A stretch of DNA of 64,000 nucleotides. It comes from Branchiostoma floridae. Its lineage: Eukaryota > Chordata > Leptocardii > Amphioxiformes > Branchiostomatidae. Positions 1-64,000 of this stretch are shown piece after piece; the first letter of the stretch is position 1, and every line of letters begins with the position of its first letter. Under the pieces are notes generated by a model. That model was not told the DNA's origin, searched no databases, and worked only from the letters and a program-made list of their open reading frames with translations. The stretch spans positions 10,583,751 to 10,647,750 of the forward strand of contig NC_049994.1 of assembly GCF_000003815.2 (NCBI RefSeq), in the 5' to 3' direction. Both the position numbers and the translations under genes were made by a program.

Positions 1-471
1 TTTGTAGTGATTGTACTGCGGAGGTATATTCGAAAATACATTGCTGCATTTTAAAAAAGAAGCGGTTAAAAGTGAGTTATGATTTAGCGTTAAAAAATGC
101 TGCAGATGCGTCATTTTGAGCAGTACGTTTAGAATAAATTCTAGGAGAATTAGGTGAAAATTGTTCAGTATCTTGTTTGAGAAGAAACATACCTAAGGTT
201 TTGTCCCCGGCCGCATCTTGTTGTAATTTTAAAGGACGTGTTTTTCACACCTACTATCATAAATCACAAGGGTTTCGCGAATTCCTGCTAAAGCCAAAAC
301 CTTTCTAACCAATCCAAGATGGCTCCGGTCATCTCTGGCCGATTCCGTCCAAATATTCTGGCCAAGACCGCTGTAATTTCGTTGTAATGACCGCCTTTAT
401 TTGCACGTCTCGGCTCCAGTAAGGGGCTCTGCCACTTTCTGTGTGCACAAAGGTGAAGTGTACCAACGAAA

Positions 472-485
472 TTGACAGAACTGTC
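472..485. promoter_or_regulatory. Paired inverted TGACAG sites (TALE-type)
   Basis: TTGACAG is followed after two bases by CTGTCGC, so two TGACAG cores face each other. TGACAG is the preferred core of the MEIS/PREP/TGIF homeodomain proteins, which are Hox cofactors. It also carries the extended form GAAATTGAC (468-476) that recurs across the window. Binding is inferred from motif match only. Confidence 0.35.
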
Positions 486-1525
486 GCACTAGTCTAGACT
501 GATTAATCAAGAGAAAGAGATCTTGTCAAGCCTTGTCCTTTTCAAGTGCCTAAAACACTTATGCACGAACGAATCGCCAATATTTTGCCGAAATTATAGC
601 CTGCGTAACCATGCTAGTGTTATATTTCCGTTAGATGATAATTCGTTGTATTTGAGGCTTGTTTTGGGCTATTATCGCAATTGTAAATACCCTTGTACAA
701 AGTACCACAAACACTAGATATTTCACCTATTGGCCTTTGGCTCAACCTGGCATTTTTTGTTGACGTTGCTGTGTTTTAAAACCACGAAACAGGTCAATAT
801 TTGAAATAAGCATACGCAGAATAAACATGACCTATGTCTCCCAGTATTTACAATCTCGTAATGCATGACTCCCGGTCCATTTACCTTTCATGTTTGGCGT
901 TTAAAATTCGTATTTTGGGCTTATATTTGTCCCAATATTTTCAATTTACACTGTGATATTTTACCCAGGATTTCGTACAAAACCTCGTAGCGTTTAAAGC
1001 ATTGTGAACGGATTTATTAATGGTTATTTTGATGCAAACTTGATGTTAACACGGCCGACATGTTCGCGCCTCCATGTTCAGCATGATATTTTGCAGCCAT
1101 TGCAAGGTAAGTGGATATTTTAATACTGTAACGTGCTGATTTAAGTAGCTAGGACTCTTACAAGGATTTCCAAGAGATTACCATATCCCTACGGATTAAC
1201 GTTAATACGAAAGCAGAGAAAATTGTACTTACGCAGTACGATTTGACGATGTTGATTTCGACAAAACGTCTCGAGAGGACCTCAAAATGTTGGACCTACA
1301 CACAAGCACCCATCGATTACCGTTCATACCGATTTCGTGTACTAAAATTATCTGTGCTTTTTTATAAATTTTCTTTTAAACCATTACGGATCTTGGTCCA
1401 TTCTTAAGCTAGCGGATGATTGAAATGGAAAGGATTCAGGGGAAAAGGGTTGAAAATATGTCAAACTTTCCACCCAACTATTAATCAAACATTGGCAGGG
1501 TGATACCACCGAGTTCTGCGCCATG

Positions 1526-1616
1526 ATTGGTTTTTAAGTATCACATGACGACTAAAAATGACTCCCTTGTCCGCTGTTACGGATCAGTTAAAAGAAGTTC
1601 AACTCAATTTTATAAA
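1526..1616 (+). promoter_or_regulatory. Orphan promoter-like element: CCAAT/E-box composite plus TATAAA
   Basis: ATTGG at 1526-1530 is followed by TCACATGAC at 1541-1549, with the same 15-base start-to-start spacing found 5' of Hox1, Hox2 and Hox3. A TATAAA box follows at 1611-1616. No homeobox or other recognisable gene lies immediately downstream. A plausible splice donor (AAAG|GTAATT) lies at 1806/1807. It may be a distal promoter of a long Hox3 transcript, a promoter of a non-coding RNA, or an enhancer. The element is seen; its role is inferred. Confidence 0.45.
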
Positions 1617-2845
1617 TTCCATGGGAATACAAGATTTATTTCGACTGAATAGACATAAAATTACAACGGAAAAACAAAACCTCACCTCGATTTTTTTTCT
1701 CGACATCTTGTTGTGTATATTTCGGGGTCAGTTCTTTCGAGAGCGCTATTCAGTCGTTCCCAGTATGAGTTGTAGTTCTAGTGCGTTAAACAAGTCCACG
1801 GGAAAGGTAATTTGGTGGGAATTACTAACGCAGATTTCAGCTCTCCGAGATTTGCCAGCGTTTCCCGGCGGTTAGCGGGTCGAGGGGGTGCTTGTTGGCG
1901 GGTTGAGACGACTTCGGCGACCGACAAGCCACGACGATCGCATCCCGTATGCAGAACGCATCGTAGTCTTCATCCTATCGATCTGGATTCCTGGCCAGGG
2001 CGCGAAGGAAGGCAACCCAGAGACCCGAACTGACACAGGTGAGAGCATTTTTCTGCATCTTTTGCCCTTGGAAATGTCACCTAAAGAATATATTTATCTC
2101 CGGGAATCGTCGCAAGGTGCTATCCGAAGTTGTCAATCTCTCCCCAACCACCGTGCATAATAATCTCCGCGAAGGGGGGAGGCAAAAATACAAACAACTC
2201 CAGTCTCGCATCTCGTGAAGAAATTCCTAGGAAACAATCCAAGAAGCCTTTCTTCTTTTTCCTCTTCATTACTCTCTCCCAACAAGCCGCCTGTAGAGTT
2301 CCTGTGGAAACTGTTTGTGCTGATTATGCCGTCTGTTTGGCCAAAGCCGGTCTCTCTTTTAAGACTGCCCGACAATTAAGTTATAAACGAGTACTCGCTA
2401 ATACCACGGGCCTGTAAATAGCGCCATAAAACAGAGTACAACAGGCGACCCGCCGGCATCGCTTCTCCTAACAAAATACTGTCAACAAGCACAGATTTTT
2501 ATCATTTGTTCCCAGAGCCGTCACGAGAGGTCAGTGTGGTCCCTTCTTGCTGTAAGATTTGTGGCTTTTCTTTCTTTCGGAATTCTTTGACTGTCTCGTG
2601 TTGATTTATTGTAACTTTTCTCAGTTTGTGGGTAGGCCACGCCGCTGATGTGTTCGTCTTTATTATAAAATCGACCGACCTTACTTAGGAATAGGGCACT
2701 GTTGGGAACTGAGGTCGGCAGGGGTAAACTAAGTAATATCTTCTCTTAGACAGTCATCGGTATTTTCTTTGATTATTCCTAAACGTTTACCGTTAGGAGA
2801 AATAGAAGTCTTGCCTAAGGTCATTTCAAAACAATGCGGTTCTAA

Positions 2846-2856
2846 GCCGCCATCTT
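2846..2856 (-). promoter_or_regulatory. YY1/PHO-like site AAGATGGCGGC
   Basis: GCCGCCATCTT on the + strand is the complement of AAGATGGCGGC, a full match to the known YY1 preference. Similar sites occur at 9731-9741, 31941-31951 and 33066-33076. YY1 is linked to Polycomb recruitment and to some vertebrate Hox promoters. Function here is inferred from the motif only. Confidence 0.35.
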
Positions 2857-3192
2857 TGTTTCTCCTTCTTAGCTATCTTTTTCAATAATAGTTAACTTTC
2901 GTACTACAAACTTTATCCTAAACGTAAGACACTTGAAATTAGCACATAAAACGCTTTTTCTACCTTTTTTGGTTCATTTATTCAACTTTTCTAACCAAAA
3001 CTAGTTGCTAAAAATTCAGTATTTAGTTTTAATAGTTTCAAGTATAAAATACCCATGACTAAAGGAATTCTACAGTGTAAAGTTACATAGTAAGAACTAA
3101 ACCTTCACACAAGTGGAAAGTGAGCAACACAAGTGCATAGAACCTTATGAACAATACAGAAGTTGGTTTTCTATAAATTATTCATATGAGGT

Positions 3193-3263
3193 TATGTATA
3201 TGTATGTATGTATAGTGGGGCTTTCTTTTATTTTCTTTATTTATTTTATTTATTTTTCATTTC
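3193..3263. repeat. Simple repeats: (TATG)n then T/A-rich (TTTA)n tract
   Basis: A short run of TATG units (about 3193-3214) is followed by a T-rich tract of TTTA and TTTC units (about 3221-3263). These are ordinary microsatellite-like sequences with no sign of function. Confidence 0.7.
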
Positions 3264-6200
3264 TTCACATTGTGGGGGTATGTAAGTAGATGTGTTCATG
3301 GGGGTTGTATATCTTGTGGACCATGTCTTGTGAACTCTGTACAGTGTAGTATTGTGTTTTTGTGAGTTTGAGGTTGTCTGAAGGAGAAAGTTTATTCATG
3401 ATTTCTCACTGTTTTTGTAATATGTCATGTGGAGCCCACTGATAGTGACACAAGATATGCAAAAACTATTCCTACTGAAATTGCAGAGAGAATTACGGCA
3501 CTTTAAGCTACTTAAATCCACCACTATGTTCTGCTCTAATGGTTTTGTGTTTTTATCTTAAAGTGTACTAACTTGGAGGTAATATTCCCAGACACTATGT
3601 CGCATTCTAAAGATTGTATCTAATTGTGCCTTGGGAAAAGAGTCATTTTCTTGACGTCAAGAATTCCTACTGCGTGTCTTGTGAGACTCCTTCCAAGCGT
3701 TTTGACTGCGTAAGAGGCAGCTCGGGTCAGAGGTGGGCCTAGAAAAAAAACCGCGCCGCCAGAAAACATTTTTGCGGAGGTCCCAGGGCCTAGAAGGTGT
3801 GTCAGTAACCGTAGTTGGTAGATATTACATTTTACCTGCTGCCGCTCTCTTGTCACCTTTGAGAGGGCGAAACTGTCAAACCATGTCAAGTAGGGAGACC
3901 TTTTCAACTTTTCGCTGGGTTGAACTTGAAGAGGCTGACTTGGCAAGCTCGCAGACCTGCCCTTTCAATTTTCTACTCTTCCAGTCGGCTTCGCCTCTCG
4001 TGTTTCTCCCAGAGGTATACTGCCTCCTATTATTAATGCAGTCGGCTGCTCAATTTTATTCGTTTAGATTCGCGGGTAGCGTTGCTTTTAGAGACCTAGA
4101 TGTCTCCAGAGTGATTGTGGTGGATGCGAGGAGACAGCCAGGGTGAAAGAGATGCATTAGTGTAGCGTCATTGCAGCGTAACAATCTCCCCTGTCTCCTG
4201 TTTGAGATTTCCCTACTGTCAGCTATTCCCCCTTCTGATCTTGACGACTCGCGGCAGTTGAAATCTACACGTCGCTGTCAATTTCTCCCCGCTAATCCAA
4301 AAGCTGGGCTGAAATTGACATTACAGGCGGCACGTATTGACAAGTAGCCTTTTGAAGTTACACCGGCCACAATCTGGCGGGAAAACTCCGCTAGATTTTC
4401 ATCTCACAGGTTTAATTTCGGATGCACTTAATCTACACCGCTGCCGGCGATCACCCCATAACGTCAAAAACTTTCTGAAGTTCATATAAAAAAACTCTCA
4501 TTTCGCTATCTCGCCTTTTGAAAGCTCGCCGGAAGAAACGTCGTGCAAGCTTCACTCAAATCTTGCGGGTCGATACTTTTTGTCAGCATGTTTTTTAGGA
4601 CCTAATCACTTCCGTTGTAAGAGAGATGCCGGCACATGTGTGGGGCTGAAATAGACAAGACACAGGCGTTATTTCGGAATTTGTTTTTATTTACGCTTCC
4701 GACGAAAACCTTTCCCAGTTGCTCACTGTGTTTCTGTCAAACAGTGGCGGAGGGATATGAAGTTTGGCCTAAGTGACTCGGCTGTGTTTGTCTTGAAGTC
4801 ACTGAGAGAAGAACTAGGACACAAAGTGCAACCCAACTTTTTTTCCACCTACGAAACACCATATGGATTGACCCCTGTTGTGACAAAATCATTTGGAAAA
4901 AGCTCGGGTCGCCTGGTAGCGATTTTAAGTATTCCCAACTGACCCTAAGGTTAAAAACCACTGCCCTTTGTTTAAATCAGTCCCAACCGACCCGCTAGAT
5001 ATGCGGCCGTACCTTCAGCCGTAAATAGCGTGGCATTCAACGTTACATTCGGCTCCTATCTCTGACATCCTTGCGAGCTCAGACGGATGGAAAATTCGAT
5101 GTGGCTTGGCAGCGTAAATTGAAGTATCCGCGCTCTCCCCCGTTCGATTTTAATAACCAACTTTCATATAACGTCAGTGCTTCGGATTAATTTTCTCCTG
5201 CCTTAATTTTCTTGGCTGAGTCCGTCAGGAATATACCGATGGACCTGGGAGGATTTGGGGGTGTTGCGAACCTAATAATGCATTTGATGAGGCGCTTTTG
5301 CTCAGGTCATCCCACGCAGATAAAATTTACACTTTTCACTAAAGCCTGCCCATTCTTTCCAATTAACGTAGATACCATCTTCCCGCTTTACATAATCTTC
5401 CGTGCAATATCCTCATGTATTATGGGCATATATATGAATCTATTCCATTTTCTATTATGCCTGTATCTTTCTCTTTCGTTGCAGGCTATAATTTGATTCC
5501 CAGGAAACAGTGTGATAAGACACTGTTAACATAATGAAGTTATAGAACATGAGAAATCAACATCTGTGTGGTTGTGTGTGTGAAAACGACGGGGGGAAGG
5601 TCTATAACATGTCCTTCATTCGCCCTTGTGTAGATGAAATGGACACGTAGGGGTCGTGTGAAATAAGCATGTCCAAGCCAGAAATTCGGCCCTCTCAAGC
5701 GAGCTGACCGCAAATGTTGCGCCGCTGTTGCTTCGTTACTACCCCCTCAAGCAAAGCCGACACATTTCCGACCAATATACACTACCCTAGTAACCCCTGA
5801 CGCAGAAAATATCCTCTAAAATCCACTTAGCGAGAAAGATACGTACGAAAAAAGTCTACATTTTGAAAGTGTTTTACTTTTGTTTCCTCTCGACTTCAGA
5901 GCGAAGTTGTTAATATTATTCCTCATGTCTGCGGGCATTATTGCCCTCTCCCGTCTCATTTCATACCCGCTTGACCGTTTATAATTATTTCTTTTCATTC
6001 CCAGCATTTAATGAGTCGAAGGTCTCAAAAACAAGACAAACGAAGTGTCAAGGGGTTGCTCCAAAACGCGGTATGGGGTAGCCCAGATATTGGTTTGGAG
6101 ACAACAAATTAATTTCGCGCAGAAGGCAATATTTCCCGCAAACTTCTAAGTAACCCCTGGAGAAAATTTTTAAATTATAGAGAGAATTGTGGCTCTCTGA

Positions 6201-9200
6201 AGCGTAAGACAAGCAATAAACATGTCCCACAACCGAACTCAGCAATTTAAGAGTAGTAATTCAAACTGCCAGAAGTTTGAAGCCGAGATCCCATAGCCGT
6301 TAATTTGTATGGTCTTCGATTTTTATTCTCTCCGCTCCAGTTCGATTGAAACAACAGCCAAATTTCATTTCAACTCAATTACCGAATAATTCTGTACCCT
6401 TCGATCGTGTGCCAAGTCGTATGGCTAGGTTTGGATAACTTCTTTCCTCAAAAACACACCCTCTCTTTGTTCAGGGCTCGTACAAAAGCTGTAACCAGAA
6501 GTGATTAAAATAATGGTAGTAAACAAGAAAAATTAAAACGAAAAATATGTTTCCTACAGCGTAAATATTGAAACATTTTTATCTAAAAATTAAAGTGTGA
6601 AATAGCTTGCTTCTGTACTAAAATTAAAGCTTATAAGACTTGTCAGGGCTGGTTTAGTAAAGAGTTAAACACCCCATGCGAAGTGAGAACAATAAACCGG
6701 CTGTGTTTTCTACTCTGTTTCTTTTAGATTTTACTACTGTTTTTAGAGGGCACAGAGGCACCAGAAATGCTTGTACACGTTTTTAACATCTGTAAGAAGA
6801 TCTGTTTTTACTCAAGAGGAGATAAAAGAGGAACTTGTCGAGAAAGTGAGAATTGTTTTTGAGTTTATATCATGGAACTGGGAAGTCTGATCTCTGTTAC
6901 CACACCAGGGTACCACATATTGCACTACTGTAACAGATTTGCATTATTATGCATGAACATGATAATTCTACCCATATTTTCTTCCTAATCCGATCCTTAT
7001 TTTCCTCCATATTGCTCCTTAATCTCTCTCCAAACTCTGTACAATTCGGAGGTGTCTATAAGCCTTATAGTGTAGGCGTCAGTAGGCGAACGTTGAACAA
7101 AAACCCTGTACAAAGACAACATGTCATGCCCTATTGTAGTCCTTTCTTACCGACGAAAGAAACGGTTTCACCCCAGTAAGCATACTTTGACAAAATTTTC
7201 CCCTATATCCCCTTCCCTTGCACTCTTGGTGACACCTATACACCGTTAGTAACACCTTAAAAATCAAGGAAATTACGGTACGAATGTAACAAGGAAACAG
7301 TGTCTTGTAGAAAACATGGCGCGTGCTAACCCCGACGTTTGAAAACAACCCCGCCTGAAACAGAGTAAAAATGACCGCTTCAAACCGCGCGTACTTACAC
7401 ACCCCACCACAATTGTCTCCCCCTTGCACGCTACTACATTATTGTTAGGCCCTTTCAGATGCTAGAGGTGTAGATTTATGGGCTACAGCGCCCTAAATGT
7501 TTCCCATAAAAAACATCAGTGTCGCTCCCTATCTCTCTTGGAGCCTGCGAGGTACAGTTGGCAGTTGCGAGCCTTGAGCCCGTAAATCTACCATAGGGTC
7601 GTGACACCTCATTATCAAATCGACGTTAAATGTTCAAGTACAATTGGGGGTGGCAAGGATGAGGTCACTTGGCTGTTAATAACAATATTTGATGAACTTT
7701 GATATAGGAAATATATTGCCCAAGTGCAGCGCCGATCTAACATAAATCAAGTGCGTTGAGTGCCACCCTGCCAGCCATTTTGAAGCGGAGTCTGGCGCAG
7801 TCAGGCCGTGTGGGCTGAAACACTGCGACAAAATGTGGATTCTTAGGCGCCAAAATCTGCCGATTTCTTCACTCTTATCACCATGGTTACCTGCAGACGA
7901 TTTGGGTGTGTTAGTGAGGGTGTTTCGTTTGGCGTGCTGGCGGTTCGGCGGCGGTTGTTGTCGGCTTGTGCTCGGGCGTTCCTCCCTGCTTGCGCCATCT
8001 GTTCGCTCTCCCTGCTATCAGGTACGTGGGCTTATTCTGTTAAACACACGGCAAAATGGACCCACAAAAAGGCACATTCCATCAGAGACAACACCTGCAC
8101 TTTCTACAGAAATTAATTCCTTATATTCCAAACTCATGATACGCAATTACATCGTAATGAACAGTCACTATATGTGGAGGGATCCTAAGCCTGCACCCAA
8201 ATTAATGCCATTATAATAGCGCCCTAGCTTCCATTCCGTACCGCACCAAGCTAAACGAATTCTTAATTCCATTTCGGAGTGCATGCTTCTGAAAGCTTTC
8301 ATAAGCTTTTTAGCTGAGTCTATTCCAAGATACCATGAGAGATAGAGAAGAAGGATTAGCCAAATACCGCTCAGATCCCATTTTGTAATCCGCACACGTT
8401 TGGCGTTGAAGCTAGCTCTATGTGATGTCATACTTCCAGGATGGCACACATACTAATTAAGAGTTTTCTCGTCCTCTAGAGATCCTTCAGAAAGTCTCTA
8501 ACTAAATTTTCTCTAACACATATTTGGGCTGGGTTATTTTCAATATCACACCGGTGTTGTATGTGAATATATGCTAGCTAATTATGCCCCCCTCCCCCAC
8601 CCATCACTCACTTGACCCCTCTACCCCTTAATGTCACTCCGCTATTGAAGAAAATAGATCTTTGAAGAGTTTGAGTGTGGTCTTGCAATGTAGTACTAAT
8701 TGTGAGAACTAGACGTAAAAACTACCCCTTTAGAAGTTGGTTAAGCCCTGTTGTTACGCCGCGAGGCTGCGGTGTGGACGTGACCACCGGAGCCCTGCCG
8801 GCATTGGTGCTGCATCTGTCAATCAAATGTATCATAGGGGAAAGATCCCGTACCGAAGCGAAGGTCTCCATTTAGAACAGCTTGCAGGCGCCTCAGTACA
8901 GATAGGATCGCCCAATACAGCACCGATATCCTGACAGGTAAGGGGACGTTCTCCAGGCTTTCGAGTCGCACTCTCGCGCTAATTAGGCGGGGATTCTCTG
9001 TTCCAAGCCGAAGCGCTCTTCGCTACGAGTCGAGAAGACAAATGCGAGTTTGCCAAGCCTTTTCCCGCCGCGATGCGAGCCGACCCAACCCCCGTGTAGC
9101 GGCCGAAAGACGGCGTCGTAAGTTTACAAGAAATGTGCGAGCCTCGTCGTATCTTGTCAGCCGAGCTCTTTTTCTTAATGGCGCTCGTGAGGATCATTAA

Positions 9201-9730
9201 TCTAATTACTAAACGAGCGATTTCAGTGTCCATTATTTTATCATTGATGTTTTTTTCTTTCTGGTTGTTATGGGACGTCTAGTTTGTTGTGTGATTTATT
9301 TCTCGCTGTCGGGTGTTAGATTTCGTACCTCTTCTATTGTGTGAGACAGCTTCGGCAGCTTGAAGAGCGTTTTTCTGATAAAAAGTGTACTAGATCCTTG
9401 ACACTTCGGGGTACGTCGTCCTTCACACAACGGCTCCAGTTACGTGTGCTTGTAATTGATTGAGGAAACTCGTGTCATTTTCACTGACTATTTCTGAAGT
9501 ATACGTTGAAAACAACAGAGCATGTTTTGTTGTGGATTATAGGAACAACGACATCTCGAATCAAAACTTCGATTTTTTTTCTTCTAAGTAAAGTGGCAGA
9601 GTTTTATGTGATGGGACCTCTGTGACGTGACCCAGGCGTGCGTTTTATGTCGTCGAAGTTGATTCTAAACGAGCAAGGTCAAATTGTTGGGGACGGGGCG
9701 ATTTATTTCTTAAACTGTCAACGCGTTTTC

Positions 9731-9741
9731 AACATGGCGGC
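9731..9741 (+). promoter_or_regulatory. YY1/PHO-like site AACATGGCGGC
   Basis: AACATGGCGGC matches the YY1 core ATGGC with a GGC extension. It is one of several such sites in the region 5' of Hox3. Motif match only. Confidence 0.3.
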
Positions 9742-11537
9742 GTGCCAGTTGTAGACATTGCGTACTTAACCCTGCCACACTTCACGATAAATTTCTGTCT
9801 GTACTATTTGAAGAAAAACCTTCAAAATATCGGACCACGTCTATAGATATCTTCCGTCTGAAGGACTGCTGTTATTTCGATTAAGAGAAGCCCGCCGCGT
9901 AGTTGTAATTGCCAACAGCAATGTCGGTCAAGCGGATGCCGTCTAGCACATCGAAAAGTAATCTAGTAGCTGCTCATTTTGCGGATTTTCCAGCAATTAA
10001 TCAACTCAAGATGATTTGTAGCTTGGCTGGGTATCAGGAAACAAAGCGACGCTGATTATTTTCTAGTCCCTGTTAGCGTTTTCTTAACGAATTCAGGATA
10101 TTTCGGAAGCTCGATTTTTTTCCTGCGGCCGCGGAATTGACACGATTTTGTTCGCTACCGTTTCTCGCTGTCAGCCTGTCGCCATTTGAAATCCTTAGCG
10201 CTTGACCCCTGTGTCCCTTGCCTTCGATACCTTCCCCAGTCAACGGCAATGAAAAATGATCTTTTTGCCGAATCATGTTTCGGCGCTGCCGAGCCATGAA
10301 AAGGAAAACGTAGATATAAATGATTTCCTATTGTTAGTAACGCAGGAAGGGGGATTGTTCCGAATAGCAGACCCTCCCTCCCCCTTTTCAGTGTGTTATT
10401 GCTTTGAGATCTACTGTCAACGGGGGTAAATTCGGTTCGTTTCGCTCAAGAAATTCAAAATATATCCCGACAAAAAGCCATTAGTCAACTTCAGCTATCC
10501 TTTGGCAAGTTTTCCGTCAGAATAGAGAGGTTGTTTAGGGTTAAATTTGACGGTTTTGGTTGCTACTGTTTCCCTGTTTTTGATCTCGGAACACTATTGA
10601 AAAATAGGACTTGATTTTATGCCTGAAGCGAGGTCTTAACATGGATTTTTCTCCGATTAAATCTACCAAACGAAATCACTTATAGTAAGACCAGCAAAAT
10701 CCTCAACAATTTCTGCGTGCTGTCAGCAATTCTGGCATCAAAAGCCCATAACATTCGCAGATAACAGCATAAAAAATATTGCTGAAATCTACAAATTGTA
10801 CGAGAATATAGCACGCTCGAGAAATCGGCACATTTTGTTTGGGAACTAAAAAATGACGTTCTGTAATAGTCAACATTACTCAGGCTTTAAATTCTTTTGT
10901 CCGTGGATCCGTCTACTTTAAAATTAATGTACTGAAACCAGAGATTGACCTCCAACCAACGATATATAATAAATCTTCCAACTTCGCACGTCAGTAAGAA
11001 ATGACAGAGGGATCTTTTTACGAGGATTTGGTTTCTTTTAATCCTAAATTCGCCTAGCTTTTTGTATATCTTACTTTTCAGGGTTCCGTGTTGTAGAAAT
11101 GATATGTTGTTCTTGTTGTCAGCGACGCTGTACTTGCCTTTGTGGGCTCCCAACGACGTTTATCTGGAAAAAGAAAAACAGAAATCCGTTTAGTTTTGAA
11201 GGCAAACAAGGCAAAACAAGTAACAGATGTATCGAAGGTGACCCAAAATTATGCCGACTCACATCCGACTATTCCTCCGAGCGGGAAATTGCCTCGTTTT
11301 CTGCCCAAGGAGGCTACAGGAGTAAACTTGTGCGAATCTTACCGAGAAATTGGTCGGGATACAAAGGTTCGATCTTTGTGGGAAGTGTACGAAGTGGACG
11401 TGCGAAGCACATCGTAAATCACTGAGGGTTCGCGCCCGGCCGACAAGTGCGGGTGTCGCGGCTAGAGATCGGGCGTACAGCCGGCCTACGGGCGGTCGGG
11501 CCTAGAGGGTTGTTGACAACTAAAGCTTCCCTTCTAC

Positions 11538-11562
11538 TCTCCCTCTCTCTCTCTCTTTACAG
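11538..11562 (+). repeat. CT-rich microsatellite ending in TTTACAG
   Basis: A (CT)n run ends in TTTACAG, giving a chance or real 3' splice-site look (polypyrimidine tract plus AG at 11561-11562). No exon of a known gene follows. Most likely a simple repeat. Confidence 0.6.
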
Positions 11563-14500
11563 AAAAGTACCTCTTCTATCATACTTCTGACGGCAGGACA
11601 TTTACTCTTGACGGGTGAGAGTAATTATAATGGACAAAAGAAGAGTCTAGACTAGCGTATGCAGTGACCGCCGTTTGCCCCCGTTTTTCTTCTTGTTGAT
11701 TCTCCAAGATTTGCGCAATGTGTTGCCGTCTGTGTAGTGTGCTGCGTTCCCACACATTATAGCGGTGCAAACGGGTGGACTTTCTTGGGATAACGTCTTG
11801 AAGAAACGGTGTTTTAGGGCAAGAACATAGTACCTTACTGTCGCGAACTTTCGGTGACCTAACCCCAAGGCTCTATTTTGAAATGTACATAATTATTCAA
11901 GCTTGCCTATTCATATGTATTGGGCTCACATAGAGAGATAGTCCACCTTACAAAGAATGACCGCTGCCCGACCTCCGGTATTGTACCAATCAGGAAAGAA
12001 CGGAATCGAATCATTTTCCAAGAAAATCTAGTGGAGTGCAATAGATTGCAAGCGTAATGAAATTTTCTATGGCGTGACCGTTTGCACATACCAATGGGGT
12101 GAAATTGACGGTGCGGGTGTTGTTTTTACATGCGGAGTGCGGTCTAGCACTCTCGTACCGACTTCAAATTTAGGCCACAACGAAATTACACCATTTAGGG
12201 CTAAAACTAGGGGGATTGAAACGCCACAGCGTTAGACAGAATCACTTCGTAAAGAAGGGCAATGAAAAAGTCAGTGTCGTTTGTGTTTCAGAAGTTTTAA
12301 TCCAGCAGAATTGAGCTTACGAAATACAACAATGGTGTGTTGAAGTAACTGTTTTTAAACCGTTTTTTGTGTAGTTGTTTTTCTTGCAATTTAGATTTTG
12401 GTATAAAAATTTTTCCACCTAATTTTAGATCTAGAAGTAGGGATTCTTTTTAGTATATAGCTTTCACGTTTAATGAAACTAATATAGCCTGAAGAATTCC
12501 TTCTTTCTCGACACATATGGTATGGTAGTGATTCCACATTTGCTATTGGGGTAGACGGTATAAAATTCTGCTTGTTTGGAAACCTAGTACCCTCTAAAGG
12601 CTCACGGCGCCCCACAACTATGCGGTTTGATACATTCCGACCAAAAAGTTCAAACAGTTTTTAACAAGATAGCGCAGATTGTGTTTTCTCATTTTCGTTC
12701 GCCCTGGCTTCAACTTGACAAAAAAATAAAATCATTTTTAAATTATTTCCCCCTTATTTTTTTAGTAGTTGGAATGATATTTTACCAGTCTTTTCTAGGC
12801 CTTTGTTCTTTGTAAAGAGAAGTTATACAACAGCTTGAATGCTTACTTCGGAAGCACAAATAGTAATTGGAGAAACGGTCTAAACAAGGGAGCTTCTGAG
12901 GTTAGTCCACTCTAGCCTCTGTCTGAAGGGTCTAATAGCTCCTCAACAAGACAACAAATAAGTTTATCCCTTTGCGGTCTGGAGGTCAGTGTTGAAGGCA
13001 GGGAGTTGGGGATTTTTTTACAAACATTTTGGATGATTGAAATGTGGATTTACGGAGGTAAACCGGGGCAATAGGTGTCATGGCTGTTACCGTAGGTCGG
13101 CACACTGCCGTGTCAGAGGTTACGTTACAACGTCGGGCCCGGTCACCAAGTATTCGGATCAAGTTTCTACCCCAGCCCTAATCCAAACTGTCTGATTGAC
13201 TGAACTCGTACGGAGGACAGTCACCTGTTTATGCCAGAGCGGATTAAAAGGGGATTTAAGTTTTAAGAACGACTGGCGAGGGATAGTAAGTCGGGAGAGA
13301 TGCGGTTCTGACAAGATAGCCCAGGTGGCATCCCTTGGTGTCCCTCCGGCGTTGCCAGGGCAAACCCTGTCAGCGCCAACACGGACACAGACAGAGACTG
13401 ATCGAAAAACACCTACCTCAAACGCCAGGGAGCGCTCTTCTACCTCCAGCAAGCCGTTCTGAACCAACTCTACACAAATATCTACTCAACAAGACGTAGT
13501 TTTCGGTCCTTTTTACTCCCGGACGCCATTTCTGGCCCCGGAGACACCACCCCACCGCACCACAGTTTATTGCTACAAACACTCATTACGTAGAAGACCT
13601 CGCACCCACTTGTATAATAGTAAGTCGTAAATCACGGCTTTCCCTTTGATGTTTCAATGCGACTCGAAAAAACGGCTACAAAAGATACAGGATAGCTCGA
13701 AAACACATGAGAAACTTGTGTTTGGGTATTGATACTATAACAGGCAATATGTGGTGTTTCTGTCGTTGAGTGTCAGTTAGTGGTGCAGTTTGTTTGGCCT
13801 TGTTGCCCCCGGGTTGACCATCTCCCCCTTTGAACTGTCGCAGGCGAGTTTGACAGGAATATATGGCCTTACCCGACCATCAAAAGACTTCGGACTAGGG
13901 TGCTAATCTACTGCGCCTGTGTAGTTTTCTAACACAGCCCTGGTGTTTCTTTTGTGGCCATCACTGCGGCTCGGGTCTGTTTCGCGTACGGCCACGACTA
14001 GACTCTGTTTGTTGTCAGTTTCTCTATCTACAACAAGCGGCAGAAATGGCGGAAGTGACAACGCCGGGACCGCAGAAACAACTCTTATCTCTGCAATTCC
14101 TGGAGGTACAAACTCGCGCACTAATCATACCCCACTAACCTTCATTTTCATACCTTCTTTGAAATTATTCCGATGATTTTAACAATGTGCCCTTTCTTGT
14201 TGTGTTTATTTGCTAGTTTTCATTCTGTCGGCCATTTTATGATTCCCTGTCCCGCGCTTTGTTTTCTCGCACCAAAGTGTGGATGTTTGAACTTTTGACC
14301 GACAAAGTTTTGTTCGGATATTTTGCACACAAATCTGTTTTCCGCGATCGAAGAAGCCTTGGATATTGACTTATTGTTGTACAGAAGAGTGTTGTCAGAC
14401 GTACAATCGAACGAAAAACTGTTTTTCTGTTTTTGTACTTTTCTACAATTTATTCTATGATTTTCAAAAGCTATTGAGTTAAGTCTCATCTTAAAATCTA

Positions 14501-17500
14501 TTTCGATTTTTGTATTTCTTCTCTTTATCGTCGAGTATAGGTCCTGTAGAATTTCCTTTTGTTGACTACTCTTTTCTAAACAGCTCTAAAACATTGGACC
14601 AACATTTTTGAAAGTACGGAGGTAAGAGTGTATTTTTTACATAAGGAGTGTGTACACAGGAAAAGGGTTTTAACACCGATTTACTTCGGTATTTTCATTT
14701 CTACTTTTTTTGTCAGGTTTCCAAATACTTCTAGATTATGTTTCAAAATAAATGTGTTTAAAATGTTGTGGAAATACAATACAACGGAAATGACAAATCA
14801 CAACCAGTAAACTGCTCGTTACTTTTTATTGATCATAGTTTGTTCTTTCTCGGTAACTGTTACATCAATTTTACGAGTAAATAACACTGCAGGAACAGAA
14901 CAACTAAACTCATGCCTCTAGGCCTACAATAAATTGTTAGTAGCAAAATCAATGGTCGATTTGTTTCAACTAAGTGCAGAATAAATTGTACATTGACTAG
15001 TAGAAAACATCGACTTATCCCTGAATCAATCCTTGAACCACAACCATATTTTTTTAAACGAGAAACATTTCAAAAGGACCAGAAAAAAAAACATTTCTTT
15101 CCGTATATAAACTGTATCTCTCTTGCGAACCAACACAGGCAATGGCTTGGAAAATATATAGATTATGCGCCATTGTAGTACCAATAGTATTGTAGTTTCT
15201 ATGATATTAATATTACATTGGAACATCTCATGACAAGCAATTGTATGATATCATCATTTGACAAGCAATCCTATGAAAAACCCACATGACAACCAATTGA
15301 AAAAATGAAGTGGGTAATTCAACGTTTGCACGAGAGGAAATTCGGCTCAATACGTGACATAGAACAGAATGGAAAATACATACACAGGTCTACAATAACA
15401 TTCATAACAACATAATCGGCTCATAAAAATTTCATCGTCCTACGAATAGTTTGGCAAGCTAACAATACATGTTGCTATAGAAAGAGCACTTCCACATATT
15501 CGTTCCCATTTCGTTACATTTATAACTGTTAGGCCAATGGGTTACAAAGTTAGTCAATTTTCTTACGCACCCAGTAACATAACTCTGTCCTCTAAAGCCA
15601 GCATAAGGCTTATACATTATAGCCTAACATAAGTTACCAATCTTCATTAAGAAATGTATGACAGTGCAATTATGCATTATGGAAAAACCATGTAGCGTAG
15701 AAACGCAATGGCTTTCTGGATAGACAGCCAGAGTGGCCATCTTGCAAAAAAAAAGCACTGAGCCAAATGCCATGCAGTATTATTACTAGAATGGCGCTTT
15801 TGAGTCGTGAAGACCATCTGTGAAGCTGTGCCTACAAAGTTGGATTTTTCTAATACTGTATCTGCAGGTGTACTAATGAATTATTTTCACACCACCAGTT
15901 TTTTTCTTCATGAATATTGTTGTGGAAAGGAACGGATCGATCGGAGAAATTGTAATCAAGTCGGGGTCGAAAGGTGTTATCACTATGAGATGGATTACGC
16001 CGTCTTCATTCCTGACTCAATATCGCCGTCGATTTCCACACACACACGCCATCCACTTCTCACCGGTCCTCCAAACATCCAAGGAAACTTCTGAAAGAAA
16101 GAAGAAAGAACGATATTGACACAGGAAAATGATAGAATATGTTGTTAGCAGGAAAACAGGCTTCGTACAAAGAATTAGTAGAGTAAAAGAAATCGTTTCT
16201 AGTGTAAATCGTAGTCTATTTTGCACCCTCCGACTGTCAAAAATATATTCCCCGCTAACCGTGTATGGCTAAGATGTATGGGGTGTGAATAACTGATCAG
16301 ATTTGTGTGATATTTCCCTCACCTTTAACAGTCACGTTTCATATTTCACGCTATGGCTTAGCGTAACTATCTTGTCACTTATGCTCAGGGGACCAACCGT
16401 CCTTGTCATGAGAATGCCTACAAGGTTAGTTTAAATACCCCAACGTAAACACTCCCAGTCAACAAAATTTCGCACCGTAATTGTAAAGGTGGGTTGGGGT
16501 TGAAAACAGACATGGTCGTCTGCAAATTTAGCCTATTTGAGGGAGATCTTGTCGGGAAGCATGCAAATGCCTGGAGGCGTGCAGGGGTTTATCTCGGCAG
16601 CGCAGATTTGCCTGTACTCCAATCTTGCATATTCTTTTTGACGTTTACAAAGGGATAGGGCGTGCGTGTGGTGAATCCGCTTGATTTTTGCTAAATGGAT
16701 TAGGGAGGGTAGAACTTTGATTTGACTTTAAACGTCCGCTGGCAACTTTCAGAACTTTTCTTATCCGCTAACGTCGTAACAAACTTCTGTGGAGTACTAG
16801 TACTAGTAGGGTAGGTCTCGTGGGTAGGTTTGATCAAAAAAGAACGTATCTTCTACGCACAAACTTTGGAGTTTGCCGAGTCCAGATGCCCTTTTCTTGA
16901 CAAGTAATCTGCTTGGAGGCCCGTAATTGAAGGAGAGGACTCTCGGTAGAAAAAAATCGATATTGTTTGAAGTGGTTGCTCGCAGAAGGTCAGCCAAAGT
17001 TCGCCCGCGATACGCTTTCATCTCCTGTGAGCGCTCGCTTCTTTTAATATTCTATAACTTCTACATTAGCCTGCTAATAGTTCAGCTATTGCACTGTACT
17101 AATCGTTTGTGTCAGCTTTTCTGTGCGCCGGTATGAGAGAAGTAATTGAGAAACCATCTCGCCATCACACTACGGACAAGCGGATTGAAAATGGTGGTGG
17201 GCCGGAGGGTTGTAGTTTGGAGTGATTATGTCGGAGTGAGGCCCTGCCTTAATGCACCTATTCCCCTCGGCTTTCACCAGTAACAACTTGTGAGTGAAAT
17301 GAAATCAAGGTAGCAATCTAGTGGGATGGGAAGGGGGATGCCGCCCGACTTCTAAATGCATCGCTAAGCCTGACTGGCATCCCTGGCCTTTCAAAGTAAA
17401 GCCCGTACCGGGCGCTGTGATCATGAGAAATGGCAATTTAAATTCACTACATTTTCATCCTTCTGTTCAGGTCGCGGGGCCCTCTGAACGAAAATGAGCG

Positions 17501-18332
17501 CGTTTTCTGTCAGGGTGAGAAAAGGTGAGGGTGTAGAGCTCGAGCTGAACGGCTGTAGGATGGTATATCTTCTGCTTCAGTGCCCGGGAATCTTTTCAGG
17601 CCCGCCGGCGAGCCCTCGCGAAGTGTCCCCTGTTTGACACTTTGGCAACGCGACCTTTTGCGAAGGGGGCAAGCATATTCCTTCTAGCGGAAAGGTCACC
17701 CAAAGTTTACCCGTATTTAAACCACTCATCCATCGAAATTTCCACATTAATTTTTAAAATCTTCATATTCGTAGCGGCGTCGTGACCCGGTGATCCGAGT
17801 CGAGGTGTTATTGGTATCCGGGAGTTCTAAATCCCTGCCAAGAAAAGTGAATTTTGGCCAACTTTGCTCGAGTTGTTTCTCTCCTCTGAACTTTCCCTCC
17901 TCGGGGGCCGTATTAGCATATCCATCGTTATGCCGCATTGTTGTGAAACTATTGTTCTCTAGGCGAGCAGAAAAATACGGCCGGCGCCCGCCTAGCATGT
18001 CACTGCACGTGAGTGCCACATAGTGCCTCATCAATCTCACTCCGTACCGCGGCTGTACCACCTCAGCTAGCGAGCTGCGCTTGGCGACACTCTCGGTAGA
18101 GGTTGTCTTCGCCACCGTACAGGAACCAACCTAAAAACCCAAGGGAAAATTTTCTCAACTCCACTCCGAAAATAAGCAAGGGAATTCAAACTCTGACCAC
18201 CAGTAATAAATTTCACCAGCCGGGGATCAAATTAAAAATGTGATAAATTATCTCATTTTTTTCTCGTGCTCGCAGGTGCTTTGGACAACTAATTATTGTG
18301 AAATGATCCGTGTCAGCTGGGCAATCTAGAGA

Positions 18333-18497
18333 NNNNNNNNNNNNNNNNNNNNNNNNNNNNNNNNNNNNNNNNNNNNNNNNNNNNNNNNNNNNNNNNNNNN
18401 NNNNNNNNNNNNNNNNNNNNNNNNNNNNNNNNNNNNNNNNNNNNNNNNNNNNNNNNNNNNNNNNNNNNNNNNNNNNNNNNNNNNNNNNNNNNNNNNN
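18333..18497. other. Assembly gap (165 N)
   Basis: The bases are undetermined, so any motif or exon here is invisible. Open frames reported across it are meaningless. Confidence 0.99.
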
Positions 18498-20217
18498 CCC
18501 GCGGAAATAGGTTGCAATTGCCGCGCACGGGGAGTTGTGGCAAGGCTAGTAATAAGGCCAACATGCATTCTCAAGTGTCGGGAGGGCGCTGCGAGCGGCA
18601 ATAACTCCCGAGGAAAGGGGCTCAGAACGCAACAAAGCGCGTCCGCTCTTACCTGCCCTTCGGTATTACACACTCTATAGGACTGTCTCTTTTTCTAGCA
18701 CTCTGTTGACTTACGATATCACTTGTTTGAAAACCCTCAAGAGAGCTATATAAATTTTCTACAGCTCCAAACCCAACACTTCACTCTGACCTCTGACTAC
18801 CAAGTCTGGCCCGGTGCCCAGAAAAACTCTCTCCAAGTCTTACGATTTTTTAAAACTTGAAAGTTGAGAGCATTAGACGCCACTTTTATTCTCACCGCGT
18901 TCCGTACCGGCTGCCGACAACTTCATGGGCCGTTTGTAGCTTCAGAGTGATTTTTCGTTGTCGGCAAAGTCTGTGCCTGGTGAGTTCTGAACTCCGTATC
19001 CAAATCGCTACGCTTGGAAGAGAGGGCGCGCTTACCACTCCAATGCACGCACCAATTTCGTTTCACTCGCATCAGAGGATTTTTCTATTACGATCACTGC
19101 GCTTCAACCTTTCCCAATTAAGACCCGCCACCCCGTTTTAAAGCCCCCAAATATAGATAAGGAATGTAAATGGAAAACTTGTTAGGGCTCATAATGCCTT
19201 TGATGGATTAATTATGAAGCTGGCAAAGTTTTCCCGCCACCCGAACTTCCGCGTGTCAGTGACTGATGAATGGGGTACCTTTCCCTTTTTGTTTGAATTT
19301 ATGGCAAATTGAGAGAGGTGAATGTTTTAATGATAAGGTTAAGTAGCGAACGCGGCCTTTGTAATATTTCATTCCAAGCCCGATGCGAGTGGCACCTGTG
19401 TATTGTATACAACTATTTAAACTATAATTGAGTGTTAAAAAGGAACGGAAATCTTTACCGTTCTTGAGGTCGTGTCAGAATTGACATGTTTGATAAGTTG
19501 GGGACTGAGCGCAGCTCGTCAGACCTGGTCAAAGGTTATTTATACAGAGATGCTGTTCGCTTTTCCGTCAGAACTGTCAATCACTCGGAGCTGTGTCCGG
19601 ATTCAAGGTTAGATCTATGGGGTCAGGTCAGAGGATTGATCCCCGGTGTCACCCCCTCCCTGTGTCCCCCTTCTAACAACCCCCTCCCTCTTACACAACA
19701 AACAAAAACAACAACAAGTCAACAAAGTTGCGTCCATTTAATTTAGTCCGCTCACGTGACACGTGAATTCTTCTGACCCGGTCTGTATTGGATGACAGGG
19801 GTTAGTAATTAAGGCCCTCTCTACCCGGCTGTGACACTGAGAGGGATCCAACTGCCCACTAACAACAAAGGAAAACGGCCTTCCACTACCCTGCGGTTTG
19901 TTCGCGAATGTTGATCGCTCGGCGGGAAAAAAAGGTGAGTGGGTTGAACTAGATGATAAGAGCGAGCCGACGGTTGGTTGAAGGCCTTGACGGGTCGGAA
20001 GATAAATGTGGTGTTGTCGGAAACACTAGATGCCGAGAGCCTACCGGCGTGACACCTTGCGCTAAGTTTCGCTGCACGCGTGCGAGCAGCTGACCCAAGT
20101 TATTGCACTCCACATTTATCATGTCCTTCAATTGTTTCGCCACACTCCAACTAGCAATATATCATTGGCAATAGCACCCCGATCCTTCCCTAACTATCTC
20201 CTCAACCCGAGCTAAAA

Positions 20218-20230
20218 AGTTCATAGTTCA
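20218..20230 (+). promoter_or_regulatory. DR1 nuclear-receptor repeat
   Basis: AGTTCA-T-AGTTCA is an exact direct repeat of the RGKTCA half-site with one base between. DR1 repeats are typical of RXR homodimers, HNF4, COUP-TF and RAR/RXR. Which factor binds cannot be told from sequence. Confidence 0.35.
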
Positions 20231-23091
20231 AAGATATAGTGACCCGAGCGAGTGGAGCCGAGTAGTTGACTCGGCTGCAGTTTGTTTTCGGCCCTCCGAG
20301 TCAACAGAGTTTGATAGCTGGTTCCATCCATCACAGAGTCACGGTTCCCAACTCTAACTTTGCTCCGAACTTGGGCCCTTCTGAAATATACATGACGTCT
20401 GAGGAGAAATTGACAGAGACGTAGTTTTCGTTTGTGGTAGGCAGTCGTCTGTGAAGCTCGCTAACGCGTTGATTATCTCCTCAACCTCTCGTCACTTTCA
20501 GACAAGCAATACGAACTAATTTTCCCCTCAAATAAAATGCACGTTTTCCGACCGACCCTGGCCTCTAAGCTAATATCCTCCGACGGATTTCATTACAATT
20601 GAGTTAGGGGTTTTTTTTTTAGATTGTTCTTGGTTTTATGAAAGCCGGTTCGTTACAGGAAGTCGGGGGAGATGTGTCGAGGGAGTAGCGCTGCCAGGGT
20701 TGGAAAATTTGGCGATGTAGCCGCTAACATGTCTTCAATTATTTATTGCCTTGGAGCCCGCATGACCCTTCCATAATCCCAAACCTTATAACACAACATA
20801 TTAGACGGCTGGAACGGAATATAAGTGTCTTCCCCGCTTTGAAAGGCCTTCTTGAAATGGTAACAAATTCCTCTCACGAAATCGCCCTGTCCATCACTTC
20901 GTTTCTAATATTCTTCACTGCTTAACTAATAATTGTGCCCTGACTCTCGCAACGACGTTTTTATGTCCTAAAGTCATAATTGAGGAATAGAAGATTTTAT
21001 CCTTTCAGGATATATTAAGATTATTCTTAAATTATTAATCTAAAATATTACAGCTAGACACTCAGTAAAACAAGTTATCAAAACTGCAAACTAATTGAGT
21101 TTTTAGTTACGTTAAGTTTGTGTTGAAATGAAAAGTTTGCCGTTGTCGGTTGGGGACCGAAGTTTCTAAATTGTCCCCAACGCTGGTTTGGCAGCCAACA
21201 GATCAAGAATGATTGAATACTTTCTTCTTTGTGTTTTCTAAGTTCCTCCTCCTTATTTCCAAAGAGATTTCCTTCTGTACAAGTTCAGCTGCACCCGAAT
21301 AGCTAGCAAGTCTAATCCTTGTCTCAGAAGCTCTTCAGGCTTTCTGTAGTCCATTAGAAGGGATATCTCCGCTCTCAGAAGTATATCAGAGGTAAAACTA
21401 GACGTATTATCACAAGTTCAATTTTACACAAAGGACGAGTCAGCGTTAACTTTTTGCTGAACTCCCCGCCAGCTTGTTCCCAAACTCGGCGTTGGAAGTG
21501 ACCTTTCTGTCCCATCCTTGGCCTTGTGTGTAGAGGGAACAATGACCCTGTTTTCTGCGCCATTTTTCGTCGTTTCAAAGCACGGAGAGCGTTTGATTGG
21601 ATTATCTAAATTCGCGAACAAAAACCCGCCATAATGATATCACGGTGCGCCGTTGCACTTGCAGCGCTATGAAATTTACGGCGACTGTTGGAGAGGAGAC
21701 TTTGCATCCGTAATGACCCCGTAGTGAACAGGTTTAGCGGTGTATCTTTTTAAAAGGGGTTGCGAGCCCTTCTCTGTTCCCTTCTGACTGGAGATCATTT
21801 GACAGAAAGTCAATTTAGCTCGCCGTATTTATCGCTCCCGCTCTCCCGCACAGGCCACAAGTTGCCTGTCAACGAAATTTCTTTGACTGGAAGAGCAGAG
21901 TGGAAGTCCAACCGTCTGTTACTTTCCACGGTAGCCTATCTAAACCCTGACTACAAAGAAACATGAAGTTAGCGATTCAACCATTGCCAAATTCCTATTT
22001 CACGCGCCTGACCTTCTATTCTTTTGTTGTGTCGGCCTGGATGCGTCAGAAGGGGCAAATTTTCTGTCAAACTAAAAGGATAAAGCAATAGCTGTCGTTA
22101 CTTGATGTGCGGGTAGATCTATCTTGCTCGCAGCTACATGAGAAATAAATAAAGCAGACGGCCGTTGACGGCTAGTTCTCGGGCGAGGAGATATGAAAAT
22201 ATTACTTATGTTTTGCGGGCATGTAGCTGCGGCGGTGTTTTCGCTCTATGAAAGTCGGATTTTTCCTCCACTCCCTTCAGCTATGGAGATGTGTATCATT
22301 GCCTTTTCATGATGAAATATTCCAGCGATATTAGATATGTCACGTACGTTGAAATCACGAGGGATCTGATCTTATATTTCTCGGGCTACGGTTCGGTTTT
22401 GTGAACCTCGTGTTTTTCTGACAAGCAGCCAGCAGCGATCTACGGGACCCCCGGGCCTGGGGATCTCATTATCTCGCTGTGTTTCAGCCCGGCTAGATTG
22501 AGAAAACTACTGACGTTATTTTTTTCATTAAATCCGGATTAATATGGAGGATATCCCCAGCTTACAATACAATCTCTCCCCCATTCTTTTGACGCTGAAA
22601 ATTAGGTAGAAAAAGGCTGAAGATGTTATCTTACGTAAGAACTAAAAAGCCCGCGGTGGAGCCTATACAATATGTAAGATTTATTCATTCGGGGCTTGTA
22701 AATATGGGTGAAAAAAGCTAGGAATACTGAATATCGCGGAATAGGGTAGCAGTTAAAGACTACATATTCATCCGAAGCAAGTGTAATGTTACTTGTGGGT
22801 TTTATGTGCTGTTTTAGAGATAGTTCGTTTGTTTTGAAATGGTGCATAGTGTAGGGAGGGAGGGCATGTAGCCAGCGGGTGTTCCCCTCGCACAATACAA
22901 CCAGAAATCGCGTCATCTGTCCCGTTTATACCGCACAATTCCAGTCATTTCTGCACCCTAAAGTGTCAGTTTCCACAGCACTCGTACCTGCCCATTTCCT
23001 AGGAGTATGGTCTGACACAAAAACTCCATTTATGGTGCTGAAATCGTTGGAAAATTGATAGAAAGGGCTGCCTATTTCCACTGTCAATCCG

Positions 23092-23108
23092 TGACCTCAT
23101 TTTCACCC
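23092..23108 (-). promoter_or_regulatory. Relaxed DR5 (retinoic-acid-type) element
   Basis: Read on the - strand this is GGGTGA-N5-AGGTCA. One half-site is canonical and the other has G in place of C at position 5, a variant accepted in the relaxed RGKTSA consensus. Possible RAR/RXR site, weaker than those at 29400 and 43727. Confidence 0.3.
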
Positions 23109-23304
23109 GAACGCTTTCAAAGCCTCTGACAACCAGTAATTTATACAAAACCACGTCTTTCTTTTCTAAGATATGGGAAAAATTTCTATTTCCTTAATAT
23201 CTGTAATTTGTGTAGAATTTTGAGTGCGTTTTTAAAAGGTTTCAAACTTGGGAATTGCTTTATTTTGATTTTCTTAAAACCATTGCGTTGGAAGTGGAAC
23301 ATAT

Positions 23305-23314
23305 TGATGGATCG
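23305..23314 (+). promoter_or_regulatory. PBX-HOX type site TGATGGATCG
   Basis: TGATGGATCG fits TGATNNAT, the composite preferred by PBX with anterior Hox proteins such as Hox1. Motif match only; an 8-mer of this kind is expected a few times by chance in this window. Confidence 0.25.
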
Positions 23315-25996
23315 TTACGATAATATCCGTAATTTCTCCCCATAAATCTACCTCGCTGTGCAGAATTTACTATTTATTTTATCAGTAGTTGCGCAGATTA
23401 ATTGTTGCCGTTTGGTTCATGATAAACGATTTGTTTTGATTTTTGCAGAATTGCGACCTTGGTTTTGAGACAGCCATGTCAAAACATGGCTTCCTTTGTT
23501 TTTATTCTATTAACCCCGTAAACGATTTCTTCCTAATTTTAACGAGGAAAAACATCTTTTCGGTTTCAAAATATTCTATATATATTATGCCTTAAGCTTA
23601 GTGTATGTTCTTCCTAAGAAAGCATTTTTTAATGTTATTTTACACACCCTATGCCTGCCATTGTTTAGAAGAATACAACTGGTGCCCCCGTGCTATTCTA
23701 TTCACAAAACAACTGAGTTTTTTTGTTTGTCTCACCCAAAATGTTGCCCTCTATGTTTTAGAGTTAAAAATGCCGTCGTTGTGTTTCTAAAAACTGTTTA
23801 CATTATACACTCAACTCGGTGTCAAGTGTTGAACACCAGAGGTGAAAGTTGTAGTGTTTTATTGTGACGTGTATGATGAAGTGTGTGAAGCTTTTAACTC
23901 TGCCACTCTGGTGAGCTTCGGTAGTTGAAGAGGACTTGTACACAAAACGTGTTTCATATCTGTCATACAGAGCCTAGCCTGGTTTAATCAAGATGAAACC
24001 TACACTACCAATGGAACGAAAACTTGCCAAGGCCAGGCGTTAAGCCTTGGTTATCGTCTAAAACTGGCTTGTTGGGTGTTTATGTTTAATCCCTTGGCTT
24101 CTTCGCGCCCAAGGTTGGCTCTCAGCTGTCCAACAAGACGTCGAATCGTTGAAAGAGGATATTTGTCCTTTGACCTCTATTCTCACAAAAGGTCGAAGCG
24201 GCCATGTTTGTTGTAAAGTCAACCCAGAAGTGTTGTGCTCCCTTTTAAAGTGTACAAATCTCTCCGTTTCCGACTCGAGAATTATTCCCAAACGTGGCAC
24301 AGACGCTGCAACCCCTTTTAAGCTGCAGCAGAGTACCTTTTCCTGCCACTTAAACCATTTAAGTCGCTTCTATTCCCCTCGCTATTGTGGCACCAAACGG
24401 TAGCCTAACGAACAGTCAAAGCTACAAGACCATTTTAGCACCTAACAATAGCGGTTAGAACCCCCGGCTCAAAGTCAAGATTATGTACAAATCCTAAGAT
24501 TGGGGTGCGTGTGTGCGACGTGTCACACAATAGGCACATAGCCGTGAAAAATAGCCCCCCTCTCCTAGTTTGACAAGAGCTAGTTAGGTAGCTGGCATGA
24601 CACCACTGCCTGCATGTAAGAAAGGGAAGTAACAATGAAGGTAAACTTGGCTATGACTTGGTGATTATTAGGTAAAGGCGAGAACACACATCTGTTATTT
24701 TTGAAAACCACTCCACCGTGTGTTTTGTTTTGTGTCCGGTTTTGTGGTGATAATTCCAGCAATCCGGTTTCAAATCTCCTTGTAAAGCTCCTGGATTTGG
24801 ACAAGAAAACCCTCAAAATAAAGCTAATTATTTTGTCCTTCTACCATTTTTGGGCTTTACTGAGATAAGGCACAGTAAGGCAGGTGCGGTTTTATCCGCT
24901 CAAGGGATGAATAAAAATTCAAAGATCCAAAAACAACAAACATTTGCATACACGCGGCAAGGATAGTATTGTTCGCGTAAGTGTGTACTACCATTATTAA
25001 ATCCAGACGGGACGCTACCCGACAAAAAACACAACGATGTCCTTGGATTGTAGCGGTGAAAATATTTTATTTGTTTAGCTGAGAGAGGTGGCGTTACGGA
25101 TTAGGTCAGGGGTTTAGGAAAGTATCTGACTAAATTTTCTGGCGGGCTGTCTGAGTAATTTGTACGGCGCAATGGTGGAAGGATCCCCTGACTTTTAAGG
25201 TAACTGTTCGGTACTTCCTTGACTAACTAACCCTGTACAAAACTACAACAACTAACTCAATTTACAGCACAACTTTAGACGAACGTAAGAGTTCCTGAAC
25301 TTTGTTGTTGATTGGAAAAGTCATTGTACGATGGTAGAGAGTTCAACAAAAGGGCACCGCATAGCTGGGAGCGGTTGTGGGTGTTTTTAACCGGACTGGC
25401 CCCCGGGCCCAAAACAACCGCCGTTTTAGCGCGTCAGTCCCAACAACTCCAACCAAATCCCGCCATGGCCTTATGACCCGTGCCCGTGAATCTTTCCCAG
25501 CCCTGGCGAAGGTTGGTCCCGCTGCCTTTTTTGTTTCTGTTATTTTTTTTATAAGCTTCTCTCCTGGCTAAATTGTGTTATTTCGATTTCTACTGACCTG
25601 AGTACGACCTCTGCGGTGCCGTTGGGGATCGGTACCCGTCCTCTCGGCGCGACCAGCGGAATAATGAAGCTACTGGTCTGTTCGAGACGCAAAACCTTCC
25701 GCCATCGCTCTCTCAAACCCCGCTGCGGACTTCCAATCGCGTTCAAACCGTCACATCTTGTCACTTTACCCTCAAAACGTCACACAAATGTCCCAACTGC
25801 TAGGTTCTACCAACACGGAGACTTGTACACAGCCCGGGCTAATAACATGTTTATTGCGAGTCCCAGAGAAACGACTGAGGTGAAAGAATGGTCAAAACCA
25901 CGTGAACACAACATGATATATGGCTTTATTGCCGTCCCTCTGTTTTGCCGTCGACAGTTCGGCTTCTTTCATTTTTTAACTGATGAGTCTGTGGCG

Positions 25997-26010
25997 GTGA
26001 CAGTTGTCAC
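25997..26010. promoter_or_regulatory. Palindromic TGACA/TGTCA dimer site
   Basis: GTGACAGTTGTCAC places TGACA and TGTCA two bases apart as a near-perfect palindrome. This is close to the dimer site (TGACAGSTGTCA) known for TGIF/MEIS/PREP TALE proteins. Binding is inferred. Confidence 0.35.
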
Positions 26011-29000
26011 GACAGCGGGTTGTGTAGGGTAGGTTAGGAAAGACTTGTGAAATGGCTGTCTCTGAAGTAAATTCGATTTTCTGCAGAACGGGTTTGCGAA
26101 ATGTCGCCCGACTACGGCGATGAATGGAGTGCGATCGCTTCACTGACTCTGGGGTCAACCCAGGGGCACGCAGCAACTTTTCCTCACATTATTCTTCTAC
26201 TTATCACTTAAAGTCGTTGGCTTTTTCACGGATTCTTATTTTCATATTCCTTTAGATCATAATAAGTTAGAAAATGAGTCTTCTCTGATGATTTAGCTCG
26301 TCGTTGTGTAAGCATGACATCAAGGATTGGTTTCATAATGAATGATGTCCCGTGCCGACATTTTGTGACAAATTGTTTTTTACCCTCAACTCGAACTACC
26401 ACACTTTTTAGCTGCCCAACAAAATACGTGGCACATTTACCCCGTTCAATTCCCTGTCTACTGTAAGGTCACATTAAACAGTTACAAACGTGCTCTTTTA
26501 GCTGTGAACTCGGAACCTTTTAGAAAATAGTTCATTTCGAGGTTGGGTTGTGTGTTTCTGTGCGTGAATCCGTGCCCTCCCTCTTGTAATCCTAGGTTAT
26601 CGAATCCTGGCGACTCGGCGGCTTTACATACTCCTTTCCCGCATATTTCCTCTGCTCTATCTGCCAAACAGACAATCTATTCAATAAGAACCTGGAGGTA
26701 AAGCGCGATGGATCACGGAGGTGACAGTTCCCTTTCTGTGGAGGAATCTCTCCAACTGTAGCGGTGACCGGGTCGCGGAGAGTTCACCGTACCGAGGCGT
26801 TAGATTCTGCGCCTTCTTGTGACTTCCCCGTACCCTTCCCCCATCCCTCAACTCTTTTTATTTCACACTTCCTTACCCAAGGACGCAGCCGTGAACGATT
26901 CTAACATCTGTAACACTTTCAAACGTAGCTACCAGCTATAACGGCATATGTAGAAAAGACAGACAAATAATTCACATTATGTCAGCGAACGCTGCTCTTT
27001 TAATTGGACATACTCATAGCTTAACAGTCTTGGTTTTATCAAAATCCTAAGGTGCAGAAATCAACAAGCAATGATCGATAGGGTTTAGTGGGGAAAAAGT
27101 CTGGCTGTTACGAAAATCGTTTATTCTCAATTTTCAGTCCAAACTGGTCAATATGCGGTGTTCTATTGTACCGTCTGTGCGCTCTCAGGGCGATAAATGC
27201 TCATTACGAAAGATGGGGTCGTAATGATCTATTTTATTTCCTCAAAATTACAATCGTAAACACGTTTAGGAAAGCAGCAAGGCCGCGTGGTAAGTGTACA
27301 GGGGTTTGATTGAAATCTACACTATAATTAACAGATAGGACTACAATAGGAACGAGTGTTGTTGCGGTGGAACATATTCTCGCGTCACTGGATTTGTTCG
27401 CTATCTTCCATTCTCTTCCCGTACTCGGAGTTATAAATTCACCACTGCAATCCACATCCTTTTTCCTGTAGCATAAAAATGCAGAAGAAATGGAATCAAG
27501 AGGTTAGAAGTGATATCAAAACAGACAATTCTTTCCTCCTGACGAAAACCCTGGTGCCTTATTTACGGGAGATTTTCGTACATCCATCTTCTTTCTCGAC
27601 AGTTGGTTTGTTATATTCGGAGATCAAAAAACTGCTGTCATGATTCGCGCTCCCCTAACCCTTTGCTAACGAAGCGACCGAGATAATGTGCCTCAATCAG
27701 AAGTGGGATGATTATTTTGTCAAGTTTGATACGTCTACTTCGATGTTGTTAGGCGGTGGAGAAGATACGATTCCTTTGGTGTGCTAAATAGTGTTCAACG
27801 GATGGAATTGAATGATAAATCGGTGCACAGAACAATTTTGCCCCTGCCAACCTTCCTGTCTTGCTGCATGATGAGGTGGGGATATAATAGGGGTACATTC
27901 AGCGTTCTTTAATTTGTCCAACTGGCTTGTCAAACCTCAAACGGAAACGACTTGTCAAAACTGTGGAACACTGACAATGTCAAGTACACGAAATAAGAAA
28001 GAGGTTTGGGTAGAAAGAACTCAGCAAAAAACAGCGCTTAAATTTATCCTTCGTTTACTGACAACATCTAAAACAAAACTGTCACGTAAATTTTGTTCTC
28101 AACGATTTTATCTTGCTATTTTAACACCGGGAACGGATAGACAGAATTTACGGGGGTTATTTCTCTAATCCTGACCGCGAATTTTAACACTACGGAAATC
28201 CATTTTAACACTGTTAAACAAAAGAATTAGCCGTCTATTTTACGATCGTATTTTTTCATGCTGTTTAATCAAAAACAATGAAATATGTTTGATTATCTGA
28301 TATTTTCTGTTTCCTGAGGCAAAGTGTTAAAGTTTGGATGATGAATGACTGGGGGAAAAGAACTAAGTATAATAAATTGCTCTGACAAGCGAGAGACGCA
28401 CACTAACAGCAGGATCACCAACGTTCCAATTATTACAAATAACCCGCTTGTCAATCCGCTAACACTTCGGATTATCTACCGTGATGTCATCATATTTTAT
28501 CCTATACTTCTCATGATAACAGCATGTATGATTCGATTATTACATAGATTCATCTATATTACCCGTGTGTTGGAACAAATGTTTAATGGGGAAAAAACAC
28601 AGGATATATCTTGTTGAAAACAAGAATTAAATCATTTTGTAAACATTTCTATCCGAACGTTTCAGCGCATGCTGTTCGCTCTAATTCTAGGTTTGTTGCT
28701 GAAGTTTTTAGTTCAATATTGTGATTTTTCGATGCCAAAATCAAACGTAAACAAAGCACACATGGCTGAAGGTTTGACTACAAAACTTGATTAATGGACA
28801 GCAAGTCACAACGATGCCCCTGCCGCCCCTGAAACAGACAAATGTTACGACCTGTCTGCCTCTCTATACAGAGCTTCTTAAAAAGGGAGAAATTGTGTAG
28901 CAAGAACGTGATACTCTAGGCTTTTCTTCAAGCCTGTTGTGAAAGTAATATTGCTACAAGATTGGGGGGAAACACGGGTCATGGCGGTTGAGGGAATAGT

Positions 29001-29399
29001 TTAGGGTGAATTTTGCGCGATCGTGTCAGAAGGATATCATTGTTGTGACAGTTTCTTGGCTCGAAGGGCTGCGTACTTGTTATGTTGAAGGATCGCTTGG
29101 CATAATAAATTTTAAGGATTTACTCCGTTTTTCGAAATATTCGTTTACGTAACTGAAGTGAAGATAATAAAATTAACTTTGTTTTGAGGGTGTCAGTTCT
29201 ACGTGGTAGGGGGTATCGTTTCGTTTCAAAAGAGAATGATTTACGTTTTTGCTGCGTATAAATTTACTATAAATGGCTGATGCATTAGGTAAAGATATAC
29301 GTTTTTGTCAGAAGAGAACTTTTACGTTTTTAATCAGTTAGGAACTTCTTTTCTTTTTTTATTCGTTCGGGTTTTAAGAAAAATCGTCAAACCCGATAA

Positions 29400-29416
29400 A
29401 GGTCAACTTGAGTTCA
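29400..29416 (+). promoter_or_regulatory. DR5 retinoic acid response element candidate (both half-sites consensus)
   Basis: AGGTCA-ACTTG-AGTTCA matches RGKTCA-N5-RGKTCA at every defined position, the classic RAR/RXR arrangement. It lies about 8.5 kb 5' of the Hox3 start and 77 bases left of an assembly gap. Anterior chordate Hox genes are known retinoic acid targets, so the location fits, but receptor binding is inferred. Confidence 0.5.
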
Positions 29417-29493
29417 GAAACTTAAAGAAAATTTGGCAGACAATAGAGAACATCTTTCTACATGAGTTACGACCATGTTTTTCTTTGTCCCGA

Positions 29494-29602
29494 NNNNNNN
29501 NNNNNNNNNNNNNNNNNNNNNNNNNNNNNNNNNNNNNNNNNNNNNNNNNNNNNNNNNNNNNNNNNNNNNNNNNNNNNNNNNNNNNNNNNNNNNNNNNNNN
29601 NN
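29494..29602. other. Assembly gap (109 N)
   Basis: Undetermined bases. The gap lies just 3' of the DR5 element, so part of that regulatory region may be missing. Confidence 0.99.
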
Positions 29603-31940
29603 GGGGGTAATTTATTGCTTTAATCAACGAAATGAAGAGCCAGGGCCATTTAATCAGTTTGTAAACGAATCATAAATTTGTGTGGATTTCACGAGGTGTG
29701 TGTTGGTTTCAGAGCCTTGATGAAACTGATTGTTTTGACCTTTTGCAGAGCCAGTGGCCAGCAGTGCTGCTACTACTCCGGACCAGACGTTGTCTTTCTC
29801 CCTTTGGTCGACACATATGGGGAAAACTTGACTCCAATCCTTCTTGAGGTAAGACCAACCAACTCCAAAAAAACTTGCCGAAAAAAATACTTGTGTCCAT
29901 TTACTTGTGTCTATTTCTGGAGGGGGGAAACTGACACTCAAAGGAACCATGATTGGATCGCAGACAGTCAGGAGTCGCTGTGAAATTTCTTGACAAATGT
30001 GGAATATAAATCACTTGGCTATTTTCCATCTGTGGGACACAGACCTTTGCTTGCAAAAAGTTGTTACTTAATTTGTAAGGTCGATTTGTTGCCCTCCCCC
30101 TTTTTTGTGTCTAGGAGCGCTTGGTATCAATTTCTTTCTTTTCTCAATGGAAAATAACGTATTCTTTTTGTCTGTCTGGCCGTAAAAACCTTTGTGAATT
30201 CACTAGAATTAATGAATTTACGCACGAGTGTCATTTTCAGTTCAACTTTTCAACTACTAATCTTGACCGAAATTGTTCGTTTTGTTTTACTTGTTTAAAT
30301 GTGTGTATCGCACACAAGTCTGTTAAAACCTGTCCCTAGTTCAACACATGAAAATTGTAAATCGCTTGTTAGGACTGTTGAATAATTATTCCAAGATGCA
30401 CGCACGACTTACTGATCTCGAGTTACAACTCCTGAAATATTAAAAAGTTCGTTCAGGGGAAAGGAAAACGAATTTTTAGCGATTGTTTGCTAGAATTTCT
30501 CGGCCCGACTTCTCTCAAACATCGTCTCCCAACTGAGGTCTAAACATGGAAAGAGTTCGCCGCCCCTGGCGCCAAGTTTCAGTTGGAAGATCTCGCCTTC
30601 CATTTGTTTATACTTCAGGAATGTCCCTCCCATTCCTACCCGCCTTGCCGGCATCTTTTTTGACAGAAGAGGTATCCTAGAGGAATTCAGGAAATTGGTT
30701 TGAAGATAAGTGTCAGTTTTTCGTGGGGAGGGGGGCGTACGGAAAGTTTGGTCGTGGACGAAGCCAAGTCGAAACGGGGGCATTTGTGAAGGAATTTGAA
30801 GCATCCATTCGGGAGATTTGTTGCTACCAATGTTAGGGGAAAACATTCGGCTATGTGTGCATGACCCACCCACAAGCAGGTGCATGGTTTCAGTTCCGCC
30901 GGTTGTAAACTACTCAGCGTAAAACCTCAAGGATAAATAAGCCAGACTTGGTAACGCTACACAGGCGCAGATTCCCCCAGTCTTAGTAATTGTATCTTAG
31001 AAGATAAAAATCCCAACTGAAAACTGGTGGTGAAAGCGTGATGATTTTAGACCCCGCCCACAGCTACACTGGCGGTCACTCAAATGTATTGTAATTACTA
31101 CTAACGAACTCTACAGTGATCTAGAACCTACCGGCACCGACACACCGTAGTTAGCCCGGTGCAATTTACCTGTACAGCCTGTGTGGCGTTGTGCGCCCTC
31201 CCTTCCTTCGCTGGCACACAGCTCATTATGCAGGCTTCCATCGAAGTACTGTGCTCTTGTCCGTACACAATACCACCGCCCTTTGGGTCCCCAGAAACCC
31301 TCACCGCTATGTCGTCTACATTTCACCTGAAATCTCACATCCCGAAGTTGTTGAAATGTGTGGATTCGTGAGAAAGAAACGTAGAAGGCGGAACTAGAGT
31401 CAGGCTGCGCGCGTGTGTTTGTGTGACAGCGCGTATGAATGGACCGAGCAATTACATGTCGTCCGTAAGATTTATGACCCGCGGTTTTGCCTTCACGATC
31501 CGCGCACCCTCATTAATCTACAGGCCAGGGTTTCCCCGCGTCTTTAAAAACACTTCCCCAACTAGCTTGTAAACATTGCCGATCCCCTTATAGACTACAA
31601 AAGTGACCTTTGGACGCTGATCAAGTAGAGTGGAGACTATATTTCGTTTGAGACGTTTTGTGTGTATGTTTAACGTCCGTGAACCATAACGGATGGCAGT
31701 GTCCATCTCCCTCGGACTGGTCACTGGTTAGCCAGTTATGGCACGTCGCTCTTTCTAAGCCCCTTCACAACATTTCTGACCCCAGAATGAGACCAAACGG
31801 GGTCCGTGCGTAAAATGTGTGGCCCCCTCGGCTGTCAGAAGATGTATTTCGGGGCTTTGACAGGGTCAGGCCGGCAGATAATCAATCTTCTCCCGGCGGC
31901 CCCCGTGCTAGCTGCCCCGCCGCGTTAGGCACAGTAACTC

Positions 31941-31951
31941 AAAATGGCCGC
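31941..31951 (+). promoter_or_regulatory. YY1-like site AAAATGGCCGC
   Basis: AAAATGGCCGC contains the YY1 core ATGGC in a GC-rich patch. Motif match only. Confidence 0.25.
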
Positions 31952-33065
31952 CGGTTTCCACCCGGCACCTCCCAGGCTGGTTTTGTCCGCTGCCTTCCGT
32001 CCCACCACAACCATGGCACGACACAGGGGTAAACTTTCCTACTTCTTACCTGGACTTTTCGACTTTTGTAGGCTACAAATATTGACCGTCTGGCGGCCCG
32101 CTTCGCTCTGTCGCTATCCCGTCTTTCTGTATTGTCTCCCCTGACAGGTTCCTCTCTTTACCTCTCTCTGACCCCGCCGTAAAGTTTGGTACTGTTGTTT
32201 TTCTCTTAATAACTCCATTTTCCGTTCACACAGTCGTTCTGTTCGTTATAGAACAATATTTACATAATATCAGAGTGAAAGTTTTTGATGTAATCAATTT
32301 CTGCTCTATCAGCGGACCGTTTCTCGTTATTCTGCGATCCATTCTCACAATTCGCTCTCCATTTCAAATCTAGTTTTCCAGAAATGCATATATTTTTCCT
32401 TTTGTTCTTCCTTTTGTTGCGGTACAAACTTCAAACCAAATGCTTGTGTATTGACTTACATAACTTCAGCCATTTAGGCAGGTACTTCCCAATTGTTCGC
32501 TAAACGCATTAATTAGCAAGTGCATTGTGAGGCGATTCGTAAGTACTTGTAAAATTTTGTAAGGCTTCCCCCTTCAATCACTTTATCCCTTTCAACTGCC
32601 GTTTTTTCTATGAATAATAAAAATAGACAGTCAGTTTCATCGGCAAGTTCGCGGCACAAGGTCCTCTCTCTTCGTCTCCAGTCCCAAGTAATGTAGCTTT
32701 TTATTTTGGTTCATTACCTCTGTTTTGAGTCCTTTAATTGGATGCAGTGTTCCAAGGCCATGTCCTTCTGGGCCATTTGTGTGTTTGGGTTTTCTTTCAG
32801 TGTTCGTGTTGGATACGGTTTTGTCACATATCCTTTGGAATCCTTTTCGAGGTCCTCTGGATTTCGCTGAAGACAGGCCGCGGCCTCTTAGCCTTGGGTA
32901 TGACCTTGAAAATCAAGCCAAGGTGGATCGAGAATTCCAAAGTAAATTATTTCTAGTCTAAGATATCAACGAAAACAGCTATGTCCTAATTTTTGAAAGA
33001 ATAAATGTGATCCTCGCGTTCACAGTGAGTAAGCATTTTATCAAAAGTTTTAGTTTCCTCGAATC

Positions 33066-33076
33066 AAAATGGCGGC
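33066..33076 (+). promoter_or_regulatory. YY1/PHO-like site AAAATGGCGGC
   Basis: AAAATGGCGGC is a full match to the YY1 preference. It lies about 4.9 kb 5' of the Hox3 start. Motif match only. Confidence 0.3.
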
Positions 33077-36000
33077 CACTCTGCCTCAGTTCCAAGATTT
33101 TTATTTTATTCTAGTAAAAGAGATCTCTTATTTGTTAGCCTTGTTGGATTATTCTTCGAAACTTTGTTCCACAAAAATTTGGAATACATTTCGGTGAAAA
33201 GAAGACGCCGAAATTACCGTTGTTTTGATGACTTGGAAGTGTTACAAGATTCAGCCGGATTGTGTGTGTTGTGTGACATTTTCTCGACGCGTCTCTAGCT
33301 TCAGTTTGAACTTTATTATCCCGTAAAATCTAATCAAACGTGCTCTTTTTCCATTGAAGCAGAAAGTTGCATGAAATGTCCTGTGCTCGTCAGGGGACGT
33401 GCGAACATTTTCCGCGGCGCAGCCCGCTTTTCCCCTCGCGCATGGCAAAATCTAATCCAATTTCCATTTTGATGCGTTACGTTTTGAGCGTTTTCCATTA
33501 TAGCGCGGGCTCGATATTTCTAAGGGTTGTGCTAAAATGTTGCACAGACTGTTGTGTGTGTGCCGTAACCTTTCTGTAACCCCTCCCCACCTGGGGCTAC
33601 AACCCTCCTCTTCTATTGTTCTTTCTGTACCGCCTGAATCCTGTCCTCTATCTGACCCCGCCAGTTGAAAAGACCAGTGCAGAAAGAAGCCTTTTTCACC
33701 AATGACGTTACCACGACTACAAACCGTCAATAGCGGATAGTATTTTCCATTCTTTTGTCCGTCGCCAGACTTGCGGATAGGGTATAGTCATACAGAATCG
33801 GCTCCCTCTCTCCGAGCTTGTTTTCGACTACAAGGCTTGCTCAAGCATAGAAATTGACCCCAAGCGTTTTCATTGGGTTCATCGCGGGGTTATGTGATAA
33901 TGATACGTCTGATTTGCTAAAAACAGAAGTTTTATTTCACTAAGACAAAAGGACGTGATTTATTTTCAATGCCACATAAAACCGCTCCCACTTGACAAAT
34001 CGACCTTTCCTGAATCAGAGTCGAATATAAAAATAAAGAACCAACACTGTTCTTTTGGAGCTTTGTTCGCTTTGTTTAGCATGAAAACTACTCTGATATT
34101 AACGTCACTTTATGCGAACAAAGGAGTGTTTCTGAAGTTGTGTTTATATGTTATTCTGCATGCGTGCCCTTGCTCGAAGCACCAAGGTGCCCTGAAAAAC
34201 GTACCCTATGTAACGACACACTTTTAGCCGTGTTGGTACAGTTGCAATCAGAACGCCGGCAGTTTCCCTGTCAAGCATACCCGCTTATTACCGCCCTCCG
34301 CATTGATGGCTGGAATAGAAAGCCTGATATTAAATTGGGTAGGTCCCTCTAACAGCTTATCCACTGAAAACTCGTTCAATCTCGGCCGCTCTCTAATACC
34401 TGTATTACCCCGCGTTTGAGTCATATCTACCCTGCCCTTCCACCGACTGTTGTTTGTGAAATAAGTTGCCTCGAGATTAATCGGGTTGATTTCAATTAGG
34501 CCCAATCTCGTCAGAGGTCGCTCAGAGGTGACTCCGTCCGATAAATTCATTTTTATTGATACGGTCCAACTCTCCAATGGAGTCCGATTTTTAAGAACGT
34601 TTCACGATCTGTCTTAACTTTCCTAAAATTGAATGAAATTATTGATATAGATAACATTTAATTGTTGATACAGAGATGAAATTTAACGTATATGAACTCG
34701 GTCCTAGCTCAGCAAAATGGAGGAAGAGAGAGGAGAGAAAAAAATCGATAATACTGGAAGTTTTAATTTTGTGTTTGGCAGTGTGACATTTGAGTGAACC
34801 CCTGTGGTGTGTAGATACGGGTCACCTGTATTTAGGAGACAACCGAAAAACCTTGCTTGTTTGAACGGCAAATACTGTACCCCGGTCAAAACACCATGTC
34901 AATCCCCCCGCTGTCTCCCCGTGGTCTGTTATTTTCACCCCAATGCCCCATCACTATCAACGATTGCTATCACGCTTTTCTTTCAGCCCTTCATTGCTTA
35001 AAGTGGCAAGGGAAGCTTGTCCCAGAGCTCTCGATCGATCCAACGTAATGTGATTGAAAGATCCGAGCACACAGGAGAAATCCTTTGTTCCCTGCGCTTT
35101 TGTAGAAGTGAATATCCAAGTCGGACGCCTGTGTTGTATTCTTTCCTTGCCGGAGATTGCTATGCCCGGGGTAGAACGTTCCTCGCCCCGTTTCCCGTCG
35201 ATTTAATAATATCAAAAGTTCAGAAGTCGATGGAGGCCTCCTGAGTAGCTAGCAAGCTATGGGAGGAAGCTTATTAAAGGTAACATTTGAACTTTGAGTA
35301 TTCCCTCAGTAGCGTGGAGCAAGTGCTCCGAATTATTAAAAAGCAAGATCGCTGCTCTCTACATTGTCAAGAGGCCTGCCCCAAATTTTTAATTTCCATG
35401 GTTATTACCAGCGTTTTGTGGACGTGAAATTATATGTGCGAATCATGTTCGCCTAGCCAAGGCGCAAAACGTGTGTGCCGGTATAACTCGGCATATTTGC
35501 ACCTAAAACTTGGAGCAGATGGCGTTTTAAGTGCAAATTTGTGCGCTCTGCTTCGTTTGGCTGTTTGTTTGATATGATTGAAACGTCAAGTTCTACGGGT
35601 GAATTTCTCCCTCCTTTTTTTAGTTCCACAAATTGTGATATAATTTCATCTCCTGTTGAAGAAATAAATTATCACGCGTGATGTGTTTTTGAAAGATCGA
35701 TGGTTGGAAAGCCAGGACGGGTAGTTGATTGGGAGAAATTCAGTTAGCGGGTCAGTTTTTGACAGGCGGCACCCACAATGAGAAAGCTGCTTCACTCAAA
35801 GGACTTGCCGCTTGCTGTCACCCAATCTGTCATCACAAAACACACGGTTTCTGTCTCTTACGTGACATCTTCCGTGTTTATCCATCTTTTCTTGCATCAT
35901 AACCCTTCCCCACATCCTTCCCAGTCGCCTCGAAGAAAGAGTTTTACAAAAGTTGGTCCAGAGGTCGTTATTTCGTTTGTGAAAAGAAATCTGTATAAAT

Positions 36001-37639
36001 AATTATTCCCGTCCTAACGGACCCCCAATCTCCATTTCTGCCCAGATTTTTGCCAGGTGCAGCGCGTGAACACACACAGGGCTGCTGCCAATTTTACTTC
36101 TCCATCTCTTCTTGACATGTGTCAGTTTTACTTCCTCGTGGGCTGTCAATTTCGCGCGGGAAGTTTTTTTATCCATGTATTTTTAACTTTTATTTGTAGT
36201 AGGAAATCCGGCGGCATCACAGAAACTCCCTACTACTTGTGAAGTGTTGAAAAGCGCTGGCTACTTCAGTAGGATTGATGTGTTCTCTCATGCCCCGATA
36301 TGTTTCACTGTTAAGCAATCGAATTTGTACCTAATAGATGAAGAACTTATATGATATCCTTACTTCTCTATACGCCCGCTCATTGATCAAAGGTAGAACT
36401 TCCAATTAATAATTTACGTGGCAAGAGTATCTTTTCACGTGAGTCCATCTTCTAACAGGGTTTGACAGGGATTGCACTGGCTGTATTCTTTGTTTCGCAT
36501 TGGTGTCGTTTTTCCATCCCTGGAAAGGCATCAGAAATTGTTGTGTCTGAAACCTTGCCCCCGTCCCATTATGTTTTGCCAAAACATCCGTTGATGGCCG
36601 GTAACTCCATCGCTGGAAAGGCCAAGCAAAAGTAATTAAAGGTGGGGGTCTGGCGAAGACAGACTTGTGTAGATTTCCGTCTGTCATTTATCCGTTACAG
36701 CTGTCATTTTTCTGCCAGAATCCGCGCTCCTCTCGCAGCACATCAATTTCATGTGTCAGTTTCCCATGCATGCCTCCCTCCCCGCCAGTTTTTTTTCTTC
36801 TCCTCTATTGTCACTCCCCGCTCTGTTTTTACCCAACCCACGTCCCCATGCTACCAACTTAGCTCGAGGTAACGTAACAGAGATGTTATATCGCACACAA
36901 CATCTGACTGGAAGCTTATTTTGTATTCATATTATGTTTTGAACGAGTCCATATCAAAGACTTTCGTAAATAGGATTACAGTGGGGGACTCTATCCGTCC
37001 TTATCGATATATCTACAGCTATGAGACAGACAGATGAGTAGATACTCTACAGAAAGGATTCCAGCGCACATCTCCTAAACCTCCTAGGCAGATCATCCAC
37101 CACATGCTTTGGGGATTCAGATAGATATCACAACTCTCTGGTAAACATAGAGAGAATTTCCTAGAGAGTTGAAGCGTCTGCCAAAAATTAGATGACAAAG
37201 CATATCGGGTAGACCTGAAGCGAGATGATGGTAGATTTGTGGTGGTTATCAGAGGGACCATGCGCGCCAAGCTAAATAAATAGGAATTAGAGACGACCAG
37301 GAGATGGGTCTTTTGGGGAGTAGTTTGCTATTACGTCGGGCCGTGACCCTAGTTGGATATCAGAAGTTTTTTTATGAAGTAAAGATACCGCGGTAAATTG
37401 ACGGAAGGGACGATACCTTTAGAGGAGGATTAAGTTAGTAAAAGCCTAGGATACCGTCCCCTCTCTTGTTTCAGTCGAGTAGAGCCGCCTTTTGAACCTA
37501 GGATCAAATATGGAATGCCTGGATCACAAAATAACACCCAACTTTTAATTCCAAATTTCTCACAAACTAATTAAACTTCTTAAGTTATTTTTTCAGCAAT
37601 TTTCATCTTTATTGCTTTATTTTTATTGATATTTAATTT

Positions 37640-37720
37640 TGATGGATGAATATTTGTTGTGTATTTTTATTTCGTTGACGTCAAATATCAAAATGATGAC
37701 ACATTATAATTTATGCAAAT
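37640..37720 (+). promoter_or_regulatory. Hox3 upstream motif cluster: PBX-HOX, CRE, octamer
   Basis: Within 81 bases there is TGATGGATGA (37640-37649, PBX with Hox1-class proteins), the palindrome TGACGTCA (37676-37683, CRE) and the exact octamer ATGCAAAT (37713-37720, POU factors). They lie 220-300 bases 5' of the Hox3 start codon in AT-rich DNA. This looks like a compact proximal enhancer that could receive Hox1-class cross-regulation. Function is inferred from motifs. Confidence 0.4.
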
Positions 37721-37807
37721 TCTCTTAAGGGGGTTTCCTTAAATTATTGATGACAAAAGAGTCAAGAATTGTGTACTGTGATACATCTCGAGGTTATTAT
37801 ATTGTCA

Positions 37808-37836
37808 CTTACTTTTTAACCTTCTCTGTTTTCCAG
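37808..37836 (+). other. Possible 3' splice site just 5' of the Hox3 promoter
   Basis: A long pyrimidine-rich run ends in TTTTCCAG at 37836, directly before the CCAAT/E-box element. It reads as a good splice acceptor. Vertebrate Hox3 paralogues have long transcripts starting far upstream, so this could receive a distant non-coding first exon. Speculative. Confidence 0.3.
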
Positions 37837-37843
37837 GGCTATC

Positions 37844-37867
37844 ATTGGTCAAGTACGGTCATGTGAC
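37844..37867 (+). promoter_or_regulatory. Hox3 promoter composite: inverted CCAAT box + E-box
   Basis: ATTGGTC (37844-37850), seven bases, then GTCATGTGAC (37858-37867). The first is an inverted CCAAT box (NF-Y type). The second contains TCATGTGA, the complement of the TCACATGA M-box (USF/MITF/TFE type). The same pair at the same spacing precedes Hox2 and Hox1. It lies 76 bases 5' of the Hox3 start, and no TATA box is seen. Confidence 0.55.
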
Positions 37868-37942
37868 ACCGGGGTGCCAATGTTATTTGATAAGAGTGTC
37901 AAGACCTTGTCACAAAGAAATAAATTTCTACAAAACAACGAG

Positions 37943-39867
37943 ATGCAAAAATCACCTTACTACGAAACAACATCGCAACAACTTTACAACGGCTACAGCT
38001 ATAGTAACGGGGAGAGGTTTGGGTACGAGGGGAGTGGAGGCGGCGGCGGTGGTGGCAGCTATGGGGCCGAGGTTACACAGGACTTCGGCCCGTCGTGTTC
38101 TGTACGGAAGCCGGGCAGTACAACAGGCGGGGGGACTGGCAACGTTAGTCCGACCTGTATGAAGACAAACCCAGCCGACAACAACCACGGCAGCGCTCCC
38201 CAGTCCAACGCCTCCATCCTAGCTAACACTAAGATCTACCCCTGGATGAAGGAGTCCCGCCAAAATTCGAAACAACGCCAGCAGCCCAATCTATCAGGTA
38301 CGCTGACAGCACAAATTTATTGGCAATGAGAGAATAAATTGAAGCAGCCACGCTCTGCGAAGTGACTGTAAAGTCGGAAAGATACATCACACACGATGAG
38401 GAATCACTAGCTGTTCTATCAACCGCCTTGTCACTACATCTGTTCACATATCTGCCGCTGGGCACTGGCAGGCGTTTCTACACTGCCCTTGTAAAGTTCT
38501 GTTTTCATTATTAATAACATTAGATGAATTTTATAGAGCTAGCCAATGATATGGCCGAGTTCATGGGACGATTACAACGTGATTAGTAGTAGTCCCTCTT
38601 CTAGGCTAAGTTGACAAATTGTTCAACGTACAACGTCAGCCAAGTATTAGGAGTTGACAGCCACCTCATAAATCAAGTCGAGGGGAGCTGACTTCCGTGA
38701 TAGGCCCGCCAAATTTCAACTTCTACACACCGCTGTTCTTCGGTTCAAACAAAAACAAAATCTTAGCGAACACAAATAAAGCGTGCGTGGTTTATTGTTA
38801 GAGTTTTGGGATGGATTTTTAGCGTGAGTTTTGTGGAATGGAATGGGGGAGTTTTGTAAGGTGACATCGAGTTAGCGGGTTGAAGGGTTTTGATCGATGA
38901 TGTGGGGCGGGTAGTCTTGCTGTGAGTCGGAGCATGCTTGTAGTGGAGGTCACTAAATGTGGATGTTTTTTCTTCCCGGTTCGCAGTTGGAACGACAGAG
39001 CCCGGGGAGTCCCCGGGACTAGGCGGCGCCGCAGGGAAGCGGGCCCGTACAGCCTACACCAGCGCCCAGCTCGTGGAGTTGGAGAAAGAGTTCCACTTCA
39101 ACCGGTACCTGTGTCGGCCTCGGCGAGTCGAGATGGCGGCCATGCTCAATCTAACGGAGCGACAGATCAAGATCTGGTTCCAGAACCGCCGCATGAAGTA
39201 TAAGAAGGAACAGAAAGTTAAGGGCGGGGGGAGTGGAGGAGGTAGCGGGGGCATGAACAGTCCCTCCCCGCCGGCCACTACAACACCGCCCGGTATCAAC
39301 CCCGGGCCCCTGCCCCATCCCACCACCCAGCCGAGCTTGAGTCAGAGTAACAACATGTCCAACCACATGAGCATGATGGGTTCGTTACAACAGACTCAGC
39401 CGGCCTACAGCCAGTACCCCCCGCCACATCTGAACCACAGTCTACCTCACCAGGCACCGCCGCACAGCGTCGGACTCACCATGTCCGGACCTGTGTCTCC
39501 GCAATGTTACCAGTCTAACCACTCTCCCTGTCCGCCCTCGTCAGCCCCCCATCCCGTCCCCATGGGGAACCACGTCCCCCACCCCCGCCAGGGGCCCCCA
39601 CACATGACCAACGGGCTCCCCGCCTCCCCCCTCGAGGTAGTAAGTCAGCGGCAGTACACTCCCCCCGCGCCGGGACCCTCACCGACAGGCCCCGGGCCGG
39701 GTCACCACGGCCTGACGAACTCATACCCGGAGTGTCCGCCACACCACACCGAGCTACCTCATCACCAGTACTCCACCCCGATGTCTGTGGTCAATATGAA
39801 CTACTGTGTGAACGTACAAACTCAGGGAAATCGTTTAAACAGTGCGCCCAAACTCACGCATTTGTAA
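37943..39867 (+). CDS. Hox3: Homeobox protein Hox3
   Basis: Anterior Hox transcription factor that acts in the nucleus. Exon 1 is 37943-38297 (donor CAG|GTACGC) and exon 2 is 38987-39867 (acceptor TTCGCAG), with a phase-1 intron of 689 bases; together they encode 411 residues. The start MQKSPYYE matches the conserved vertebrate Hox3 N-terminus and has G at -3. An in-frame ATG at 37880 has a weaker context. The hexapeptide IYPWMK is at residues 98-103, followed by ESRQN.KQ. The homeodomain is residues 135-194, with WFQN containing Q50 and N51 and the Hox3-typical RYLCRPRR. A Gly run (32-38) and a long Pro/His/Ser-rich C-terminal region follow the family pattern. The protein ends in APKLTHL, the conserved Hox3 terminus. 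Length is close to vertebrate Hox3 (about 430-440). It is the first of three co-oriented Hox genes here. Confidence 0.97.
38298..38986 (+). other. Hox3: Hox3 intron (phase 1)
   Basis: GT...AG intron between the hexapeptide and homeodomain exons, the conserved place for Hox introns. It contains a TTGACAG word at 38654-38660. The reading frame closes at 38329, so retention would give a short protein without a homeodomain. Confidence 0.85.
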
Positions 39868-40345
39868 CCTCTGGGCCTGGGCAATGGAAACATGACACAC
39901 ACTTCCGACTTCCTTATCAAAATCATCAAAAATGACGATCAAAATTTCCCCTCATATGTCATAACTAATTATTATATAACAAAATTCCAGCTACCAAAAT
40001 CTGTAAGTTTTTGAAAGTCGTGTCCATTTGCCCAAAGAAGTGTTAGCTGAAAGTATAAGCCCAGTGCATCTATTTATACGGAGAATATGTATATTTTCCG
40101 CGAAGTTAGAGACGGAAGTACGAAATGTCATTGCAATGATAGACTCTTGTCATCTATTCTATTCTAAATGTCTTCTCTCGCTTTCTATATGCCTGTGAAT
40201 ATAGCATTTAACTCTTAGCTAGTGTATTCCTTCACTATTCCTTGCCGTCCTACAGTAGTTAGTTAGAAGAGAGAGAAACTGATGTATTTATGTAGCTAGT
40301 TTTGTCCGTAATTTATTCAAAATAATAAATGAAGTATTCGCTTCG
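39868..40345 (+). other. Hox3: Probable Hox3 3' untranslated region with poly(A) signal
   Basis: AT-rich sequence follows the stop codon and contains AATAAA at 40324-40329, about 460 bases downstream. The end of the transcript is inferred. Confidence 0.55.
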
Positions 40346-43300
40346 AGGGTAAAATTGTTAGGAAATATTAAAAAAAGACAATTTTATCGTTGACGATTCA
40401 CCTACATTGATGTTGCTGTATATGTAGAATTTTTAGGATGAGAAAAAAGTGGGGGTAGCGTTCCTATATATGTGAATGTTCGTACTATTCATGTGCAACG
40501 AAATATTGAAACTTGGCAGTGCAAGACTGATTTTCTGTGACGAATATTTGGGGTGTTGACGTTTGCAATCTGCCCCGTGTGTTCGTACATAGCATAGCAT
40601 TTGACCCGACCTGTTCTTTCTGTCAAGCAGTCTTTATTTGTGTGGGTTCTCCGTATGTCATAGTCCATATGACCCAGTGTGTAGCTCTCTCCTCACACCC
40701 AGAATGTACACACAAATTGACTGGGAAATCTCGCTTTGAATCTTGACAACAGTCCCCATGCGATCACTTTCATGTACAGGCCTGTCTGATTTTTGGCACA
40801 GACGTTGTCAATTTTCCAGGCCCTGTGAATTTTGACCCCAAGAAAACGGATCTCTCAATCGCCAACAGACTCTCGTCTAACACGGGTTACTAGGAGAAAG
40901 CCACACGGTGTCAAAAAGTCACAAGCGCTCAGTTTACATTACAACCAAATGTTCTCGGAGAAAATGTAGGAAACTGTGAAATTAAAGGAGAATAACGTGA
41001 ATATATTGCCACACGGATCGTCTGCTATTTATGTGCATTTATTTAGTCTGCTATAGAGGGGGTGGGATCTCTGCAACCTGCTCTCTTACACACGAGAAAA
41101 TTAAATTTTCCTCGCCTAAACAAAAGTTACTTACAACGAAGCAACTACCGTTAAGTCCTAGCCCACTAGTAAAGCCAGCATGGGTACCTTTGTTGGGAAG
41201 GGGGAAGAAAGAAAGAAAAAGGAAACCAAGGATTCTGTGTACTAAAAGGAATTTTATTCACAATATCACATCCTCGACACTTTACCTTCTGCTTTCCAAC
41301 TGGTCTTCGATGAATGCCAGCAGAAAGAGCCTTCCCCACACTGACGAATCTGTAACAAAAAATAAAACTTTGTAACCCAAAATAACATACCACATTACCA
41401 GAAAAAAAGCATCACAGAAAAACAATGTCCATGTACACACACGGAAGTAAAACAAAACACACAGGTCATAACAGCAATATAAAAGCTCAATATAACACCT
41501 AGAGTTAATAATTTGACCTTTAAAATTTAACTGGTACTGCGTATACTGTTCTTGTGAAGAACATTATTGTGTGAAAGCTCCGGACCGTACGGAAGTTAGA
41601 ACCACCCTTTCTTTGCAGCCACAAAGCTCGGCAGTAATTGTAGGGGTCCACCATCCAGATATTCATACCAAGGGTCAACCTAGGGACAAATTTTGAATAA
41701 TTTCGTAAGCTTCCCTGCAGCTAAATTTGAAAATATTACAAGACCGCGATGTATTTGACCCTCGCTTTACATGGTAGGTACTGGAGGGGTTAATAGAGTT
41801 CTTGTGTTGAAAGGGTGGTGGTGGAAATAGAGTGTGCGGGAGAGAAATTGGTAGATATCTACACCACGAAACACACGGTTTTCCTTGTCATCCGTCTTAG
41901 AGCTGTCTTGTCACAATCCTCTGGCGAGGCCGAGAAGATGGATGGGTTCCCGCGCAGACAGCTCACAATCAACACAATTCGGGGGGTCATGCCGAATATT
42001 TCGTTTCATTTCTTTCCACACTTCTGAACTGAAATTGACTCTACAAAAACTCCAACCGTCGCTGGTCAACAAGCCTTTCGCCGATACAGTCCCCTACCTC
42101 ATTTAGGGTCATGTAGATTTCGATCCAAACCGTAACAAGGCGGCAAATACGTTCTCATAACAGATTAATATTTCGGACACCGGACCAAAGGATTTCATTA
42201 TAGGATTCTTCAAGACTTATTAGACCAAATAATGACACAATCATGGCTTGGCCGGACTGGCCGAAACGGTCGGTTGGAACTGACCAGCACTGATTCTGAT
42301 TAACCTAGTCTCAAATCTTCCAGGGAGAAACAAAAATCGAAGAACGGCCGTTTTCTGTGTCAGGAAATATCCAGTCATTTGTAGGGATAAGGCTATGGGC
42401 ATCTGTCTTTTAATCTTCGATCCGCAAAAGGTTTAAATAGTTCCAATTGGGAATTCTATGTACAGTTGTATCAGTTATGTTTTACCATCAAACAAATCAT
42501 CTATTTTATGAGATTTTACCCATAAGAAACTATAAAAACACGCTGCATTCACCAATTAAAACTAATAATTAATTTCACAATAAGAATTGCTTGCAATCAA
42601 GGCACTAATTTGAACCAAGTTGCGTAAAGAGAAATGCATTTTTGTGGTTAGAGTTTACATCACCACCTTCGCTACTCGATCTAAAATGGCGTCTTTAGTG
42701 TGTCCAATTTTATGTACCCTGCCCTTTTATCGTCCTTCATAAAACACACAAGTCACCAGAAATCGATATGGCGTTTTACCGGGGCTTGCGGAGTCACAGA
42801 AAAGTAATCCAACAGTCATTCATTACTGTGGATATGTTGAGGGAAATTAAGGGACCCAAATGTTGGGCGATGAGGCCGGTTCAGAATGTAGCCTTTGCGT
42901 AAGTGCGTTTGACAGGTATGATGGAAGACTGGTGGCCAGTTCTAACCACTACACGTGAAACGTTTTTATTCATGCACAAATTTCAGTCACACAACGTCGC
43001 TAAGATCACATATGGTATCCCTATTACCCCATACCTAAAAGTCTGACTTAAGCCAAGCCCTTTCCAAAATAGTAACCGTTACTTTGGGTGGAATTTTTGA
43101 GAGGACAAATATGTTGTAGTTGCGACTGCGGGGCGACATAGTACTCGCCTTCTGTTTAACTCTAGCCATTTTTTTACAGTCCAATTATGTTTGAGTCGTA
43201 GGAAAATGAGAGGGTACGCCTGGCTGTTATTTCATCATGTAGGGATTTAGACGGTTGGGATATTTCATTAGAGAGAAAGGAGATGACACGAGTAAATAGA

Positions 43301-44717
43301 ACTAAGTATTCAACTGAGCCGCTTTGCTGTCAAAGAACGTTCGCCTTTATATTCGTTTCCACCCGATTGGAAAAAGCGGGTGGACTCGGCAAATACAAAC
43401 TTATTTCTCTATCTAGAGTTGGTCTGTGTGTTTTAGAAGTCAAGCGTATCTTTAAGGTCCTAGAGACGGTCTACCAGTCAGTGCTTACGCAGTCTCGACT
43501 ATTTCCTGTACTTGTGAGAAGAGGCCCAGCGATCCCACAAAACAACAGTCTTCTTAAATATGCACACAGACCTATCCTCCCTATTTCCTTGCCAAACACC
43601 TTCCAGGTCGTATCCATACCTGAAAACACAGTCTCCCATTCACGTAGGTTCGATTAGGGGGGACTGGGAACCCAATTTGTGCCCGAAATTTGATTAAATC
43701 GGCAGTGGCTTGAATATATTCAAATGTGAACTCTGGATGACCCCCTCGGCTGGCTGACAGGAAAGGGGAACCGGTTACCGACAAACAACACGACTTGTGT
43801 CGCGACCCTTTCTTTCTTCTTCCCTGTAATACAAACTTCGCTGATTTAGCCCAAACGAAAAGGTTTCCCTGTTGGTTTTAGTACTGACAGATGGAAATGT
43901 TGGGCTTTCTTTCGTCATCGATTTTTGGAGGGGTCCCAATCGTTGCCGAATGCCTTAGCGAGGAATTCGGTAGACCGACTCGCCTCTAGCATTTTTCCGC
44001 CATAGCGTCCCTAGCCGACCAAATGTTCCGATTTTCAGACGGCAAGTCAAATAGAGGTACTCTAGGGTGTAGAATCTACAGGGAACCGTACATGTAGAGT
44101 ACAGGGAGGCCTTACCTTTGTGGAGGCTCTTGTAGCGGCCCCGCAAGCTGGCGTCTTTCACCCCTGGCACCCGGGCTGCATTTGATGCTTTCGCAGCACT
44201 TGAAAGCATCGGAGACGGAGCTTTGACATGACAGCTGCATTGACAAACTTGAGTTTCTTGATAAAACCGCTCCACTAGTCTTCAAATATACCGGGCACGT
44301 TCCAACCTTACATATAATAAACCACACAGGTTTCTACAACGCTGTATATCCTCAACCCTCTCTCGTGACTTTGAGATTTATTTGAAAACTCGCGATAATG
44401 ACTTTTGTCCAATTTACCTGTCAGGGTTTAAGCAGAAAATGATTGGTGAGGTGCGACCGCTTGTATTGACAAGTTGGCATGTATGTGATGACCTCAAAAC
44501 ATCCAACAATCCTTTTAAAATCCACTCTTCTTGTGCCTTGTGTTAGTTTTACCCGATTCTTATCGCTGCTAGGTAAACAGTTGGCATTTGCTTAGAGTCC
44601 TGTAGTAAGTGGGTAGAGATTTCGGCTTCACTTTCTGAGGGAGGGTACGATTCTTGCAGATGTATGGGTCAAAACAACACATTTCTCACTTACTACGGAT
44701 TCCCTAGACGGCTTACC
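40346..44717. other. Hox3-Hox2 intergenic DNA
   Basis: No gene recognised. It holds TTGACAG/CTGTCAA at 40620, 42909 and 43327, GAAATTGAC at 42031, a one-mismatch DR5 at 41672-41688 and a DR5 matching at both half-sites at 43727-43743. An inverted-repeat patch at 44057-44102 (GTACTCTA...TAGAGTAC) includes the small palindrome TGTAGAATCTACA. Confidence 0.65.
43727..43743 (-). promoter_or_regulatory. DR5 retinoic acid response element candidate upstream of Hox2
   Basis: On the - strand this reads GGGTCA-TCCAG-AGTTCA, a match to RGKTCA-N5-RGKTCA at all defined positions. It lies about 1.15 kb 5' of the Hox2 start and 3.9 kb 3' of the Hox3 stop, so it could serve either gene. Receptor binding is inferred from the repeat geometry. 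Confidence 0.5.
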
Positions 44718-44741
44718 ATTGGTCAGCTAACGTCACATGAT
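44718..44741 (+). promoter_or_regulatory. Hox2 promoter composite: inverted CCAAT box + E-box
   Basis: ATTGGTC (44718-44724), seven bases, then GTCACATGAT (44732-44741), which contains TCACATGA. Order, orientation and spacing are identical to the elements 5' of Hox3 and Hox1. It lies about 150 bases 5' of the Hox2 start codon. NF-Y and USF/MITF-class factors are the inferred partners. Confidence 0.55.
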
Positions 44742-44840
44742 CACTCAACTGTCAGCTCGCCTCTTGCTGACGACTAGTGATGTTTCATACGACGCCTGAG
44801 GGCCGAACTATCCGAAATAAGAACCCAAGTGGCGAGAAAC

Positions 44841-44850
44841 TTTTTATACT
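44841..44850 (+). promoter_or_regulatory. Weak TATA-like sequence of Hox2
   Basis: TTTTTATACT lies about 45 bases 5' of the start codon and 100 bases 3' of the CCAAT/E-box pair. If used, the 5' leader would be very short. It is a degenerate TATA match, so confidence is low. Confidence 0.3.
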
Positions 44851-44890
44851 TATCCCGTCCTAAAGGGACGTCATACAGACGAGTTTTACC

Positions 44891-45928
44891 ATGGATATAC
44901 CGAGAGAGAGTGGATTTATAAATTCACACCCCTCGCTGGAGGAATTCATGAGTTGTCTACCTATCAGTGCCGACTTTCTCAAGTCATCAATCACCGGTGA
45001 GACGGCTGAAGACGGGGGAACGTGGCCCCCTCTGCACCCTACAACTTGCCTGGAGCTGAACTCTGACCTCTCACCAACTCAGCCCGCCAACATTGCAGAC
45101 TTTCCCTGGGTGAAACTCAAAAAGTCCGTTCGAATTGTACCATCACCAGTCTCCAACACAGAAGGTACAGAACCTGTTCTTTGTACTACGGGGAAGTTGT
45201 AGTGATTTTATATCGGTTAAACTTTTCTTTTTTAAAGGTTTGGCTGCACAGTTTGACCTCTTCGCTCCAAACACTTAACCATTTTATCAATGTGGAGTCC
45301 GAGCGTTGAAAGATTTTACCAGCAGCGCAAAGAGAGGGGTGTTTTATAAGTACTTCTGTCGTCTTTGGAAGTTTGTTAAAAACGACAGATGTTACAAGAG
45401 AGGAGGCCATGTGGGTTGGTATATCAATGGCTGGGTAGCTAACTCAAGCATATGTCCTGTAATATTCGATTTCTTTTACCCACTTCTGAGAACTTCTAAG
45501 GATTTTTTCAGCATTCAATTTCTAATTTCAATCTATTTCTTATTTAATATAAAAGGCTCATTTTCAAAGTTATTTTTTTCTCAGAAGCGGATTTCTTGAC
45601 TTCACCAACCGACCAGGTAAATAGTTCCCGTCGATTGCGTACAGTCTTCACAAACACTCAACTTCTGGAGTTGGAGAAAGAGTTCCACTACAACAAATAC
45701 GTGTGCAAACCTCGCCGAAAGGAGATCGCTTCTTACTTGGACTTGAACGAGAGACAAGTGAAAATTTGGTTCCAGAACCGACGCATGAGACAAAAGAGGA
45801 GGGACACGAAGGGACGGGGTGAGATCGGGAGCGATCCTGGGACTGCCGCTGAGCCGGCAGATGGTGGCCGGGCGGAGGAGGGCTCCCCGGGCGGGGGTAG
45901 TGCAACCTGTCCCCGGCCCCAGGGGTGA
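44891..45928 (+). CDS. Hox2: Homeobox protein Hox2 (short, divergent)
   Basis: Anterior Hox transcription factor. Exon 1 is 44891-45164 (donor GAAG|GTACAG) and exon 2 is 45585-45928 (acceptor TTTTTTTCTCAG), with a phase-1 intron of 420 bases; the product is 205 residues. The N-terminus [17 protein letters not shown] resembles vertebrate Hox2 (GFINSQPSLAE...). The hexapeptide is FPWVKL (71-76), with Val in place of the usual Met. The homeodomain is residues 106-165: [19 protein letters not shown] is Hox2-like, WFQN carries Q50 and N51, but [15 protein letters not shown] and the end RMRQKRRD are unusual. Only 40 residues, rich in Gly, Ala and Glu, follow the homeodomain, so the protein is far shorter than vertebrate Hox2 (about 350-375). 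A further 3' exon cannot be excluded. A DR1 repeat (45057-45069) lies inside exon 1 and may be coincidental. Confidence 0.93.
45165..45584 (+). other. Hox2: Hox2 intron (phase 1)
   Basis: GT...AG intron with a T-rich tract before the acceptor, placed between hexapeptide and homeodomain as in Hox1 and Hox3. The exon 1 frame closes soon after the donor (by 45202). Confidence 0.85.
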
Positions 45929-47365
45929 CCAGGCCCCGGTGGACTGGACGGTCAGCAAACCATATTGACGGATTGACCACAACACTCTAGGAAAGAAGCA
46001 AACATTTGCTGTAGCATAAATCTAGAGTCTTTTATCGGTAAAACGAATTTTTTTTTAAAGTCAGAAACAGGCCAGAGACTGCTGGAGTAGTGTAGATATA
46101 GTTGTATGTTACAATGAATTTAATGAACTGCATATGATGGTTTACTTCGGATATATCATTCTTTCTTGTAAGTTCAACATCAAGAAGGCATACGAGTATT
46201 ATCGCTACGTATCCATGGCTAAATCATATCTTTCTTATATGCAATGAAAGATTGAATAGTTGTGATGTCTTAAAATGTCATCATTTTCCGCATATCTTGA
46301 AGGTAAATTCAGTATGTAAGTTTTAACAACTCTTTATATTAATCATCAAAAGTGTGTAACAATACTGTACCCATTTTACCATATGCAATGAGATTTGTCT
46401 GCAGATCTTGTGAAAGATTGAAGGACGGGCCCTATTTTTAAAACAAATCCATGAGCTTGGAAACAAGACCAAATCATAGCTGTTTAAATGCAGTTTTGGG
46501 CACAAAGGACTATTTCTTTTTGTCCCTCCTAAATTGTCATTATCTTTCTTGCTTATATCGGGCCTTAAGAGAATTACTTTAAACGTTCATTCATACTTTT
46601 TTTTTCCTTTATTCAGTTGAGATTCCTTTTTATCCAGTTTCCACTGTGCCTCATTATAAATACACCTGTCCAAACTACTGCGTGAAGAGTTGTCTCCCCA
46701 TCCTCATGTCCCACCCTACCTGTGTGAAGTTGTGTGCACCTGTTCTCCTTGACCTTGACCTTACCTGACACTTCCTGTTATTGTGGATACTTGACCTTGG
46801 GCGGCAGCTTGTCATCACCTTTACATGTTCCTTTATTGTGCATACTTCCTCTAAATACGGGAAGCTTTGCTTCTGTTTTCTCCGGTATTGTTTTATAGTT
46901 TCTTTATTGACCTTGTTGTTGACCAACGTTGACCTTACTAGTTAACATGGGTTAACCTTTGACCTCTAGAAGTGAACCTAAATTTTGTAACAGAATATTT
47001 TTGACTATCCTACAAATGTTCTTAATTTATTCTAGGTATACATTTTTACAGTATTTCTAGATTTTCGAGAATCATTGGTGTTTTTGGTACGGTACTAGTA
47101 CGTTTAGCACTTACAAAGAATAACACAACACAAGAAGAATGTATTATATTTATCATATTCAGCTTCATAGAATGCATAATTTCAATACTTGTATTCAGAT
47201 AAATGTCATAACAAGTTAATGTTTATACCAATACATATTTATTATATCCATTTCGATACAAATGTAAATATATACCTACACTTACTTTGAAACATGTCGT
47301 TTTTGTAATAAATATCGAGAAACAGGTCTAATGTATGGGCACTTTTCTTTTTAAGTAATAAATAA
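45929..47365 (+). other. Hox2: Probable Hox2 3' region with candidate poly(A) signals
   Basis: AT-rich sequence after the stop. AATAAA occurs at 47307-47312 and 47357-47362, about 1.4 kb downstream; a nearer variant signal could be used. It includes the TTGACCT cluster at 46749-46965. Transcript extent is inferred. Confidence 0.4.
46749..46965 (-). promoter_or_regulatory. Cluster of extended nuclear-receptor half-sites
   Basis: Six TTGACCT words lie in 217 bases, all in the same orientation: two joined in TTGACCTTGACCTTACC (46749-46765), then at 46791, 46907, 46929 and 46959. On the - strand each reads AGGTCAA, and most fit TCAAGGTCA, the extended monomer site used by ERR, SF-1/LRH-1 (FTZ-F1) and related orphan receptors. 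Whether this is regulatory DNA, 3' UTR or both is unknown. Confidence 0.4.
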
Positions 47366-47715
47366 CATTAATGATAAGTGAAAGCAGCAAGAATGTAAAA
47401 TTTTAAAAAATGTGGATTTTTTCGTAATAAGGCATAAGAAAAGCTGGAATAACTTCTTTTCTATAAAAAAAAAGCTCTGCGAATAGAGAAGGGGGAAAGT
47501 AACGTTTTTTAGGATTGCTTGCCTTCAAGCATTTACTGATAATACATGTTTAGATATGCTAATTTTCCTGAAGCCAGCTGCCTGTGGTAGTGACGGTAGC
47601 ACAGAGGTGTGCAGATGATGTGTTGTTGTATCCACACCAACCTGGTGACCTGGAAAACACGGAAAACAAAACTGTTATGATCAATAATTTAGTCAATAAA
47701 TCAATACACTTGTCC

Positions 47716-47733
47716 TGACAACATTGATTGATG
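47716..47733 (+). promoter_or_regulatory. MEIS + PBX-HOX composite
   Basis: TGACA (47716-47720) is followed four bases later by TGATTGATG (47725-47733). A MEIS/PREP core next to a TGATTGAT PBX-HOX core is the known layout of Hox autoregulatory and cross-regulatory enhancers in vertebrates (Hoxb1, Hoxb2). It lies 1.8 kb 3' of the Hox2 stop and 4.6 kb 5' of Hox1. Function is inferred. Confidence 0.4.
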
Positions 47734-49447
47734 TGTTCATCATTACAAATGGCTGTAAGAAGACTTCATTATTCCATTATAACAGAATGATTTTTTTTCT
47801 TCAAATTCTAAATAAAAATTACAAATATTTCAGCTGGACATATCCTAAATTCCTTTAGGAAAGAAAAATTTTGAAAGATTTCATTTCATCAACTGGACTT
47901 ATTTCAAACTCAGTTATAGAAAATTATTTTAGCAATATAATCATGGGCGGTGTGGTTGTTTGTAGAAAGCAATTTTGTAATAGATCATAGTACAAATATC
48001 ACAACTGTAAAAGAAAAAAACATAGCAGTGAAATACATGGTAATGACAGTGAAGTCATTTATGGACTGATAGTGTTTTTGTTTAGTCCGGATATCAAATG
48101 AAATTTTTCAGTCATAATTTTGACAACTTTATGTCATATTAAGTGACAGGAAACTATCATATCTTTTTCCCATGTGAACATGTGTAAACTCCGGCAAGGG
48201 ACGCTTCTTACTCCGTCCAACCATGCGAAACCTTATCAGTAATGATAGGTTATATAACAAATTGTTGGTGGGCTAGCTTCGCACATACAAAAGAACTTTC
48301 GTCTCGTAAAAAGTGATTGCATATTTTAGGTAAGCTACTTTTTTTCCCAATTATTGCATTTGTTTTACTTGTTTTCATTTATAAACTACTTCCCATAACT
48401 TACGTCCATTTTCAAGTTCGACAAAAAGGTCTGAAGTCAACCTACAACTTATTTTAATTCTGAAATAAAACAACAGGAATGTTCTTTGTTTCATTTCATA
48501 TTTTTCTGTTTGTTGTTGCATTTCTAAGGTTGGTCAACTATTGGCTAAAAATGTTTTAGTTTTAGAATTGCAGTGACTCTTTTGGAATATTGTGCTATGT
48601 CACATACCAAAGCGGTGGTAACAAAAGCCCACTTGGGAGACAGCACACCTAGATACAACATGGCGCCTTGGTATGGGTTACTTGACAACCGTTACATTCA
48701 AAATAAAAATTGGTCTTCTCCACCCTACTCTTCTGACACTCATCTTGTTCTTTTCACGACTTGAAAAACGAAACCTTGAGATAAACAAAAGATTTTAAAG
48801 GTGTTTAAAAATAGAGCTTGGATGGATACAAAAAAAATCTTTATTTCAAATTTTCATAGAAACAATTCAAGGGAATTTAGTGTCAAACCTATTTACATAT
48901 TGTTACTTGTTAGCTTCCTGATCTTTCTATACCAAAACGATAGCCAGAGCATTCTTACATTTTCCAACGCCCAAAAAAGATTATGTTCAGTTGTAACTAC
49001 TATAATAATTTTTCTTATCTTTTCTCAGTGTGAATCAAATGTTTTGAACTAGACTTTTTTTTTATTCCGGGTTAAATTTCGTGATTCTTGTTCTCCTGAA
49101 GCGTAGTCACAAACACTGCCTGTGTAGAACAACGTGGTCCTGTGCGCGCGCACATGGTAGCACATAATAAACCTCGTACACAGCTGACTGGTAACAAATA
49201 CACCCGTTAGCTGCCAAAACACTGCCGACCGTGAACCCTTCCCTCATCTATCACACTCTACTATCGCTTCGACGATCGACACTCGCCGTCTCTTTGTTGG
49301 AACGTTTGTGGCAAGTGACCCAAACGAATCGGTGTAGGGGATGGCTATTCATCTAACTCTTGTAGAGTTGGTGACGTCGTAAGAGTGACTACAGGGGCCG
49401 TGCACTTGACCTAGCCTGCCATATATCGTAACCTCAAACGGGGGTGG

Positions 49448-49460
49448 TGAACTCTGAACC
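49448..49460 (-). promoter_or_regulatory. DR1 nuclear-receptor repeat upstream of Hox1
   Basis: On the - strand this reads GGTTCA-G-AGTTCA, an exact RGKTCA DR1, 2.8 kb 5' of Hox1. The receptor is not identifiable from sequence. Confidence 0.35.
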
Positions 49461-52121
49461 GCAAGCATGTGTGTGTGGACACCAAAACATGTCAACACAA
49501 CTACAGACAGCTGGGAAAGAGGGCTACCAGAAACACAAAATCACAAAAACATTCTAAAATATTCCCCAATGTTTATTTAAAACTCTACCATGTTCTTGTG
49601 AGGTATGAATAACTTGGCGATTTTTTCTGCGATTTAAGAAGGGAAGTCATGAATTTTGCAAGCCTTGTTGTAAGTCGTGTGGCGGCTTGAGTGAAATAAA
49701 TGAAGCATAGCCAACTGAATACATTTCTACCGAGCTCTGAGGGTAACTTTGCTTCCGGGCAAGCCTTATCGACACACGGGTCATGTCAGAGTTCAAGCCA
49801 TGTCGATCTCAATATTTGCAATAAGGTCGGCCGACGTGTTGTTTTCAAGCCTTGGAGGCACACGGAAACACATGGGGGTGTTTAGAATATCAACAAACAG
49901 AGAATTCCTGCAGAAATGTAGGGAAACAGGCCATGACTTAGGTTGAGGGAGGGGGGAAAGAGCGATCTAAACTCACTGAAACAAGGATTTATGATAGAAA
50001 AATCTAAAAGATACACACCACATTGATGCTAAAACAATCAAAAGATTATTAGATGCGTTTGATACACTTGTTATAAGAAGCCATAACGTTATGTGATTTC
50101 TGCAAGTTTCAAATCAATTCTTACATACTAAACATGCAGTTTTGTAGTTGTGTTTTCAGTATAAACAGAATGCTTCCCTCAAAAGTTTGCCTGAAAAACA
50201 AATGCTATAGCTTACGGTCAAATTTAATGTCTGGAAACATTATAAAACGTGATCTGTTTTGATCAGTGTAAAAATGAATCAAGCTCTTGGCTACATTTTG
50301 AACTTAGTGTCTTCTATATAGGAGAAACTGTTCTTACTTAATTATGTATACTGTCACCCATTACAAACGTAATTTTCCTCGCTACCTCCTGATCAATGAA
50401 TGCTGATAAAACGTGTGCTTGCATATAGGTGATGTTGTTTTCGGTGTTAGGTCAATTAGAAGTTGAAAACTTGTCTTTCAAACCTTGTTACCAGAAATTT
50501 GCAGAGGCATTGATACAAATATTAGTCCTTTTGTTAAGTAGAAGAACGCCATGCATGATAATATGTAAGAAGTTTTGTACGAAATCTTGTATAACGTTTA
50601 TAGAGTTTCACAACATATTTTGCTTGAGATTTTCGAACATTTTGATAAGAAAATGTGCGGTTTTTGCTTATCAGCTAAATCATGGTGTTTCAAGATTCCA
50701 GCGGTTACGAAAGAACACTTACTCTTTGTTATGTAGAACTAACCCTGGTATCACCGTCTGCAAAATAGGAGAATTATCCTGTGTATTACAACATGTTTTG
50801 TGAGGTAAAATTAGCAAGATCGACAACTCGTTGTCGGCTATTATTCGTGGCGGGTTGGTGTGAGTTTAGACAATTGTCTCCGCTGTTATCAACATTTGCA
50901 AATCAGAGGGAACAAAAAAAGCGTGCACTTTTGTGTGAATTTTGTTGAGTTGTTGCAACAATATGCATGGTGCGAAAGCATGCATAGGTTTTCAGTTGTG
51001 TTGGGATTCACCACAGATGGGGTGGAATAGAAAGTGTGTTGGAAAAGAGAGTTTGAGGGGAGTGTCTGTAGGAAACGGTTGACATTTTAAAACAGAGAAC
51101 GGGACATGGTTGGTGAGGGGAAAAATGTAGCCCCTTGGGCGGTAGGATCTGTGTCACAAAGGCCCACCGAATCTACACCACAGCTTTTTCATGCAAAACT
51201 TCCAACCCGCGCGTAATTATGCATGAATGTGCCCGGCCAAAAAGCTTGCCAACCCCAAAGTAACACTTTTGGAGGGATCAATAGAACCTAATTAATTTCT
51301 CACTGCGTCTGATGGGGTAGAAAAGTTTGACTTTTGGTGGCAAACGGAACAAAAACGTGTTTGTTTTGTGCCCAACGTGTAGGTCTTTCGTGGGGCTCTC
51401 GATGGTGACCCCTCACACGACCCTTGTAATGGCGGCGATGATTCGAGAATAAATCGGCCAACCAGATACGCCGAATCTTGTCCTGTTTGGGGACAAATCT
51501 CCCTCCACTTCAACAAGAAGTGGCCAAACTCTTAACTAATTTCTGAGCCAGGTTTCTCTGCTTTAAAAACGACTTTAAACGTCCCAAACACGAGCGAGTT
51601 TTCAGTAAGCTTATCTGTCGATATTACCACAAGCCTCAGTATACAGAGCTTGGGATACAGCAAATATTTAATAATTCCTGGTCTCTGGCGACTCAAATAA
51701 AAAACTGCCGTTACTCCACTCAACTCTGAGTACTACAAGTTGTATAGGATCGTTTGAATCTCACATATTAAGTCCAGGAAATTTTAAAAAGTGGTCAGGA
51801 ACGTTTTACGGTTACCGCCCCTCCCCACTTCTATTGAAGACGCAATGATCATGATCAAGACCTAGCTCGATCGTCGCCAGAGTTTTGAGCCCTAAATAGA
51901 CGGGTTTACCTGTAGCACACAGGCCGGGGCGGTGGTAGGATCCTCCGAGACACCGTCCTATCTGTCCCGGTGACTTTGGTCTCTCCTTTACAGTACGTTT
52001 CACCCCATACTGCTGGAAAATCACGGCACACTCACTGAACTTGGCATAAAATTTACCGGCTTGCGACTGGTTTGCCCTAGGTTGATAAATTTAACATCAG
52101 TGATTTAGATGTCAGGCTCGG

Positions 52122-52131
52122 TGATGGATCA
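52122..52131 (+). promoter_or_regulatory. PBX-HOX type site in the Hox1 promoter
   Basis: TGATGGATCA fits the TGATNNAT consensus bound by PBX with Hox1-class proteins. It lies 168 bases 5' of the Hox1 start and 38 bases before the CCAAT/E-box pair. Position and sequence suggest Hox1 autoregulation, as known for vertebrate Hoxb1; this is inference. Confidence 0.4.
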
Positions 52132-52168
52132 CCTTGATAAACATACCAAATAGGCTCTGGTTGTTTTG

Positions 52169-52192
52169 ATTGGTCGCTGTTTGTCACGTGGG
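52169..52192 (+). promoter_or_regulatory. Hox1 promoter composite: inverted CCAAT box + E-box
   Basis: ATTGGTC (52169-52175), seven bases, then GTCACGTGGG (52183-52192). Same order and spacing as at Hox2 and Hox3, with the E-box in its CACGTG form. It lies 107 bases 5' of the Hox1 start codon. No TATA box is seen in the remaining leader. Confidence 0.55.
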
Positions 52193-52298
52193 TAACAAAG
52201 TAACCATATCAGTGTCAGGCTATGTGAAGAGCAAGTGAGCAATTTAGCACCATTTATCGACAAATTCGACAGGCGAAATCGAAACGTTTGCTTGACAG

Positions 52299-53595
52299 AT
52301 GGAGCAAATGGACACGGCAAGAATGAACTCGTACGTGGACTACTCTCTGTGTAACGGCGACCAAAACACTTGCTCCCCGAGGAGCTATGGCCAAGACTAC
52401 GGTGTCCCCGCTTACCAGTCGTGCGCGATGAACAATGTTGACCGACACGTTACGATGGGGCCGAACGGGCAGCTGCCTCCGTCGGCCGGGCCAGGCCCAG
52501 GCCCCGTCCCGGGCCCGTCGCCTTACGACCCGCCGGTTATCATGCCTAACGGCGACCCGCAGAATTTTACAACGTACTCGTATAACCACTATTCTCATCC
52601 TGGCGGCCACCACATGAGCAATGGTTACGGGACGAACAACCATGCTGCTATGTACTCGGGGAGTTTCGGGGCAGAGCTTGCCGGTTCTTACTCGTCGTAC
52701 AACTCAGGAATGAACGGGACAGTGGCCCCGCCACCCTTGGACTCACAGTACGGATACATGCACCACCACACGGGGCAGGACCCCATGATTTCCACGACCT
52801 GTAACCCCCCTGCACCATCACCCCCTGTTGCCACATACGACTGGATGAAACTTAAGCGTAACCCTCCAAGAACAGGTACGTTAAACTGTCCTTACTACTG
52901 CCCTACAAACCTACGTTATCACCTCCCGAGTCAGCGGGGCCGCGCGCACATGTTTACGGAACTGGCGCCTAGGACTCCCCGTCTGTTCTCGCTCGTAGTA
53001 CCGGTATATAACCATCGGCGTAAACAAGACTTCGTCAATCGCACTAACAACTACTCCCTAACGTTTGTATTCAGACGTTGGCCTTTGTTTGGCTAAGTAT
53101 GACAGCTTACAAGTTGTGTTTGTACTACAAACCGTCCATGCCTTGGTGGAGCAAGCTGTGCCTAATACGGGGCTCCTGCCTTATGCATGAAATTACGATT
53201 ACATAAAATTTGATAGGACACACAAAATTTCCCGTAAGATTTAGCACATAGAGCAGTCGTCTTTGTTGTTGTAACTGGAAGTTTTGTTGCTGTGTGTTAC
53301 TCTAGGAAAGCCAGGAGAGTACGGCTTCACGACGTCCGGGCCCAACAACGGACGGACCAACTTCACGACGAAACAACTGACGGAGTTGGAGAAGGAGTTC
53401 CACTACAACAAGTACCTCACGCGGGCGCGAAGAGTCGAGATCGCCGCAGCCCTCAACCTCAACGAAACTCAGGTCAAGATCTGGTTCCAGAACCGTAGGA
53501 TGAAACAGAAGAAACGGGAGAAAGAGAACGGCTTCTCCACCCCGGGTAGTGGAGGGTCTCCGGCTGGCGAAGACAGCCCGTCGAAGTCGACGTAA
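52299..53595 (+). CDS. Hox1: Homeobox protein Hox1
   Basis: Most anterior Hox transcription factor. Exon 1 is 52299-52875 (donor ACAG|GTACG) and exon 2 is 53306-53595 (acceptor TTACTCTAG), with a phase-1 intron of 430 bases; the product is 288 residues. [14 protein letters not shown] aligns with the vertebrate Hox1 start, which argues for the second ATG at 52308. The first ATG (52299) is kept because both have C at -3 and G at +4. The middle is rich in Tyr, Ser, Pro, Gly and His. The Hox1 hexapeptide [11 protein letters not shown] is at residues 180-190 and runs into RTGKPGEYG, as in vertebrate Hox1. The homeodomain is residues 205-264 ([24 protein letters not shown] with Q50 and N51, ending MKQKKRE). 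Only 24 Ser/Gly-rich residues follow, shorter than in vertebrates. It lies 3' of Hox2 in the same orientation. Confidence 0.97.
52876..53305 (+). other. Hox1: Hox1 intron (phase 1), open in frame for 73 codons
   Basis: GT...AG intron. The exon 1 frame stays open through the donor until a stop at 53094-53096, so an unspliced transcript would encode a 265-residue protein with the hexapeptide but no homeodomain. Confidence 0.85.
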
Positions 53596-54070
53596 GACTG
53601 AAAACTCACTATACCATCATTCTTCTCCATTCCCTCCAAAATCCCCCCACCCCAACGTTTTAGAACTCACACGTCATTTGTGGAATATTCTCTTTAAGTT
53701 ATACAGGTGAAAATATCGTCAGGTCGGTTCTTGTCTATATTTATATTGTTATTTATTACTTTGTATGAGTGAGAAACGTTTGTATGATGAGAGTTGATGA
53801 GGGATGTAGACATCTGTACATATCTCGAGAAGTATAATTTAACAATCAAAGAATCGGAGAACAGGGTAAAAATTCTCAAAGCGAACTTCATACTTCTCTT
53901 TCGTGAAGGTTCGACTGTACAGTGGCTTGTGATATAAAATAATGTTTTTTGACGGCAGGACTCCAGCACAGTATTGTTATGTATGTTTCTTAGGATCAAA
54001 AAATCACTAAGATAGTAGTGAAATCTTGATGAGAGAGAGAAAAAACAAAATAAATCGCAATCGCATATTA
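53596..54070 (+). other. Hox1: Probable Hox1 3' untranslated region with poly(A) signal
   Basis: AT-rich sequence after the stop with AATAAA at 54049-54054. A 165-codon open frame on the opposite strand (53694-54191) overlaps it but looks like chance. Confidence 0.55.
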
Positions 54071-55200
54071 AATACAAACCTGTTTGTTTTCTTTTACCAT
54101 ATTTATTCAGTGATACTGCATAGATAACACTCCTTTCACATGATATACCACTGCAGCTGTATTCTACAATAACTTCCTCGAAAAGTGCCATACTTTTGGC
54201 TAAGTAAGAACGTAAAATGAGTTTTTAATCTGAGAGCTGCCTGTGGTAGATCTGTCTGTGCTAACGAGGTTGTCGGCTGTAGTACTCGGGTTATTGTAGC
54301 TCGGGTGACCTATCTTGTCAGGTATCAACGTACAACATTATTAATTGCTGTGACTTTGGGAAGGTCAGGTCATGGGGTGATGGTAACAAGCTTCTGATTT
54401 GTACTTTTGTTAATTCGTACATGCCGTCAGCTATGATGTAAGGGGAGGGAAATTTGTCTGATTTTTTTTTTAAATACGTACCGTAAAAGGGGGCATCCTC
54501 TTCAGAACATGTGGGGTCTCCCGCGCACCTTCTCTGTAGGAGAGTGTATGAGAGAGCGGATCGTTAGCAGGGGGAGGGCTATGTGACTGACACACGCATC
54601 CAAACGCATCGGTTTAATCTTATACCGCCGTGTAAGTCTACATCATTTGCTGATACCCAGCACTGGGCACTGGGACACCTCGAGATGTGATACTACATTA
54701 TCCGACATCCCGTATAGAGGTGTTATAATTTCATCAGCCTCTACTCAGGGACTATTACTTCTCTCTAAATAACTAAATCAATTCAGATAAAACTCTTGAG
54801 TGATCACAGAATGGCTTCATCGCACACACAGGGCTTCTTTGGTTTAACTTCTTTATTTAGTTACCAAGCAAGCTTTTTAGGCCAATTCACTTTCAAAGTA
54901 GAGACAATTTCTTTTTAAAAGCTGGTTTCGTGATAAATTCATTCGAAACTGTTGTCAGAGCTTGAATCACTCAAGATATAGGTGGTTGGCAAACGTGAGA
55001 GCTATAATCTAGCCTTGAAAAAGATTTATTAGACTGGTTTAAATCATGTTTGTAATGGATGAAAAAATAGTATTTTATGTTTTAATCTAATCTCGGTAAG
55101 GAGAGGTTGCACCCCGGATAACATAATGCATCATTCAAAACATCAAATATTAGCTTCAATAAATATCTGGGTTAAATTGTGCGTAATCATAAACTAAACC
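54071..55200. other. Intergenic DNA 3' of Hox1
   Basis: AT-rich DNA without recognisable gene or strong motif. A GGTCAGGTCA word occurs near 54364. Confidence 0.6.
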
Positions 55201-55210
55201 CGCAATGTAA

Positions 55211-57000
55211 AGCCCAGTGGGCTGACATAAAAACACAAGATGCGGGACATACGGGTTAGTAAGTGTGATCATACATTCTGGGTGAAAAAAAAAAACACCC
55301 CTCACTGAGTAATGGCCGATTTGGTAAGGCACTCCTGGGCTTGAGCAATATGGCCCAAATTACTCACTACAAGAAATATCACATCATGCATGCAGAAAGT
55401 CAGTGTGCAAATCAACACAACGTGCCGGTTGTACCGACTAGTAATCTATATTTCAACAAGACAGAGAATTGTAGAGGCTTAGCCCGGCCACATGGAGTCC
55501 CCAAACGTGCCCTGAGGCCGTGCATTTTGCACAGTACTGCTGTTAGCTTGAACAACAGAAACACGTTCCGAGCGAGTGACACTCGTGGGGTCATCTATCG
55601 GTCAGGCCGGAATATTCAATAGTGGCCGTTACGGTGGCCAATCTAAATAATAGCGGCCGGACCACTATTGACACAGCCCTAGCTCCGCACAAAACAATGT
55701 CGCAAACATGGAACTATGCGACTCTATGGGCAGATGTCACTATGATAAATCTTAACTTTAACTCACACATGAAAAACTACGCTTCATAACATACACAAAC
55801 ATTGTAAACAACACGTATCTCAATAGTAGGGCGTGTTCGTAGTGCCTTCTAATTAGATGAAAAACTAGAGTGACTGGTATATACGTAAGCACCACATGAA
55901 TGCCCTTTCTGACAAACAATACAAATGAAGGCACATAATAGATACTACGCAAGGCCTGCATGCTCTTAAAACTCTGTGGCTAGGAGTTTTCTTTATCAAA
56001 GAGCAAATAAGCAGCCTGTTCAAGCCTTCAATTATTGCCACAATGTTTTCTTAAATGTTAGAAACCAGGGGCAACAGTACATAAGGAGTGCGCGAAGCAC
56101 TACAACTCAAGCACATGTTTACCCTAAGGTTTATCTACAATAACGTATTCAAGTGGCTATGGTGTAACACAAGTGTTAGTACTAGTATTAGTAGCACATA
56201 TCATATCTGGGACAGCGTATTGGGCGATTTAACGTCCCTTTAAAAATGTGTTAGGCCCAATAGCTTTGCATCAATACATCGTTTACAAACACATAAACTA
56301 CAACAAAGGCATGTAAGTATGCATAGGCAATGGCACGTTTAACACACAAGTCATAAATCACGACATAATACTATCAGCCGCCCGACTTACGTTAAGTGAC
56401 GGGGGCAACGTGCCTATGATAAAATATGTCGTTTTAACGACTAAATTGGAAAATCATATCACGGTAGTGATAAATCCTGCTATAAGCAGGAAGACTGGCT
56501 AGACCAGCGTGCTGGCGTTTCGCCAGATATACACACACAACAAGCAACGTGTATTAAAGAAGTATATAAATGTTAGTAGTAAAAACCACTCGTGTAGTGG
56601 AGTCTGTTTGGTGTTACAGGGCGGCGGGTTCAATACCCGTGCCAGCCGCTAGGCCAGGTCAAGAGGCGATCACCTCAACACACGCCCCGCCCTAGGCGTG
56701 CCACCATGTACATGTTTACAACTGCACAACACAACAACATCATAATAAACATCTCAGGTGTTAGTCTGCAGTGTTCGGGAGGAAATCTTTGTATCCTACA
56801 TCCAACCCGGGCCCTGCGTATAGCCCTATTACTATATTATAGATAAGAACATGCACAGGTACATAGTACATGAGTAGCAGATGGGTAGCGTGCCCCGTGA
56901 GACTGCCACCTTTATCTGTATGTAACACAAGTAGCTGTCTCGAGCCGGGCACTCTCCGACAGTCACACGTAACGTGCACCTGCGGCGAGACGCCTGACGA
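55211..57000. repeat. Hairpin-dense block of unknown identity
   Basis: This 1.8 kb block carries many short perfect inverted repeats with tiny loops: 55211-55223 (AGCCC/GGGCT), 55280-55300 (GGGTG, A11 loop, CACCC), 55520-55532, 55573-55585 (CGAGTG-A-CACTCG), 55617-55670 (CAATAGTGG/CCACTATTG), 56087-56101, 56165-56178 (TAACAC-AA-GTGTTA), 56428-56441 (GTCGTT-TT-AACGAC), 56457-56472 (TATCAC-GGTA-GTGATA), 56475-56491, 56495-56507, 56512-56526 (CTGGCG-TTT-CGCCAG), 56586-56600, 56625-56639 and 56681-56700. The + strand is A/C-rich in parts. No protein is encoded. It could be a structured RNA gene, a non-autonomous mobile element or a tRNA-derived repeat; I cannot name a family. Confidence 0.4.
56586..56650 (+). 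ncRNA. tRNA-like Pol III promoter remnant (possible tRNA-derived SINE head)
   Basis: GGTTCAATACC (56627-56637) is an exact match to the Pol III B box GGTTCRANNCC. With its flanks it forms a T-arm-like hairpin with a 7-base loop (56625-56639). A poor A-box-like sequence lies about 30 bases upstream (56595-56606). No full cloverleaf can be folded, so it is not a normal tRNA gene. A tRNA-derived SINE, a degenerate tRNA or coincidence are all possible. Confidence 0.3.
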
Positions 57001-57584
57001 CTTGGCTACCGTTCAAGTTCTCTCCTAACATGGTACGGGGCGACCTCTCCCTACCGGGATTGCGACATATTGTTGTAGTGATTGTCTAAGTATAACTGAT
57101 GCTCTCACGTTTGACCCTTGACACCTAAGGTTTCAGTTCTCGACCTCTAGTCATCAATTTCTCTTTGACAGGGTTGAGTGGGGGGAAAGCCTTCCACCCG
57201 TGTTTATTTTGGGCTTGGGGTTTCCCTCTCGCACTCAGAGTTCACTGTAGGCCAAAAGCAGGACAGGCCCATCGCAGGCAGGGTCCATTGCTAGGCAGGG
57301 GGAAGTCAGGCCACGAACGCTACCCGTATGTAGAACCTACGGGGTAGCATTGCCATTGTAAACACATTATACAAGTACAGCGCGGCTTTCGCACGCTATT
57401 TCCCCATTTGTTTAACACTAGAACATCTTTACAACTTGTAGAAAATTACCCTTTTGTGGTATCAGGGTAATTTTGGTAGTTTAGAAACAAATTTGGTGGG
57501 AATTTAATTTCAAGACTACGTGTGTATTCCCCTGAGTGAGGAAGCCATTCTGAGTCCCCCAGCGCTCAGGTATCCATGGCGGAT

Positions 57585-57592
57585 TGATCCAT
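57585..57592 (+). promoter_or_regulatory. PBX-HOX type site TGATCCAT
   Basis: TGATCCAT fits TGATNNAT about 4 kb 3' of Hox1. Motif match only. Confidence 0.2.
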
Positions 57593-58942
57593 ACAGACAA
57601 TGGAATTACACAGGCTTTGATCAAAGTCGGCGCGTGCAATGGTCGCGCGGCGTTTTATGTCGCCGCGCTCATCCATACGACTAGTTCAAATTAAAATCGC
57701 GACAAAAACATGGATGTCGGAAGACAACACCCGGTAAAACTGCCCTTCTGTCTGCTATTTGTCAGGCAAATTTGCAGGCGGCGAGGGGACATAGCTATCT
57801 GTGTTCGCATCGCGGTCACACAGGGGCCAATTGGTGGCGATCTCCATTCACTAGAAGGTTTCGAATAAATAGGTGCAACTTTACAAAAAGACAATGACTT
57901 CATTACAAATCCTGTGTAGAAAATGCTTGTTGCGGTTTCAAAATTTGAAAAAAAAGTCATAACTTTTTCATTGGAAGTTTTCATTGAATAAAAAACTACA
58001 AAAAAAAAACTATATTATGATCAACTTTCCCCTACTCCGTTTTTTGCGCTCTTTCCGAATACAGACACCTATATATAAAGACATACAACAGTTTGGATGC
58101 GTTCGTATCAAATTAAAGCGGAGTGGGGTAAAGAGAAGACGGCCTAAAATCAAATTTAACAAGTACTGTTTTCCCATGCTTATATCTGCACATATTCATG
58201 TTTGCCATGCAAAAGCTAATATTTCCCCAGCCGACTTCTAAGTGGTTGGCGAACGGGGCAAGCAAATGGCCAAGTGACAGTTGGTTCCGCGTGTCTTGGA
58301 ATCAAAAGGCCCCTTTTTGAAAAGTCGGCCACTTAGACGGCTCTCTGTACGCTTTCCAGTCGTCTAGTTGCTAGACTGAAGTGACATCTCTAACGCGACG
58401 GTGGTAACACTTAACGGTACTGACCTTAACTTAAGGGCCCTTGGTGGTAATCCGTACGGCATGAGGTACGTTCTAGCGCCGAGAAGGCTAGGGAACAGTC
58501 GCCGGTCGCACAAGCCTCAACCCTGTACCTTCCCCTGAAACGGACAAACTTGAAAATGTAAAAATCTAACCGTGCGGTGATAACTATACGGCTGGGAAAC
58601 AAGGGTCATAATTCAACTTTTACAACAAAATTACAGGTTCTTTTTCTAACATATGCAAAATACAGCAACTCATAGACAAAGACACGGAGTAGTTTTTTTC
58701 ATGAATTTTGCCCGCATTAGAAAGATAGCGGTGCGCTTTCAAGTTTCGGGACATGACCAAAGAGAATTAGAACTAATAGGAGTTGTGAGTAAGACAATAG
58801 GCGAAGAATGGTTCACAAACAATGTAGTACAACACATGGGGGAAGATCGCGATTCAGACGCAAATCACCACAGGCGTGTTAGATATGAATATGGACAACT
58901 TACCATGTCCCCGTAGACTTCCGCACATCTCCGGTCAATCCA

Positions 58943-58956
58943 AGTTCAAAAGGTGA
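58943..58956 (+). promoter_or_regulatory. DR2 retinoic-acid-type repeat 3' of Hox1
   Basis: AGTTCA-AA-AGGTGA is a direct repeat with two-base spacing. The first half-site is canonical, the second the accepted RGKTGA variant. Vertebrate Hox1 genes have retinoic acid response elements 3' of the gene, including a DR2 at Hoxb1, so the position about 5.3 kb 3' of the stop fits. Function is inferred. Confidence 0.4.
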
Positions 58957-60384
58957 CCACGTCCGGGGGGAACAGAACTTTCAGACAATCCTGTGCGCGT
59001 TCAAACTTTCAACTAACGGTAGTCCTCCCTCTACCGTTTGAAGAGTTGTAGCGCGCACCGCATAAGGAGCGACCGATCGCTCTTTCCAGTTGCACTTGGT
59101 GTCTATCTAACACCCTCCTGAGAAGTTCCCTGTCGCTAAGAAAACTATCCATCCTGCGTCTCCGAATTTCAGCCCTTCTTGCAAAGCGGGTCGCGAAAGA
59201 AGCCCCTTTTACCCTCATCAGTCAGTAATTTAGACCAGAAGCGCTATTCCTTGACATATGAGCCCACACGTACTGAACATGAGTGCCGACTGACACCGGA
59301 AAACTTTCCAGACTCTAACACATCATTACGTATGCAACCTCACAAGTTGAAGCCATAAAACTCAATTACCCACAATTGGACCAATAGTAGCTACCCTCTT
59401 CCCGACAGCGGGCGGCTTTATTTATTTTAGGCCAAGTGGACACATTGCCGGTGACTTTTTAAGAACTTTTGCGCTTGTTTTGACAAAGACGAGACGACTT
59501 GAGAGAAAAGCGCGTCTGTTGGAAACATTCCTCGCCGAAACGCGAAGTTCTGTGCGACAGATTTTCACAAGTCCAGACATCTGCGGGCCTGTCGCAAACC
59601 CGCTAATTGAATCCTCCCTAATTTCTCAACAAACACCCCGTCCTGTTCCTTTCAAGGCGGCGCGCCGGTTGTAAAATTTATGTGTCTGGGTTCGGAAGCT
59701 TTTTTGTTCGGTGTGAGGTTCCGCCCTCCGCGCCAACAATCGGCCGGACCACAGGCGCAATCTCTGGGCTTGTTTATCCGTCTTGTTTGCGCGGTCTGAC
59801 TTCTGTAATTGACACAAACATCGCATACATGTGCCAAAGACCTGTAATTAACACTGCCGCCAGAACACATGTCTTACTCCAAAAAAACTAAACTTTCACA
59901 ACTCAATGCGGAGAAGACAAAGAAAAAGCTGCGTTACTTTGATTAATAAAGTTTTACAGTGTGAGCTGTCTTGAAGAAGTTTTCAGTTTCCAGACGTTTA
60001 CATTATAAGAGCAGGTTTGCGGTTTGATTGGGGTTATAAATCTTCCGTGAGTGTATGTGAGGCATGCGGAAACAGGCCATATATCAAGCCGTGTGGTCTG
60101 CTTCACACAGATGTAAAGTTTACATCTGTCTGCCTCCCGGCGTCAGAGCAGATAACTTTTTATCAAAAACACAATTTTCCCATTCCTTACGATACACGCA
60201 TTGGGAACACATCACCAGAAAACGTGTACTTTTACCAGTTTTGACGATTTCGAACGCAGGTTGCGTTCTAGACAACGCGACACGTTAAACGTTTTATTGG
60301 GGCCGCGCGCTAGCGGAAAAGTATTTATGACATAAGTGGCCACTTTTACCCAGACGTGTGATTCTCACACTAAAGTTGTGAAAA

Positions 60385-60397
60385 AGGTCAGAGGTCG
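60385..60397 (+). promoter_or_regulatory. Near-perfect DR1
   Basis: AGGTCA-G-AGGTCG, a DR1 with one mismatch at the last base, 6.8 kb 3' of Hox1. Motif match only. Confidence 0.25.
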
Positions 60398-61960
60398 AAA
60401 TCGCAATGAATAACTTAATAATAAATGAGTAAATAGAGTTGTTTTTCCGACGGGTGACAGAAGTAGTCGAGAATCGAGCGCGTTTTCACTACTTTATAGC
60501 TTTGTCGTAACTTTTCGTTCGCTCAAAAACGAAAAATGGTAGTTTTCAATGTTGCCTACTGAATCCGAACACAATTTAAGCAAAAAATCGTAGTTGAACA
60601 TTTTAATGTCTCCATTAATACCTGTCACCTCCCCTTTTGAAGTTGTTGTCCTGTGGATATCATGTTGCTAACTTTTGTTTTTTGATTTCACGGGTAATTT
60701 TTCTTGGCCCGTCTTTTCGGCGATGTCACCTCAATCTTTCTTCACATGTGACGGTCCAAATTTCTATCCTCTAAACATCGCTGGATAAAAGTTTTTGATA
60801 ATTTGGTTTCTCAGTGAAGGGAGGGTATAGATTTTTAGTACTGAACTTATGGAATGAAAAAAAAGTTTTTAGATGTATACGTATTCAAACGTAGTCCAAC
60901 TTTATTTCATGCTTCTTTTTATAATTGAGGTTAATAATTTGATTCATCTTTCTCGCTCAATATGAAAACTCGGGATCAAAAAGCAACGTTGAAAACTTAT
61001 TTAGTAGGTACAAATCAAGTTCCGATCAAGTTTCCACAAAAAGCTACAAATGAATTTATATCCCATTAAAACTGCAATTTGATAAATCTGCCGTGAAATC
61101 CGTCCATCAAAATCCTCCATCAACATTCGTTTTTATTACGTGATTATCACTGATAATTGATCAGTCTATCAAAAAGTAAAAGGTTGCAAGAAAAACAAAA
61201 GTTTTACGACTTAACGCGTTAAATCGTGTTTATCAGAATCCCTCTCTAGTCAATTAGCAACAGATCTCATAAAAGTGGCAACTTTTTTCGTTGTAAAATT
61301 AACTGCTCCATTGACTTTCGATGCGTTCCGGAAATTTATAGGGGTGAAAAAGTCATGACTGTAAAAGAAAGAAAGAAATGAATGCGAATGGCTTACATGT
61401 CCCTCATTTCTTATTCCATACTTAAGTTTTCAAAAATGTAATACTCCTTGATCTTAGGAGTAAGCCCAATTAGTCCTTAGTCTTCCTGTGGTGATGTTTT
61501 GTTTTTCAATGATTTAATGTGATTTTGCTGAAGGATAATCTTGTTAACGCAGCGGGATAAAGAGTGTCAGAAGATTACAACTTAATCTCATTGTTCTTTA
61601 ATTTTTCCAATGCGCTGGAGGGTTTTGTACGAACTCAGTTTATCATTACACAAGATAGGCACTTCTTTGCTAAGGTTTGATATGTTATCTCTTTAAAACA
61701 TTTTACCGACAGAAATTACAAAGTAGAAATACGCTCAAACAAAGTTTTCAGTAAGTTTTTTATTAAACCGAACAAAACTTTTAAATATTCAGCTACAAGT
61801 CTTTTGTTTCACCCTCCAAAAAGTTCTTCATAGATTTGAGCAAAAAGTTGCAAGATCACATAGAAATTTAACACGGTAAAGTACTTTTATTTGTAACCCC
61901 GCCTTTGTAGGAAGTCAGGATGGACATAATTTACGTTGCGTGAAATCCTAGAAATTAGTA

Positions 61961-62355
61961 TCACGTGACCGTAATCCAAGCCCCGCCCCCAAGTAAACAA
62001 AGAACATTTCCGAGTCTATCAGCTGTGCATTTGTACAAATTTCTCTCTACAAACAAATATTTTCGATACACACTTCACATGATTCCTACTCGAATATACA
62101 GATCATTTTAAATTCGTTCTAGTTTTGCTCCTTATGCAGTTAAAAGATAGAAAAATAGCTGAACTATATCTCTGTCAATGCCAGATTGTTTGGCCGGGCA
62201 GAGGGCTGAGATAAACAGGTGACGTCATGAAATCGGGTAGTCATGCATATTAATGAGCTAGGATGGACAGGGTTACGAGGAGGGTGTGGAAAGGTCATGG
62301 GAGCTGTCACAAGACAATGTTTCCCCACATAGTTTATGTCAGGAGATGTCATTGG
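61961..62355. promoter_or_regulatory. Promoter-like motif cluster 3' of Hox1
   Basis: TCACGTGA E-box (61961-61968), GC box CCCCGCCCCC (61981-61990), CRE TGACGTCA (62220-62227) and inverted CCAAT box ATTGG (62351-62355) lie within 400 bases. The mix resembles a promoter or enhancer, but the E-box/CCAAT spacing is unlike that at the three Hox genes and no gene follows within the window. Confidence 0.3.
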
Positions 62356-64000
62356 TCACATCGCACAGTTAACGAGTGTCTGAGTTACACTACGTAACCA
62401 ACATGGCACCACAAACGTTACACGTGTAAAAAGAGAACATATTTTGGGCGTATTTCTAACATGCGATTCGATTTTATGGCTACACCTTCTACTTTTATCA
62501 CGTAAAGGAAATTTTATAAACATATGCCATGTAGCACAATAGGCCTCTAAAATACATGTTAATGATATTTTACGTTGTGAGACCATTGCTTAAACTACAA
62601 AAATGAAACCATTTTCAAAGTTTCTGCATTTCTACAGTACAACATATTCATCATGCTAACATACATTTGAAGTACAAATTCTACACTTCCGATCAGGATC
62701 TCTGTATGATTTAGTAACTCTTACAAAGACACAGGGAGCCTCAAAATGTGTTCTAATGAAAACTCAATACAACTGAAAAATGGCTATTGACAGAAAGTGA
62801 GAAACACCAACTGAATGTATAAGAATGATAGAAAAGGATAAAGATAAATAAGAAGTATAATCAATACGCAGATCACGAACTCAAAGTAAGTTGGTGAGAC
62901 ATTTGTGCAAGTCCCAGACGTCCACAAAAGAAAATTGCACTGTGGTCTAGTGATTGCCAAAGGTTCACAGTGTTAGAAATGAAGTCGTAACTTTTAATTG
63001 CCTGTCAGAACGACAATAAAACAGGGAAAGAGTCATCATGAAATATATACGAAGTCTCTCTGAAACTTTATAAAATTGTTCTTTTACAAATTAAAGGAAA
63101 ACCGTTTTTCTACTTACATTCTCTGTTGTTTCACGATCATTGCAGAATATTTAGAATACAGATAACAACCTTTTTTGTTCAAAATGGATAGATTGTTTTA
63201 TCCAAGCCGACGTTTGTGTTGTGGACGTTACTCACCAAATAGCCAGAACACAGATTTTAAAAAGAACTGAAAAGAAATTTATTATCGGATGACACACGAT
63301 CCTGATGAAACTTTTCGCAGATCTAGAATATCTTTAATTTGCACAACGTTTGCATGCTAAAGCATGGTGCTCTTTTGGAAAGACGTCAAGTTTGATTCAA
63401 CAAGTGTTCCGTACCGTGTTCAAATCATTGATGACCTTTCGGATGAAACTCACGCAGAATTTTCGCAATCTAATTAAGAATGACCTTAATAGCGATGGGG
63501 TCACGGTCGCGCCCTGTGATTGAAATTGACACGGCTGTTTCCCAAACGTGTGAGTTTTTCATTAAACGTTTTCGCTTTCTCAGACAAAAGAGACTCGGTA
63601 GATTTCAATCTCAATTACGCGGGGGAGAACTCGCGACCTGACAATGGTTCCGGGAATACGCGCGCGCGCCGCTTAGATTCCCGGAATTCAATTCCCCAAA
63701 CTCGCGCTGGCATCTCTCTCCTTTTTGTTTGTTAAAGATGCTCTGCCTGCGATTTAATGAGATTAACGCAGTCGATTTAATTCCATAAGAAGACAAGCCC
63801 TGTCACTAGCTACCGACACAACAATACGTTCCCCTTGCTCCCCCTCGAGTTAAGCCGACAATTAATATCGTTCTCTATTGTGGGGAAGCCGTAATATCCT
63901 TAGCTCCGCTATTATCTTTGGCTTCAGCGCCTGGAGTTGACAGGATTAGAGCGGTACGCGGCCTAGCCAGGGCGAAGCGTGAAAGTGGATGAGGATACTG

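Follow-up and report, generated by a model that had tools for sequence, protein, structure and literature searches.

A paired CCAAT/E-box element in the proximal promoters of most readable Hox1–10 genes of amphioxus

In the amphioxus Hox cluster, seven of the nine readable Hox1–10 promoters (Hox1, 2, 3, 4, 8, 9, and 10) carry a CCAAT box and an E-box in a single arrangement, placed 99–176 bp 5′ of the ATG. On the sense strand, ATTGG lies 5′ of the E-box in all seven, with 9–11 bp from ATTGG to TCAYRTG. We consider it probable, at roughly three chances in four, that this pair is a composite promoter element for NF-Y and a USF/MiT factor, and that most of the readable Hox1–10 genes of the cluster use it. 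Hox genes have been studied mostly by way of their distant enhancers; if our reading is true, a two-site module would be a cluster-wide promoter rule in an unduplicated cluster, the isolated human cases of HOXB4 and HOXB7 would be linked to a possible common origin, and the joint opening of Hox promoters could be tested by mutations of a few bases. Titles and abstract starts in the open-licence literature revealed no description of this element at the Hox promoters of amphioxus, and the main text of an amphioxus functional genomics paper contains none of the terms 'NFY', 'NF-Y' or 'USF' (PMC6292497).

Three elements upstream of Hox3, Hox2, and Hox1

The window is the whole stretch of DNA analysed, 64,000 nucleotides in length (C16:10583751-10647750 in a genome of 513 Mb). 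It contains three first coding exons on the + strand that we take to be those of Hox3, Hox2, and Hox1, on the basis of family signatures in the homeodomains and first exons together with gene order. The Hox3 exon (37943–38297) starts MQKSPYYE and contains YPWM, and the Hox2 exon (44891–45164) starts MDIPRESGF, the 3′ ends of both being placed by eye; the Hox1 exon (52299–52860) starts MEQMDTARM and has an approximate 3′ end. The start codons at 37943, 44891, and 52299 were assigned from open frames and Hox-like N-termini.

The pattern ATTGGTC-N7-GTCAYRTG has exactly three matches in the window, all on the + strand, and none in 100 dinucleotide shuffles of the window (mean 0.00, largest 0). A preliminary description of this DNA had singled out these three spaced pairs; the matches are exact, although the end coordinates it gave were two bases too long. 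Written in a shorter form, the Hox3 element (37844–37865) is ATTGG-N10-TCATGTG and starts 99 bp 5′ of the ATG, the Hox2 element (44718–44739) is ATTGG-N10-TCACATG and starts 173 bp 5′ of the ATG, and the Hox1 element (52169–52190) is ATTGG-N10-TCACGTG and starts 130 bp 5′ of the ATG. When all gaps from −12 to 300 between ATTGG and TCAYRTG are considered in the window, a gap of 10 accounts for five pairs, and every other gap for at most one. Matching with up to two mismatches gave no excess in the window (10 matches, five of them perfect, vs 16.04 expected).

The pair across the Hox cluster

The adjacent genome was examined over 200 kb to the left, as were six stretches 5′ of other homeobox exons, which a homeodomain search had located; Hox9 and the genes beyond it were numbered by chromosomal order, and start codons were assigned from open frames. 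The pair is present at Hox4 with a gap of 9 (at −125), at Hox8 and Hox9 with a gap of 10 (at −135 and −139, respectively), and at Hox10 with a gap of 11 (at −176). What had been described as an element of Hox1–3 at fixed spacing is therefore common to those three genes, but it extends to seven of the nine readable Hox1–10 genes and its gap ranges from 9 to 11. Across the 264-kb stretch that takes in the window, there are seven pairs at gap 10 and two at gap 11, and no other gap between 0 and 59 has more than one.

Hox6 has an E-box only, GTCACGTGG, with its core at −102; the nearest CCAAT-like sequence is GTTGG, 13 bases before TCACGTG. At Hox7 neither box is present: an E-box is lacking in the 600 bp, and a CCAAT box in the 300 bp, 5′ of the ATG, and the sole ATTGG lies at −508. 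Hox5, whose first exon adjoins assembly gaps, was left out of the counts. Farther left, the stretches scanned at four more homeobox loci lack any pair with a gap of 9–11; two of these loci, posterior genes (L031 and L032), had an identifiable start, and the two leftmost (L033 and L034) had none. The posterior gene L032 has GTCACGTGAC, with the core at −181 and CCAAT on the opposite side. With the two posterior genes included, both without the arrangement, the tally is seven of the 11 Hox promoters whose start could be identified.

Sequence features and candidate factors

Elements were scored against the NF-Y consensus and the USF/MiT consensus RTCAYRTG. In all seven, ATTGG is intact, followed by Y in six and by G in Hox4, and all seven contain RTCAYRTG. 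The TC that follows ATTGG in the first box as initially proposed (ATTGGTC) is a feature of Hox1–3 only and is not kept in Hox4, 8, 9, and 10. The distance between CAYRTG and CCAAT is 10, 11 or 12 bp in all seven elements, or 15.5–17.5 when counted from centre to centre. Judged from these sequences, NF-Y and a USF/MiT protein are the likely binding factors at the Hox elements, and the NF-Y and USF/MITF/TFE candidates named at the outset fit, in order and spacing, the rule given for human NF-Y/USF sites.

Controls and alternative explanations

In 2000 sets of shuffled Hox promoters, the hit rate was 0.0009 per 300-bp promoter, and no set had more than one promoter hit. Twenty stretches of 2–3 kb (14 + 6) upstream of non-Hox homeobox exons lacked the pair at every gap from 5 to 24. 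Ten of these, which had an identifiable start and at least 300 bases upstream, were retained as control promoters; the other ten, including three ParaHox stretches in which no first exon was recognised, were dropped, the start being unidentified or the sequence 5′ of it too short. Among 300-bp promoters, the pair occurs in seven of nine from Hox genes vs none of the 10 controls (Fisher one-sided, 7e-4). The controls are a convenience sample made up solely of homeobox genes, with no housekeeping genes among them. The E-box TCAYRTG alone is present in eight of nine Hox promoters vs one of the 10 controls, where it is a TCATATG (Fisher, 1e-3).

Alternatively, the pair could be a commonplace module found at many promoters of this genome and not linked to Hox in particular, the Hox promoters simply being of the class that carries it. 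A genome-wide count gave 958 occurrences of the gap-10 pair vs 157 of the reversed pattern, which indicates that it is a real general module and not exclusive to Hox. The first 100 sites of the listing fall into 59 clusters with 73 distinct sequences, many copies being repeats; in 47 of these 59 clusters, TCAYRTG is preceded by A or G, as is expected of real USF/MiT sites. We nevertheless regard this account as unlikely, given the difference between the Hox1–10 promoters and the other homeobox promoters, housekeeping genes not being among the latter, and given a density of the gap-10 pair in the Hox region about 12x that of the genome. At the genome rate, 0.49 gap-10 pairs would be expected in the 264-kb stretch, which includes 13 kb of N and had been selected on account of the finding itself, vs seven seen on six E-boxes (Poisson for at least six, 1.3e-5). 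The pair is thus enriched in Hox promoters and missing from all 10 of the non-Hox homeobox promoters, but it is not an exclusive property of Hox genes. Both words are short and present elsewhere in the window, as a chance co-occurrence of common words would presuppose, but the shuffles, the spacing profile, and the control promoters are all contrary to it; chance is refuted by these counts, and its probability is practically nil.

Hox genes are tandem duplicates, and copies of the composite are present in repeats of this genome; both facts would suit an element that is common to these promoters as the remnant of a tandem duplication or a mobile element. However, an alignment of the seven promoters has 10 invariant columns, all of them inside ATTGG and TCA..TG, the linkers differ among all seven elements, and when the nine 300-bp promoters were compared all against all by BLAST at E 0.1, the nine self matches were the only ones. 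Alignment and BLAST together argue against a simple duplicated block, in agreement with the initial view that the sharing is not a simple recent duplication, and on these two results we rejected a duplication or repeat origin, which we hold to be highly improbable. It is likewise improbable that the second factor is a TALE homeoprotein (PREP/PBX/MEIS) and not USF. A geometry of TALE-10bp-CCAAT is described for zebrafish and mouse (PMC11802806), and at Hox4 and Hox8 a CTGTCA shares bases with the E-box. Against this, CTGTCA is found in just these two of the seven elements, so that a TGACAG-type TALE site 10 bp from CCAAT is not a property of the set; Hox10 lacks even GTCA, and CAYRTG is complete in all seven. 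A TALE site as the main partner was therefore rejected, fitting two of seven elements only.

Comparison with vertebrate promoters and a proposed mechanism

The human HOXB4 promoter, for which Zhu in 2003 is said to be the original source, is reportedly bound and activated by NF-Y with USF1/2, and the human HOXB7 promoter, going by the title of a 2003 paper by Meccia, is said to work with NF-Y, YY1, Sp1, and USF-1. In human ENCODE data, USF1/2 and MITF E-boxes lie 10–12 bp 5′ of CCAAT (PMC7793273); CCAAT is placed 17 or 18 bp downstream when counted from the E-box centre (PMC7046753), and by another measure the spacing of NF-Y and USF is 21–22 bp (PMC5219757). The amphioxus elements resemble these human composites in having the E-box 5′ of CCAAT, in a distance of 10–12 bp in both, and in equal relative orientation, whereas they differ in position: the human composites are mostly distal (PMC5219757) and the amphioxus seven lie just 5′ of Hox start codons. 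Human regions with NF-Y and USF, most of them distal, are found near genes of the class 'Homeobox protein, antennapedia type' (FDR 4e-4; PMC5219757).

For HOXB4, where the preliminary description had pointed to joint action of NF-Y and USF, a spacing of 10 bp has been published; the same paper gives 9 bp at other K562 sites, positive ChIP-qPCR for NFYA and USF2 at both HOXB4 and HOXB7, and no narrow peak of USF2 in the ENCODE K562 data within 3 kb of where HOXB4 starts (PMC5223348). The amphioxus elements would be like the HOXB4 promoter in pairing NF-Y with USF1/2 at a spacing of 10 bp, a likeness by published description and not by DNA, and unlike it in that the human case is one gene in blood cells and the amphioxus case many genes in a single cluster. 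With the HOXB7 promoter they would share NF-Y/USF factors, but the spacing there is 21 bp and not 10 (PMC5223348). The TALE/NF-Y composite of vertebrate embryos is similar in having a partner site 10 bp from CCAAT and different in that this partner is a TALE site, not an E-box (PMC11802806).

At the HoxB4 promoter, USF1 reportedly recruits hSET1A (PMC3675019). From this and the human NF-Y/USF literature, we infer a joint NF-Y plus USF/MiT platform by which Hox promoters would be open and H3K4-methylated. At such a platform, an NF-Y trimer on CCAAT and a bHLH-zipper dimer of USF or MiT/TFE type would sit side by side, 10–12 bp apart, in the proximal promoter; NF-Y would open the promoter chromatin, and the adjoining dimer would stabilise NF-Y and recruit H3K4 methyltransferase complexes. 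The Hox promoter would thereby be kept competent, and regional enhancers would then set the place of expression. The recurrence of the pair suggests a common on-switch for the seven Hox genes, and we infer that the element may be ancestral. A wider proposal is offered tentatively, since we give it somewhat less than even odds: the core promoter with which the chordate Hox cluster was founded could be this single NF-Y plus USF composite. It would have been in place in anterior-to-middle genes ahead of the vertebrate genome duplications, would still be in use at human HOXB4, and would serve the whole cluster as a permissive switch, marking promoters for coordinated opening.

The Hox3 site and composites away from Hox starts

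At Hox3, the E-box is also part of a mirror composite on the − strand with a gap of 10 (37860–37881), so that a single E-box is flanked equidistantly by two CCAAT boxes. The resulting site, ATTGG-N9-GTCATGTGAC-N9-CCAAT, is symmetric across 37844–37881, with a 10-base palindromic-type E-box core and nine linking bases on either side, and it is the sole instance of this CCAAT/E-box/CCAAT mirror form within the 264 kb. Seven bases 5′ of the Hox3 element there is a possible splice acceptor AG on the + strand (37835–37836; a pyrimidine tract then CAG, recognised by eye and unscored), and the element may therefore be exonic or an internal promoter. Use of this acceptor would place the Hox3 element in an untranslated 5′ exon of a transcript that begins farther upstream.

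A further gap-10 composite in the window, ATTGG-N10-TCACATG on the + strand at 1526–1547, lies between the Hox4 homeobox and Hox3 without a recognised adjoining gene start, and another, at C16:10527131 (L014 3381–3402), lies between Hox5 and Hox4, also without an adjoining recognised Hox start. Both may be promoters of transcripts that are non-coding or give microRNAs, or else distal Hox promoters. No Rfam family reached threshold in the window, so the site at 1526 is unexplained by a catalogued RNA gene. Two gap-11 composites, likewise lacking a recognised Hox start nearby, are located 3′ of the Hox8 and Hox7 homeoboxes (C16:10449774, in L022, and C16:10461187, in L021).

Elsewhere in the genome, identical gap-10 composites occur in same-strand pairs 3.5–4.3 kb apart (C1:9728703/9732161, C2:8380923/8384838, C2:9695027/9699318, and C2:14264472/14268291), as the two long terminal repeats of one retroelement would give; human NF-Y/USF sites are reported in HERV LTRs (PMC7793273). 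There is also a tandem repeat (L002, around 1501) whose units contain the CCAAT/E-box composite, one of the units shown having a damaged E-box. Two hairpins were noted within the cluster. One, between Hox9 and Hox8 (L024, about 9501–9560), is mir-10-like and folds well (z −2.8), with no match at the Rfam gathering threshold; the other is a mir-10 precursor, identified by an Rfam match, which lies 2.5 kb 5′ of the Hox4 ATG (L010 8524–8598).
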